DNA from: Gossypium raimondii
Taxonomy: Eukaryota; Streptophyta; Magnoliopsida; Malvales; Malvaceae
DNA length: 64,000 nt
Direction of reading: 5' to 3'
Assembly (NCBI RefSeq): GCF_025698545.1
Contig: NC_068577.1
Coordinates: 2,265,501-2,329,500 of the forward strand
Shown here: positions 1-64,000 of the stretch, one piece after another
Layout: each line of letters opens with the position of its first letter
Numbering within the stretch: position 1 is the stretch's first letter
Translations under genes and position numbers: made by a program
The notes under the pieces: model-generated
Database searches by the model: none
What the model saw: the letters and a program-made list of their open reading frames with translations, nothing else
What the model was told of the DNA's origin: nothing

Positions 1-1750
1 TGATATTGATACCTTAATTTGGCGTAATGCCAAAATGGTACTTGATAATATTTTCGTATTGATACTTATTTGAAAATATCGATACTTCTTTATTTAGTAT
101 TGATACTTTACCTAAAGTTTTAAAATTATATAACTTGGTTCATATTCATGCTCGAGTCTAATTTAAAAGTGGTTTAAAGCTCGACATAGTTTTGTTTTTA
201 TTTTTAATAGTTGACGTGTGTAAATAGAATCATTCCATGTTTTCAATTGCAAATGATTGTTCTGTATTTATTCATATCATCTTGTAGTTCGGTCCAACGA
301 CCGGACCGTGTATGAGGTGTTACACACATGTTGAATTTTAGTTGCTCAAAGTTTTCTCCTTCTACTCATTCATCTTAACCCAAGACCTTCTCTCTCACAA
401 CTTCTCACCTCGAACACTATAACAACCATCATCTTCAACAATAACTCACCATCAACAAACTCCAACATCAAAGCCTAAATCCATTACCGCCATTCACTCA
501 ATTCTCAGCCACCACCTCTACTCATGATTCAACTCATTTGTCCCTTTCCTTTCTCGATTTCACCCGGAAAAGAAAAAAAAAACCCACAACAATAGAAAAT
601 ATATTGACAGCAAGAAACCAAAAAAAGGCAAACCAATCAAAAATAGAAATCGTGGTTTTTTTTTTTTTTTTGTTTCAATCGATTAAAGGGTTTGATGTAG
701 ATTTTCACAAATTCAAATTGTTAAATGATGTCTAGAAACATGGATAGGCCTCAGTCAAGGTTGTGGTCCAATGTAGCAATCAAATTTCAAGATTGAGCAA
801 GGGCATTTCATAAATAGAACCTTTATTTTGTGAAATTTAGGGAAACTTTTAGAAGAAAAATAACCCTAAGAACGAATTTTGAAAAGGGTGATGAGTGTTT
901 GGTGTAGAAATCGACTTAAATGAAGATCAAACGATGGTAATTCTGGTAGTGTCAATTATAGTTGTTTTACTTTGTTGGAGAGAAATAGAGACTTCTTCTA
1001 CAAAAATATAGAAATAAAATGGAAAAATTTTGAATTTAAAAAATGAATTATAGGTGGTAGAGAAAACCAACAGAACGGTTGCCATGTCAGCTCAACAATA
1101 GCTATGGTAAAAGGATCATGGAGGCCCCTACAATAGGAGTCAGATTGTATTGGCGTGCTTGACATATAGTGACACGTGGCGTGCCACGTGTATCATATGC
1201 TAATGTATAAGGACATTTTCTGACAGTAAAAATGAATGGAAATTTTAACAAAATAACCGTTTTGCTCTTTGATCTAACGTATAATAACTAATTTTTTTTA
1301 AGTAGAAGAGACAAAATATAATTTGATTCTTAACATAAGAACCTTCAGGATACTTATACCCCTTAGCCACTTAATAGCTAATTAACTTAAATATTCAATA
1401 TATTATTAGATGACTCTTAACGTAGTTTAAGGGGCAACACTTGGGTGCATAAGAACTTTGCCACCATCCCCTAAAATATCAAATTACATTTATGTTGCTA
1501 TAAATTAATACAAAGTGAAATATTACTTTAATTAATATAAAAACATTTCTTCATCTTTATATGTTACATTTTACAAGAATTTACACATCAAAAAAGAATT
1601 CCTCTAATTTCATGCGCCATAGAAGAAGAAAAAAGTGAGGCTTTCCCCTAGATGAAAAATTATACATAAAAACTAGAAAAACTGAAAATCAAATTTAACC
1701 CCAATTGATAATTCTTAGATTACTTTATATTTTTAATTAAAAAAAGAAGA
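1..1750. other. Intergenic, no gene recognised
   Basis: AT-rich sequence without a credible coding region. A 65-codon open frame at 538-735 is low-complexity (lysine-rich, then a T run) and resembles no family I know. A near-perfect palindrome with two G-box cores lies at 1172-1191. The remainder looks like decayed repeat sequence and the 3' flank of the MACPF gene. Confidence 0.5.
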
Positions 1751-4700
1751 TTAATTTACATTTGCCAAAGAAAACTTTACATGCAGACTTATCTTACCTT
1801 TCTCTAATTGTAGCCTGGCACCCGTAACCAGCCAATACCCTGGACTATTTTCAGGTCCTTTGCACAATTGCGAGGTTTCCACAAACTTCAATAGCTTTGG
1901 TGTTTGAACCGGCACCGGCGGTCCGGTAGGGTACACGGAGGAGTCCACCACAACAGCCGCCATCTCCTTTTCTTTAACGGGGTTGCCTGTTAAAGATTGG
2001 CTAATGGCTGAAAGTAAACCAGAGGACCTTTGGGAATACCCAGAGGCGGCTTGTGCCCAACTTGACCGCACTAAGAAACAATTCGAGACCTTAGAAAACA
2101 ATAGTCTGAGATGAAGAACACTCTTGGAACCATGTTTTTTGACATGAAGTTGAGCACCGGTGACGATGAAGGCAGCATCTTTGCCGCCGGTCCTCCATTC
2201 TGGGTTATATTTGATGGGGGCCGTGCATATGTGGGAGAAATTTTTGCGGTGAATGGCTTCGAAGAATCGAATATCAGCTTTATCGCCTGATGCTTGCCAG
2301 TATTGTGTGTCGTCCATTTTGTTTTCGAATGTTTGTGGTAGTGTCGATAGATGTTGAAGGTGAATAGCAAGCCTGGGGATTAAATTGAAAGCTTTTTAAA
2401 AACCCAGAATTTTACTTGGAAAGAAAAGGTCAAATTCTACCATAAGTCCCTATATTATGGTCGAGTGTCATAAATAGATATACCTATTGCATTTCATGCC
2501 CTCAAGATATAAGCGCATCCCAGTGACTGGCCTCATCCCTACAGTGACCTGCTAACACTTGTTATTAGTATTTTGTAGGGTCTGAAACATGAAAATTTAG
2601 ATTGACATTTGTTAGGACATTGGCATATTTGACATTACATCATCAGCACAACCATTAACCAACATGATGATATAGAAAAGAAAGGGATATCGTGGGTATG
2701 ATGTACCTGAGAGGTATTTACATAAAGCTTAGGACCCATTAAGTTGAAGTGAAGAGCTGGTGATGAAGAAGCCCTATTTGTTGAAGGACCTAAAGGGAGG
2801 TCATTGTGAATGGGAGCCCAAATCTTTTGTGCTTGGAAGTCAAGAAAGTATCGCAGTTCACCTAGCGGAGGCTTGTCTGCCATTACATTTAAAATTACAA
2901 CACATCATGAATATGTTGATGAGGTTATTATAGGCTTAGTTATGAAGAAAGTTAAAACTTACATCGAAGGTATAAATTGATGGCATGTGATAAGAAACCT
3001 TTGCCAGGGGCATTTTTAAGTAGAGAAGTGATTGGGATGAAATTAAAATGAATGGCATCTGGCATTCCTGCGACTGTTGGAAGCCACTCACAATGGCTGC
3101 GAGCTTCTGGGTCACCTCCTCTCTTTGAACCTATAACAGTGATTCCCTGCATAACCCAAAACCCCTCATTCACTAAAATTAAACTAATTAAACTCAATTC
3201 CAACTAATTATTTTATACGTAATTTACATGTGATAAACTCGAATCCATAAGTTTAAAATCCCAAAAACTTAACCTTTACCAATAATGGTCTATTATACCT
3301 AATATTAGTATTTAAGCACACTAATGTTAACTTAAACTTTATGCTATGCTATTCGACTCTTTTTTTTTTTTTTTAAATGTTTGTGTTTGATATTCATGTG
3401 AGACATAAACCCACAAAAGGATTTCCAAAACTGTAGTGAGACTTACATCTTTGGTATTGATGAAAGGGTAGCCATCCAAGGCAATAGATTGTTGATCAAA
3501 GATATTGAAAGCCTCTGGTATCTGTATACAAACCATTCACATTATTAAGTGTTATATCATTTCTCTAAAACTAAGAGTGGGTTTGGATAGGTGATTGGGT
3601 GCGGTGCGGTGCGTTGCGTTTAGTTTACTTTTTGTCTCACGCTATAGCATCTAATCTCACCGCCATTGCTGATTTTACACTAACAGCAGGTAAACGCACC
3701 GCCATCCAAACTCACCCTAAGTAGGGAAAAGGATGGTATTGCTTTGAAAAACCTTTTGCTTTTGATCTTTGGTTTTAGGGGCAAATCTGCAGGTGCCTGT
3801 AAACAGTTGATCACCAAGATCGTAGAGATGTTTTTTGAGCAGTGAAGGCTCCAAATTGGAAGACTTGTCTTGCCTCACCAAAACCACGTCATGGCCACCA
3901 ATGCTTAGCCCCACAATGACGTGAGTCCCGTATTTCTCAATGAATCTGCCAAATAATTTCCCCCCAGTTTTGGTTTCACATGCATGAATATTAATCAAAT
4001 AAGTTGGTCACAGTCTTCCATCAACAACCAAGAAGACTAACAAATTTATTTATAATTCCATGCATCAATAACCTACTTACAATTGTCAACTAAATGCTAG
4101 CCGATGTATAATTTCACTGATACATTATTAGTTTGACTTACTATGAAAGGAAGGTGTAAACAAGAGAAACATGAAATGTTTAGTTTTATAGAAATTAATT
4201 AAAAAATGTTGAAAAGGCAGATGTTTTTGACATTTTTGAGTGAGAAAACATGGTATTTTATCCAGCAGGATGAACTCTTCAAATTGATGGGAGTTGAGTG
4301 ATGGGATTTTTCTAATAGCTGATTTTGCTGACTTTAGCTAAACAGACAATTTATTTTCTTGTCAGACAAGGAAAAAAAATGGCCATCTTTTGACACAAAT
4401 TCTAATTTGACCATTGAATATTGGAATTAATTATCATTTCATCAAGCAATCTTTTGATAATACATGTACGTGGTACTGTGGTGAAACTGAAGGAACGAGA
4501 TTTCAATTTTTGCTTGGTCAAGGATTTCAATTTTAGTCTTGAAAAAAAGGGGTTAATTTGCAAATTAGCTATTTTTTAGTGTTATATTCAAAGTTTTTGT
4601 TGGAATAAAAAAAATGTGTACTACAAGAAGAAGTCAAAAAAAAGGAAAGCCCCAGATGAGAGAAAAAAAAAGAAAAAGAAAATTTTTATAAATATTTTTT

Positions 4701-5624
4701 AATAAAAAATTGTCTTAGATTAAAACCAAAAATGAAAACATTTCGTAATAGATGGTAACGGTAGAGTGATCATTTTATAATAAAACGATAACATAAGTGA
4801 TTAAAACATAACATTTCAAACATAAGTGACTAAATATATTCTACAACAAACAAAATTGACTATTTTGATCATTTATCAAAAAAAACATATAACAAAATAA
4901 ATTAGATCAATGGCCGTCCTAAATAATTAAACAGTTAAATTTAAATATATATATATATATGTATATATTAATAAAAGAAGTTGAGGTACCTTGCTAAGGC
5001 ATAAGGATCCCAGGTAGAAGGAAGATCATTAAGAACATGAGGAGAGAGAAGGAGAGGATAGCGATGAATATGAAGATTAAACAAAATAATGTAATATCCA
5101 TCGATTCCCAAGCATTTGGTATTGGCTGCATCTTTCCCCCATGACCCGCTTTGAAACCCAAACATTGTATTGAATCTCCCCGATGGTATTTTCCCTGGTA
5201 TGCTGCATTTTTTGTTGAAAAACTCCGCCATCTACGTACACACCCACCCACCCACCCACCAATCATACACACACAGATACACTAAGATTATGGGTTTAGA
5301 GATTGAGAGGTACATCAACAACAAAAAAAAAAAAAAAAAAGAGAGGAAGAAATTGGTATTCATTACCTGATTGAAATCTAGAATATCAGACTGGTAACGA
5401 GTTCGATCGCCCTTATCGCATTTAATATCGATGGGAACATCTTTGATGGAACCGAAACCGGGTACGGCAATCTCTCTCTTATCGGTTTCGTCGAGTAAAA
5501 TGAGCCTCTCCTTGCCTTTGCAGTACTTGAGTCGAAAATCCATTGTTAAATCGAATCCTCTTCCAAGGCTGCTAAGAGCCTTCTCAACTATTCCAATATT
5601 GTTGCTCATCTCACTTTCCCTCAT
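1751..5624 (-). CDS. MACPF domain protein, NSL1/CAD1 family
   Basis: Eight coding exons on the minus strand: 5624-5367, 5231-4990, 3945-3753, 3521-3447, 3146-2963, 2876-2707, 2548-2484, 2372-1751. All junctions are GT-AG, the sum is 1809 nt, and the product is 602 aa, the usual length of the plant family. The family signature YGTHVIVGLSIGG is in exon 3, and the C-terminal half has the family's conserved blocks such as RPVTGMRLYLEG in the 65-nt exon 7 and LAIHLQHLS at the start of exon 8. Plant MACPF proteins (NSL1, CAD1 and relatives) are perforin-like proteins that restrain salicylic-acid-dependent cell death; this role is family knowledge. The start at 5624 (MRESEMSNN) is the first Met; a second in-frame Met lies five codons later. 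The 1044-bp second intron holds a Mutator-like fragment and the third intron is largely a MITE. Confidence 0.93.
3572..3720. mobile_element. MITE inside intron 3 of the MACPF gene
   Basis: The left end reads GAGTGGGTTTGGATAGG and the right end, reverse complemented, reads GGGTGAGTTTGGATGGCGG. Both continue into GGTGCG-rich sequence, so the unit is about 150 bp with imperfect terminal inverted repeats. It fills most of the intron at 3522-3752. No transposase is present. Superfamily is not assigned because I could not define a clean target duplication. Confidence 0.65.
4745..4890. mobile_element. Fragment of the Mutator-like TIR family
   Basis: The segment GGTAACGGTAGAGTGATCA, followed by AAAACGATAAC and repeated GTGACTAAA-type words, closely matches the right arm of the element at 57258-57668. 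It lies in intron 2 of the MACPF gene. Only one arm is recognisable. Confidence 0.55.
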
Positions 5625-6104
5625 ACGAAGGAAAAGCTTGTCTGGGTTATTTAAGAGAATGTGGATAAAGACTGGGTATTATATTAGGGTGAGAAAGCTT
5701 TGACATCGTACATTGTATAATGAGATGATTGAAGACCAACAAGGAAGTTTCTCTTTCCTTTCGTTTTTATTTCTGGTTTTTGAGCTCAACTTTGACCTTT
5801 TTTTTTTATTTCTAAATTTATGATTTTCACACGCATGCACGGAATTTAATATTTCATTCATCATGCATGTCAAATTTAATGTAAATTAATATTTTTTTAA
5901 TTATTTTTATACGTAAAAAATATTTAAATGCTGAATATTTATTGATATGTAGAGTCTTTTAGATAATTAATATGATAGAGATATTAGATTGATTTAAAAT
6001 TTTACATGCACGAAAAATTTAATTATATTGATAAAGCGATTGAATCGTTAAAATATTCATCATACCAAAATATACTAAATGGTGTAAGTGGATCCCTACC
6101 GTAT
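5625..6104. other. Upstream region of the MACPF gene
   Basis: The presumed promoter and 5' UTR of the minus-strand MACPF gene. AT-rich; I see no convincing core element and no other gene. Confidence 0.4.
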
Positions 6105-6475
6105 TTTATTTTTTGGTCTAATTCTATCCTTAGTCTATGTACTTTTGAACTTTTACATTTTACTCTCTCTGATTTCAATTTCAGGAATTTAATCCTCTCT
6201 ACTCTTCTAATTTAATCAAAATTTAAAAATATTTAACGTTCAACTGATAATACTATGGATGAAAATCTACTAATATTCAAGGTTTGCTTTAAAATTAAAG
6301 TTCAATTGATAAAATATATTCAAATTTAATAAAAATAAATTAATAATATTATCAATTGAACTTTAATTTTAAATTAGACAAATAAAGGCACTAAATTCCT
6401 GAAATTAAAAGGAAACAGACTATATTTCAAAAATCAAAGAGTACAGGGACTGAAGAGAGAATTAAACCTATTTGT
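6105..6475. mobile_element. Foldback MITE-like element
   Basis: The left arm (about 6105-6200) contains words such as TTTCAATTTCAGGAATTTA, which return in inverted order in the right arm (about 6380-6475, with TAAATTCCTGAAATTAAAAG). An inner inverted pair is AAATTAAAGTTCAATTGATA near 6292 and its complement near 6350. No coding capacity. Confidence 0.55.
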
Positions 6476-7930
6476 CATAGTGAAATAATTGGTGCTTGAA
6501 AATCTCTGTTTTATTAACATTCTCATTGTTGAATGTGAGCAATAACGAAAAAGTCCAAAATTTTACGTACACACAAGGGTTTTTTTTTTGATTGGAAAAT
6601 TAAAATTATTTATTTATTACTTAATTCACATGTAAAATTTTAAAATACCTACCATACCATTTTCCAAATAATCATATTTTAAAATATGCATATTTAATTT
6701 TGAATAGATTTTATTTATTGTATAAATTTAATAAACATCTAACAAAATCTATGACTTTTAAAAATAATAATTATATTACATTATATTTTATCACATAATT
6801 TATATTATTTTTAAAATTCAATTCTCAAAGGTAAGCTGAAAAAGTATATTTTAAGTTTGGACAAAGCTTGAAAATAGCCTACTTTAATATAAAGAATAAA
6901 TAAATCTCACTATACCTTTTTATTGACTTGAAGACCAATGGATTTAATTTGTCCAAAGTAAGAAATATGTACATATAGTTGAAGTAAAAATGGGAACCGT
7001 TATTTAATAATAAAATTTAATTAATATAATATTAATATTTTAAAGATTTAATAAAAATAAATTAAATTAACTCTATATGTATGAATGTTTACATTCATAC
7101 TGTTTATAAGGAAAAAGAATGTTCACTTTCATATTACACATTTGCATTGTAAATATGGACAATTCGGTGGCCGACGTCCTCAAGGAAAGGCCCTTAGAGA
7201 GGAAGAACAGTTAATGGCGGCTGCGCCTCTTGTAATAACTCCGACAAAAACACGTTTATGATAAGTATTAAATATTCCCAAATGATGAGAGACCACGTCA
7301 ACTGAGAGCTACAATTAAGCAACAATGGCAGAAATAGCAGATGGCAAGCTTTGGTTAAAGCTTTTTCTTGAACCAACAATGGCATTCAATCTCCTAAACC
7401 AGAGCACATATTTACGGCTTTTAATTAGTACTAGAAACTGTTTGAAGCCGACAGTTGATAATTGCTTAGAATGTAAATATGTGTTGAATGGGTGTGTTTG
7501 ACTGCAGTAGCGGTTTTAGTAGTGATTACGATGAACACAATAAAAAAATACAACATAGAAAATTATTTACGCAGTTTGATTTTCTTACATCGGTACGAAG
7601 CTTAGCTCAGTGAGTAAATTTACTATCTTTAACCCTAATACAATAAGTGATTCAAGTTTTATCATGACCCGGTATAGCAACTTCACTTGTGTACGTAAAG
7701 GTCTAAGATCACTCACCTCTAAATTCTCTCACCGAGAACTTAAGCAGTAAATAAAACTTGTTTACTCTCTCAATATGCACTCACAAAATACGTTCCACTA
7801 TGGACAAATAAGTGCTTTCATTGCTCAATTACAAAACCTATACTAATCTCTCAAATATATAAAAGTTCAAGATTATACTAAAAGATCAATTACAATTTAA
7901 ACTAGTCTTCTCAAAAGCTAAAATTACATG
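6476..7930. other. Intergenic, no gene recognised
   Basis: AT-rich to about 7140, then more balanced repeat-like sequence. Short open frames here have no recognisable domain. Confidence 0.4.
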
Positions 7931-7931
7931 A

Positions 7932-8107
7932 GAAGAGATTGTACGAAACTGTGATTCTATGTCATTCCTGTCCATTTTCAATAGGAGAATGACAAATCAA
8001 AGTTTTCCTATTGTAAGCTTTTTCCTCTTAAAAAAAGTAGAATTTGGTTTGTCATTCTCCTATTAGAAAAAGATAGGGATGACATTTCATACAATCTTTT
8101 CTCAAAT
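7932..8107. repeat. Long hairpin with about 75-bp arms
   Basis: The left arm (about 7938-8010) contains AGATTGTACGAAA and AATAGGAGAATGACAAATC. The right arm (about 8045-8105) contains their complements GTCATTCTCCTATTAGA and TTTCATACAATCTTTTCTC. A short loop of about 35 nt separates the arms. It could be a MITE or the source of a small-RNA hairpin; nothing here decides between them. Confidence 0.6.
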
Positions 8108-9935
8108 TACATTAATATTTTATTGTAATAAAGACCAAAGTAATTAGGACTGTTTGAAGTTGAAGATAAGTCTTCAATGTTTCTCTATCCAACATCAATA
8201 ATTATATCAAAAATTAATATAAAATTAGCCAAATTAAATAAATTAATTCCTAAATTAAAATTCGAGATTTAACTCATTATCTAATTAAAATTAATCCAAA
8301 CAAAATTAGGTATATACACTTGCTGTAGTGTGGTTAACAAGTTCAGTTCAGCTGCTTACTCTGTGGGAGAGAACCTGATATTGGGGAGCAGATGTTCTGT
8401 TATTGCCCCATTGCTCCATCAATTTGGGGGCATATTATGCAAAGATACAACATAACTCGGCAAACTAGAGCTACACATGAAATGTAAAATGGGCCATCAA
8501 CAAACTAGAAGGTAAATTATTTTCTTCTATTTGCACTTCGTCTTGCTGGGCATGTGTCACGTCTCGGCATAATTTGGCATCCATTCGAGTCACTAAAAAG
8601 CAACAAGAACCATCAAGTGGCCCAACCATACTGCATAGAGGGTTGGAGCCTACACGAGCCCATCACACCATTGGAAGATTCTAGATGAATGTACGCAAGC
8701 TTGCCCACATTTGTTCACACTCCTTGTATACCATTTATGATGAATAGTTTGAGAGCTAATAAAAATTAGATCTTCACCGTCCATAGTAGACCTTGTAACT
8801 TATTCTCAACCTAGATTCTTTGGAGCTTTGCCTATAAATAAAGGGTTTCCCACCTTTATTTGTGCAGATACAAGTATCTGGTTCAATAAGTGCATACTCG
8901 AAAGTTTACTTAGACATATTTGTGTCCAAGTTTTTAAGCCTAAAGCCGCAAGGTAAATCAACTTAAATTCTATGCGACACATTCACATAAATGACAAGAA
9001 AGAAATAGACAGTGTTATATTAAATAATCAAGACAACTTAAAATACTCTATATTATCATTAACACTATTGGCCACAGGCTACATGATAAACAAAATTTAT
9101 AATTATGCACAAAAACCTTTTAGCTTTTACTAATTATTAAAAAAAAGGTGAAGAAATGCATTTGGAAAGTAATCTTATGAGTAACAATTGTAATTAGAAT
9201 TGAGAAAATTAAGCAATGTAATTAAGCATGATTATTTTTAAACCCAAAAATGCAAACCGAAAGGTTAGTGCTATAAAAGACAATAACCAATGGCATAAAC
9301 ACACACCCAATGCAACAATATTCTTAAAAAAGACCCACCTTCATTCCCTAAACAAAGGTAAAAGCATTGCCACACAAACTATAAATCAAATAAAACTAGA
9401 CAACGCACTCAAAATACAAAAAAATAAAACAAGTCCCCTACTGAACTCATACGACACACCAAAATAAACCAAAAGCATAACGATACTACAACATGAAGCT
9501 CCTGTACCTTCTTCAACGACCTCCCAAGTCACATGCAGTCCTCGCCAATTACCAAAAGGAAATGAGCAGCATAACACTACCAAAGCATAAAGCCCCTGTA
9601 CTTTCTTCAACTATACCATTACCAAGCAAATTGTTGCCAATACCTGCTGCTATTATTTGCTTCAATTTGTCATCCTAGCTCAACCAAATCTCCGTCGATT
9701 GTTCAAATATACTGCTGCAATTTGTTCCGTGTTGCCACTGCCAAGCTTGTATGTATTTTCCAAGTCGATTCAACTTTTGTTGTCGGTTGTGCTTCACCAA
9801 ATTGTTGCTTTTCTTTTTCCTGGGACAAAAGCATGCAGTCCAAGAAGCTCTTCAAAATGATGCCATGGATCACCTTAACAAAGCAGGCTGTGAGCAACAA
9901 CAGAATAAACCAGAAAAATGCTGCAATGAAGTTCC
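8108..9935. other. Repeat-derived intergenic sequence, possible LTR fragment
   Basis: Around 8560-8960 the composition is less AT-rich and includes a TATAAATAAAGG motif about 60 bp before CA-rich sequence, as in the promoter part of an LTR. No matching second LTR, primer binding site or gag-pol reading frame was found, so this is only a suggestion. A short stretch near 8390-8430 in the plus strand resembles the end of a LINE zinc-knuckle domain. Confidence 0.25.
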
Positions 9936-10518
9936 TTAGAATAACCAAAATCCATCGCTAGGCACCAAAAGACCATGCCCAAAAACTAAAAGGAACACAA
10001 AACAGCGCTGCACCAAATTAACATGGGGCCCAAGCTCATCCTTATCAATATATCCCACTGCATGCACTTTTTCAATTCCATTTACTAACCCAACGTAAAC
10101 CTTATGTAGCGACTGTTCATCTTCAATGTCAACCGCCATCAAAAGAAACTGGGATGATGAGCGAGACGAGGTCATACACTCCCACCCTCTTTTGGATTTA
10201 AACTTGTAATCCCACATAAATTCAGAAACACGAATCGGGCATCTGATGTCATTGCAGTTGACAAAAATAGTTTCATCGATCCTCTTCTCATGATTAGTTA
10301 AAATCAACCATGTTCAAAGTATCCCCGTCAATCAAAACTAAATCTCCCCACATTTCTGCAATTCTTTTAAAGGTGTTACGGTTCCACACATGAAGAGGAA
10401 GGCCATAGGTCCCAAGCCATGTAAATCTTTTCTCGATGAGCGAAGTAGTCCATGGCACACTCAGATAACTGAGACCAGTTTGAACCCTCCTTCTCTTGTC
10501 TAGTTCTATCATCGGCAA
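9936..10518 (-). pseudogene. LINE ORF1 (DUF4283-type) relic
   Basis: Two minus-strand open pieces, 10518-10294 and 10307-9936, join across a frameshift. The first carries the pattern TWLGTYGLPLHVWNRNTFK followed by WGDLVLIDGDT, which is the conserved core of plant non-LTR retrotransposon ORF1 proteins (DUF4283 region, nucleic-acid binding). The second continues with ISTNHEKRIDE-like sequence, as expected downstream of that core. There is no zinc knuckle or pol region in the same orientation nearby, so this is an isolated decayed copy, distinct from the plus-strand LINE that follows. Confidence 0.7.
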
Positions 10519-11404
10519 AAATCAACAAAAACAAATTCCCTGATATCCATAGTTTATGAAGGGGAAACTAAAATCACCTCAATAGTTTCTACAACATATT
10601 CACAGAGGAGAGGAATGATAGTATCATTTTAGTTTCAATGAACTTATTGTTTTTCCATAATTCAGGCCCATAGCCATGAGACAAACTTATAATGTTTTCA
10701 CCTTTGATGTGTATTTTAGCCTGAAATCTCAATGGCCTTAACCTTAGGTTTCTTGTCTTCCTCCTTGGGGACCATTTTCCATGCTAGCCTTAACTTGATC
10801 CATCTTAGCATTCTCAGGCAACCTGAACGTCCTCAACAACTTCCCACTGCTCCTCTCAACGTGGTGCCAGTACTTGTCCTTCTTCTTTTAGTGCTCCTTG
10901 CTTCTCTCCCCACTTATCTAAACAACCATCCCTTCTTCAGCCCTTGAAGGATTGCTTTGAACACGTGAGCTTTGGGTGTTTCCTTCCAATCAACCCTCGC
11001 GTTGGCAATGGCCGAAGCTTCGCATGCTGAAGATGATGATGGCACAGTGTTTGCCAATGCAGAGTTGAAGAACACATCTAAAGGATCCCATACAGAAAAT
11101 GGATAACCCAGAAGGCTAGGAATTAAAGAATTCAATCCCAAAAAATAAGAAAATGAAAGAGGTCCAGGACTCGATTGATAAAGAGAAAGCAAAATTAGAG
11201 GTTAAAATTAGTAGTTGACTTACCAAAAATGAAATTAATAGTTTGCTGAGCATCATTATAGTTTACCCAAAATTTCATTAACTTCACATAAAATCTCTTA
11301 ACTCTATTATCAAAATTTACCAAATAATAATCCTTTCCAATAATATAATATAATTAATTTATTAAATTTATATAAATATAGATATTAATTATAAATTTAT
11401 AACA
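10519..11404. other. Intergenic / decayed repeat
   Basis: A minus-strand open frame at 11192-10914 (92 codons) is not recognisable. It may be the N-terminal part of the same ORF1 relic, but I see no RNA-recognition motif in it. The last 200 bp are AT-rich. Confidence 0.3.
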
Positions 11405-11518
11405 CAATAAATATGCTCTTTGTTTCACTGAAAATAGCTTCCGAAAAATGATTTCTGGAAAATTACTTACTTTTCTGGAAAAGCTAATATTTTCTGGTGT
11501 TTGGATGAATCTGTGTAA
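11405..11518. mobile_element. Left end of a TIR element split by the LINE
   Basis: The sequence TTTGTTTCACTGAAAATAG, CCGAAAAATGATTTCTGG and GTGTTTGGATGAATCTG resembles the inverted right end at 16905-17092, which reverse-complemented reads GTCCGTTTGTTTACATG, then ACGGAAAATG. The two ends look like halves of one TIR element separated by the LINE. Confidence 0.5.
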
Positions 11519-12233
11519 AACATTTGGAGGAGTCATTAGATCTCAAATTAGTGGGGAGTGGTGTCGTCTCAAAATAAATCTGAATGTACAAAAACCGCTT
11601 CGAAGAGGAATCTTTGTTTCATCAGATAATAGGAATCAATGGTGGATTTCGTTTAAGTATGAGAAATTACCTTTATTCTGTTTTGGTTGTGGACGGTTGG
11701 GCCATGGACTTCCAGAATGTAGTGTGTTGAGTACTGCAGAAAAAAATAAAATTAAAGAGGATCCTCCATATACGATGGCATTAAAAGCAGAATCAAAATT
11801 TGTTGGAAAGGAAGTTATAAAATTTAATGAGTCTGCGAAGAAGGATAGAACTCAATGCTCTTATACTGGTGATTCTGAGTATGTGATGACTGAAGATATA
11901 ATAAATAGAGAAGTGAAAAATTTGGAGGTGGAGGAAAATGGGAGATTACAAATTAACGTGAAAGAGGAGATGCTGAAAAATCAAGTGGATGACGGCACAG
12001 TAATGACTGATGCTAATATGGTGGATAATAGGAGCATCTCTATAATAAATTCTAATTCAGGAAAAAAAATGAGTTGGAAAAGAATTGGCCCAGGTCAAAG
12101 GGGAAGTCTACGAGTGGATGAAGGTGGTTTAAAAAAGAGGAAAGTTACGGAAGGAAGAGTGGAGTCTCTTAATGCAGAAGATGAATATGATAATAGCACG
12201 AAACGGCAGAAAAGGACCTGGAAGAATCGTTAA
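11519..12233 (+). pseudogene. LINE ORF1 C-terminal part with CCHC zinc knuckle
   Basis: The frame reads through ISGEWCRLKINLNVQKPLRR and then the zinc knuckle CFGCGRLGHGLPEC (CX2CX4HX4C), typical of plant L1-type LINE ORF1 proteins that bind retrotransposon RNA. It is followed by a basic, low-complexity tail ending at 12233. The N-terminal RNA-binding part expected upstream is missing. The open frame extends back to 11448, but its first 24 or so codons look like TIR-element sequence, suggesting 5' truncation on insertion. It is followed after about 90 bp by the endonuclease ORF of the same element. Confidence 0.75.
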
Positions 12234-12321
12234 CAGAAACGATGAGTAATATTTTGGTTGAGAACGAAGTTCAATTGCTTATGGGATCGGCGGCTGCCAA
12301 GAGACAAGCCGACCGAACGCA

Positions 12322-15300
12322 ATGAAAAGCATCAGTTGGAATGTTTGTGGATTGGGGAGTCCACGAATAGTTAAAAGGCTGCGACATTTCTTAAGGCAAC
12401 ATAATCCCCAAATGGTCTTCTTAATGGAGACGAAAATTAACAAGCAATGTATGGAAAAAGTCAGGAGAAGTTGTGGGTTTCTAAATGGTATTGAGGTTGC
12501 TGCGGAGGGTTCTAGAGATGGACTATGTTTAGCTTGGAAAGGAGATATTTTAGTCACACTGAGAAGTTTTTCCAGAAGTCATATTGATGTTATGGTGAAT
12601 GAAGAGGTTGATAATGTAGAGTGGAGATTCACAGGATTCTATGGATCCCCTTATGTTAAAGATAAGGAGGAGTCTTGGAACCTTTTACGAAAATTGGGAC
12701 AGAATCAGGAACACCCGTGGCTTGTAACTGGGGATTTCAACGAAATTATGTATTCTTTCGAGAAGAAAGGAGGGCTTCTAACAGAAGAAAGAAGAATGAA
12801 GGCTTTCAGAAAGACCCTTGAGGAATGTCAATTAGAAGATCTGGGGTATACAGGGGCTTGGTTCACATGGAAAAGAGGGAATCTGCCTGAAACAAACATC
12901 AGAGAAAGATTGGATAGAGGTGTTGCAAACGACAAATGGAGAAACCTTTTCCTAAATGGTAACATTCAACACTTAATTCACTCGATCTCTGATCACTGTC
13001 CAATTTTACTCAATACAAGAAATGGTACTGATTATGTGGGGAGGCAAAGGTTCAAGTTTGAGGCATGGTGGATTATGGAAGAGTCTTTAGAAGGAAAAAT
13101 TAAATCATCTTGGGAGACACCAGCTGATTCTTTAATGGAGAAAATGGAAATGCTTCAATCGAATTTAATGGTATGAGTAGAACAAATTAGGAAAAGCCGT
13201 GAAGGGTTAAAGAAAAGGCTAAAAAAGAATCTAGAGATGTTGTTTGAGGAAGAAAACAATGATGATGTGTTGGCAAAGATTATTGATACGAAGGCGCATC
13301 TAAATTTAGAAATTGACAAAGATGAGAGGTATTGGGAGCAGAGGGCAAGAGCAAACTGGCTTAAAGTTGGGGATAAGAATACAAGTTTTTTTCATAAGTA
13401 TGCTTCGGCTCGTCGGAAAAGAAACAATATTTCGAGGCTTGAATTAGGGGGTGGAGGAGAGGTGGCTGAGGAGGATAGGATCGGTGAGGTCACAAGACAT
13501 TTTTCGAGAACTGTTTACATCAAAAGGGGTTGGAGATTTATCTCATCTCTTAACAGGTATCGAAGGAAAAATCACGTCAGACATGAACACAGGTTTAACG
13601 GATAAATTCACGGTAGAAGAAGTGTTTTCAGCCTTGAGAGGAATGGGGCCTACGAAAGCGCCAGGGCCTGATGGATTTCCAGCACTTTTCTTTTAGCAAT
13701 ACTGGCATATTGTAGGGGAAGAAGTCATCAGTTTTTACCTTGACTGTTTAAACAGGGGTAAAACTCTTGGCCCCTTCAACTCTACTGAAATTATATTGAT
13801 TCCAAAAACCCAGAATTCCAAAAAATTTAGCAAATTTCAGACCAATTAGTTTATGCACAGTTATATATAAACTAATTGCAAATCGACTTCAGAGGGTTAT
13901 TGGGCAGTGTATTGATGTGGTGCAAAGTGCTTTCGTCTCAGGTAGATTAATTTCTGATAATATTTTAATAGCTTATGAACTCTTTCATACCTTTAGACGG
14001 AAACGTACAGGTAAGAAAGGTTTTATGGCAGTTAAGCCAAAGCTTATGACAGAGTTGAGTGGAGGGTTCTTAGAGAGGTGATGCTGAAAATGAGCTTTGC
14101 TGTTGAATGGGTTGATTTAATTATGAAATGTATTTCTTCTACATCTTTCGCAGTCAACATTAATGGGAAAATAGGGGAAATTTTCCAATCTTCCAGAGGG
14201 TTGCGCCAGGGGGACCCCCTCAGTCCATTCCTTTTCTTAATATGCAGTGAGGGGCTTTCGGCAGTAATGAGATTGTCATTAAAAGAGGGTAAGTTGAAAG
14301 GGGTAAGAGCAAGTAGGAAAGGTCCAGGGATATCACATTTGCTATTCGCGGATGATTGTATTCTGTTCACTGAAGCTACCACAAAGGGAATGAGAGTGCT
14401 AAAAGGAGTTCTGAATGAATACGAAGACTGCTCTGGTCAGTGCGTTAATTTTGAAAAATCTACGGGTTTTTTCAGCTCAAATACAGCAGATGAAACAAGA
14501 GGTGAAATTTTAGGCAGTTTAGGGTTAAGAGGGTCAACAGATATGGAAAAGTATTTAGGTCTCCCTAATATGATTGGAAGATGTAAAAAGGAGTCCTTTC
14601 AATATTTGAAGGATAAGGTTAATTCCAGAATCAGAGATTGGAGCATTAGATGGCTTTCACAAGGAGGAAAGGAAGTTTTTATTAAATCAATTTTACAGGC
14701 CATTCCGACTTATGCTATGTCATGTTTTCTTCTTCCTAACTCTTTATGTGGAGATTTGGAAAAAATCTTTGCTAATTTCTGGTGGCAAAAGAAGCAATGG
14801 CAGAAAGGGATCCATTGGTGCAAATAGGAGCATATGTGTAGAGGCAAAGAAGAAGGGGGGTTAGGCTTCAGGAGTTTGGCCAAGTTTAATATCTCTCTAC
14901 TTGCTAAACAAGGTTGGAGAATACTCACCAATCCAAGCTCATTGGTCTCACAAGTTTTAAAAGCAAAATATTTTCCAGAAACTAATTTCTTAAACTCGCG
15001 TCTTGGGAATAATTGCTCTTACACATGGAAGAGTATATGGGCTACTAGGGGTATTCTATCAGAAGGATTATGCTGGAAAGTGGGGAATGGGAGTGAAATT
15101 TCGATGATGAATGATAGTTGGATACCAAATTATGCCAGGTTATCATCGCATTTTGTTAATTTACGTGATTGTAAAGTTGCAGATCTAATTGATGAAAGTA
15201 AGAGGGAGTGGAAACAGGGCTTGATTGAGCCTACCTTTCCACTGGAGATAGCTGAGAGAATCCTCTGCATTCCGCTTGCAAAAGAGCCTCACAAAGATTT

Positions 15301-16380
15301 TCCAGCCTGGAGGGGAGAGTCCTCGGGAGAGTTCACCGTGAGAAGCGCCTATAAACTATTACAAGGTAATGAAAATGATCCTAGGGCTTATGCCTTACAA
15401 ACTGAAACTAGGGATTTTTACAAAAATATCTGGCTCCTTAATCTACCTTCAAAGATAAAAATTACAATTTGGCGAATAGCCTGGAATTATATTCCAACGT
15501 GGGTGAATCTGCACTTCAGAAGGCTCCTAAGTCAAACGACATGTTCTGGGTGTGGTAGAGCAACAGAAACCACAAATCACATTTTTCGTGAGTGTCATGT
15601 AGCAACAGAAGTATGGGAAGAGTTATCACTCTCGAAGATTTTACATGAACCCTATATAGAATTTTTAAAGTGGCTTACCTGGGTTTTCAATCAGAATAAT
15701 CCCAATATACGTAGGGTATTTTATTGTGCTCTTTGGGCAATCTGGGAGAGCGGAATAAAAGAGTTCATGAGAAGATTAGTAGATCTGGGAAAGAAATTGC
15801 AGGTTTTGTACAGAGATATATTTCAGAGCTCAAGGGGATTGAAGAAAAAGCTACAAAAAGTATAAAAGAAGGTAGAATGTGGAAACACCCACCTGGTCAG
15901 TTTATAAAGTTTAACTTTGACGCAGCCTTTGATGAAAATGCTCGACAATTGGTAGTGGGAATTGTGGCCAGAGACAGTCAAGGAATCGCCCTTTTATCTA
16001 TTACAGAGCTTCATCACCAAGTAGCATCAACCTTTGCCCCAGAAGCAATTGCTTGCAGGACAGCAACTCGCATCGGTATGAACATGAAATGGCCAAATAT
16101 TATTATTGAAGGTGATGCACTTTCAATCATTAAGAAATGCAAAACACAAGCAAATGACAGATCAAGGGTTGGAGCATATATTCGAGATATTCATCAGTTA
16201 CTAATACAATCAAAAAGACACTATTTTGAGCACACACCTAGAGAAGCAAATAGTCTAGCTCATATGCTTGCAAGGGAGGCATTAAAGGAAAAAGAAGAAA
16301 TTTACCTGATTGGTAGAGTTTCGGATTATGCTGAGCGACTGAAGGAAGATGAACGGAAGGGAGTACAAAGAAGCAGATGA
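12322..16380 (+). pseudogene. LINE ORF2: endonuclease, reverse transcriptase, RNase H (broken)
   Basis: Domain order is that of a plant L1-clade LINE. The apurinic-type endonuclease spans 12322-13176 (SWNVCGLGS, METKI, GDFNEI, SDHCPILL). Reverse transcriptase runs from about 13640 to 14830, with APGPDGFPALFF, GLRQGDPLSPFLFL and the catalytic FADDCILF. A zinc-binding zf-RVT block follows near 15400-15650 (CSGCGRATETTNHIFREC). An RNase H domain lies at 15895-16300 (FNFDAAFDE, EGDALSII, HTPREANSLAH). The protein cannot be made in one piece: there is an in-frame TGA near 13174, a frame change near 13500-13600, TAG at 13694-13696 directly after ALFF, further breaks between 13800 and 14078 and at 14825, and a frame change near 15760. 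The copy is therefore dead as an autonomous element, though its domains are still easy to read, so it is not very old. Confidence 0.9.
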
Positions 16381-16746
16381 AATGAATGACACAAATTTTT
16401 GAGGTTGAAAAAGGGGAAACCCAAAAGTTTGAAGGAAACAACCTCATGGATATCCGGAAACGTCTTAATGAAGAAATGAAAAAATAGATTTGAAAAGACG
16501 GGGAAGGATTTGGTTCTGATTGGGCATGATAGCGGTGCATTTATTAGGTTCTAGAGGTTTCTGTTTTACAGTTTTTTAAGTTTAAAATTCAAAAATAAGG
16601 GGGGATTGGTTTTATGGGTTTTAATTTGCTTTCTGGGTTTGAGTTATAGGCCTTTGTATTGGTGGGTTCATTTTAATTTTGGACTTTTTTTGTGTTGATT
16701 TGCTTAATTTTAGTAATAAAGCCCAGTCAGAATTTATTCAAAAATA
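16381..16746 (+). mobile_element. LINE 3' untranslated region
   Basis: G/T-rich, non-coding sequence after the RNase H frame, ending in AATAAAGCCC and a short A-rich stretch before AT-rich DNA. The 3' limit is approximate. A target-site duplication matching the 5' junction near 11519 was not found. Confidence 0.5.
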
Positions 16747-17092
16747 TATAAATAATTAAATATGTATATTTAATAATATTAAAAAATATAATATTTTATA
16801 TTAATATTTTAAATATTTTAAAAATAAAAATAAATTTTATTATCAATATAATAATACTAAACTTGATTTAAAATAACTTTTATATAAAAGTAAAATTATT
16901 TATTGAGGAACTCTTTTCCGGAAAATGACTTAAGCTTTTTAGAAGGGTAAGTCATTTTACAAGGAAAAAAGCTTATTTTCCGTTGACCTGTAAGTCATTT
17001 TCTTGACCAAGTTGCTTTTCACGTGAACAAACACGGAAAATCGAAAACATTTTCCGTAAAACCTTTTACATGTAAACAAACGGACCCTAAAT
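16747..17092. mobile_element. Right part of the TIR element interrupted by the LINE
   Basis: AT-rich internal sequence followed by a GGAAAATGAC-rich end and the terminal sequence ATGTAAACAAACGGACC. This is the inverted counterpart of the left end at 11405-11518. No transposase frame remains. Confidence 0.5.
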
Positions 17093-17099
17093 TGCATGT

Positions 17100-17592
17100 T
17101 AAAATTAAAGATGGTTATGGGTCAAGCCCTAAGTATGATATTAATATAATTTATGTTTCCTCAACCAGGACCGACCCACAATATAAGCCTAAAATTTTTC
17201 TCAAGTCTATTTTAGTCTTGTCTATTTTTTAAATTTTTTAAAAGATACTTATATTATTTTAATTTAATATGTTTTTATTTATTGAAATTTTTTATATAGT
17301 CATCTTAATATTATTTTAATATTTATATTAGAGTGGTATTATATATTTAGTATAATTTTTTTTAATGTGTTATAAATTACATAATATATAAAAAATATCA
17401 TAATATAAAATATTATAAACTTAAAAATAGCTTGGGCTTGGGCCTTGGATGTTTAAACCCAAACTCGACCCATATTTTAAATGGGCCTAATTTTTTTGTT
17501 AAAATTCATTTTCCAAGCCTAATTTTTTTATTCAAACCTTTCCAAATTTCAAGTGGGTATTCGGACCTAAATAGGTAGTCCAACCGATAAAC
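17100..17592. repeat. GGGCC/AAATGGGCCTAA-type interspersed repeat
   Basis: Words such as ATATAAGCCTAAAATTTT and CATATTTTAAATGGGCC recur in two other places in this window (29411-29700 and 51395-51765), always flanking AT-rich cores. This is a dispersed non-coding repeat family. Confidence 0.5.
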
Positions 17593-17872
17593 AAATTTAG
17601 TTAAAATATACTATTAGTCTTTATACTTTTATCCTTATACTTTAAATCTTAAAAATTCATTCACTTTAAAAATTTTAGTTGAATCATCATTCTGATGAAA
17701 AATTGTTAACTTAATGTATTTATTTTTCATCAATTATATGCCACATGATATAAAGTTGATAAATTTTAAACTAGAAAAAGTAAAACAATTTAATTTTTAA
17801 CTTTTAAAGGACAGATTAAATTTCGAATTTTATCAAAGTAGAGGGACTAATAGTACATTTTTACCAAAGCGA
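17593..17872. repeat. Foldback element upstream of HSFA8
   Basis: The left end reads TACTATTAGTCTTTATACTT. The right end reads AGAGGGACTAATAGTACA, its approximate complement, about 280 bp away. No coding content. It ends about 130 bp before the HSFA8 TATA box. Confidence 0.5.
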
Positions 17873-18002
17873 AGTAGCTAACAATTTCCAAACTTCACGC
17901 GGTTGAACGGCCAGAAGCGAAGCGAGGAAAATCCATATAATTTCCCCATTTTTACTACAATTTCCAGTTTACCCTTCTCATGCCTTTACCAAAGAGTTGC
18001 AC

Positions 18003-18010
18003 TATAAAAA
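18003..18010 (+). promoter_or_regulatory. Probable TATA box of HSFA8
   Basis: TATAAAAA lies 63 bp before the start codon at 18073, at a plausible distance for a short 5' UTR. Confidence 0.55.
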
Positions 18011-18072
18011 TGAAATTGCTCACACTATTCTAAATATCAAATTTCTTTACTTTTTTTAATTAAAATTCAATT

Positions 18073-20773
18073 ATGGTGAAACCGAGTGAAAATGGGTCTC
18101 AGTCAATAGCACCTTTTCTAAAAAAATGTTATGAAATGGTAGATGATGAGTCTACTGATGCGATAATTTCATGGAGTCAAAATAATGATAGTTTTATAAT
18201 TTGGGATATGACTGAATTTTCAGTCCATTTGCTCCCTAAGTTCTTCAAGCACAGCAATTTCTCCTCTTTCATCAGGCAACTCAATATTTATGTGAGTCCC
18301 CCCTGCTTCTTTTTAATGGGTATCTTACTTTCTCAAAAAAACATGTCAGAATTGGGGGGTTGGTGTTTGAGTTTGGATTTTGGACTTTTAAATTGGGTTT
18401 TGAGTGTTTTCTTTTTATGTCTGTTGTGTTCTTGTTTTCTTGTTGAAGCAAGTCTTTGCTATTCTTATGATGGAATTTTCTTTTGATGATTTGTGTTTTC
18501 TTTTTTTGTTGCTTAGGTTTGTTGTTAAATTGCTTTTTTATTAGTTATGTGTTTGGTTTAATTCTTGTGAGAGCTTGGTTGTGGTGTTCAAGTTGCAGTT
18601 ACTGGGAATTTAAGTTTCTGAGTGTAAATTCATAGAGGATTGTTGCTTGTTTTCAATTTCTAATATATAGGAATACACTAGAAAGGAATATTTGCTAGCA
18701 CTAGCAGTATTTCTGGGTAATTTTTATGACTCAATTTTGCTTCAATGGTGAGGTAATTATTAGTTTGAATTTTGCCAGACTAGAAAAGGCTAAAATGGTA
18801 TTGACTTAGTTTCTTCATTTTGTAATGTTGAGATAAACAAAGTAGAACCAAGTTTTGCTAGACAAGTCATTTGATTTTGATGGGATGCGGTTCGGTTCAA
18901 TTGAAATTGCAGTGTAAAATTTCTTTATGGTAGCAAGGAAATTAGGGTTAGTAAAGAAAGAAGTACGGGAAATGGAAAATTTTTTGCTGTAGAATGTTGA
19001 AAGAAAATGATAATTAAGCATATTCCACAATATGCATTTCTCCATTTTGATGCTTACTATATTTTCTAATTTAAAAATAAAGAGAAGAAAATAACTAATT
19101 ATTTTGTATCATTAGGCCAATATTAGTAGGCTCAAATTCATTAGAGACAGTGGCTAAATTTTGGAGCCCTTCCAATCCTGTCAAAAAAGTATGTGGGGGT
19201 GAAAGTGTTGGTGGAGTTAGGAGACTTTAACACCATTTATGGTTACCCTCTATGTTACTCGGGATATTGGAATATTCCTGACATAGATATGTTCAAGTTT
19301 TACAATGTCCAGATATGCATCAGATACAGGCTCTGATTAACATAGGTTACCTTTTTTACTAAATTTCTTAGAATTGGCAAAATCTAAATCTTGTCTAATA
19401 TCCTTTAAATTAAATTTTGGAAAAATTGTTGAAATTAATTGGACTGCTGTTTTGTTATCAGTCACTCTCTCTCTTTTCCTACTCATTTCAGCACTTATTT
19501 GTTTTAGCACAATGAAATGATTAATTCACCGGACTGTCTCATACAATTTGAATGATTTATTGCTTCTTGCTTACATTGGAGGTGTGTAAGGTATTTCTGC
19601 ATGTTTGTTCTACCTTTTCCATTTTGATTTTGTACTTCATTGCCGGGTGGAAGAGTGGCAGAAGCAAATGCTTATCTTTGGCTTTTTTTTTTTTAATGCT
19701 AGTATTTAGAAGGTACTCATAATGCTTGGATTTTTTGGTTGAACTGTTAATTCATTGAAAACATTAGTAACCCTTAAAGTTTTTTCCAGGGTTTTAGAAA
19801 AATTGATACAGACCGTTGGGAATTTGCAAATGATGGATTTGTCAGAGGCCAAAAGGACTTGCTTAAGAATATAGCTAGACGGAAACACTCCCCGGGATCT
19901 GAGCAGCGTAAACCATTGCAGCAGCAGCCACTACAGCAGCTGGAGAACACTGTTGGATCATGCGAAAACAATGAAAACACTGCACTGTGGAAGGAAGTTG
20001 AGAATTTGAAGACTGATAAAAATGCTCTGATGCAGGAATTGGTTAAACTTACGCAGTTCCAGGAAACTGCAGACAATAAGGTTCTTCTCTTGAAGGAACG
20101 TCTTCAAGGAATGGAGAAAAGTCAGCAGCAGTTGTTATCCTTCTTAATAATGGCTATGCAGAGCCCCGGCTTTTTGGTCCAACTGATTCAACCAAAAGAA
20201 AATAATTGGCGCATGGCTGAACCAAGCAATATGCTAGAACAAGTTACAGAAGATGGTGAACCAATTGCTTCTGACAATATGATAGTAAGGTATCAGCCGC
20301 CAGTGGATGGCACATCAAAACCGGTACTCGCACCAGTGGTAGATTGCGAAAATCCTCATGAATCTGATAACTCTTCAGATGGAACAAAAGATTTTTGGAT
20401 GAATATTGATTTCGTGAAAGTGCTTATGGATGAAAGTCATACACCTTTCATTCCCCCAGATTTACACGATGATGGTGCGTGGGAAAAACTTCTTTTAGGC
20501 AACACCTTTCTAGAGAATAATGACGATGGAAATCAAGATAAAGAAATCCCCATGAACTCTGGTATGGAAATGGAGGTAACAGATTCCGAAACCCATTCAG
20601 AAAAGTCGTGTAGTTTTGAACAGTTACTACAAAATATGGGGAAATCCCAGAACCTAGAGATTGAACCACTTGTAAATGGATCACCATTAGAGAAATCTCC
20701 AGACTTGGAACTTCTAACAGACCAAATGGGCCATTTGACTTCCAAGAGTACTAAACCGCACCAAACTCCTTAG
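18073..20773 (+). CDS. HSFA8: Heat stress transcription factor A8
   Basis: Two exons, 18073-18291 and 19790-20773, join at TAT|GGT across a 1498-bp GT-AG intron and give 400 aa. The intron sits inside the DNA-binding domain ([16 protein letters not shown]), the position conserved in plant Hsfs. Domains in order: winged-helix DNA-binding domain (about residues 12-105), a basic ARRK nuclear-localisation stretch at its end, a heptad coiled-coil oligomerisation region (HR-A/B, about 140-195), and a C-terminal acidic part with the AHA-type activation motif [11 protein letters not shown]. The N-terminus (MVKPS) and the block [13 protein letters not shown] are diagnostic of subclass A8. It binds heat-shock elements and activates transcription in the nucleus under heat or oxidative stress (family knowledge). 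Cys19 lies in that block. Its 3' end converges with VIT1. Confidence 0.92.
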
Positions 20774-21582
20774 AAAGGTACTCTTGGAAACCTTTTAGCA
20801 GAATGCCTATCCTATATCCAATTTATATACATTTATATTCTTCTTTTCATTACACTATATCTAAATACATGCAGCACGATCTTCACAAAAGGGCTGCCTA
20901 GCAATATATAGAACAACCAGTGAGTAATGGAGGATGATATATGGTAGTTTACCTTTGTTTATGCCAAGTAGTTGTAGCTATCAAAATGAAGTTATCATTT
21001 TAAACTTCTTGTTCCATTTCTAAGTTATTTATAAACATAGGTTAGATATAATCCTTAAACAATCTCTAGTATTCATCATAATACCAATTATGTATTTGCC
21101 TGAGAATATCTGTTTATAGAGTCCCTAATTGTTATTCGGTAAGTGATAGTTATCGGGGCCGACATGTTTGAGCCTGAATCAATATGGGACCGTTATACGT
21201 TCCTCCCTTTATTTTACTTTTTGTTTTTGTCCTTTTGCTTATTCACTTATATGGGGATAGAAGATTCCTTTTTGGTATTCAAAAGGTATATCTTCTGAAA
21301 ATAAAGAAAATAATATTGAGACGTGCTCCAGAAACATAATAATAAATACATTGAATCTTTTGCAAATTAGTTTGTTATATAATTTAGATAAATATATAAT
21401 ATCTTACACATGTATGAATGCGGATTGGCAGACACTTATTCATGTCGAAATGGTGATTTACTCATTCGTACAGGTAAAAGGAGAGAATTACATGAAGATC
21501 TGAGATTTTAATCGAAATACCAACATGAAAAATATTAAAGGAAACCCATATTTTCAGTTCTTAAGAACAATGCATAAAACTT
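20774..21582. other. Convergent intergenic region HSFA8-VIT1
   Basis: 3' flanks of two genes transcribed towards each other. AT-rich, with no additional gene or clear repeat seen. Confidence 0.5.
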
Positions 21583-23278
21583 CTAGGGATGGATAACCTT
21601 AGCTATGCCAAAAGCAGCAGCAGATGCAATGGCACCAATGAGAGCAGTTTGGAATGCGCTTTTTACCGGTTTGTTGCCGGTGAAGTAACCTTTGGCGTAG
21701 CCGAAGATGAGGAGTGCAGCAATGGTGATGACCACTGATGCAACCACCGCATCCTGGGCTCTTGGAATGAACATGTAAGGAAGGAGTGGCACCAATCCAC
21801 CCAATATGTAAGAAACGGCAATGTTGAATGCGCTTTGTAATGCTCTTCGTGGATCTGGCTTCTCTAACCCCAGCTCAAACCTGCATATGTTTACAGCAGT
21901 GTTTTACCAAATATGTTGGATTTTATGAAAACAATGGGTTCCCATCAATATCCAGCAAAATGTTCTAAAAGAATAAATCTATACATGATTCCACTCCCAT
22001 TGAAGGAGGGAATGAATGTGTTGAAAATATATGGAAATCTTTGTTTGTAACCAAAAAGAAGAGTTTTTTTTTAGAAGGAAAAAAAAAAAGGCCCCCCAAG
22101 TAGCATGCCAGAACCTGTTCCAGTCTGAAGCCGGCCACATGGGGGCACTTTCTGAAAAAGGAGAAAAGAGCATTGATCCGAATATTTCAAAAAGCAAATT
22201 TGGCATTTTGCTCCACTTTTGGAGAGTGAGAATAGGGCCACACATTCACTTAATTCGTCAAACACTATTCACTATTGATTGTTCACAATCTGTCTAAAGT
22301 CATTCCCATAGATACAAACACTTAATTTCATCAGCCCGAGGCGGTGTTGTGTCAAAGAGTCAAAATCCCAACTCAACTGTGTAGTCCTTTTTATGTCTTT
22401 TGAGTTTTGAGTTTTCATTAGCCGATGGCCAGGAATTGCTTAAATCATGGATTCCACCCGTGAAGCAAGACATTGGTTCAACCCTTAAACTGGAATCAAA
22501 GGTTTTCTCTATTTACAACATCGAATTTTTATCATTACAAGTCTAAGCAATGAAAGTATGGTAATAATTACAAGCATCCGTGATAAGCAAACTTACTTCA
22601 TCATGAAATCAAGCCAAGCTTGAGGCCTTTTTCTTAGGGCATTCACCACAGGTGCATATTCATGTGGCTCTACCCCATACTCTGCTAGTATTTCAGCCAC
22701 CTCAGCAGCCTCTGCATTTTCAGCCACGACACAATTTGCGACACTCAAATGAATCTCAATCCTTAAGTAACTTAATCAAATTACTTTTAAAAAAATTTAT
22801 AAAAAATTTAATTATTACCAACATCAGGCACATTGATAATTTCTTCTTCCTCTCTTTTCAATTCCCTCGTGTAATGATCGGCTTCACTTTTAGCCGCAAG
22901 ATACCTGCAGAAATGGAAAAACCTACGTAAAATCCTAATAATAACTTTCACTCTTTTTCTTGCAGTTTCTTAGTAACCAAACAGTACCCATTTTCGAACT
23001 TATCAAAACAATGAGAAGTATATACAGAGTTACCCGCCAAGTCCCATAGAGATGGCTCCAGCGGCAACCTCAGCGATACCAGCGGTAATAACAATGGAAG
23101 AAGAGGCATTGGCGCCAGACAATCCGGCGGCAAGAGCAAAGGGCACAGTTAAACCATCGGAGACGCCGATGATGATGTCGCGGACGACCTCTCCGGCGGT
23201 GAAGTGTTTTTCCTTGTGGTGATTGAGAAGGGTTTGCTTCTCGGGTTCAATGGTAGCTCTGCTGTTTTGAGCAGCCAT
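21583..23278 (-). CDS. VIT1: Vacuolar iron transporter 1
   Basis: Four exons, 23278-23034, 22904-22819, 22711-22597 and 21880-21583, all GT-AG, total 744 nt and 247 aa, as expected for plant VIT1. It is a five-helix tonoplast transporter that moves ferrous iron (and manganese) from cytosol into the vacuole in exchange for protons (family knowledge). Visible signatures are the first membrane segment DIIIGVSDGLTVPFALAAGL, the small-residue helix AGIAEVAAGAISMGLGGY, the acidic cytosolic metal-binding stretch (HYTRELKREEEE, then EAAEVAEILAEYG) and the two final helices. The start at 23278 (MAAQNS) is preferred over an in-frame ATG at 23308 because it matches the family start. Intron 3 (21881-22596) contains no recognisable gene. 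Confidence 0.95.
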
Positions 23279-23354
23279 GCTTTTTGGTAAGTACTCGAAA
23301 TGATGCAATGGAAAGGGGAGTCGTAGAGAAATAAGAGCGGTGTGTGTGTGTGTG

Positions 23355-23367
23355 TTTTATATATAAA
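23355..23367 (-). promoter_or_regulatory. Probable TATA box of VIT1
   Basis: Minus-strand ATTTATATATAAA lies about 80 bp before the VIT1 start, followed by a short CA repeat (23340-23354) in the presumed leader. Confidence 0.55.
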
Positions 23368-23519
23368 TCCGTTCCAAAATGGGAACAACGTTTGTGCTTC
23401 TTTGGCAAGTGTTCACATATTCCAAAATTGTCTACTTTTTTACTAATATTATTGTCCACTCTTGGAATTTGTGGTTATGAGTACAGGTTTTACTTTTTAT
23501 TTAATAATCTCGCTATCAT

Positions 23520-23680
23520 TTATACATGCAGTATTTAGAATTATTCATAGTCTCTTTCTAACTCATAAATATGAGCATAACATGCTTCAACACATTTGAA
23601 TCTACATCTTTCTGCATTGACAATAATTTCCATGCCAATTAAACTAAGACTCAATCGACATTTTGAGGTTTTATTTTACA
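23520..23680 (-). mobile_element. SINE copy (tRNA-derived family)
   Basis: Read on the minus strand it has TAGTTTAATTGGCATGG (A-box-like), AGATGTAGATTCAAATGTG (B-box-like), the block CATATTTATGAG and ATGAATAATTCTAA. It matches the other copies in this window in the same order. Confidence 0.6.
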
Positions 23681-23812
23681 AAAATAAATGCATAAAAATA
23701 CAAGCTCAACTCTGATTATACGTAAATTTTTGAGTCATGGCTTAGCTGACATCATTATTATTATAGCAATCTAATTGCATTTTAACTCTAATCTATTCTA
23801 ATTAGTTAGTTT

Positions 23813-24965
23813 GGGAGTTTCATTTTAGTCACCCAAATATTAAAGCTCTAATGACGGTTAACTATACACACCCCTATCATGTTTGCACTTTCTTTTCTGT
23901 CACTCAACTTTAGTTTATTTTCATTTTGGTCACCTAAAAATACATTTTCTTAAGTATTGATTTTGGTAAAATAATCAATGATTAAAGTGAAAACGTGGTA
24001 GAAACTAAAATAATAACCAAAAATAGTCAAATTGTACTTGTTTATCTTATTGTTGAAAAGTACAAATTTTTGTTTTAAAAATATAAAATTTTAAATATTA
24101 AGATTCAAAATTATAGCAACAAATCGGTTGACATTATCGATGAATAAAAATTTTCAACAATTTATTTAATTTATTTTATATTTTAGAATTATTTTCAATA
24201 ATTATCAATGAAAAGTATTATTTTTAATAGTTGTCTCTGAAACTCAAATTTCTTTTAACTATATATATGATGTTGAATATGTCGTGCTAAGCTAAAAGTA
24301 GGGAAAAATCATTGCAATTAATTAAATTGATTAATTTTATCTTCCATGCCAAACAAAACTCATAATTTTTTTATTACTTATTCATCTAAGCGAAGAACAA
24401 GCAATTAATAAATTAATTGCGATGATATTTTCTTTTACTTTTAGCTTAGCATGGAAAAATGGAGATTATATAATCAAAAGAAATTTAAGTTTCAGAGACA
24501 ATTATTAAATACAAGTTATTTGAGTTGATTTCGTTGATTTTAAAATTTAAATGGAGATTTAATTAATTAATTTTAATATTATAGTAACAAATCAATTGAT
24601 ATTATCAATGGATTAAAACATTTCAACAATTTATTCGATTTATTTTGATGTTTTAAAATTTAAATTTTAATATTAAAAGATTAAAATATTCAGCAATGGG
24701 ATAAACAAAGTACAAATTAAAATTTTGTGTGAATTATTTTAGTTTCTATCACATTTTCGCTTTAATTCCTGATTTTTTTACCCTAATCAATACTTAAAAA
24801 AATATATTTTGGGTGACCCATATAAAAATGTAAACATGATGTGGCATGCATAGTTAAACGGTGTTAGAGATTTAACATTTGGATGATTAAAATGAAAGCA
24901 CCCTGACCAAATTGCAATGATTTTATTTTGAGTGACCAAAATGAAAGTGTCCTAAAAATTGGATG
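23813..24965. mobile_element. Large foldback element of about 1.15 kb
   Basis: The left end (TTTCATTTTAGTCACCC, later TCACCTAAAAATACATTTT) is mirrored at the right end (ATATTTTGGGTGACCC, then GATTAAAATGAAAGC). A second inverted pair lies nearer the centre around 24240-24310 and 24420-24510 (CTCTGAAACTCAAATTTC versus GAAATTTAAGTTTCAGAG). A direct repeat around CAACAATTTATT is also present. No open reading frame. Confidence 0.6.
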
Positions 24966-25324
24966 ACCGACGAGAGAATTTACCCTAAAAAAACCTCCGA
25001 TATTACAGGGTACATTCTATCATATGTCCCCCTTTGACTATCCTTTCTCTAATGTAGTATTGGTGCCAACTTGTTCAGTGTCTCTTTTTGCAAGGTAATT
25101 GACTGCCTGCAATTTGCAATAACAAAGCTCGACAAAGAGGCTTTTACTCCTAATGGTGCTTTGGTTTTGGTAGCTCTTCAATGTTCGTGAAGTGGAGATT
25201 CCCCAATGGAAGGTGATGGTACCACAAAGTTTTTTATTTAATTGCCAATTGAGTGTTTGTTTTATTGACATCGGTACTGTTACCAATGCAGAAATACATG
25301 AATTTCAGTACATTAAACATATTA

Positions 25325-25440
25325 TCCTCCGATTTAAGGGGAGGGAATGGGCTATGGGTAGTTCTAGACATTGTATCAAAAAGAGAATATATGATAAAAA
25401 TTTATTGAAGTCATATTTTTTTAAAAAAAAAATATTATTC
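25325..25440 (+). mobile_element. SINE 3' half
   Basis: GGGGAGGGAATGGGCTATGG, TAGTTCTAGACATTGTATC and a poly-T/A tail match the 3' part of the SINE family. The tRNA-like half is not recognisable here. Confidence 0.5.
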
Positions 25441-25610
25441 TGATCATATATGCTTTTATTGACACAATACTTAAAACTACCCATAGCTTCTCCTCAACAC
25501 ATAAATAGAAAGATAATGTGCTTTAATGTTCTCAAACTCACGTCTTCCTACATTGACAATAATGCTTATTTTAATTGAGCTAATACTCAATCAAACAATT
25601 AAAGTCATAT
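25441..25610 (-). mobile_element. SINE copy (tRNA-derived family)
   Basis: On the minus strand: TATTAGCTCAATTAAAATAA (A-box region), GACGTGAGTTTGAGAAC (B-box region), TCTATTTATGTGTTGAGGAG and ATGGGTAGTTTTAAGTA. It lies tail-to-tail with the SINE 3' half immediately before it. Confidence 0.65.
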
Positions 25611-26507
25611 TTGCATACAAATTTATATGGATATGCACATAAAATGCATACTTATTATTTGAACAAAAAGCTATATGTACTTAGAAAAATCTTGTAAATA
25701 AGATGAAAATATAGGGTTAAACAAAATCCGATTTAATTCAAAAAATTTGAATTAAATAATTGATTTGAAAACATAGACGCTTAATTCAAAATTTGAATTA
25801 AATAATTTGAGTTAATCGAGTTATTCACATCACTAGAATAAAAATCAAAATTTTCAATTCAACTCAAATATGGATTACACAATTCGAGTTATCCAAAATA
25901 AAAACAAAAACAAAAACAAAATTACATCGTTTTAATAAAAATTTACCTTTTATAAAATTAAAAGTTATAAAATAAAACTACATCATTTTAACCTATCAAG
26001 TTAAAAGGCAAAATCATTATATTGTTTATTTTAAATAAATAATCTTGTACTTCATTTACTAGTTAAATAATTAATCTATGTAAACGCAAGATTGAATATG
26101 AATAATAAAATCCATCAACCCGACTCAATTTGATACAAAAAATTTCAAATCGAGTTTAATTGCTAAAATAAAATTCATCTACTCGAATAATACGAAATCG
26201 AATACTCATCCCTACTGAAATATAATTAATTTTCCAACTTCGAAAAATTGAAAGCTTATTTCATAAGAAGCGTAATTCGAGATATTTATTTTAATATATA
26301 AAAACATTTTTCTAGATAATTATCAAAATAAGTCTGCATAGAGTTTCTATAAAAGTAAATATAATCAGTAAATTTACAAACCAAACTACTACTCATAGAT
26401 ACAGTACTTTGAGCAAATCAAATGCAGTGCCGTTGGTGGTTTAAATAGCATTTCCCTGGTTGAATACATAAACACTACAAAAGTTTCATAACATAAGAGC
26501 ACCAAAT
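25611..26507. other. Intergenic, no gene recognised
   Basis: AT-rich DNA with AATTTGAATTAAAT-type short repeats near 25730-25870. Nothing else seen. Confidence 0.4.
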
Positions 26508-27228
26508 TTACTTGGGATTTCTTAGAACAATTATAACAGAATCTCCCCTAAGGAACATCTTACTGATGAATCTGTCCTTGTTAACTGGTAGTGCCTTTTT
26601 CTTGCCTTTCCCGGTCTTCGGTACCTATACCGTAATAGAGAATCGATTTAACCTCTGTATTTGATTGTAATAAGATGAAGGCAAACAAAAGGAGGAAAGA
26701 AAAACAACCTCAGTCCACATTTCCCTGACATTTTCCAGAACCATGTTGCAGTGGCGATCGAATGCTCTCACTCGGCCGAGAAGCTTTTTGTTGTTGCGAC
26801 AGTTGATAAGAACCTGTTTCCATAACGCTAATTTCAGCTCTAGATAAAGCACATTTACAAGTATTGCTAGGGGGTACGGAAGATGGGCTTATTACCTGAG
26901 TGTTATTTTTGACACTCATCATCAAAACAGACAGCGGTCCAGTGTTAAATTCCTCTTCCTCATTCTTTGTAGTCTGCAGGTAGATAAGCAAACAAGAGAT
27001 GAATGTCAGCAAAGATTCATACAAGAAATGCATTCTTTTTGTTTGAATGGAGGGGGAAAACTGCAGTTATGACAACTTACATCTTCTTCCATTGGCCGAC
27101 TGCAAAAAGAGAAGCAAACAAAGGAGAGGGTTAGTATACAATCTACGAAATGCAGCAAGCAACTTTTTAATGCTACTAAATGAACACGGCAAAGGAAAGA
27201 AAAAAGGATAAACCAATTAGTACCTCAT
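26508..27228 (-). CDS. SMD2: Small nuclear ribonucleoprotein SmD2
   Basis: Five coding exons, 27228-27224 (ATG AG), 27099-27081 (19 nt), 26973-26896, 26813-26709 and 26624-26508, all GT-AG, total 324 nt and 107 aa. SmD2 is one of the seven Sm proteins forming the ring on U1, U2, U4 and U5 snRNAs in the nucleus (family knowledge). The Sm fold is seen in full: Sm1 from [20 protein letters not shown] through [18 protein letters not shown], the variable loop [12 protein letters not shown], and Sm2 in [14 protein letters not shown]. The Met-Ser-Arg-Pro-Met-Glu-Glu-Asp start spans the first three exons. A non-coding 5' exon (about 28268-28350) is joined across a 987-bp intron (27281-28267) to the leader of the ATG exon (27280-27229). 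That intron houses three snoRNA genes. Confidence 0.95.
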
Positions 27229-27721
27229 TCTCAAATACAGAAGTCTTTAGTGATATCTCTCAGTAAACCTAACACAAAACCTGCAAAAAGTATGCAAATT
27301 CCATTAAAAAAATCAAGAAACCCTTACTACACTTGAAAATGGAAATTTTTTCTATGCTTATGTAACCACATGAATGATAGATTTGTCAAAATATTTGTAG
27401 AAAAAGAAAATGCATATCTACACAAGAACTACAAAAATTGCCCAATTGAAAATTACAATATTATGGCTTCACTGTAAATTGCCCATGTGACACAAACAAA
27501 CAGAGTATTTGTCAAAATCTATGCAAAATCTATTCACATGAATACTCAGACTTGGGTGTGAGTATTTGGACAGAGTATGTTAAAAGATCATATCTCCAAA
27601 CCCATGTCCGGATAGGAGTTAGACATTGGTGTCCAAAACAGGTATTTCAAGAAAATCAGAATTAGGGCAACATAAGAGAAAAAGGTATCAAAATACTATC
27701 TATATTGAAAAATCTTCTGAA

Positions 27722-27804
27722 ACTCTTCAGCTCAGGTCTCCATAAAATTTCAGCATTTATTAGCTCAGGAGAACGAAAGTTTTTATATTAAACATCATCA
27801 GAGT
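27722..27804 (-). ncRNA. Box C/D snoRNA, U59/snR54-type, copy 1
   Basis: On the minus strand a terminal stem ACTC/GAGT encloses box C-like CTGATGA (27801-27795), D' CTGA (27768-27765) and box D CTGA (27730-27727). The guide before D' is complementary to the 18S rRNA word AAGAACGAAAGTT with one mismatch, at the base next to D'. It lies in the SmD2 5'-UTR intron in the sense orientation, as expected for an intron-processed snoRNA. Confidence 0.8.
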
Positions 27805-27929
27805 GACAGAAGACCTTCAAATGCCTAATACCGTAAAGGTCAGTTGTAAGCTATAGTAATAACCAAAATGCAAAACAAATTCTTTTCCTAAATCTAATTG
27901 AAGAACAAATTGTAGCTAATTCATATCAA

Positions 27930-28014
27930 CCTCTTCAGTTCAGGTCTCCAGAAATTTTCCGCATGGATTTTCTCGGAAGAACGAAAGTTTCTTATTTTCA
28001 ATCATCCTCAGAGG
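27930..28014 (-). ncRNA. Box C/D snoRNA, U59/snR54-type, copy 2
   Basis: The terminal stem CCTCT/AGAGG is perfect. Box C is AGGATGA (28008-28002), one mismatch from consensus. D' is degenerate, CCGA (27976-27973). Box D is CTGA (27938-27935). The 13-nt complement to 18S AAGAACGAAAGTT (27977-27989) is perfect. Confidence 0.8.
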
Positions 28015-28079
28015 CAAAAATGATACAAAAATGGCGAACACAAATATGACAGTAAATAGCAAAAAACAAAAACTACAAT

Positions 28080-28173
28080 GTCTCTTCAGCTCAGGTCTCC
28101 ATATAGAAATTCCGCACAGATTTTTTCTCTCAGAAGAACGAAAGTTTTTCAAATTTAAATCATCATTAGAGAC
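28080..28173 (-). ncRNA. Box C/D snoRNA, U59/snR54-type, copy 3
   Basis: The best-preserved copy. It has terminal stem GTCTCT/AGAGAC, consensus box C ATGATGA (28166-28160), D' CTGA (28133-28130) and box D CTGA (28089-28086). The guide (28146-28134) pairs perfectly with 18S AAGAACGAAAGTT. By the box+5 rule it would direct 2'-O-methylation of the fifth residue (A), the site served by human U59 (Am1031) and yeast snR54 (Am974). Confidence 0.87.
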
Positions 28174-28378
28174 ATTTTTTCCTATCGATAGAAAACTGAA
28201 AACCTAAACAGCAAAAAAGAAATCCATGAGAAAGTAAGGTTAAGTAAAGAGAAGAGCGGAGATTTACCTGATTGGCACCTTGACCGATGAGATCTGATTT
28301 CAAACGAAGCAGAGTGGAGAGCCGTTTTATAGAGACTCCTCCGACGACCAAAAGAAAAACCCAAATGTTCGCTTCAAA

Positions 28379-28431
28379 TTAGGGTTTTGGTTGTTGGGCC
28401 TGAAACTTCTATTTAGTTACTATTAGGGTTT
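28379..28431 (-). promoter_or_regulatory. Telo-box / site II promoter of SmD2 and its snoRNAs
   Basis: The minus strand contains AAAACCCTAA (28388-28379), GGCCCA (28400-28395) and AAACCCTAA (28431-28423), just upstream of the 5' non-coding exon. Telo-boxes paired with TGGGCC/GGCCCA site II elements mark promoters of ribosome-biogenesis and translation genes in plants (family knowledge), fitting a joint SmD2-snoRNA transcript. Confidence 0.7.
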
Positions 28432-28449
28432 GAATATTTGGGCTGTATA

Positions 28450-29068
28450 GTTTGTTTAGTTTATGGGCTTACGCCTTTCAGGTAATCAATTTCCTTTTGC
28501 AGTGCAATCTAATTATCAATTATCTAATGATGAAAATACACAAATATTAATACCTAATAGGATTTTTTTTTAAAAATTATTTTTAATTATTTCTTAAACT
28601 TTATTTAAAAATTAAAAGAATTTATTTCAAATTAATTTAATTTAATTTATTTATTAATTTCATTATAAGTTCGATAATATCTGCTTTTTTTACCTAATAC
28701 ATTACTCAAACCCACATCTTTCTGTATTAACAACAATATCTATGCTAATCAAGTTAAAACTCAATCAACTAAATAAAATTATTATTTATTACGATAAATA
28801 GTTAAAGTGTTAATTATTATTAATAAATAAGATATAATCCAAAAAATTGAAGATGGGGACAGTCTCAAATCACAATGATGGAGCAGACACCTTTGAAATG
28901 AGAAGATAATATAACACAAAATAAACAATGATTACACAGAATTGTGGGGATTCATTCGCCCACCACCTTTTCATTTATCATGTTTTCCATTAAAATGATA
29001 ATTAACTCAACTATTATTATTATTATTATTTTCATATTTATTTACCCTTTAATTTGGTGGAAAAACCC

Positions 29069-29125
<57 letters not shown>

Positions 29126-29410
29126 TCTCACAATTTTTTTCTGCTTTTCTGTGTCTTTAAAATAAAAAGTTGAGCCTAATTTGCCGATAACACCCGATCA
29201 AGGTTGGGATTAAATTATATATTTTTACGGTAGTAAAAATTTACTTTTATTATTTTAATAGCATATATTTTTATATTTTTAAAGGATTAAATCAATTTTA
29301 TTATCATTTTTGAAAGCCAAAGTTCTATTTAATTATTATTAATTTAAAATTTTATAAATTATAAAATGCCTAAAAGGAAATCCTGCTATCCCCCGGGCTC
29401 CACCCTTACA
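28450..29410. other. Intergenic with SINE relic and AT microsatellite
   Basis: A minus-strand SINE fragment (about 28690-28770, with CCACATCTTTCTGTATTAAC on the plus strand) and AT-rich DNA. No gene seen. Confidence 0.45.
29075..29124. repeat. (AT)n microsatellite
   Basis: About 25 uninterrupted AT units. Confidence 0.95.
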
Positions 29411-29700
29411 CTAGAGGTGTTCATGTGTCAGGTTTGAGTCAGGCTAAAACATGATCTTAACGTACTTTATGCTTGTCCGACTTAAAATATGGGCCTAAAA
29501 TTTTGCTCAAACCCGCCCTTATTTGTAAAAGGCTAATTCAAGCCAATTTTAAATCCCCATATTATTTTTTAAAATATTTATATTACATTATTTTAATATT
29601 TAATAACTTTATAGAATTTTTATTTTTCGAACTTAATATTTTTACCTAAACCTTTCTAAATTTCGAACAAAACTTTAAAGCTGGACAAATAGTTAACACA
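29411..29700. repeat. Dispersed repeat, AGAGGTGTTCATG family
   Basis: Begins with AGAGGTGTTCATG and contains AAAATATGGGCCTAAAATTT, matching the start and core of the copy at 51395-51765. Non-coding. Confidence 0.55.
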
Positions 29701-31600
29701 AATTATTTAAAATTTGGGGGTAAAAGCTTAAGAGCAGTCTAACTACAAAGTGATGAAAAAAGAGAAGTAGAAAAGCCAAATATTTAGAATAGCAAAAGAT
29801 GCATGCACGCCTAATAAAGACAACCCCAAACTATAGCATTAGCAACCCATTACTTGAGAGCCTCCCATGTTATTTTTGCAATATTCCACGTGTATAATCA
29901 TTAATATATTTATATATTATGATTTAATTAAAAGTTTAGATTTCATAATTCATGTATTTCCATTGTTTTATGTCAAGTTATGCTCTCTATTATATTTTAA
30001 TTATTTTTTCTTCTAATGGTATCATGTGTCTAGAGTGTTCAAGAAAATCTCAAAAATAATATAATTAATTTTAATTTTAATAATTTGATTTGTTAGTGCA
30101 TATTTTATAAATATAAAAACTTTCAAGGACTAAAAAATAATAATTTTTGGAGAAGGGCAATTGTAGTATTTAAGAAGCCTCAATGATTCACCCACCTTTA
30201 TAGGGTTTGAAAGGAGGATTTCTCACAAGATTGGATGCTAGCCCTATTTCCTAAAAACCTATAGGGTTCAATCTCTAAACCACAATATATATATATATAT
30301 TGTGTTATACCAGGATATTTGGTATAATAAAGGTAGCTTTTCGATCAAGTTAAATTAAATGTATTATCTTTCCTCATAAAAAAAATAACTTTTCGATCAA
30401 GTCACTAATTTGAACATCAAATGTGTCTTGAAGTATAAGCTTTAGCACCCTATAATTTACTTTCATCTTGCAAGAGTCTAAGAGTGTATCCAAACCTATC
30501 TCTAATTCCGATCCATCTTCATTGCGACTGATATATATATATATATAACAAAACTGGGGAAATGCCCGTATCTTCTTAGGAGAAATATCAAAATACTTAA
30601 TGTCAGTAATAGAAATAGTGACAGACAATTCCCTGCAAAAAACAATGTGGAAAAAGTATAGACCATGCCATGTGCAACATGCTTGCTGCTGCTGCTGCTG
30701 CTGTGCTCTCCCTCTATTTTTCACTTTATTTTCTTTCTTTTACCTCGTTCCTTGCTTGGTTCGTAGGATTCTCCCTTCCTCTCCATCCCCCACCCTTTTT
30801 TTCTGCTCTTTTTGTCTGCCACCTTCCTATCTATCCCATATTTAAAAAAAAAAAATTTAAACAAGACATTGTTCCCATAATGTAAGAAGACTGAGGGTCC
30901 CAATTTTAAGATTTACAAAGCTTACCATACATCACCCCATTTACCTAAAACCGACGAAGATTGTAACAATGAACCAAATCTTTTTAAGGGAAAACCATCA
31001 CTCAATGCCAACTCTATTACAAACATTCCCATCATATACTATTAGGCCCCCAATGTATTCAAGTTGTAGCTTGAAAAAGAAAAAAGAAATATAAATGCTA
31101 CAACTCAAACTTACCTTTATGGTATGTTTTACTAACAGTGCATAGAATTATATTAACCCTTGAAATAAATTTTATGATTATATGAAGGAAAATAGTGATT
31201 AAGGGTGTAATAAGGAATAATATACTATTGAAACCATGAAAAAAGAATGCCACCGAAAGAAGAACAAAATCATATAATAGATCCAATGAAATCTGTCAAA
31301 GTAGGGGTAGTTACAATAGGTCTTTGAAAACATTGTTATATGCATCCCATCAACTTCAATTCAATACCATTTTCACATGCTGTACAATCTCAACAAGAAC
31401 CAAAACAAAAAAAATATCAGTCTTTAATGGCATTGTGGGACTGCCTTTCTCAACCAACCCCAACTAAGTTCCAAAATGAGGGTCTAATCTTGAAGACCAA
31501 CTTCAATTCATTGCCAAAAAAAAAATGTATGATTTGATCCAACTGTTAAAAGCTATTTTAAGTACCCTTTGTTGAGTATCTACCAAAAACTCTTGAGTTA
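29701..31600. other. Intergenic, no gene recognised
   Basis: AT-rich with a CTG repeat at about 30682-30702. An overlapping minus-strand open frame (30724-30374) encodes a short glutamine run and no domain I recognise. Sequence from 30900 to 31600 may include the PLATZ 3' flank. Confidence 0.35.
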
Positions 31601-33212
31601 TTAGCTGACTGGAGCTCTATGAGGAATGCCTTTCCTTTTCTTCACTCTTTTCCTAGGCTTTAACAGACTTTTGGTCACCCATGTCTTTGTCTCCTCAGAA
31701 ACATCAGTTGATGAAAGAGATGATTGCTTTTCTTCTGTACTTATTTCGGGTGAATTTTTATTGTATTTCCATGAAACATGAGGGAATTCTCGTATCGGCA
31801 ATTCGATTTTATCGGTTCGGTTTCCAGGTTGCATGGCTGAGACCTGAAACATTTGTTTATGATTCAGGTAAAAGGAAATGAGGGAATTCAAGTGGTGAAA
31901 AAATGGGGTTGAATTTGCATACCTTGCATGCGATAGAGCAAAATCTATTAGGAGGGTCTTGAAGGTATCTTCCACAAGCTTCGCAGGCAGCACCGGTTTT
32001 TGATTTTGTCGATGGTTTGGCATCTTTAGCTTGAGGCCGAGGGTTCAAATGTACAGCTTTTTCACCATTGATTTTGTATGTCTGGCAAACGATTAAAAAT
32101 CATTACAGTAGTGTCATGAAACTATGTATCATATCAAATTGCTGGAAAAGCTTATCAAAAGAGAAAAAAAAGTGGCAATCAAAGCAATCATTTGGATGAT
32201 TCTTCAAACATAATGATATGATTCAACAAGTAGTTTAATCAAAAACACATTATATATGGATCCTAATTAGTGATTTACCCCAAAAAAACAATCTTTTTGA
32301 CCACATCTATTATACTACCAAGGCAATAAGGTCAATTGAATTCATTACAATTAGTATGAAAGTTTCATAATTAAAAGGCCAATAAGAGCATTGGAAAAGA
32401 AATACCTGAATTCTGGAACAATCAATATGTTTCTGCATATCTTGAAGGCGAACAACATCTTGATACACATATTTGCAGATCTGAAGTGAAAGATGTTGGC
32501 TATGAACCTTACAATGCCGGCAAAATTCGAGATTACAATCGATGCAGAACACATTTTTCTCGTTTTTCCTAAGGTCTTGATGATCAGCGCAAGGGCCAAA
32601 GAACTCAGTTTGAAGAAGGGGAATAAGCCAATCTGTTTTATCCTTTAAGTATAATTCACAACCCACCTGCAATAACCAAATTCTAATTCACTGGAAAAAT
32701 ATTAAAAAAAGCTTGTAAAAGTCATGAACTTTCAAAGCTTCTAGATTTACAATTCATTCCAAGATTGTAGCTTTGATAACAAGTACTCGAAGCAATGGAT
32801 GAATTCAATAGCAAGATTCAACATTTAACTGTGAATACACCAGAATGAGTATAATTCATAAAAAATTACAACAAAACATTGACAGAATTCTAATACAAAC
32901 TATTAAAAGATGTTGAATTCATGAAAGGTTAAACGTTTTAACAAAATTAAATAAACCAAAGAAGCCAATACAGGGTTGTTTTTTTCTTTTTGTTTTAATG
33001 AGTAGAACAAGCTGCACAAAAGATAATAATATTTCCTTGTGTCCATATAATTTTTTTTCCTGGGAAACAAACAGACCATTATAGCCAGATAACAACAAAC
33101 ACGAAAAAGAAAAACACGTACCCTTTATTCAACACTTGAGATTATGTTTAACAGAAAAAAAAATTTGAAAGAGACAACCAACAGTTAGTGAAAGAAACCA
33201 AATTCTCACCAT
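31601..33212 (-). CDS. PLATZ zinc-binding transcription factor
   Basis: Four coding exons, 33212-33210 (ATG only), 32666-32406, 32081-31923 and 31843-31601, all GT-AG, total 666 nt and 221 aa. PLATZ proteins are plant-specific zinc-dependent DNA-binding proteins that bind AT-rich sequence, mostly as repressors (family knowledge). Visible features: VGCELYLKDKTDWLIPLL at the start, the cysteine/histidine cluster CADHQDLRKNEKNVFCIDC followed by CRHCKVHSQH (first zinc site, B-box-like), then CEACGRYLQDPPNRFCSIAC (second site), and a basic tail with KPRKRVKKRKGIPHRAP. All phases are zero at the first three junctions. A GA-rich leader lies at about 33330-33370. The individual family member is not identified. 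Confidence 0.93.
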
Positions 33213-33429
33213 TTTCCTTTGCTTTGAATCCGATATATATGCTCTGATCAGTACGCCAAGGAATAACACTTTGCAAATTAGAATTTGGCAAGAAAGTTGA
33301 GAGAAAGTAATTCAAAAATAAAGGGAAAAAAAAAAGAGAAGAAGAAGAAGAGAGAGTAAGAAGAGAAGCCTACAGAATGTGGAAAGAGCGATATAAAGGA
33401 ATGTGCAGTAAAAAGATATTTTAAAAAAT

Positions 33430-35244
33430 AAAATAAAAATGGAAAATTGAGAGAAAAAAAATTGTATATTTGCTAAAGAAAATGAAGTGACCTACCCTAG
33501 GCGGGAAAGGTTAATAAAATCATTCTGATTAGTGAGTTAAAACTTGATCGGACGGCTGTTAATTTATTACATTTATTTTGCTTTAAACAAGTAATTTTGC
33601 TGGAAATTTTGGATTATTTTCTTGAAATTATTATATAAAATAAATTTATTTTTTAATGAAATAATTTATTAAAAGATATTAATATTTAACTAAAAATGTG
33701 TGTTTTTCTTTTAAATAACTAATTATTATAATAAGTAAAAAAAGATAAATTATGGTAAAAACACCTTATCGGAGTGAAATTTTCAAAAGCTACTCGATTT
33801 TTGAAAATTCAAACCCAATAATATTAATTATTATCACTATCATTTATTTGTTATACTATGAATTAAGATCAAATTATTTCTCAATTAATAATATTTTCCA
33901 AATTTTGGGTTCAAAAAATATCTCCTAATTTTAATTTCAAATAATAATAATAAAGAGATAAAGGGTTTTCCAGATTAAATTCAAATTAATGTCAATTAAA
34001 GATTGTAGATATAGTCTTTTGACATTCCTCTAATTGATTCTTGCAATAATTTTTAAAGTTAGATATATTATTTATAATGATATTATATTAAATGTAGCAT
34101 AATTTTATTTTTTTTCATTTCAGATTAATCGAAGTTCTCGTCTCGATCTTAATTTGATAGGACACTGACTCATCAAATAAAATTTGATGCGGAGAAAGTT
34201 TTTTTTTTTTTTGAGTGTAGCATAAAATAATTGAACGAAGCATGAGAAAGATTCATACAATAATTTCTCCTCTTTTACGAGACAAAACTCAAATCAATTA
34301 AGACAATATTCCTAAAGAAAACCTAAATCAAGGTGTAATGAAATGACAACATAGTCCCTTAAAACATGAAGAAATTTGACATTTAGTAGGGACATAATAA
34401 GAAATTGGGAGCCTTTATTTGCAATAAAAGAAGAAAGAAAAGGCTGTCCAATTCTTAAAAAGGAATTTTTTTGTAAATTTGCTCAGAAATTCTGAAAATG
34501 CAAATCTATGAATGAATGATATCTTACCAAAACCCTAGGTCAATTTTCAATTTATTATTAACTAATTAATTTCAGTATTTTTATGATGCAAAAGAGATCC
34601 TAATTTTGAGGATAAAATATTTTAAATTTTAAATTTAAACTAATAATTTTTTGTTTTATATACTTTAATGGGTTTTTTTTTCCTTTATAGAGGTTAATCA
34701 TTTTAACATCTTTGGATAAAATTAGTTTTCTCAATATTGTAATTTTAACATATTATAAATTTATAACTAACAATTTAAAATATATTTTTATACTATTTTG
34801 ATTAATTTTATGCTCGCTTTCTATGAATGAATTTATTTCTTTGGGTACAAGTAATTACATCGTAATTATTAAATGAGAAAAGAGAGAATGAGTGACAAGC
34901 ACAAAAATCGAGCTTTAAACTTAATGTCAATTAATTTAAAATCACAAATTTTTCCAATATTTATTTCAGAATGGAAGTTGGAAGTGTTGGGTTTTTTTTA
35001 ATTACTCTTTTAATAAGAGAAAATTCAAAATTTTACTTAAAAGAACTTTATTTTGTTTTATTGAGAAAAAGAAAATTATAGTTGAGTTGAAACAAATATA
35101 TTCCAAACCCTAAAAGGTTAGTAAATTTGTCAAGTTATAATGGACTAATTTGATTGTCATTTTTGACTTATCATTTTTTATCACTATTGAGATCAAGACT
35201 CAAAAAAGTAGATGTATTTCACCAATGGGTGGAGTTGCCTTCAA
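33430..35244. other. Intergenic upstream of PLATZ
   Basis: AT-rich sequence with no recognised gene. Short foldback-like words occur but no clear element ends. Confidence 0.4.
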
Positions 35245-35480
35245 GTTTGTATGTAAATTACCTTATTGGTAGAGGGTATTGATTGTTATCAATGCAAAAA
35301 GATGTAAGTTTGAGTGTGTCGAAGTGTATTATCTTCCTATTTATAGGTTGGGGAGGGATTATGGGTAGTTCTAAGTAGCGTGTCAAAAAAGAACAAATTT
35401 GGTCAGAACTTATAATAAAACTGTTCAAAAAAATGTATTAAGTAGATATCTACTCTTAAATTTAAATTATAAATAGAAAT
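35245..35480 (+). mobile_element. SINE copy, near full length
   Basis: In order: TTACCTTATTGGTAGAGGGT (A-box region), AAGATGTAAGTTTGAGTGTG (B-box region), TTCCTATTTATAGGTTGGG, ATGGGTAGTTCTAAGTAG, TGTCAAAAAAGAACAAAT and GGTCAGAACTTATAATAAAA. It is the plus-strand reference for the other copies. Confidence 0.65.
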
Positions 35481-35714
35481 TCTTTTTGATAAATCATACC
35501 TCAACTTATACTCATATTTATCACATAATTCTTTGGAGTAATTATTATTGAGTATATACTAAATAATTGACTGAGACATAATTTCATTAATTAAAATAAA
35601 AAAACCCAAGTTAAAGGTCACTTTCTACCAAAATAAATCACCTAAAAATTGAATCCAAGCATGAACCCTTATTTTGAAATTCAAAAGAAAATCCAACCCA
35701 CCTATAATTTAAAT

Positions 35715-36190
35715 TTTAAAATGTGCTGATTAAGTCTTTAAAGTATCGATATCATATCAATTAAGTCCTTTTATTCAACACTAACTTGAAGGTTAAATAT
35801 CAGTTCAAATCTGAAGTGGAGCACATTTAAAACACGTATATACAATTTTAAACTTGTGTTTACCTACTATATGAACAGTTTAAATTTGCCTATTAAAAGA
35901 AAACAAATCAAAATTTAGGAAGCTTATTTTTTTGACATACCAAATACAAATTGTTCATGTAATAGATGCATACATGTTTAAAATTTGATCCACGTGTTCC
36001 AAATATTCTCCGCATTAAATTACAGCTATGATTTATCGTTCAAGTTGACATCCAAGCTAACAAAAGGACATGATTAATATATATATTACATTATACTAGT
36101 ATTTTGAAGACTCAATTAAAATATTTTGAAATTTAGAGACTAACGTGTAAAGTATCATCATAGTTTGGGGACCAATGACGTGATTAGCTC
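35715..36190. repeat. Foldback element
   Basis: The left part includes TCAATTAAGTCCTTTT and CAGTTCAAATCTGAAGTGG. The right part includes CAAGTTGACATCCAAGC and AGACTCAATTAAAATATTTT in inverted arrangement. Non-coding; limits approximate. Confidence 0.4.
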
Positions 36191-36857
36191 TTTAAAAAGA
36201 AAAAGAAAACTTCGATTTAAGGTGTTAAGTCACGACTTGAATAAATAACAAATATTAATATCTAAAATGTTTTCGATAATTTTTAGAGCATGTTAACTTA
36301 TATATTATTCAAATAATTAAAAATTCATAACTGTAATATAGATATATATCCGTATTAGATGTATTTTATTAATATAAAATACTAAATACGATTCAAAACT
36401 ATAACTTCCAAAAATTTCATGTGATGGTTTGATGATCAAATGTATTTATTACCCTAAGTATGGTCTAGATTCAAATTATACTATTTAAATCGATGTTTAA
36501 ATTTTACCTTATTATTATTATTAAAAAAAACCATAACTTCCAAAAATAAAAGCAACCAAGTTTTTGGTTTGGTCTAAAACAAACTTTTAAAAGAGATTTG
36601 GATGCCCAAATCACTTTTTTTTTTTTTTGTTAAGTTTTGCTTTAGCTGAAAAAAAAAAAGCTTCTTAAGGACTTTTAAAAAAAATGCTTAACAAACTATT
36701 TTATGACGTCATAAAATTTAGGCTAAATGTTGAATATGAATCTAAACCTTTCAAAGCCCCCTTTGTAGTAATCAAAAATTTGAGAGTGATGAAATAAAGA
36801 TTAAAAGTTTTCGAATTTACTCATAAAGATCAAATTTTTATATATTTATAAAGAAAA

Positions 36858-37643
36858 GGGTAAACTACAACCATGGTCACTTTTGTTTACCTTAGGTTAC
36901 GTTTTAGTCACTTATGTTTGAAACATTACGTTTTAGTCATTTACGTTATCATGTTGTAACATTTTAGTTACTGAGCCATTAATAGTCGTTAATGGTGTAA
37001 TGGTAAGCTGACATGGCACGTTAAATCATCATTTCAAACAAAATTTTAGGTTAAATTATACAATTGATTCCCATATTTTTTTCGTTTTAAGTAATTTAAT
37101 TTTTTTTTCTTTTATGTTCTTTAAACTTTCCTCTTTTTTTCCATTCTCATTTGTTTCTCCCTCTGTTTTCATACATTTCCCATTTCTTTTAACATATTAG
37201 GAAGTCGAATTGGCAAAAAAAAAAAGAAATAGGAAGTCGATTGTCATCATTTGCCTATAACCAAAACCCTATAACCAAAACCCATAAACCCATACCATGC
37301 TTCTTTCTTCACTACCAATTCGACTTCCTAGTATGTTAAAAGAAATAAAGAATGTAGAAAAACAGAGGGAGAAGCAGCAGAGAATGGAAAAAAAAAAGAA
37401 AAAAAAAAGAAAGTTAACAGAACATAAAAGAATTAAATTGCTCAAAACGAAAAATTATGGGGACCAATTGTATAATTTAACCTAAAGTTTTTGTTTGAAA
37501 TGATGATTTAACGTGTCACGTCAGCTTACCATTACACCATTAACGACAATTAACGGCTCAGTGACTAAAATGTTACAACACGATAACGTAAGTGACTAAA
37601 ATGTAACATTTCAAACAAAAGTGACCATGGATGTAGTTTTCCC
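36858..37643. mobile_element. Mutator-like non-autonomous TIR element
   Basis: A 786-bp element with arms of about 190 bp. The left end reads GGGTAAACTACAACCATGG and the right end, reverse complemented, reads GGGAAAACTACATCCATGG. It is flanked by a perfect 9-bp direct repeat, TAAAGAAAA, at 36849-36857 and 37644-37652. Long arms with a 9-bp target duplication are the mark of the Mutator superfamily. No transposase is inside. Confidence 0.8.
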
Positions 37644-37652
37644 TAAAGAAAA

Positions 37653-39395
37653 ACTTATTAATAATTATGTAATAAATGTTTACTTTTTATAATTATTAAA
37701 TTTATAATTATATGATTATTTTAATTATTTATTTAATAATTATTTGAAATAGGAATGAAAAGAAAAAAAAGATATATTTGTAAAATGAGGTTTCATCGAA
37801 ATAACTAAACTCATTTACCTTCAGTGGAAAATTCATCCTCCAAGGTCTAAAAACACGCGGACCTTAGATTAGTCAAACAAAACTTTGCACGACAATCGAG
37901 GGAAAAATTGTACTAAAACGCACCAAACGGAACCTTACTCAATAGGGCTAAGGTTTATTGTACTTGTGTTGTTGTTCTTTAGCTATAATGGTGTAAAAAG
38001 AATGAACCATAGATACGATTTCCCTTAGAGTCATGGTTATTGAACATAATAATTTTGTTATATATGTTTTATTGGTCATTAAATGTAAAATGGTTTTTCC
38101 TTAGTCCTTATTTGAGCAAGTGCATTAATTTTTATTTATATGACAGTTTTGAACCCAAATTCAGAATTGTTTGAATAGTTTTTGACTGTTACGTTTTGAT
38201 GCAAAATTTGCACAACGCATTGGGGATTGTCCATGTGAATCGTAATCACCCACATTATTGAGGGTGAGGAGTTACAGAAATTCCGACGAGTTGCTTCCCT
38301 TCAATTAAATTATGAATACTACTGGGTGGCCAGTTGCTACTAAACTCAGTCACCCTCTGCAGATCAATTCACATTGGTTAATCTAGTACATGTTGATAAG
38401 AAATGGTCCCCTTCCCTCCGTTAAATACATGACCTGCACAAGGAAGTCGGGACCATAATACGCTACTTCCTTGAACTCACCCTTGTCAAATCAACTTTCA
38501 TTTTAAACACCCGTCTATTCACATATGGAGTCTGGCTGCTATTATAATTACTTTGCAAAATTCTAGGGCCACTTTGATGATATGATTCCACCTCCCTTCC
38601 TACTCATAGCCCCTGCATCACCTTTGTCTACATTATTATTATTATTATTATTATTATCCACGCTTACTTCGTCCGGAACTTGGGAAACCCACGCATATAT
38701 ATTATATCTATTATATAAATATAAAATCCTTAAAAACATGAAAAATAACACAACCCAAGTTATCAAATATGCACCTACATTTTATATTGGAGTTGTTCTC
38801 AACGTGCAAGTATCCCTGCCTACTACATTTATCCCAAAATATGATCCTACATAGACCTTTTCTTTAAACCTCCAAATATATGGATAAATATTGAAAGAAA
38901 AAGATACTCTCGCAACCCGAGTTCAAATAACATGTTATCATTGTGATTACATAAGACTCGGACGATAAGGGGGGTAATGCCACAAGTGATTAGCATAAGT
39001 AGATATAAGATCATTTTATTCCAACTCTTAAAAGTCGGACTCGTTTCTGAACAAGACTTGAAGTAGACGCGAAGGAATGCATTTGGGGAGTAGGGAGGGA
39101 TAGTAATACTTAAACCTTTGTATAAAGAGCAATAACTCTCGCAAGCCAACAATTTCATCAGTCTCTACAAAATTGGAGGGTAAACCAAAGACCCATGTAT
39201 ATATAAAACCCCAGTATCAAGACTAGACAATATCCTCTTTTGGTGTGGACTGTGGTATCTCATGTATATGTTACATCCTGCTGCCTGTTTCACGAATAAT
39301 CTGAGCGGTTTTTCATATATTTCCCATTTAGGATAAGAAGCACCAAATTAATGCAATAGAACTTTTCTATGATATTCACCTTTTATTGTTCTGAA
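37653..39395. other. Intergenic downstream of POD1/TAPT1
   Basis: A (TTA)n microsatellite lies at 38632-38657. A partial inverted repeat, ATGGTCCCCTTCC (near 38404) versus GGAAGTCGGGACCAT, is too short to call. No gene recognised. Confidence 0.4.
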
Positions 39396-42300
39396 TCAGT
39401 CGAAGTGAAGATGGTGTTTTCTTTTACGACACCTATTAACATACCAAGTTGCATGTTTCTGTAGGCCCATCCCGATCATTACTTTTAGGCTTGTGAGCAT
39501 GACATAGGTTACTGAAATCAAGAAAATGATCCAAAAAAGTCTCCACGGCAAGGGGCTGTATGGGAGGTGAGCAGCATATACTGGAGTCAGCACTCGAATG
39601 ACCTTAAGAAACAAAACCAAGAAAATAATAATTAATTTGAAATACTTCTGTAATGAGCATCTTTTTAAAGCAAGAAATTCAACATAGAGAATACTGGTCA
39701 ACCAGAAATTGAACAATATCTTTTTTTAATATGGTTAATTTCGTGCTTTTCCCTCACATTTTACTGCCTAGCATCTAATACATTCCAAAACCAATATCTT
39801 ATCACTTCCATTGAACTGTATAACCGATGAACATCTGTCAGCTTTTTCCCCATGACATTATTTGCAATTTTTTCCCAATGTAAACAATAAACAAAATGAA
39901 GGAAAAGGGGGAGAGTGGAGGAAGGAGCAAAGAAAACAATTGAACAAAGTATTAACCGGTTCTTACCACACAAGCTGGAGCAAGAGGAACAAAAGTGAGA
40001 TTTTTCTTGCTGTCTTCAGTTTGCATATTTAAAGTCTGAAAATGTTGGCATCGTGTTACTTTAAAAGTTAATAAAACAAGTTAAAAGAAGATTTTTTACC
40101 CTATCAATAAAACAGCTAATTAACGAAAGGGAAAAGAAAAAGTACAAGGGAGGGAAATATGGCAAAAGAAATGATATACAAGAATAACTTTTGTTCCCAA
40201 AATGACAGGTTTGGGGGAGATTTATCAAGAATCCATCACTTAAAGAAGCATGTACCTGCTTGCAGAGACCTTCAAGAAATTCCGAGTATTCAATGGGCTT
40301 TATACCATTGAATTTGGCAAGGAATGAATGTTTTATGATATCAATTAACATTTCACAAAAGAAAACCACAAATGCATTCTGCAGAGTTCATAAAGGAAAT
40401 CATGAGCAAGCCATACAAAGTCCTGTAAAGTACTTATGATAAGAAAATATCTGCAAACATAGAGTACCATGATTTTTTATGGTGTACTTACAAAAAGAAA
40501 GCTTTCAAACCAAGGACCCTGAGCTTCCAAAATATTTTGAGCTAATACGAATAAGAGAAATGCTGAAATGTGGAATCTCTCTACTGAATCTGATAGGGAA
40601 AATAATTCAATAGTTTATATTTGAACAAAAAGACCACAGAGATTAGCAACATGACAAAAAGAAAATGCAGACAAACAATGCAGATAATATGTTTCTAATA
40701 ATGATTTATTTTCCATGAGTTCCTTGTGGAACTGGTATGTGCTCAAGTTGGTTATTATACACTAACTAATACATGGATTGTGCTTCTTGTTCTTTCTAAC
40801 TAATATTTCAATTAGTATGGCAGTAAAATGAACATGAAAGGAAAATGTTGTCAATATTTCCCTAGAGATAAATAAAAACCATGATCAGGAAAATGTTACA
40901 GTGATGGCTCTTTTTGCAGTTTAAATTCAGCAAGTGTCCAAATTATGATCAGGCAGTCACAAATGCTATAAAAAGAAATGCACAAAGGAACAACTCACCT
41001 GCATATGCGAGATTGTGGATGTTATCCTTGCTAAAGCGCTTAAAGACATTGCTTTTTATCTCAGCAAAGTTGTTGGATACCAGCAAAGCAAATAGTGCGT
41101 TATTATGAGCAACGATGCAAGTTGATAAAGCAATTGCCTGAGCTAATAAAATAAAAGAATGAAGAAGTAATAATAGTCAAAGAAACAAATTGAACAAGAA
41201 TATTTAAGAGGGGGGCGGAGAGAGAGAGAGAACATTGCTTAAATATAAGGATATTTGAGAAAGCCATAGCCAATGCTTGGTCAGAAACAAATCTACGGAT
41301 CCAGAATTTCATGTTTTCCTGAGAGCAAGTTGCTAGTCCTTCTGCAGAATTAAATAGGGTTTCAAACACATCTCCACCAAAACTTTGGCATAATTTATCA
41401 ATTATCTGCACATGGACACAAAAAACAGTGTTACATAGAATTCAGCCAGAATACCAGCCAAAATATACAAGCAAAATTCAGTGGAATCAAAGCGGATGAC
41501 AGAAGAACACACACTAGTTTCTTATGGTAGAAAAAGATCCTACAACAGATGTATAAAATAAATGAAACCATAAACGTCATTTAACAGTCATGGATCCAGA
41601 AGAATATCTCTAGAAGACTATCTAATATTTAAATATTCCAGATGAAAAGATCTTATTTAAGCATAAGCAGGCATGCTAAGCAAGCTCCAAATCCTTGACC
41701 TTAATCCCTTGCTTTGAGATAGCCTTCACATAGAAGTTCTGTATTTCTCCCTCGGAAAAGAAATTTCCCAACTCACAACTTTAAAAATAAACAACTGTTT
41801 TGACAAAAGTCACTTATCAAGTTCAATGACTAAAAGGCTGGAAGCTAAAATTTCTCATTTTCAATATGTTAAAGAACATTTGCTTCTCAACATGTAGAAA
41901 CATGTCACTCTCTATCCCTTCCCAAGGTTTTCCAAGTCTTATCATCATGTTCCATTGACCACCTTAGCAGCTGCCTATCCACTAAAGTTGGGTGTCTCAT
42001 TACTAGAAATACCAATGTGAGCTCCAATTATAGACACCACTGAGGTACCACGTTGTAATCACCATGAGTCTATTAGGCTCTAGCATTACTAGAGTGGAAG
42101 ACAAAAAAATCAGTAGATAGCTTAATTCACAGTAAATATTGAGCCTCTGATATAAGCTCTTAAATGCATGCACATCATTGAATCACTCAAAGTAATTGAA
42201 AAAGTATTCAGGTTCAGCTGTTCATTCTCACCTCCAACACATTGTAGATCATATAGAGTTTGATTGTTCCTTGACCACGAATCATGTGATATATTAGACT

Positions 42301-45104
42301 GATATCTGGGAAGACAAAAACTAAAATTAGAGAATAAAACCACATATGAAAACAGTATTACTTGTTAAACTCTCTCAGTCCATTAGTGGTAGAGCACTAA
42401 TTAAGCCTCAAAATCTTAACAAGCACCAATGATATGGATATTTTTAATGATCGTCTATTACAAACATACAGGCAGTGATATGTCCTGCCATACCTGTTTG
42501 GCCCAGGAGAATGACTCCACATGCTAGAACAAGAAAGCAGCCAAAATCACACAGCTCTGCTGCAGAAAGCCTCTTGAACTGCCTGCCACAAACATGGTTA
42601 GGTTATTTTGCAATCATTGCAAGACACAATAACTGCAGGATGTGCCAAAAAAGAAGAATATGATGATTTCATATATGGCCTGAAAGAAACAAATGTTGGT
42701 AAAACAAAAGAAGCATAAGGAGAAATAATATTTTTTTGTGCACGAACTCTAAAAATGATGCCAGACATTATGCCAGCCTTATTGAAACTTCCAAAAGAAA
42801 GCATGAGTCGTAATTCTAATAGAATCCTTCTACTACTTCAACGAAAAACTTAAAAGAGAAAAGGCAGAATTGTTTCGACATAAATTCGCCACAAGCATGG
42901 GGATGCAAATCATATGAACCAAAGTATGTATAAATCTGAGTGTGTGAGTGTGTGTGTGTGTGTGTGTGTGTATACAATATATATAATAGCTAACCTTGCA
43001 GTCAGGAACCTCCAAAGCTTAATCAGAATCCTTGTTGGCATGATAGTTAACAAGGACAGAAATGCATCAAAGCAGACAAAGAATCCAACATCTATAAGCT
43101 GAAATAAGATTGCCGCACTTGAGAATGTTTCAAAAAAAAAACAATGTTACAACAAAATAAATCAATTTGATTAAGCAATCCACAAGAAATAGAACAATAA
43201 TTCAGCATTTTAACAAAAATAGAGTAGACATAGTTACCAGATGAGGCAAAAAGAAAAATCCAAGAAACAATGAATATAGTAAGTGCACGCAAACTTGTTA
43301 CTGATAATGTGATGAGGTACAGGTAGAGATTACCAACAAATCCATCTATTCTTTTTCTTTTTGACTCTCCTATTTTATCCACATCAAAGAAGGGAAAGCT
43401 AATATTACCACTTCACATCTCCATGGCAAGCGGAAGATAGTATCATACACTCGCTCTCGTTCTTTCTCACTACCAAGTGTTGTGGTCCTCCGCAATGAAT
43501 TTCCACTATACATTTCATCCAAAAAGTACTTTGCCGGTGATTTGTGCACTGCATAAAGATCTGAAATGCATAAAATCAAAATAAGAATATGTCTTAAACT
43601 TACATTTACATGAAACATAACTGAAATAAACAAGAGAATGCAGATATAATATAATGCTCAGTTTCGCTAAATATACGCTCAATCAGCCCCAATTTAAGGT
43701 CAGAATTCTTTTATATCTTAACTCTATAGAAAATTCTGCCAACTAGTTAGACTATATGTGAAAAATCCTAACTTCCTGGATCCAACATAACTTTTACATG
43801 ATTCTGTCGGTGTAGGCTCCGAAACTATAGAAGGGGGTTAAAACTTTAATATATATATATATACACATATGCACTAGGCAATAAACATAAATATAGCAGT
43901 GCAGCATGCAAAAACCTCAGCCATATGAGTCATGCATATGTAGCTTTCCCTTTCTAGTTATGTAAATTATGACGCACAGTTTTGCTACAAGTTTGTTGTT
44001 AAATATGCCAACAGAACTATGCCTCACTCACAAGAACTACTCGAGGTCAAGCCTTGCAAATTTCTGGATTTGACTCAACTAGGGTTTATGAAGAGGCTTG
44101 GTGGACATCAGACCTTGTGTTCTAAAAACTCTAGAACGGAAAGAACCACTTTAGTGAATTATACTTATTACATTAAAAATTAATACATTATATTCAATAA
44201 AAATCTCCTTATCAGAGTTCCAAGCCATCAATTATGATCATGTCAACAACTAGTAATACTAACATATGAGTGACACTCTACCATCAACCATGATCGCTGA
44301 TATAGCCAATTCATTGTAATAATAGTCTTCTTGAATTCTTAATTGCCTCTCTTGAATAGATTAGAAAACACTGATTAAAGTCAACATTTGAGCATTCTAT
44401 TTATATTCGTCCATATCTCTTCTACCATGTTCCATGCACCAAAACACATTTCCATAAAATGTTCAATAGAAAGATGTTTATAAAAGAACGGAGATGCATA
44501 AACGCTCACAATTAGGATCCTCAGACATAAGCCGCTTCCAATCCAAAGACTCAGCTGTGTCCAACTTATTCGCCACGTTCCCATTAACCACGGGCTGAGG
44601 CTGTGCCGGGGGTAACGGCTCCTTCGAACCATTCATCTCCGCACGATCCTCTTCCGCCCTGGACGCCACCGCTGCCATCTCCTCTCCTCCGCCAATGACA
44701 TTCCGCTGCCTCAATTCCCCAAAACCACAAACATTTTGACACACGCTTTCCTCCACAACCACAACGCTCGCGCTGCCAACGCAACTGATCCTGTTAACGT
44801 TCCCGTTATCTCTGATCCCATAATTCTCGGAAGTCGACTCCACTAAGGTACCACTGCTATCGTTCCCACACTGTTCCGCCACCGGATCTTCCGAAATTAC
44901 CGGGGAATCAGCTATAGCCTCCTTCCTCTTCTTCTGTTTCTTCTTCTTCCGACTATTGCGGGACGGCTTAGCGACGCCGCTTTGGAGTCCGATTGGATCT
45001 GAAGTCGACCGATACAACAAAGATCGGTCATCTTCTTCTAAAGATCTAGTTTTGCCTAAAATCTCGAAAGAGAGCTTTCTATTACCTGACGATCTCAACG
45101 CCAT
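39396..45104 (-). CDS. POD1: POD1/TAPT1-family ER membrane protein
   Basis: Eleven exons: 45104-44510, 43560-43409, 43098-42995, 42582-42494, 42305-42232, 41405-41255, 41166-40999, 40589-40492, 40378-40256, 40035-39967, 39602-39396. They total 1830 nt and 609 aa. Ten-intron phases are all consistent, and intron 6 is best read as AT-AC. The first about 198 residues are soluble and low in complexity, with a lysine/arginine stretch (residues 52-61). From YLYAVHKSPAKYFLDEMYSG onward the TAPT1-type multi-pass domain begins, with RVYDTIFRLPWRCEV, FGGDVFETLFNSAEGLA, HSFLAKFNGIKP and VIRVLTPVYAAHLPYSPLPW. In Arabidopsis POD1 acts in the ER with calreticulin 3 and is needed for pollen-tube response to ovule cues and embryo patterning (family knowledge). 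Function here is inferred by homology. Confidence 0.92.
41167..41254 (-). other. Putative U12-type AT-AC intron in POD1/TAPT1 gene
   Basis: On the minus strand exon 6 ends TTCTCAA and the intron opens ATATCCTTA (8 of 9 bases of the U12 donor consensus). A branch-like TTCTTTGAC precedes the 3' end by about 10 nt, and the intron closes with ATTATTAC. No GT-AG pair nearby restores the family sequence LHSFILLAQAI in frame, whereas this one does. Intron length is 88 nt. Confidence 0.78.
42939..42972. repeat. (GT)n microsatellite in a POD1 intron
   Basis: An interrupted then uninterrupted TG run in intron 3. Confidence 0.9.
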
Positions 45105-45584
45105 GGTGGCTATGCAATCATCTGAGAGAAATCTAGAAAAGGAACAAACAAAAAATATATAAATAACAAAAATTTGAAAAAAATGAAGATTTTTGTTTAA
45201 TTAATTATTTTGTTTGTTTGGATTTGGTTTATTTTTACGTTGAATGGAGGAAGTGGGAACTCTCAAGTTTTTTTTTGGCTTCCCATTTGGTTTCACCTTT
45301 CAAGGTAATGTGTTTGATGATGTTCCACCTCACGAGCCATTGGCGCCAGTGACGACCTTGGTCAAATCACCTTCTTACACGTAATATCTTTCTTTCCTTA
45401 ATAGAATATCACCTTTACCTTAATTACTGTTTACCACCTCAACTTTCAAATTTTAGTTTAATTAGTCCTTCGTATGTAAAAACTATCACAACCGTCTTGT
45501 ATGACAATCTGGCTGTGGTGAATACTATTTTAGAATTTTTATGGACATTTTTAAAATCTATTGAATTTTTAATACTTTTTAAAA

Positions 45585-45831
45585 AGGAAGCAGAAGAGAA
45601 TAAAAATAAAGAAAAATGAAAGTTAAAAGAACATAAAAGAAAAAATTAAATTGCTCAAAATGAAAAAATATAGTGACCGATTGTATAAATTGACCTAAAA
45701 TTGAAATAATGATTTAACGTGTCACATCAACTTACCGTTACATCGTTAATGGCTCAATGACTAAAATGTTAACGTAAATGATTAAAATATAACTTGAGAT
45801 AAACAATAATGACTACTTTGATAGATTACCC
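45585..45831. mobile_element. Half element of the Mutator-like TIR family
   Basis: GAACATAAAAGAA, AATTAAATTGCTCAAAA, TGATTTAACGTGTCAC and the end ATAGATTACCC match the interior and right arm of the element at 36858-37643. The left arm is missing. Confidence 0.6.
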
Positions 45832-47600
45832 TTTTATAAATTGAAGATCAATAATAAAAATAAAAGAGCCAAAGTGACTAACAAAAATATTAGAGACTTA
45901 AAAATATCACATAAGTGCATGTATTCTTCAGAAATTTAAATTTTAGTCTTTGTACTTTTATTTTTCGAATAATGATTCGAATCTAGGTCTTTATTAGGGT
46001 ATATGAGCATCCGATCAATAGGTCTCAACTTGGATTCTTATTTTTAAAAATTTAGTCTCTACTTATCAAAATTCAAATTTTAGGTCTATTAACATTGTTA
46101 AAACTATTTTATTAAATTTAGGTTTATTACAACGTTATTTTTTAGTCACATGCCTACCAAGTGAGTTTTTTTTACTTCAACAAATTTAACAAAAAATAAT
46201 AGTTTAAGAATTTGACCTTAATTTAGAAATCTAAAAATAAAGGGACTAAATTCTTATAAATAAATATATAATGACTAAATTTCAAATTTGTTAAAATTAC
46301 AGGGACTTATGACACATTTTAACCAAATTATTATTATTCCTTAATTAATAATCGATCAGGCTTTAAAGAAATGGATGGTTCATTATTCTTTATGATAGCA
46401 GATTTCATGATATCTATTATAGGATACTATATATATATATATAAGCAAAGGCCTTCCTTAGATGACACATGTCTCACTTTTTCTTTTCTTTTCTTTTTCA
46501 TTATATAACAAAATGGTCAAATATCATTTTGGTCCCTCTATTGTGCCTATGATTAAGATTTAATCTTTATTTTTAATTTCTTAAATAATTTGGTCCTTAT
46601 ATTTTATAATATTATCAATTAGTCCAAATAATTAATATTATAGGATAAAATCATAACTATACATGAACTTTAATTTTGTGCAATTATACACTTTAAACTT
46701 TAATTTTAGTTCAAATGTATACAAAACCTTTGATTTTGATTCAATTGTACGCATTAGAAGAAATGAATACATCAATTTTTTTATATTGTACAAGTAAAAT
46801 TATATGTAATATGTAAACACAAAATGGTGTTATATCGATAATGATGTTAGTGGTTTGTGAAAATTGAATAAAAATCAAGATGTCATTTATAAAATTGCAC
46901 GAAAATCAAAGTTCATGTATAACATTGCACATTAAATCAAGTTCATATGTAATCTTGAGATTTATCACTAATATTATTGACTACTCAAATTAAAATTTTA
47001 CATTATTTTTTAAAATAAAGTGCTATTCTAATAACAAAGTATTTTCTTTTAAATCCACATTAAATACCAAAATTATTAATCGTGCTAATTATTTGAACTA
47101 ACTAATATCATAGTTTTTTTTCCTCTCTTTTTTCAATCATTATAAAATAATGATAAATTTTCGTTTCAATCTATTTATTATACTCACAATATTTATTCTT
47201 TATATTTTAATTTGATATAACATGATCATCTATTTTTATGTGATAATTTTTACTATCATAGCCCAGAAAATGTTTTTTTTTTTAAATTTCGTAAGGCACC
47301 AATCGGAGCAAACCCAATAAATAATTCTTCGTATCCTGTAGACCTATTAAAGTGATAGACGTTGGTCATAGTTTTAAAACTACTTCATACCCAAAATAAC
47401 GATTGAACCCTCAACCACTAATAAAAACTTGAGAGAACCTTACTCTATAATCATCATTTTATTGGTAAGGGGTTAAGGGCATACATATACAATTAACAAA
47501 GTTGGTAGCAATGCATCTCGATTAGATCTTTTGTCTCACAAAATGATAATCGATCTCTATATGTTTAGCTCTCTAATGAAACATTGGATTTGAAGGGATA
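45832..47600. repeat. AT-rich intergenic with two foldback units
   Basis: About 45940-46325 is a foldback with TTTAGTCTCTACTTATC-type words inverted at the right. About 46515-47125 has nested inverted pairs, for example ATACATGAACTTTAATTTTG near 46662 against CAAAGTTCATGTAT near 46908. No gene. Confidence 0.4.
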
Positions 47601-47689
47601 TATAGTGCGGTTTGGTTATTATATATTAACTTCATTGGGCTAGCAACCTCTTATATCAACTCTTGAAGCAACTGCTGTAACTAGATTAG

Positions 47690-48400
47690 CTCACAAGTGG
47701 CTAGGCTCATTTCTCGATATTCCACTTCTACACTTGGTCTTACCACAACATGTTTTTTTGCTTTTCCACGAAATTAAATTACTATCAAAGAGAACACAAT
47801 ATCCTGAAGTGGAACATCTAAATATCCAATCACCTATGAATTCCCATGATCTTCATATAACATACCTTCTTCATGAGAATTTTTTATGTGCCAAAGAATA
47901 CACATTGTCGCATTCTAGTGACTATCACAAAGACTCTGAAGGAATTGACTAATTACACTCACTGCAAGGAGATACTCGGTCGAGTGATGATAAGATAATT
48001 AAATTTCCAACCAATCATCGATATTGACTAAGATCTTTTAAAGACTTTCCTTGGTCTGTAACAAGTTTGACATTAGGATCCACTGGTCTATAATTTAACA
48101 TCCCTATTTCCTCCAAAATATTCGAAGCATATTTTTACTGGGAAATAATAATACTTATTTTAGATTGAGTAATCTCAACACAAAGAAAGTATTTCATCTT
48201 TGTCTGAATATGATCCAAAAGATGTTGCTCGAGACGTGACATACCTTAATGACCATCTTCTATAATATCAATGTCATTAACATATGTAACAAAATAGATA
48301 CACTTGCTGTGACTGTTGTGATGATAAAAAAACTAAATGATCTGTTTCACTTCGTTTCATCCCAAACTCCTTAACAACAGCTCGAAAATAGATGATTTTA
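47690..48400 (-). pseudogene. Ty1-copia pol relic
   Basis: On the minus strand the reverse-transcriptase catalytic block reads VTYVNDIDIIEDGH, where the second motif residue is Asn instead of the family Asp. It is followed by a stop and SRLEQHLLDHIQ, MKYFLCVEITQSK. Downstream is the RNase H block YCVLFDSNLISWKSKK, a frameshift in an A run, then SVEVEYREM. Order and motifs are those of copia pol. Stops and the altered catalytic residue show it is inactive. No LTRs found. Confidence 0.75.
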
Positions 48401-49049
48401 GCTTTAGAAAAAAATTTTAAAAAAAGGTATTGCTTGGATTGTTTTCCATCTTGTGTGTGCTTATTTTCTTTAAAAACGAAGTGTTGAGAACGAAAAAATA
48501 AAAAGGTATATAATTTTCATGATATCACCAAGTTTCCACCAAATTTGAATGAGACGATTGCATTATAAATAAATATTGTGTTTATAATAAGAAATAAAGA
48601 ACGTTTTATTTATATGTATATATATATATTAAAGTTTCTTATTCAAGTTTGGTCAGTCCAGTTTAAAGACTACTTTCATTATTTAAATAATAATATGTAA
48701 AACAAAATTTATAATCAAATTTTAAAAAAAATTATAAGTCTGGCTAGTGGCTAGTAACCCAAACCTCTAAACAAAGTGCAGAGGCAAAGTCATTGGTGCT
48801 ATGGGTAGCTGACACACCTTCTTTGGGGCGGCTTTACATTCATTAAAAAATGACTTAATTAAATCAAGACAAGGACTCGAAATGGCAAACCCACTTTGAA
48901 CACTTTTCTATAGGCCTTGTATTGACCAGTTTGCTTCAGCAAAGAAACAGGATGAAAAAGAAAAGAATAATGGGAACTATGTACTTCAATCTATGTCTTT
49001 TGTACATTGAATTGTAATCTGTAAAATTATAACCAAAACTTTTTTTTCC
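48401..49049. other. Intergenic downstream of PUB21-like gene
   Basis: AT-rich; includes the presumed 3' UTR of the U-box gene. Nothing else recognised. Confidence 0.4.
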
Positions 49050-50384
49050 CTAAAAAGGCCTTTTGAGACCCTTGAAATGGTCTATGGGATCAACACATTC
49101 TATTTTGCTCCTGTAAGGGTTTAACATTTTCAACAAGTCTGAAACTCTGTCCTTTGTCTTCTCCACACAACCAAGCTGTAATAGCAGCAACAGCTTTTGA
49201 AAAGCCCCCACTTGGAGTGCTTCAATAAGGACTCCACCATCTTCCTTTTTCTCGTTCTTGCAAAGCTTCCATAAAATGGAGACAGAAAACTCGGTGGCCA
49301 TGGTTGAAACCCTGAGGATTTTCTTGACCAAAACCGGCATCGTCAAGGCATTCTTGCAGGCCATTTCTCTGCCTTGTTCGGTGTCGAAGATTCCATCTAG
49401 GACACCCAAGGCTTTCTCGCACATTCCCCTTTCGGCGTCCACGAGCATTTCTAGCAGCAATGGGACTATGCCTAGGTTTACAAGTTTATTACCCACTTGT
49501 TTTTCGTTACCATAGGATGTGATCATATGGTAAATGATGGTTAACGATGCTTTTGTTGATGCTGAGCAAATTGGGCTTTTGATAAGCTTCAATAATGCTT
49601 CAATGGCGCCTTCCATCTCTGATAACTGATTCAGTATTTTTCTTTGATCTTCCATTGATGAAACGAGCTCCTTCAAGGCCAAAACTGCATTTCGTCTCCT
49701 AGACAAGTCTCCGCTGCTTAAAAACCTTATCAAACAATGCATGGCTGAAGCTGATCCTAAGAAACCCTTGGCCTCACCATCGAGAGGGAACATTATTACA
49801 AGAGCCGATAATATCTCCTCCAAGACCGAGACGTTTTCGTCGAAAGCCGCCATGGAAAACGCCGCGAACGCTTCCGATAAAACATTGCCTGTCCCATTAC
49901 TCACAATGCACCGCTTGTTACGTTCACTCTCTTTGGCCAATGACTTGACCTTCGCCACCAAATCTAGGCACCGTGACCCATCTTGCTTCTTACAAGCGAC
50001 GTCGATTTTCGAAAGAATCTCTGAAACCTCCATGGAACTAACAGGAACACGAGGCGTGGGGATTCTTTCGATCCCGTGGGATCGATTCTCGACGCACCAA
50101 TCTTGGATTTTTTTCCTTATGATGTGGTTGGGGATGGGTTCGAGACTCCTTAACACTCGATTGGTAAGAGGACAAGTGAAATTCCCGGCTTCGATCCATT
50201 TCTCGATGTTGGGTCGATCATACGTTATACCTGAAGATAACGTGACGGGGTCTTTCATCAAGTCCAACGATATCGGACACCTGAAATCTCTAGGAATCGA
50301 AAGCTCCATTTCACCATTTTCATTCCTTGCCTGCTCTTTCCCCGCACGCTTACCAGCTCTTCTCTTTCTCCAGGAAGAAATCAT
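49050..50384 (-). CDS. PUB21: U-box E3 ubiquitin ligase, PUB20/21-like
   Basis: Intronless, 444 aa from the Met at 50384. The open frame continues upstream to an ATG at 50507, but those 41 residues (asparagine- and lysine-rich, encoded in an apparent leader) are absent from the family, so the start MISSWRKRRAGKR is preferred. The U-box (about residues 32-105) shows IPRDFRCPISLDLMKDPV, GITYDRPNIEKWIEAG and CPLTNRVL; it recruits E2 enzymes. ARM-type helical repeats follow from about 130 to the end, binding targets. Relatives (PUB20-PUB24) act in the cytosol in stress and immune signalling (family knowledge). Length matches Arabidopsis PUB20/21 (about 430-440 aa). Confidence 0.9.
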   Translation of the reverse strand: MISSWRKRRAGKRAGKEQARNENGEMELSIPRDFRCPISLDLMKDPVTLSSGITYDRPNIEKWIEAGNFTCPLTNRVLRSLEPIPNHIIRKKIQDWCVENRSHGIERIPTPRVPVSSMEVSEILSKIDVACKKQDGSRCLDLVAKVKSLAKESERNKRCIVSNGTGNVLSEAFAAFSMAAFDENVSVLEEILSALVIMFPLDGEAKGFLGSASAMHCLIRFLSSGDLSRRRNAVLALKELVSSMEDQRKILNQLSEMEGAIEALLKLIKSPICSASTKASLTIIYHMITSYGNEKQVGNKLVNLGIVPLLLEMLVDAERGMCEKALGVLDGIFDTEQGREMACKNALTMPVLVKKILRVSTMATEFSVSILWKLCKNEKKEDGGVLIEALQVGAFQKLLLLLQLGCVEKTKDRVSDLLKMLNPYRSKIECVDPIDHFKGLKRPF

Positions 50385-50517
50385 CCTCGGAAAAAAATAT
50401 ACTTTTTCTTTCTTCTTGTTTGGTTTCAATGAAAAAAGAAATGTTGGGTTTTCTTTTTTGTTGTTGTTGTTGTTGAATGAAGTAGAAATTGATTGAGAAA
50501 TTAGCATATGTGTGCGT

Positions 50518-50527
50518 ATATATATAT
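50518..50527 (-). promoter_or_regulatory. Probable TATA box of the U-box gene
   Basis: A TATATATA run about 135 bp before the preferred start codon, compatible with a leader that contains the upstream in-frame ATG at 50507. Confidence 0.45.
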
Positions 50528-51394
50528 GGTGATGACATAAGGTTGTTCAACGTGTAAGACCTGAAGAAAATACTAAAAAAAATCTAAAAAGAAGAATGAA
50601 TGAGAAAAGGTTTGAATATTTGACCTTTGAATTTGATAAATACAAATTGAAACGGTAAAAGGGGTTAGAACTCGGTGAAGACAAATAATGTTGGCGGATT
50701 CTTAGAATAGATCAAAACTTTGAACCTCATTGTACGAGTCGCTGGATTGACTCCCTCCACCCGTCGCTCGTTCCTGGTCCAGCCATGTGACCGTGACTTT
50801 CTCTTTTTCCTATTTAATACATCTAAATTTAATAATTTCATGACTTAATCCAACCATGGGCGTAGTCGGATCGATCCCGTAAAATGAAAAATTTTTCATT
50901 TAGACTTTTTAAGATTTTTGAAAACTTAAATTAGTAAAGATAAAATTATACTTTTAACCCTTAAAATGATAAAAAATAATTTAATTTATTAAAAATTATA
51001 AAGATACGAGTTATTCAAATAATGAAATCGTATTTTTACAATCATAAAAATTAAAATTTAATTTCGACCCCTAAATTTTTTTTTACCTTTGCCCTGAATC
51101 CAACCTCGTCTTAAACACTTTTAACAAACAATATTTTTATTATATTTATATAAAATCTTTAAAACTTGATCATACAATACTATAGTTTGAAAATCTCATG
51201 ATTCAAACTAAGGAAACATTAATTATTACACCAAGATAGAAGTGTTCATAATCCAGATTGCTTTGAGTTAAATTTGTTTATTGTTCAAAAATACAATATA
51301 TAAATATAATTTTATATTAATATTTATATACAATTAGATGAACTGTTTGGAGGGGCCAAATCCGGGCTTGAAATTTTTTTTAAAATGTTATGTC
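50528..51394. other. Intergenic, no gene recognised
   Basis: AT-rich DNA with nothing to name. Confidence 0.4.
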
Positions 51395-51765
51395 AAATAG
51401 AGGTGTTTATGGGCCGGGTTAGGATGGGTTCGGGCCGTGCCCAAAAAAAATTTAGCCTGTGTCTTAGGCCTGAGATTGGCCCGGCCCAAAATATGGGCCT
51501 GAAATTTTGTCCAAGCCAGGTCCAGGAAAAATTCTTAAGCCTGAGCCCGGTCCGGCCCATTTTTTAATAAACACCAAAAATTTATTTTAAAAATAAAAAA
51601 TATATATTTATTATATTCGGTCCAGGCCGGGTCGGGCCCGGGTAAAAAAAGTAGTGCCCGAGGCCCAACCCATTTTCTAAAAGGGCCTCTTTTTTTGCCC
51701 AAATTCATATTTTGAGCGGGCCATCGGGCCGGTCGTGGTCGCCCGGCCCATGAACATCTCTAATG
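51395..51765. repeat. GGGCC-rich dispersed repeat
   Basis: Starts AGAGGTGTTTATGGGCCGGG and ends CGGCCCATGAACATCTC. The two ends are inverted complements (terminal inverted repeat of about 20 bp). The interior is rich in GGCCCGG words, unlike the surrounding AT-rich DNA. It shares its start and core with the copy at 29411-29700. Confidence 0.7.
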
Positions 51766-54750
51766 TCAATTAAGTTTTTCTTTTGAAATTTTATATTCAA
51801 GTTTTACATATATAAATTACGAGTGAGCTAAATTATTAAATTAATATTTATAATGATTAATTTTGATGACAAATATTAATACGATTGTAATGTAAATTAA
51901 AAAAAGACCATGTCGTAATTATGTTATGTTAAAATATGATTAATGATTGGGTGTTTTATTAAGATTTGGGGTCTGCGTTTCCACATTTGCATGGACCTAA
52001 CGCGTCCTAAACGCGCATGCAAATTGCGGAGGAAATTGACATCGTTTATAATATGATTCACTATCCAATAATTTACGCGTTACCAAATTTATAGAAATAC
52101 GGCGTTTGGGCCTCGTGTGGGGATTCTGGGGATAATTAATCTTGTAATGAAACGCGTAACAGTTAGCAAAGCGTTTTGCCCCCCTGACTACGCGTCTCCT
52201 AAAAAATATTTCTACTTTTAGTCTTGATCAAAAATATCATAAAAATTATTTCTTTTTTTAGTTTTCTTAGTAACCAAGTCATTTTCTAAATATTTTTTCA
52301 ATTTTTATTTTGTGAAAAATAATTTAATTAATGAAAAGAAAAATGGCATATTAATTAATCTCTCTGATTTTTTTTTTTTACATTTTCTAAAACTGTATTT
52401 GAGTAGAATTTACCAAGCCATTTGCTTATTATCTTTTATTTTGCTTAGCGACGTTGTCAACTTTTGGGCTAGCTATCGCCCGCCTTCTTCCTCTTCCATC
52501 AACCATTTTTTTTCTTCTTCTCATTCATTACACATGTCTTCTCTCTTTTTAGTTTGCAAATCTATTTTGTGTGTATCTTTACTGTCTTCACAAGTTTTGA
52601 TGGTCAGATAACGGTGTTTGTTCTTCGCTAAAACTCCACCAACCATCAGTAGTTTTTCTTGGAAAATGGGTGGCTCTTCGTCAACTTCTTAATTTGTTTC
52701 TATTTTGAGAGTATTTCAAAATAATAAATGATTTCACGGGTTGATTTGGACTCGTGTTGTCTTAAGTTTTATATATTTTTTGTTTGTTTTTCCATTGTTT
52801 AATAAATCTTCAGTTTTAGAAGTTTTTGTCTGCTCTTGTAGCACGTTTTTTTAGTCTTACTTATGCATGTAATCTTAGTTGTACAAGTGGTTTTAGGAAT
52901 GAATTTGTTGTTGTCCTCTCTAGTTTGGTGAATACTCGATTCTTTTGTCGATTTTTGCTCGCCGTTTTGGACCATCCGAAGCTGATTTCCTTATCGTATT
53001 AAAAATTTGGAATCACTCCAGAGATGTCGTGCTTAAGTTGTGACAAAGCCAATTGTCAATGTGTTGTAATGTTCTATTAATGCTGAGGCTAAAGCCTTTG
53101 TTGTGTCGATGGAGCTTGTCATTCGCCATCTACGACGAGCGTTCGCGCTTTAAAAAAAAATTTATTTGAACAATTCAAAAAAATTACTTTAATTAGTTTA
53201 AATATTTTTATTTAAATATTTCCAAAAAGTACATTTTGGAAATCTATCTTTCAAGAAATAAATAAACTTGTATTTTGAAAATTTAAGAAAATTCCACTCC
53301 TATAAATATAAATTAAAATAGTTTTACATATTATAATAGCTTATGGTAAGATTAATATTTTAACAATTTAAAATTTATCGATATATTTATATAAATTATA
53401 CATGTAAAGTTTTGAATTAATCGATATCTCAATCATATCAATCGAGAATGTCGTCAGTATGAAGATATATTTAATAATTTATAATTTTTTATATGAAAAA
53501 ATAATTTCTCACATTATATTTACTTAAAATTCAATTCGATTTCTATAAATAGAATAAGAAATAAATTACCAAGTTAATCGTAGAAATTGTATGATATATA
53601 TATATTCATATATGGCTGGAAATTAAAGAGCACAAAATTAGGGAGAAATGCATGGGAGGCAGATTGTCAGAGAAAAACGAACTACTTTATAGTTGCCAGT
53701 GCATGCATGCACGACTTTGATAAACACGTAGCGTGGTCATCACGAAGGAAATTACATAAAGTAAAAAAAAAACGAAATGTTTGATGGATTCGATTAAAAA
53801 ATTATTAAGTATTCATGATAAATAATTTAATAATACAAGTTTAGTTCAATCTATTTGTTTAGTCCAGATCAAATGGCCCGATCTATTATTTTGAACGGAT
53901 ATCTCCATCAAATTAACTAGTTTGATTCGATTTCAAAATAAAATGGAAGGCAATGCATTTATAGGTTAAAGCTAGGTCAGATTTGGGTCGACTTTGTATT
54001 TGTTTGAGTTTGACTCGACTTAAAATATGACAATCAAAATTTACTCTAATTTATCTATATTTCTAAATTATGTTCAACAATTAGAGCGATATTATTTTAC
54101 GTTTACGTTTGGTAGAAATATTATTTTCACGCCATGTTCTACTATAAGTTAGCAATAAACTAATTTCAATTAGTAATTTTAGCCACTCATATGGCTGGTT
54201 TTGCGAAAGGAAACTACTAAAATAACTTTACAAATTATAAATAAATTATATTATTATTACGGTACTTTTTCTAAATTAAATTTTTAAAAGCACTTTTCAA
54301 CTACTGACAGTAATACTAAACTACTCCTGCTATCATTTATAGCTTCAAATCTAAAACCTTTTTTGAAAAATAATGAGAAACAAAACTTAAATCTTTCTAA
54401 ACCTAACCTATAAAGCTATATTTATTATCCAAATCCAAGGCTAACATCCAACCCAAACCACTCATTCTATATCCTATATCCATACCCAAACCATTAATCA
54501 ATCCAACATTTTTCTTTGAAACAATGGATTATTATTATTAATCTACATTGAAAGCTGGCCCCAAAAATAGTGAAATCGTATTTTATTTTCTTCAAAATCA
54601 TAAAATTGAAAATTTTAAAAAAATTCCCCTAAAAAAATTACAATTCAATTTAGCCCTCGATATAAAACTTATTCTTTCACCCTATTTAGAACACGATAGA
54701 TTAATGAATTGAAAGTTGGGAATTTTATTATTAAATTAAATAACAGGAGA
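51766..54750. other. Intergenic, no gene recognised
   Basis: Mixed sequence. An open frame at 52312-52611 is T-rich and without domains. Around 52900-53150 the composition is balanced but all frames are closed; it may be an old repeat. Confidence 0.35.
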
Positions 54751-54859
54751 ACTTCGTGTGTTGACTTGATGGTTAAGGTGTTCATCATTCCAGATGTGAT
54801 TTGAGTTTGAGTCATGTTAGCTGTGTTGCTGATAGGGCATTACCCTCCTCTTATAATTC

Positions 54860-55905
54860 AATTATAAGGGGTGATAGTTATAGTATCATGTAAAAGTATA
54901 GTTATTTTGTTACATAAATAACTATGGATTATGGTATTTGATGGTGCAATTATTGCTTGAACAGTACGGAGTAATCGAATGAAAGTGTAATAATTATGGA
55001 TAGTAATTACACAAAATTCTTTTTTTCTAAATGTGTTTGGCTTATAGAGTGTAATTACAATATTGTAATTTCCTATGTCGTGCTTGGTAGGACAAATTGT
55101 AATTATACAGTTACATAATTTATAATTTTAAAAATATTAATTACTATAATATTAGAATGATAAAATAATTTTAAACGAGTAACAAAACTTAAAATTGAAT
55201 CATCATATATATTATATTAATCTAAAAAGTAGTTGATAATACGATTACTAAAAAATAGCAAGAAAAATAAACATCATATGCGCTTTTATCTACTTGTTCT
55301 ATTGCATATTCGTTGGATTATCTCCTCTTTAATATTTAATATATTCTCCTTATCATCATTTGTTAGTTCTTGACTGAGTTCATCATCGTCGGAATTTGAA
55401 TTTGTGTCATTAAGGTTATCAAGATCTCCTTCTTTTATTTACTCTTCGAAGTATGAATCATCTCAATTCCACCTATTATTGAGTTATGAAATATGCAGCA
55501 TGCTACTACATATGATCTAACTTTGTTTTTTTATGCTATATATAATGGTTATGTTGTTAATATGAGAAATGTTTTTTTAGAATAACAAATGTCTTCTCAA
55601 CCACATTTCAAATTAGCCTTGAATGTCTCAAATAAAAGAATTCGTGAGTTGTCTATAGTACTTGTGTCTGACACCATTTTCTCAAATAGTACACCTCATG
55701 ATATGGTGCAAAAAAAAAACCATTTTCTATGCATAATTAACATCAACCTTATAATATTTAAGTTCACGTTCCAAATAGTTTATAGTTTTGATTATAAACC
55801 TTATATAAACTTAATTTGAGGGGGGAACCTTATAAATTCTCACCTCCTGAAAATTGTAATTAGGGTGTTCCAATTACATCCAATTTTGTGAGACCCACAA
55901 ACGAA
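54860..55905 (-). pseudogene. PIF/Harbinger transposase relic
   Basis: On the minus strand a degraded transposase C-terminus is readable: YLRHSRLI, stop, NVVEKTFVILKKHF (the block holding the catalytic Glu of DDE_Tnp_4/HARBI1-type enzymes), then VVACCIFHNSII and an acidic tail SDDDELSQELTNDDKEN that ends in a stop. The N-terminal half with the two Asp residues is absent. Flanking TGTAATTACAAT- and CCAATTACATCC-type words may be the remains of element ends; limits are approximate. Confidence 0.72.
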
Positions 55906-56489
55906 CTACATTTTGCATATTTCTTTTGAAAAAGTCAACCTTCCCTCCGTATATATTGATGCAAAGTCAAATAAAAAAAAGGTGTTAGTAATGTAAATGC
56001 TAATCAACTCCGCAAAATATGGCAATAACAAAGGGTTAGAAAACCCATTTTGGAAGTAAAATCTTTCATATTGCTTTTTTTTTTTGTTATCAATTTTTAA
56101 AAAAAAAATATTTAATTGATATTTTTTTAATAATATTGGGGTGGAGAGAGAAGTTAACAAAAATTGAAATTATCTATATTATATATAATATTTTTATTGA
56201 ATTAATATCATAAATAAACTCGACACGGTTACTTAAAAAGCTCTTTTTCTATGAAAATGATTTTACTAATGCATAAAATCATAACATCAAATAATAACTT
56301 ACAGGAAACCCCAAAACATAAAAGGAAATATAAATTGGCCGATTGAGTCTTGGTTTGATTGACATGAATATTACTGTCAGATCCGATCTTAGGGGTCGTG
56401 GTGCGACTGTCAATGGCCCAAAAAACTTTTAAGGGTCTAAAAATTTTTTTACCAACTGTTAAGGAACCTAAAACCTCATTTTATTATTT
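55906..56489. other. Intergenic, no gene recognised
   Basis: AT-rich, with a T run. No gene. Confidence 0.4.
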
Positions 56490-56690
56490 CGCCTAGGCCC
56501 AAAAAATGTCAAGAACGGGCATGAGTGTTACCAGTACAGGAAGATATGTGTTCAAATGTGCTGAAACGTATTATACTTCTACTTAATGGTTGAGTAAATT
56601 CTAAATATTATATCAAAAAGAGCAAATATAATCGGAACTTATAATAAAATTGTTTAAAAATGATAATAAAAAACATAAATTGAAAACACA
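56490..56690 (+). mobile_element. SINE copy (tRNA-derived family)
   Basis: GAAGATATGTGTTCAAATGTG (B-box region, last base omitted in the family consensus), TTCTACTTAATGGTTGAG, ATCAAAAAGAGCAAATAT and CGGAACTTATAATAAAAT follow the family order. Confidence 0.6.
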
Positions 56691-57094
56691 AAGCAAATCC
56701 AATCAATCTACCAATAAATTTCGAGTCGTGAAGAGAGGTTACAAAAATGAAAAAAAAGAAGAACAAAATGGAGTAAGGCCAAGGCACGTGGCATTGAAAG
56801 AGATTGAAGTACATAATTAAACGTGACCACAAGTAAGCACCAATCATATTCCAGCTCACATTTAGACCCACGAACACACCTCACATGCACTCTCTCTATC
56901 ACAATTTCTGTACTTCCAAACCAAACCCTCTTTTAATCTAACTTCCTTCCCACGTTATCTTTGGAAAAAAAAAAACTACCCCTTTTATTGCGGCTTATAA
57001 TTCCAAAAAGAAAAACAAATTATGGGTAAATTTTTTTGAATATGTTTATATAATTTAAAGAAATTATAAACTATAATTTTTTTTAACAATCTCA

Positions 57095-57225
57095 TTATAG
57101 GTTTAGATTAAATCCACTATAAATAGGGGAATAATGCGTTTTAACGCACTCGAAACCACATCCTCATGTATTGAGGACGATATCCATGCCAATTGAGCTA
57201 ATACTCAATTAACAATACCCACTAG
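57095..57225 (-). mobile_element. SINE 5' half (tRNA-like part)
   Basis: The best view of the tRNA-like head. On the minus strand it has ATTAGCTCAATTGGCATGG (A-box) and GGATGTGGTTTCGAGTGCG (B-box), spaced as in a tRNA-type polymerase III promoter, then CCCCTATTTATAGTGG. Confidence 0.65.
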
Positions 57226-57257
57226 AAAATACTCTAAAAATTTGTTTATAATTTAAT

Positions 57258-57668
57258 GGGTAAACTATAAAAATAGTCACTTTTGTTTGCCTCAGATTAC
57301 ATTTTAGTCACTTACGTTATCGTTTTGTTACGAAGTGATCACTCTACCGTTAAGCTCCATTACCTCCCTAACGGCGGTCCTACGAGGGAGTCCAAATGGG
57401 TTTTAAATGCCAACTTAGATATCCTACGTGGCAGTTTAAATTAAATTTATTTAATTAAAAACATATTTTCATCTTAGCAACTGGACATCCAAGTTAGTAT
57501 TTAAAACTCATTTGGACTGCCACGTAGGACCGTTGTCAGGGAGGTAACGGTAGAGTGACCACTTCGTAACAAAACGATAATGTAAGCGACTAAAACGTAA
57601 AACTTTAAATATGAATAACTAAAATATAATCTGAGACAAATAAAAGTGACTAATTTTATAGTTTACCC
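57258..57668. mobile_element. Mutator-like TIR element, 411 bp
   Basis: The left end reads GGGTAAACTATAAAAATAG and the right end, reverse complemented, reads GGGTAAACTATAAAATTAG. The arms extend nearly to the centre. Flanking 9-mers are TAATTTAAT (57249-57257) and TGATTTAAT (57669-57677), a 9-bp target duplication with one change. Confidence 0.8.
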
Positions 57669-58082
57669 TGATTTAATTGGATAAGCTTGAGCATCCCTTA
57701 TAGGATTGATGGGACAATCCACTATCCCTTCGGCTTTACTATTATTTCCCTTTTGGGATGCGAAAATGAAATCATTTGATGCCCATATCCCTTATCTCAA
57801 AGGACTCCAATCTCATTATTTTGGGTATAGGGTTACATGTGCAATATTATCATCAAATAGATATAGTAGGGTTTTCCAGCTCATCTTCTATAGCTTACAA
57901 AGAGTTACGTGTGAAATATACGCACCACCATATTTACATACATATATAGTAGGGTTTATGCTTTTAACAAACAAGAACAAGTAATTTCAAGCATATGTAA
58001 ATTCTATATATATATATTTAATAACGTTACGTTGATGTTGAAATTTTTACTTGTATAAATTATATCACTAATTATTTAATTA
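57669..58082. other. Intergenic
   Basis: A 92-codon open frame at 57706-57984 has no recognisable domain and is probably chance. Confidence 0.35.
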
Positions 58083-59050
58083 TGAGTAAGTTTTTCTTTT
58101 GTTTTGGCTATTAAATTTAAAAAATTATAATTTGGTCATTAACATTTTCGAATTGTTTTTTAGTCACCCAACTATTAAGTGGCTAATGGTGGCACTTTTT
58201 AGTTGGTATAATAACAATTTTAGTCCTTAACTTTTATACTTTTGTCAATTTGATCCTAATTCTATATAAAATAATAAAATTGAAATTCCTTTTAGAAATT
58301 TAGAAATTTCTAAAATTCGTAGAAAGTTAAAAATTAAATAAAAATAGATAAAATGAGGGAAATTGTTTTCATTAGAAGAAAAGAAAAGAAATCGATTCAA
58401 AATATAATTTGTTTTATGATTGAATTGAGTTTGAAAAAAAATTAGTTGTGTATTTTCTTTTCTTTTTTGCTAAGCATCATAGTCATTTCATAAGTCTATG
58501 TAATATCGATTCTGGAAGAGGTTATTCAATAGCTTGGATCTCGAGTTGAAGATATTACTAATTTGGTTAATCTATTATTAATTTTTATTGGATTCTATTA
58601 AATGATCATTTTCGTTTTATGTCTCAATATTGAACAATCTTAAGCTTTATTACAATAGAATCTTGATTTTTCTTGTATGAACATAGTTTTTAATCATATT
58701 TAAGCTTTATACTAGATGAACATTACGTTAAGAGATTGAAATTGATCAAACTTTTATTTGTTTTCATGATTTTACAGCAACGCTAAAGATTTGTCGTTGC
58801 AATAACTTGACAATAACCTGAATTTTTATATAGATTCTTTTAATTTTAAATAACTTTGAGTATTTTTATAATTTTTATACGAATGAGCGTCAAATTGACA
58901 TAAAGTATAAAAGTTGAGGAGTAAAATTGTTATTATATCAACTAAAAAGTGTCACTATTAGCCACTTAATGACTAAAAAACACTTTGGAAAAATTAGCGA
59001 TCGAGTATAACTTTTTTTAGTTAAGTGATCGAACGAAAATTTACTCGTAT
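58083..59050. mobile_element. Foldback element of about 0.97 kb
   Basis: The left arm contains TTAAGTGGCTAATGGTGGCA, AGTTGGTATAATAACAATTT and CTTTTATACTTTTGTCAATT. The right arm contains AAATTGACATAAAGTATAAA, AATTGTTATTATATCAACT and GTGTCACTATTAGCCACTTA, their inverted complements. No coding region. Confidence 0.7.
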
Positions 59051-60260
59051 ATTATTGAGCGACTAATGGTGAAATTTACTGTTTTAATTTCACAAAGGAA
59101 TTAAAAGTTGTGTTTATTTTTAAAAATATTTCCTAAAAGAAATTGAAGACATGATAATTTCTTGATTTAAAAGAACTCCATAGTCACCTAACCAATAATA
59201 TTTTCTTCGCTTGTTTCCAACAACTACTTGATTCAAATAATGAAATGAGTTCACATTGATTTAGTTTTTTTATGTTTAAAAATCTTGATTGATATTATAT
59301 TAGAAATTTAAATCCAAGACTCTTCTCCTGCTCTACAAATGGCAAGAAAAATAAATGATTGTAGGGAGTAATTTAAAAAAAAAAAAACCCAGAAAATGAA
59401 GGGAAGGATGATATTGGATTTGAGTAATTAAGTCAAAAGATGATTATATAAATAAATCATGCTGATGATTGGGTTTTGTTATAATAATAAAGACATTGCC
59501 CTGCCCACGTTAATTATCTGTGTCAGGGAGTGGAGAATATTGTAGGCAACTAACACAGCTGGCATGCATTCCCATGTCCACTCTCTCGACCACACGTGGC
59601 ATATCATGCATAAATCAGACAAAACCAACGACATAGATTTTTCGGACATTCGTGACTGCGCCTTGATGAGCTGTTCGCCTCATTCTCCTCTCACATCATC
59701 CCCCTTCTTTTTACCTAAAAGGCTTAAGTACGTGAGTGAAACACAGAAAGGAATATATCATCCAATCGGGAGATTTTTTATATGAAATGTTTAGTAGATT
59801 AAGGGTGTGGCGGTGCAAAAGATAAACCTCATTAATGGGGTTGGTTGACTGGTTTGATTACCATTCTTATATTTTTATAAATACGAGTTTGAGTTCCTCA
59901 ATTTCTGGTAGAATGAGCATGGTCAGACATGCAACAAAGTATGACCGTCCATGTCAAATCTGTTCTGCAACTATCAAACTTGTCGAACAAGAAACGAAAT
60001 GAACAGCCACCAGCAGGAATAGACATGCAAGATACGTCGTTACTCGATTGCATTTCGATAACTTGTACAATACATTCGAAAATTTCAGTTGTTCAAACTA
60101 CTGAGATAAATAAATGGGAGAAAGAAACCGTCTCTGACAAACTATAACTGATGAGAGCAAAGATTGTAATGGGAAATGAAGTAGAAGGAATGAACAAACC
60201 CAAACATCTTGGAACAATCGATTTGACACTAGAAACTTGCGTTGTTGTTCTTTGTGTCTT
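59051..60260. other. Intergenic downstream of the TMK gene
   Basis: Presumed 3' UTR (from about 59900) and AT-rich flank. No other gene recognised. Confidence 0.4.
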
Positions 60261-63157
60261 TCATCGGGCATCAGCTGATGCGAATGAATCAGCAAAACCT
60301 GGCGGCCGGCATGGTATGCTGGTCTGTGTAGTGTCTGTACTGCCCAGAAATGATGAGGAGTCATCCACACTGCTGTTCCCCTCGAAGGCTTGCCACTTTT
60401 TCAATGCCTGGGGTAAAGTTAATTCAAGGTCAATGCCATAGATGTCATCCGAATCGGGTTCTGCTGGTTTCCAGAGCTCTGCTAGTGATGACAGCACATT
60501 GACCGCATGGCTCATATCTGGCCTCTGGTAGGGCTCCCTAGCACAACAGTGGCCAGCAAGCTCAGTCACTGTGCTAACACTGGCTAGCGTTTCCTCATCA
60601 AGCCGGATTGTTTCGTCAATGGCCTTCCGGAATGTGTCTTTGTTCATGTGCATCCGACGGAACCATGACACAAGGTGCATGCTTTCCTCGGGCTGAGTTT
60701 CATCAAGTGCCCTTCGGCCTGAGATCAATTCCATGAGGATCACACCAAAGCTAAATACATCTACCTTCGTGGTTACTCGTCCAGTAACTGCCAAAATGCA
60801 AGCAATGTTAGTTCTAATGCCAGAAACTCAAGGAACTTGAAATATTTGTATCGAACTAAAACCCAATTACCTGCATACTCCGGTGCCAAATACCCAAAGG
60901 TTCCTGCTAGCCTTGTTTCAATTGACTGTTTGCCATCCACAGGAGCTAGACGGACCAAGCCAAAATCTGCAACCTTGGCACGCATATCATCTCCGAGAAG
61001 AATATTTGATGGCTTAAGATCTCGATGAATGAAACTCTGTTGTGCCAGACCATGTAGATACTCAACACCTCGAGCGACATCTAGGGCAATTGTAAGTCGT
61101 CTAGTCCATTCAAGTGGTTTCAGTCCTTCATGTTTCCAGTTGAATAGGTGCCGACTAAGGGTCCCTTGAGGCATATATTCATATACAAGAAGCCTCTCAT
61201 TTCCATCCAAGCAATATCCAAGAAGTGCGACTAAATGGCGGTGACGAACCTTAGTAAGAACTGCAATCTCGGACTTAAACTCGGCCAAACCCTTCTCGCT
61301 CACAACACTGGACTCCATCCTTTTCACCGCAATCTTTGTCCCATCATGTAATTCCCCTTTGTAAACTGTCCCAAAACCACCCCTTCCTAGCACATTTTCC
61401 TCACTGAAATTATTTGTCACATCCCTCAAAACTTGAATCGAGATCACCATGTTGCCAGCCTCAACCAAGTGAACATCAGTTGGTCCACTGCTTGAGTGGC
61501 TGAAAGTTTCACTTCCACCAGTGACGCTCGATCCAGCAACGGTGATTTTAACTCCATCTTGGTCACCGGAATGATGAGGATGTATGACTACAGTAGCTGG
61601 ACTCCGCACTTTACTGGTACGCTTTCCTTTTCTAGCATACAAACAGATACCCAAAACAAGAAGACTCAAGCCACCAACTGCACCAATTGCAGAACCCACA
61701 ACTGTCCCCGTATTCAATTTCTTTTCACCATTTCCAGAGGAACTACCGCCGCCGCCGCCAGGAGATCCACCAGGGGACTTGCCAGCTGGTGGCGAAGCCA
61801 TTTCTTTTCCTATATCAGGGTTACCAGCAGTTATCACCGCCACATTTTGCCTGAAAGGTGGTACTTTTCCATGTAGCCTGTTGTTCGAAACATCTAATCG
61901 AACAAGCTTCGGCAATGTAGTGAGCTCTGTCGGTATCGTGCCGGTAAGATTATTACCAGAAAGATCCAAAGTTGTCAAGGAATCAAGCTTCGCAAAATTA
62001 CTAGAAATAGTACCAGTAAGCCCTTTTTTTGCAAAAAGGATAGACACAATATTTCCTTGAACACATGAAATACCTAACCAGTCATTACAAGGATCATTCC
62101 CCTTCCAATTATCAGCAAAATTCTCTGGATAACCAAAAGCTTCCATTATAGACAATAAAATAGTAACACGTTCATCACAAGCAACACCAGGATCATCCAA
62201 GCAAAATCTATTACTACCAGCCCTCATATCTAGAATTACACCATCAGCAAATTTAGGGGTTGGTCCTTGAAGTTTATTATTAGTCAAATTCACGATATAG
62301 AGTGACTTTAAGTTAATCAAAGACGAAGGAACAACACCAGTGAGCTGATTATCCCTCAAACTCAAATTGCTCAACTGAGTCAACATTGAAAAATCAGGCA
62401 AGGGACCTGTAAACTGGTTCATATTCAACCATACCTCTCTTAAAGAAGACATGTTCTGTATCACTTCAATTGTCCCATTCAACCTCTGCCCATTGGCCCA
62501 GAAAGACTGAATCATGGAACCCGCTAAGGATGCAGGCAATTCACCTTCAAGGTTGTTCATGGCCACATGCAAATCTGTCAAGCCTGGAAAAGTAGCAAGG
62601 TCAAACAAACCTGGGAATCTCCCATTAAGATTAGCCTTGTTAGCAGAGAAAGCTTTCAAAGAAGTTGCTTCCTTTATGCTCTCAGGAACCTGCCATGGCT
62701 CGAAAGGGTTGTTATCGAGGTAAATAGCGGTTAACGAGGTTAAGCCAGTGAAGAAATCAGAAGGGAAAGATGAGAAATTGTTGTCATGGAAGTTGGCTTC
62801 TTCCAACAGGCTTAACCCAGCAAGGCTGGGGATGGGTCCACTGATTTGGTTGTTCATGACTTCAAAGACTTTAAGCTGAGACAGGTCTTTGAGATCAGGG
62901 GGAAGGGTTCCACCAACGTTTTTGCTGGGAATTTGAATCCGGGTGATCCTCTGGTTTTCACAGCGAACGTTGGTCCATTGGCAAGGGTCAGGGTCAGACC
63001 AATCGAGCGAAGAAGGGAGCTTTAGGCTGGTTTTGAGCTTTCCCATGACTGAAGAATCAGGGCCGGATTGAGAAGAGACATGTAAAGCAAAGAAGCAAAG
63101 AACTGAAAGAAACCCAAAAAGAAAACAACCACCCCCAAAGGGAAGGGTATTCGCCAT
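60261..63157 (-). CDS. TMK-family LRR receptor-like kinase
   Basis: Two exons, 63157-60871 and 60787-60261, joined GCA G|TT across an 84-bp GT-AG intron, give 937 aa. Signal peptide about residues 1-29. Leucine-rich repeats occupy about 60-440 in two blocks separated by a cysteine-containing island (about 318-365) with paired WSDPDPCQW / [10 protein letters not shown] caps, the hallmark of TMK receptors. A glycine/proline-rich juxtamembrane stretch leads to one membrane helix (about 484-506). The cytosolic kinase has the P-loop GRGGFG (591-596), catalytic Lys612, HRD 711-713 and DFG 731-733, so it should be active. The intron position in APEYA|VTGR and the C-terminus ending in FASADAR fit TMK1/TMK3. 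TMKs act at the plasma membrane in auxin signalling and cell expansion with ROP GTPases (family knowledge). Which TMK paralogue is not settled. Confidence 0.93.
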
Positions 63158-64000
63158 TGTTGTTCCTCGCGTTTGTTTTTTTCTTGGGAAAATTGAGAGA
63201 GGAAGTGAGGGAATCTGAAGGAAAAAAAGTTGGGAACTTTATGATGGCGTTGGCTAGATGGGTTTGATGAAGGGTTTATGAGGCATTGATGATATGATGA
63301 AAAAAAAAAAAAAAAAGAGTAATAAGGCATAAGAGGAGGGAATTAAAAAGGAAGGAAAGGAGGAGAGAGAAATAGAAAGAGCGGTGATTGCGAGTCTGAA
63401 ACGGCGGGGACACTTGGATACACATACACATAAAAAAAAAAGGTCAATTCAATTAAATATATAAATTTAAAAAAAAAAACTCAATATTTTAACAATTAAC
63501 TTTTATAAATTTTTAATTAATTTATTTTGGTTTTGAGTAATGTGGATCAAAATAATACATTTAAAATACTTTAGAGTTTTTTTGGATGAACGATGCGTTT
63601 ATATATAATTAATATTAAATGATTATAACGCGAGACAAAAAAAAAATTAAGTGCGCTGAACTCCGTACATAATGTCTATTGTATCACTATATATATAAAT
63701 TTTAAAAATAAAAATATATTTTTTCTAAAATAAAATAATTGGTACATATAAATGGGGTCCTACCTACTTAAAGGAGTTCTAGAATTGTAGGATGTATATC
63801 CCTTCCTTGTTCTTTTTCATCCTCTTCTTTTAAGGTATTTTAATTTTTCTAAAAATATTTTTAAAAAATTAATTTGTAAAGAAACCCTCCTAAATCAATT
63901 ATATTAATACCTTTACGTTTTTAATTAGCTTAGTAGTAAATGATAAAAATCTATTTCGTATTTATTATAAGTTCTGATCATATCTGTTATTTTTAATACA
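63158..64000. other. Upstream region of the TMK gene
   Basis: Leader and promoter of the TMK gene, with an A run at about 63300-63316 and a GA-rich stretch. AT-rich beyond 63420. The last 45 bases resemble the 3' tail of the SINE family in minus orientation (ATTATAAGTTCTGATCATAT). Confidence 0.45.

Follow-up and report, generated by a model that had tools for sequence, protein, structure and literature searches.

Genes described as hosts of plant snoRNAs are mostly ribosomal-protein or ribosome-biogenesis genes according to PMC4660826, and in rice 15 of the 31 intronic snoRNA loci reported in PMC3022908 lie in ribosomal-protein genes. Among single snoRNA families, the Arabidopsis box C/D snoRNA SnoR59 has been assigned two methylation sites, 18S A978 and 25S G1855, in Table 1 of a RiboMeth-seq study (PMC8053127), and the same table notes multiple gene variants for it. 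Human SNORD59 (U59, RF00273), yeast snR54 (RF00473), and AtsnoR59 share one row in PMC3511168, where they are given a corresponding 18S site and clan CL00065, and where the Arabidopsis site is numbered Am975. The main text of PMC8351944, which concerns rRNA modification in Arabidopsis, makes no mention of SnoR59 or of these sites under the names we looked for.

The stretch analysed here (hereafter the window), 64,000 nucleotides of Gossypium raimondii DNA, carries three segments that are very probably functional genes for SnoR59 (snoZ159/U59), borne by the SmD2 gene and predicted to guide rRNA methylation at two sites. When the whole 64 kb window was searched on its two strands against 4227 Rfam families, all three segments matched RF00160 (snoZ159/U59; gathering threshold, 39 bits) over the full model length, namely copy a at 28080..28173 (94 nt; 65.7 bits, E = 8e-11), copy b at 27929..28015 (87 nt; 62.7 bits, E = 5e-10), and copy c at 27721..27805 (85 nt; 56.7 bits, E = 2e-8). 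No other Rfam family exceeded its cutoff on either strand of the window. Around the host gene, in 23000-31000, a search for snoRNAs of other kinds that was relaxed to E 1 returned a miRNA family as its sole extra match, which was set aside at 22.1 bits against a cutoff of 83. All three box C/D snoRNA genes share the minus-strand orientation of SmD2, being sense to it, and occupy a single 5'-UTR intron, with spacers of 64 nt (a-b) and 123 nt (b-c). An earlier note on this DNA, written from the letters of the sequence, had placed three tandem C/D snoRNAs at 27722..28173, about 70-125 bp apart and on the sense strand of one intron; the Rfam search it proposed found the same three segments, all above the cutoff and all in the snoZ159/U59 family, with the computed spacing close to that estimate and the strand of every copy like that of the host. 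Its U59 assignment agrees with both the RF00160 matches and the Arabidopsis methylation table.

The host intron and the identity of the host gene also stood as that note had described them. The exon-joined coding region (26508..27228, minus strand; 27228-27224, 27099-27081, 26973-26896, 26813-26709, and 26624-26508) gives an unbroken translation of 107 aa, which matches the Pfam LSM domain at 4e-18 and human SmD2 at 1e-56. The 987-nt intron at 27281..28267 (minus strand) has GT..AG borders that can be read from the sequence, CAG/gtaaat at 28267 and tttttgcag/G at 27281, and lies entirely upstream of the ATG at 27228. A TATA box at 28331 precedes a non-coding first exon, which is followed by intron 28267-27281 and the coding exons. 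The cluster starts 94 nt past the 5' splice site with its first snoRNA and stops, with its last, 440 nt short of the 3' splice site. A pattern scan of 28268-28768, run without a shuffle control, marked a putative promoter at 28326..28469 (minus strand), comprising two telo boxes (AAACCCTA, from 28431 and 28387), three site II motifs (RGCCCA, from 28469, 28444, and 28400), and TATAAA from 28331. The combination of telo box and site II, as these motifs are defined in PMC3022908 and PMC4660826, is associated there with plant snoRNA and ribosome-biogenesis genes. Because the promoter and intron are shared, the snoRNAs and SmD2 are likely co-transcribed. Upstream of the SmD2 promoter, a long run of TA dinucleotides occupies 29075-29124.

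A search of the genome with the SmD2 protein gave seven matches, which resolved exon by exon into two SmD2 genes, one on C13 (the window) and one on C5; a weak match on C10, 31% identical, was not taken as SmD2. The C5 gene has the same layout, including telo-box and site II motifs upstream and a 5'-UTR intron with three RF00160 segments in the order found in the window (a', 34.5 bits, below the cutoff of 39; b', 59.3; c', 39.5). Each C5 copy has its positional partner as its closest window copy, with 79 of 85 aligned bases identical for b'-b, 66 of 73 for c'-c (70 of 73 in a separate alignment), and 51 of 78 for a'-a. The partnership is reciprocal for b and c, whose closest C5 copies are their partners, but not for a, which resembles b (69/87) and c (66/85) more closely than it does its own decayed partner. 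With a' left aside, copies that are not partners are 71-79% identical to one another, and the C-box variants of b and c are common to their respective C5 partners. The shared order, the variant boxes common to b/b' and c/c', and the partner identities thus indicate that the triplication probably predates the duplication of the SmD2 gene. The two SmD2 coding sequences differ by a Ks of 0.77 (on 66.5 synonymous sites) and a Ka of 0.008, and neutral sites are therefore far diverged. In the neighbourhood, a heat-shock transcription factor gene (window 18073-20773, plus strand; PF00447 in its first exon) is also paired beside the C5 SmD2, with four blastn pieces at 18535-20280 matching the stretch adjoining that gene, as would be expected if a segment or the whole genome had been duplicated. 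The VIT-family gene (PF01988) located between the heat-shock factor and SmD2 (window 21583-23308, minus strand) had no blastn match at E 1e-8 in 80 kb of C5.

Comparison of the two introns bears on a condition that the earlier note had set for itself, namely that boxes and guides be conserved against a diverging intron. Between the two SmD2 paralogs this held for copies b and c; it did not hold for copy a, which has a decayed partner. Over aligned bases, the identity between window and C5 was 93% for b, 96% for c, and 67% for a, compared with 87-91% for four wholly coding exon pieces (the borders of one piece being off by 1-2 bases) and 54-64% for the intron outside the snoRNAs. When gaps were counted as differences, the values became 91% for b (p = 2e-12), 82% for c (p = 3e-7), and 55% for a (p = 0.53) in a Fisher test against the 1118 other intron bases (55%), each base being treated as an independent observation. 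Among 501 overlapping 80-nt windows of the intron that contain no snoRNA, the highest identity was 76%. Judged from these alignments, copies b and c are conserved between the two paralogs. Copy a showed no excess conservation relative to its C5 partner (p as above), and its case rests on the Rfam score and its perfect guides.

The boxes and terminal stems reported previously were found in all three copies, with two C boxes deviating by one base. Box D reads CUGA near the 3' end of every window copy. The C boxes read AUGAUGA (a), AGGAUGA (b), and AUGAUGU (c), so that the consensus RUGAUGA is matched exactly by a and with one deviation each by b and c; the D' boxes are CUGA (a), CCGA (b), and CUGA (c). 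In kink-turn geometry, the position changed in the C box of b is a flipped-out loop base and that changed in c lies outside the core, and both changes should therefore be tolerated. Counted by hand, the terminal stems comprise 6 bp (a), 6 bp with one G-U (b), and 5 bp (c), and a terminal stem is present in the predicted folds of all three copies, where that of a extends to 9 bp and c gains a second, outer stem of 8 bp beyond the terminal one. Relative to shuffles, the folding energy was distinctive chiefly in c (z = -2.52), less so in b (-1.72), and was not unusual in a (-0.21) or in the three C5 copies (0.52, 0.43, and -0.56). The second pair of the terminal stem is U-A, C-G, or A-U in different copies, but the covariation was weak over the six sequences, its score being reached by 26 of 500 shuffles and its share of paired cells by 80 of 500, in an alignment with one row (C5 copy c') off by one base at its 3' end.

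Each copy carries two guides, searched against the 18S (full model) and 25S (partial, cut at the 5' end) rRNAs of the same genome, both identified by Rfam. The guide to 18S rRNA at box D', which the earlier note had also described, is perfect over 13 nt in a, 13 nt in b, and 12 nt in c; it abuts D' in the first two copies and stops one base short of it in c. The guide to 25S rRNA at box D, which that note had overlooked along with the paralogous cluster on C5, is perfect over 11 nt in all three copies and ends one base before D. All of these lengths fall within the roughly 10-21 nt typical of a box C/D antisense element. Five bases upstream of D' lies the last A of AAGAA in 18S rRNA and, correspondingly for D, the G ending UCAG in 25S rRNA; these predicted sites equal 18S A978 and 25S G1855 in Arabidopsis numbering, both of which are assigned to SnoR59. 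The register was checked by hand count in 25S, where the neighbouring sites of the Arabidopsis table (C1847, C1850, and C1860) each coincide with a C of this genome's sequence, and in 18S, where U1013 falls on T at the right distance. When each copy was put through 1000 dinucleotide shuffles, scored for the single longest run against 18S and the partial 25S, the observed length was attained in 3 cases for a, 2 for b, and 19 for c; copy c also shows 11 nt of unrelated complementarity at another place in 18S. A single guide is thus only moderately beyond chance, suggestive rather than decisive; what carries the case is the Rfam scores together with the conservation seen in b and c.

The genome as a whole (750.8 Mb, 281 contigs) was searched for both the family and its guides. 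The Rfam search scored 62 candidates and listed 4 U59 places, a lower bound because it overlooked the two weaker C5 copies, one of them just over the cutoff (39.5 bits), which came to light when that locus was scanned. Exact matches to the 25S guide plus box D occurred at 7 places, the two clusters accounting for 5 (reversed control, 0). For the 18S guide plus D' there were 5 such places, the window cluster accounting for 3 (reversed control, 1); exact patterns of this kind cannot detect guides with mismatches. For each of the 4 places outside the clusters, 3 kb of sequence gave no Rfam match up to E 0.5 and no C/D snoRNA was discernible by eye, and these places were taken as chance. A reading of the three segments as chance or repeat-derived sequence devoid of snoRNA function could draw on the 2 to 19 shuffles in 1000 that contain a run as long as the 18S guide, but we consider it extremely improbable given Rfam E-values of 8e-11 to 2e-8, two guides in every copy, the persistence of b and c across the paralogs, and the fact that 8 of the 12 exact guide-plus-box matches in the genome fall inside the two clusters, with the other 4 lacking any snoRNA match.

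The C5 cluster has decayed unevenly. Copy a' (L003:1662-1739) has lost its C box and its 18S guide and has one change in its 25S guide, and looks like a pseudogene. A single change interrupts the 18S guide of b', and c' lacks 12 nt beside the C box, its 18S match being shortened to 9 nt, which might still work weakly. All 11 nt of the 25S guide are intact in both b' and c', as is box D, and the best predicted folds retain a terminal stem in b' but not in a' or c'. The 18S guide on C5 is thus lost, broken, or shortened in all three copies, and the 25S guide is kept in two of three. It is conceivable, albeit tentative, that the paralogous clusters have divided the work unequally, with the window as the only place found with a full 18S guide and C5 keeping only the 25S guide in two of its three copies; a pattern drawn from three copies is a lead rather than proof. 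The same decay, affecting a' and all three 18S guides, makes single copies appear dispensable, and it would also suit a redundant triplication in which only one or two copies function and the rest are becoming pseudogenes, as would the one-base C-box deviations of window copies b and c. We regard this alternative as rather unlikely, since all three window copies have both guides and box D intact, and the unusual boxes of copy b, C box AGGAUGA and D' CCGA, have both been retained in its C5 partner while the flanking intron diverged.

Under the preferred reading, that of three functional SnoR59 genes, Pol II would transcribe the cluster within the SmD2 pre-mRNA from the telo-box/site-II promoter. 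Endonucleolytic cleavage between the copies and exonucleolytic trimming would release the snoRNAs from the 5'-UTR intron, either once it has been spliced out or by cutting it directly, and each copy would assemble with fibrillarin, Nop56/58, and Snu13 and would guide 2'-O-methylation of 18S A978 through the D' guide and of 25S G1855 through the D guide. Animal intronic C/D snoRNAs lie at a short fixed distance from a splice site; the window cluster, at 94 nt and 440 nt from its splice sites, does not. Such distances would allow release without splicing, although PMC4660826, which describes plant polycistronic snoRNA precursors as cut endonucleolytically and intronic plant snoRNAs as released from introns produced by splicing, favours splicing first. 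The arrangement could also be taken to mean that the cluster mainly regulates SmD2, with snoRNA excision competing with splicing of the 5'-UTR intron and thereby tying ribosome production to the supply of the spliceosome core. One intron, one promoter, and one strand are shared by the snoRNAs and the host, telo-box and site II motifs stand upstream of both paralogs, and an endonucleolytic cut would be expected because the middle copy could not be freed by trimming from the intron ends alone. Even so, this explanation is improbable: the C5 SmD2 has been retained (Ka 0.008) beside a decaying cluster, so that SmD2 appears able to do without the snoRNAs. A coupling of snoRNA output to the splicing machinery, as the earlier note put it, may follow from the arrangement.

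New relative to that note are the guide to 25S rRNA, the C5 cluster, and the uneven way in which that cluster has decayed. With one cluster intact and the other partly decayed, the duplicate gene pair makes it possible to read from sequence how much each guide is needed relative to the other, and how much the number of copies matters. Should the unequal division be true, the two guides of one snoRNA family would be under separate selection, and a conserved guide for 18S methylation would be carried by one spliceosome core gene and no other gene. If not already described, the locus would extend the known plant snoRNA hosts to a gene of the spliceosome core.

Arabidopsis SnoR59, which we take to belong to RF00160, has the same predicted pair of sites, 18S A978 and 25S G1855, as the window copies. 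RF00160 falls in the same clan, CL00065, as RF00273 and RF00473; SNORD59 and snR54 reside in host genes other than SmD2, and the plant family has its own Rfam model, with its 25S guide before box D as a possible further difference. Multiple gene variants are noted for Arabidopsis in the table of PMC8053127, and the window has three tandem SnoR59-type copies in the SmD2 5'-UTR intron. The SmD2 cluster is a further instance of an already known kind, the intronic plant snoRNA cluster: those described in rice and in the Arabidopsis fibrillarin genes likewise place several snoRNAs in one intron, with Pol II transcription and telo-box/site II promoters (PMC3022908, PMC4660826). It differs from the known intronic clusters in plants in that its host is a spliceosome core gene and all of its members belong to one family.
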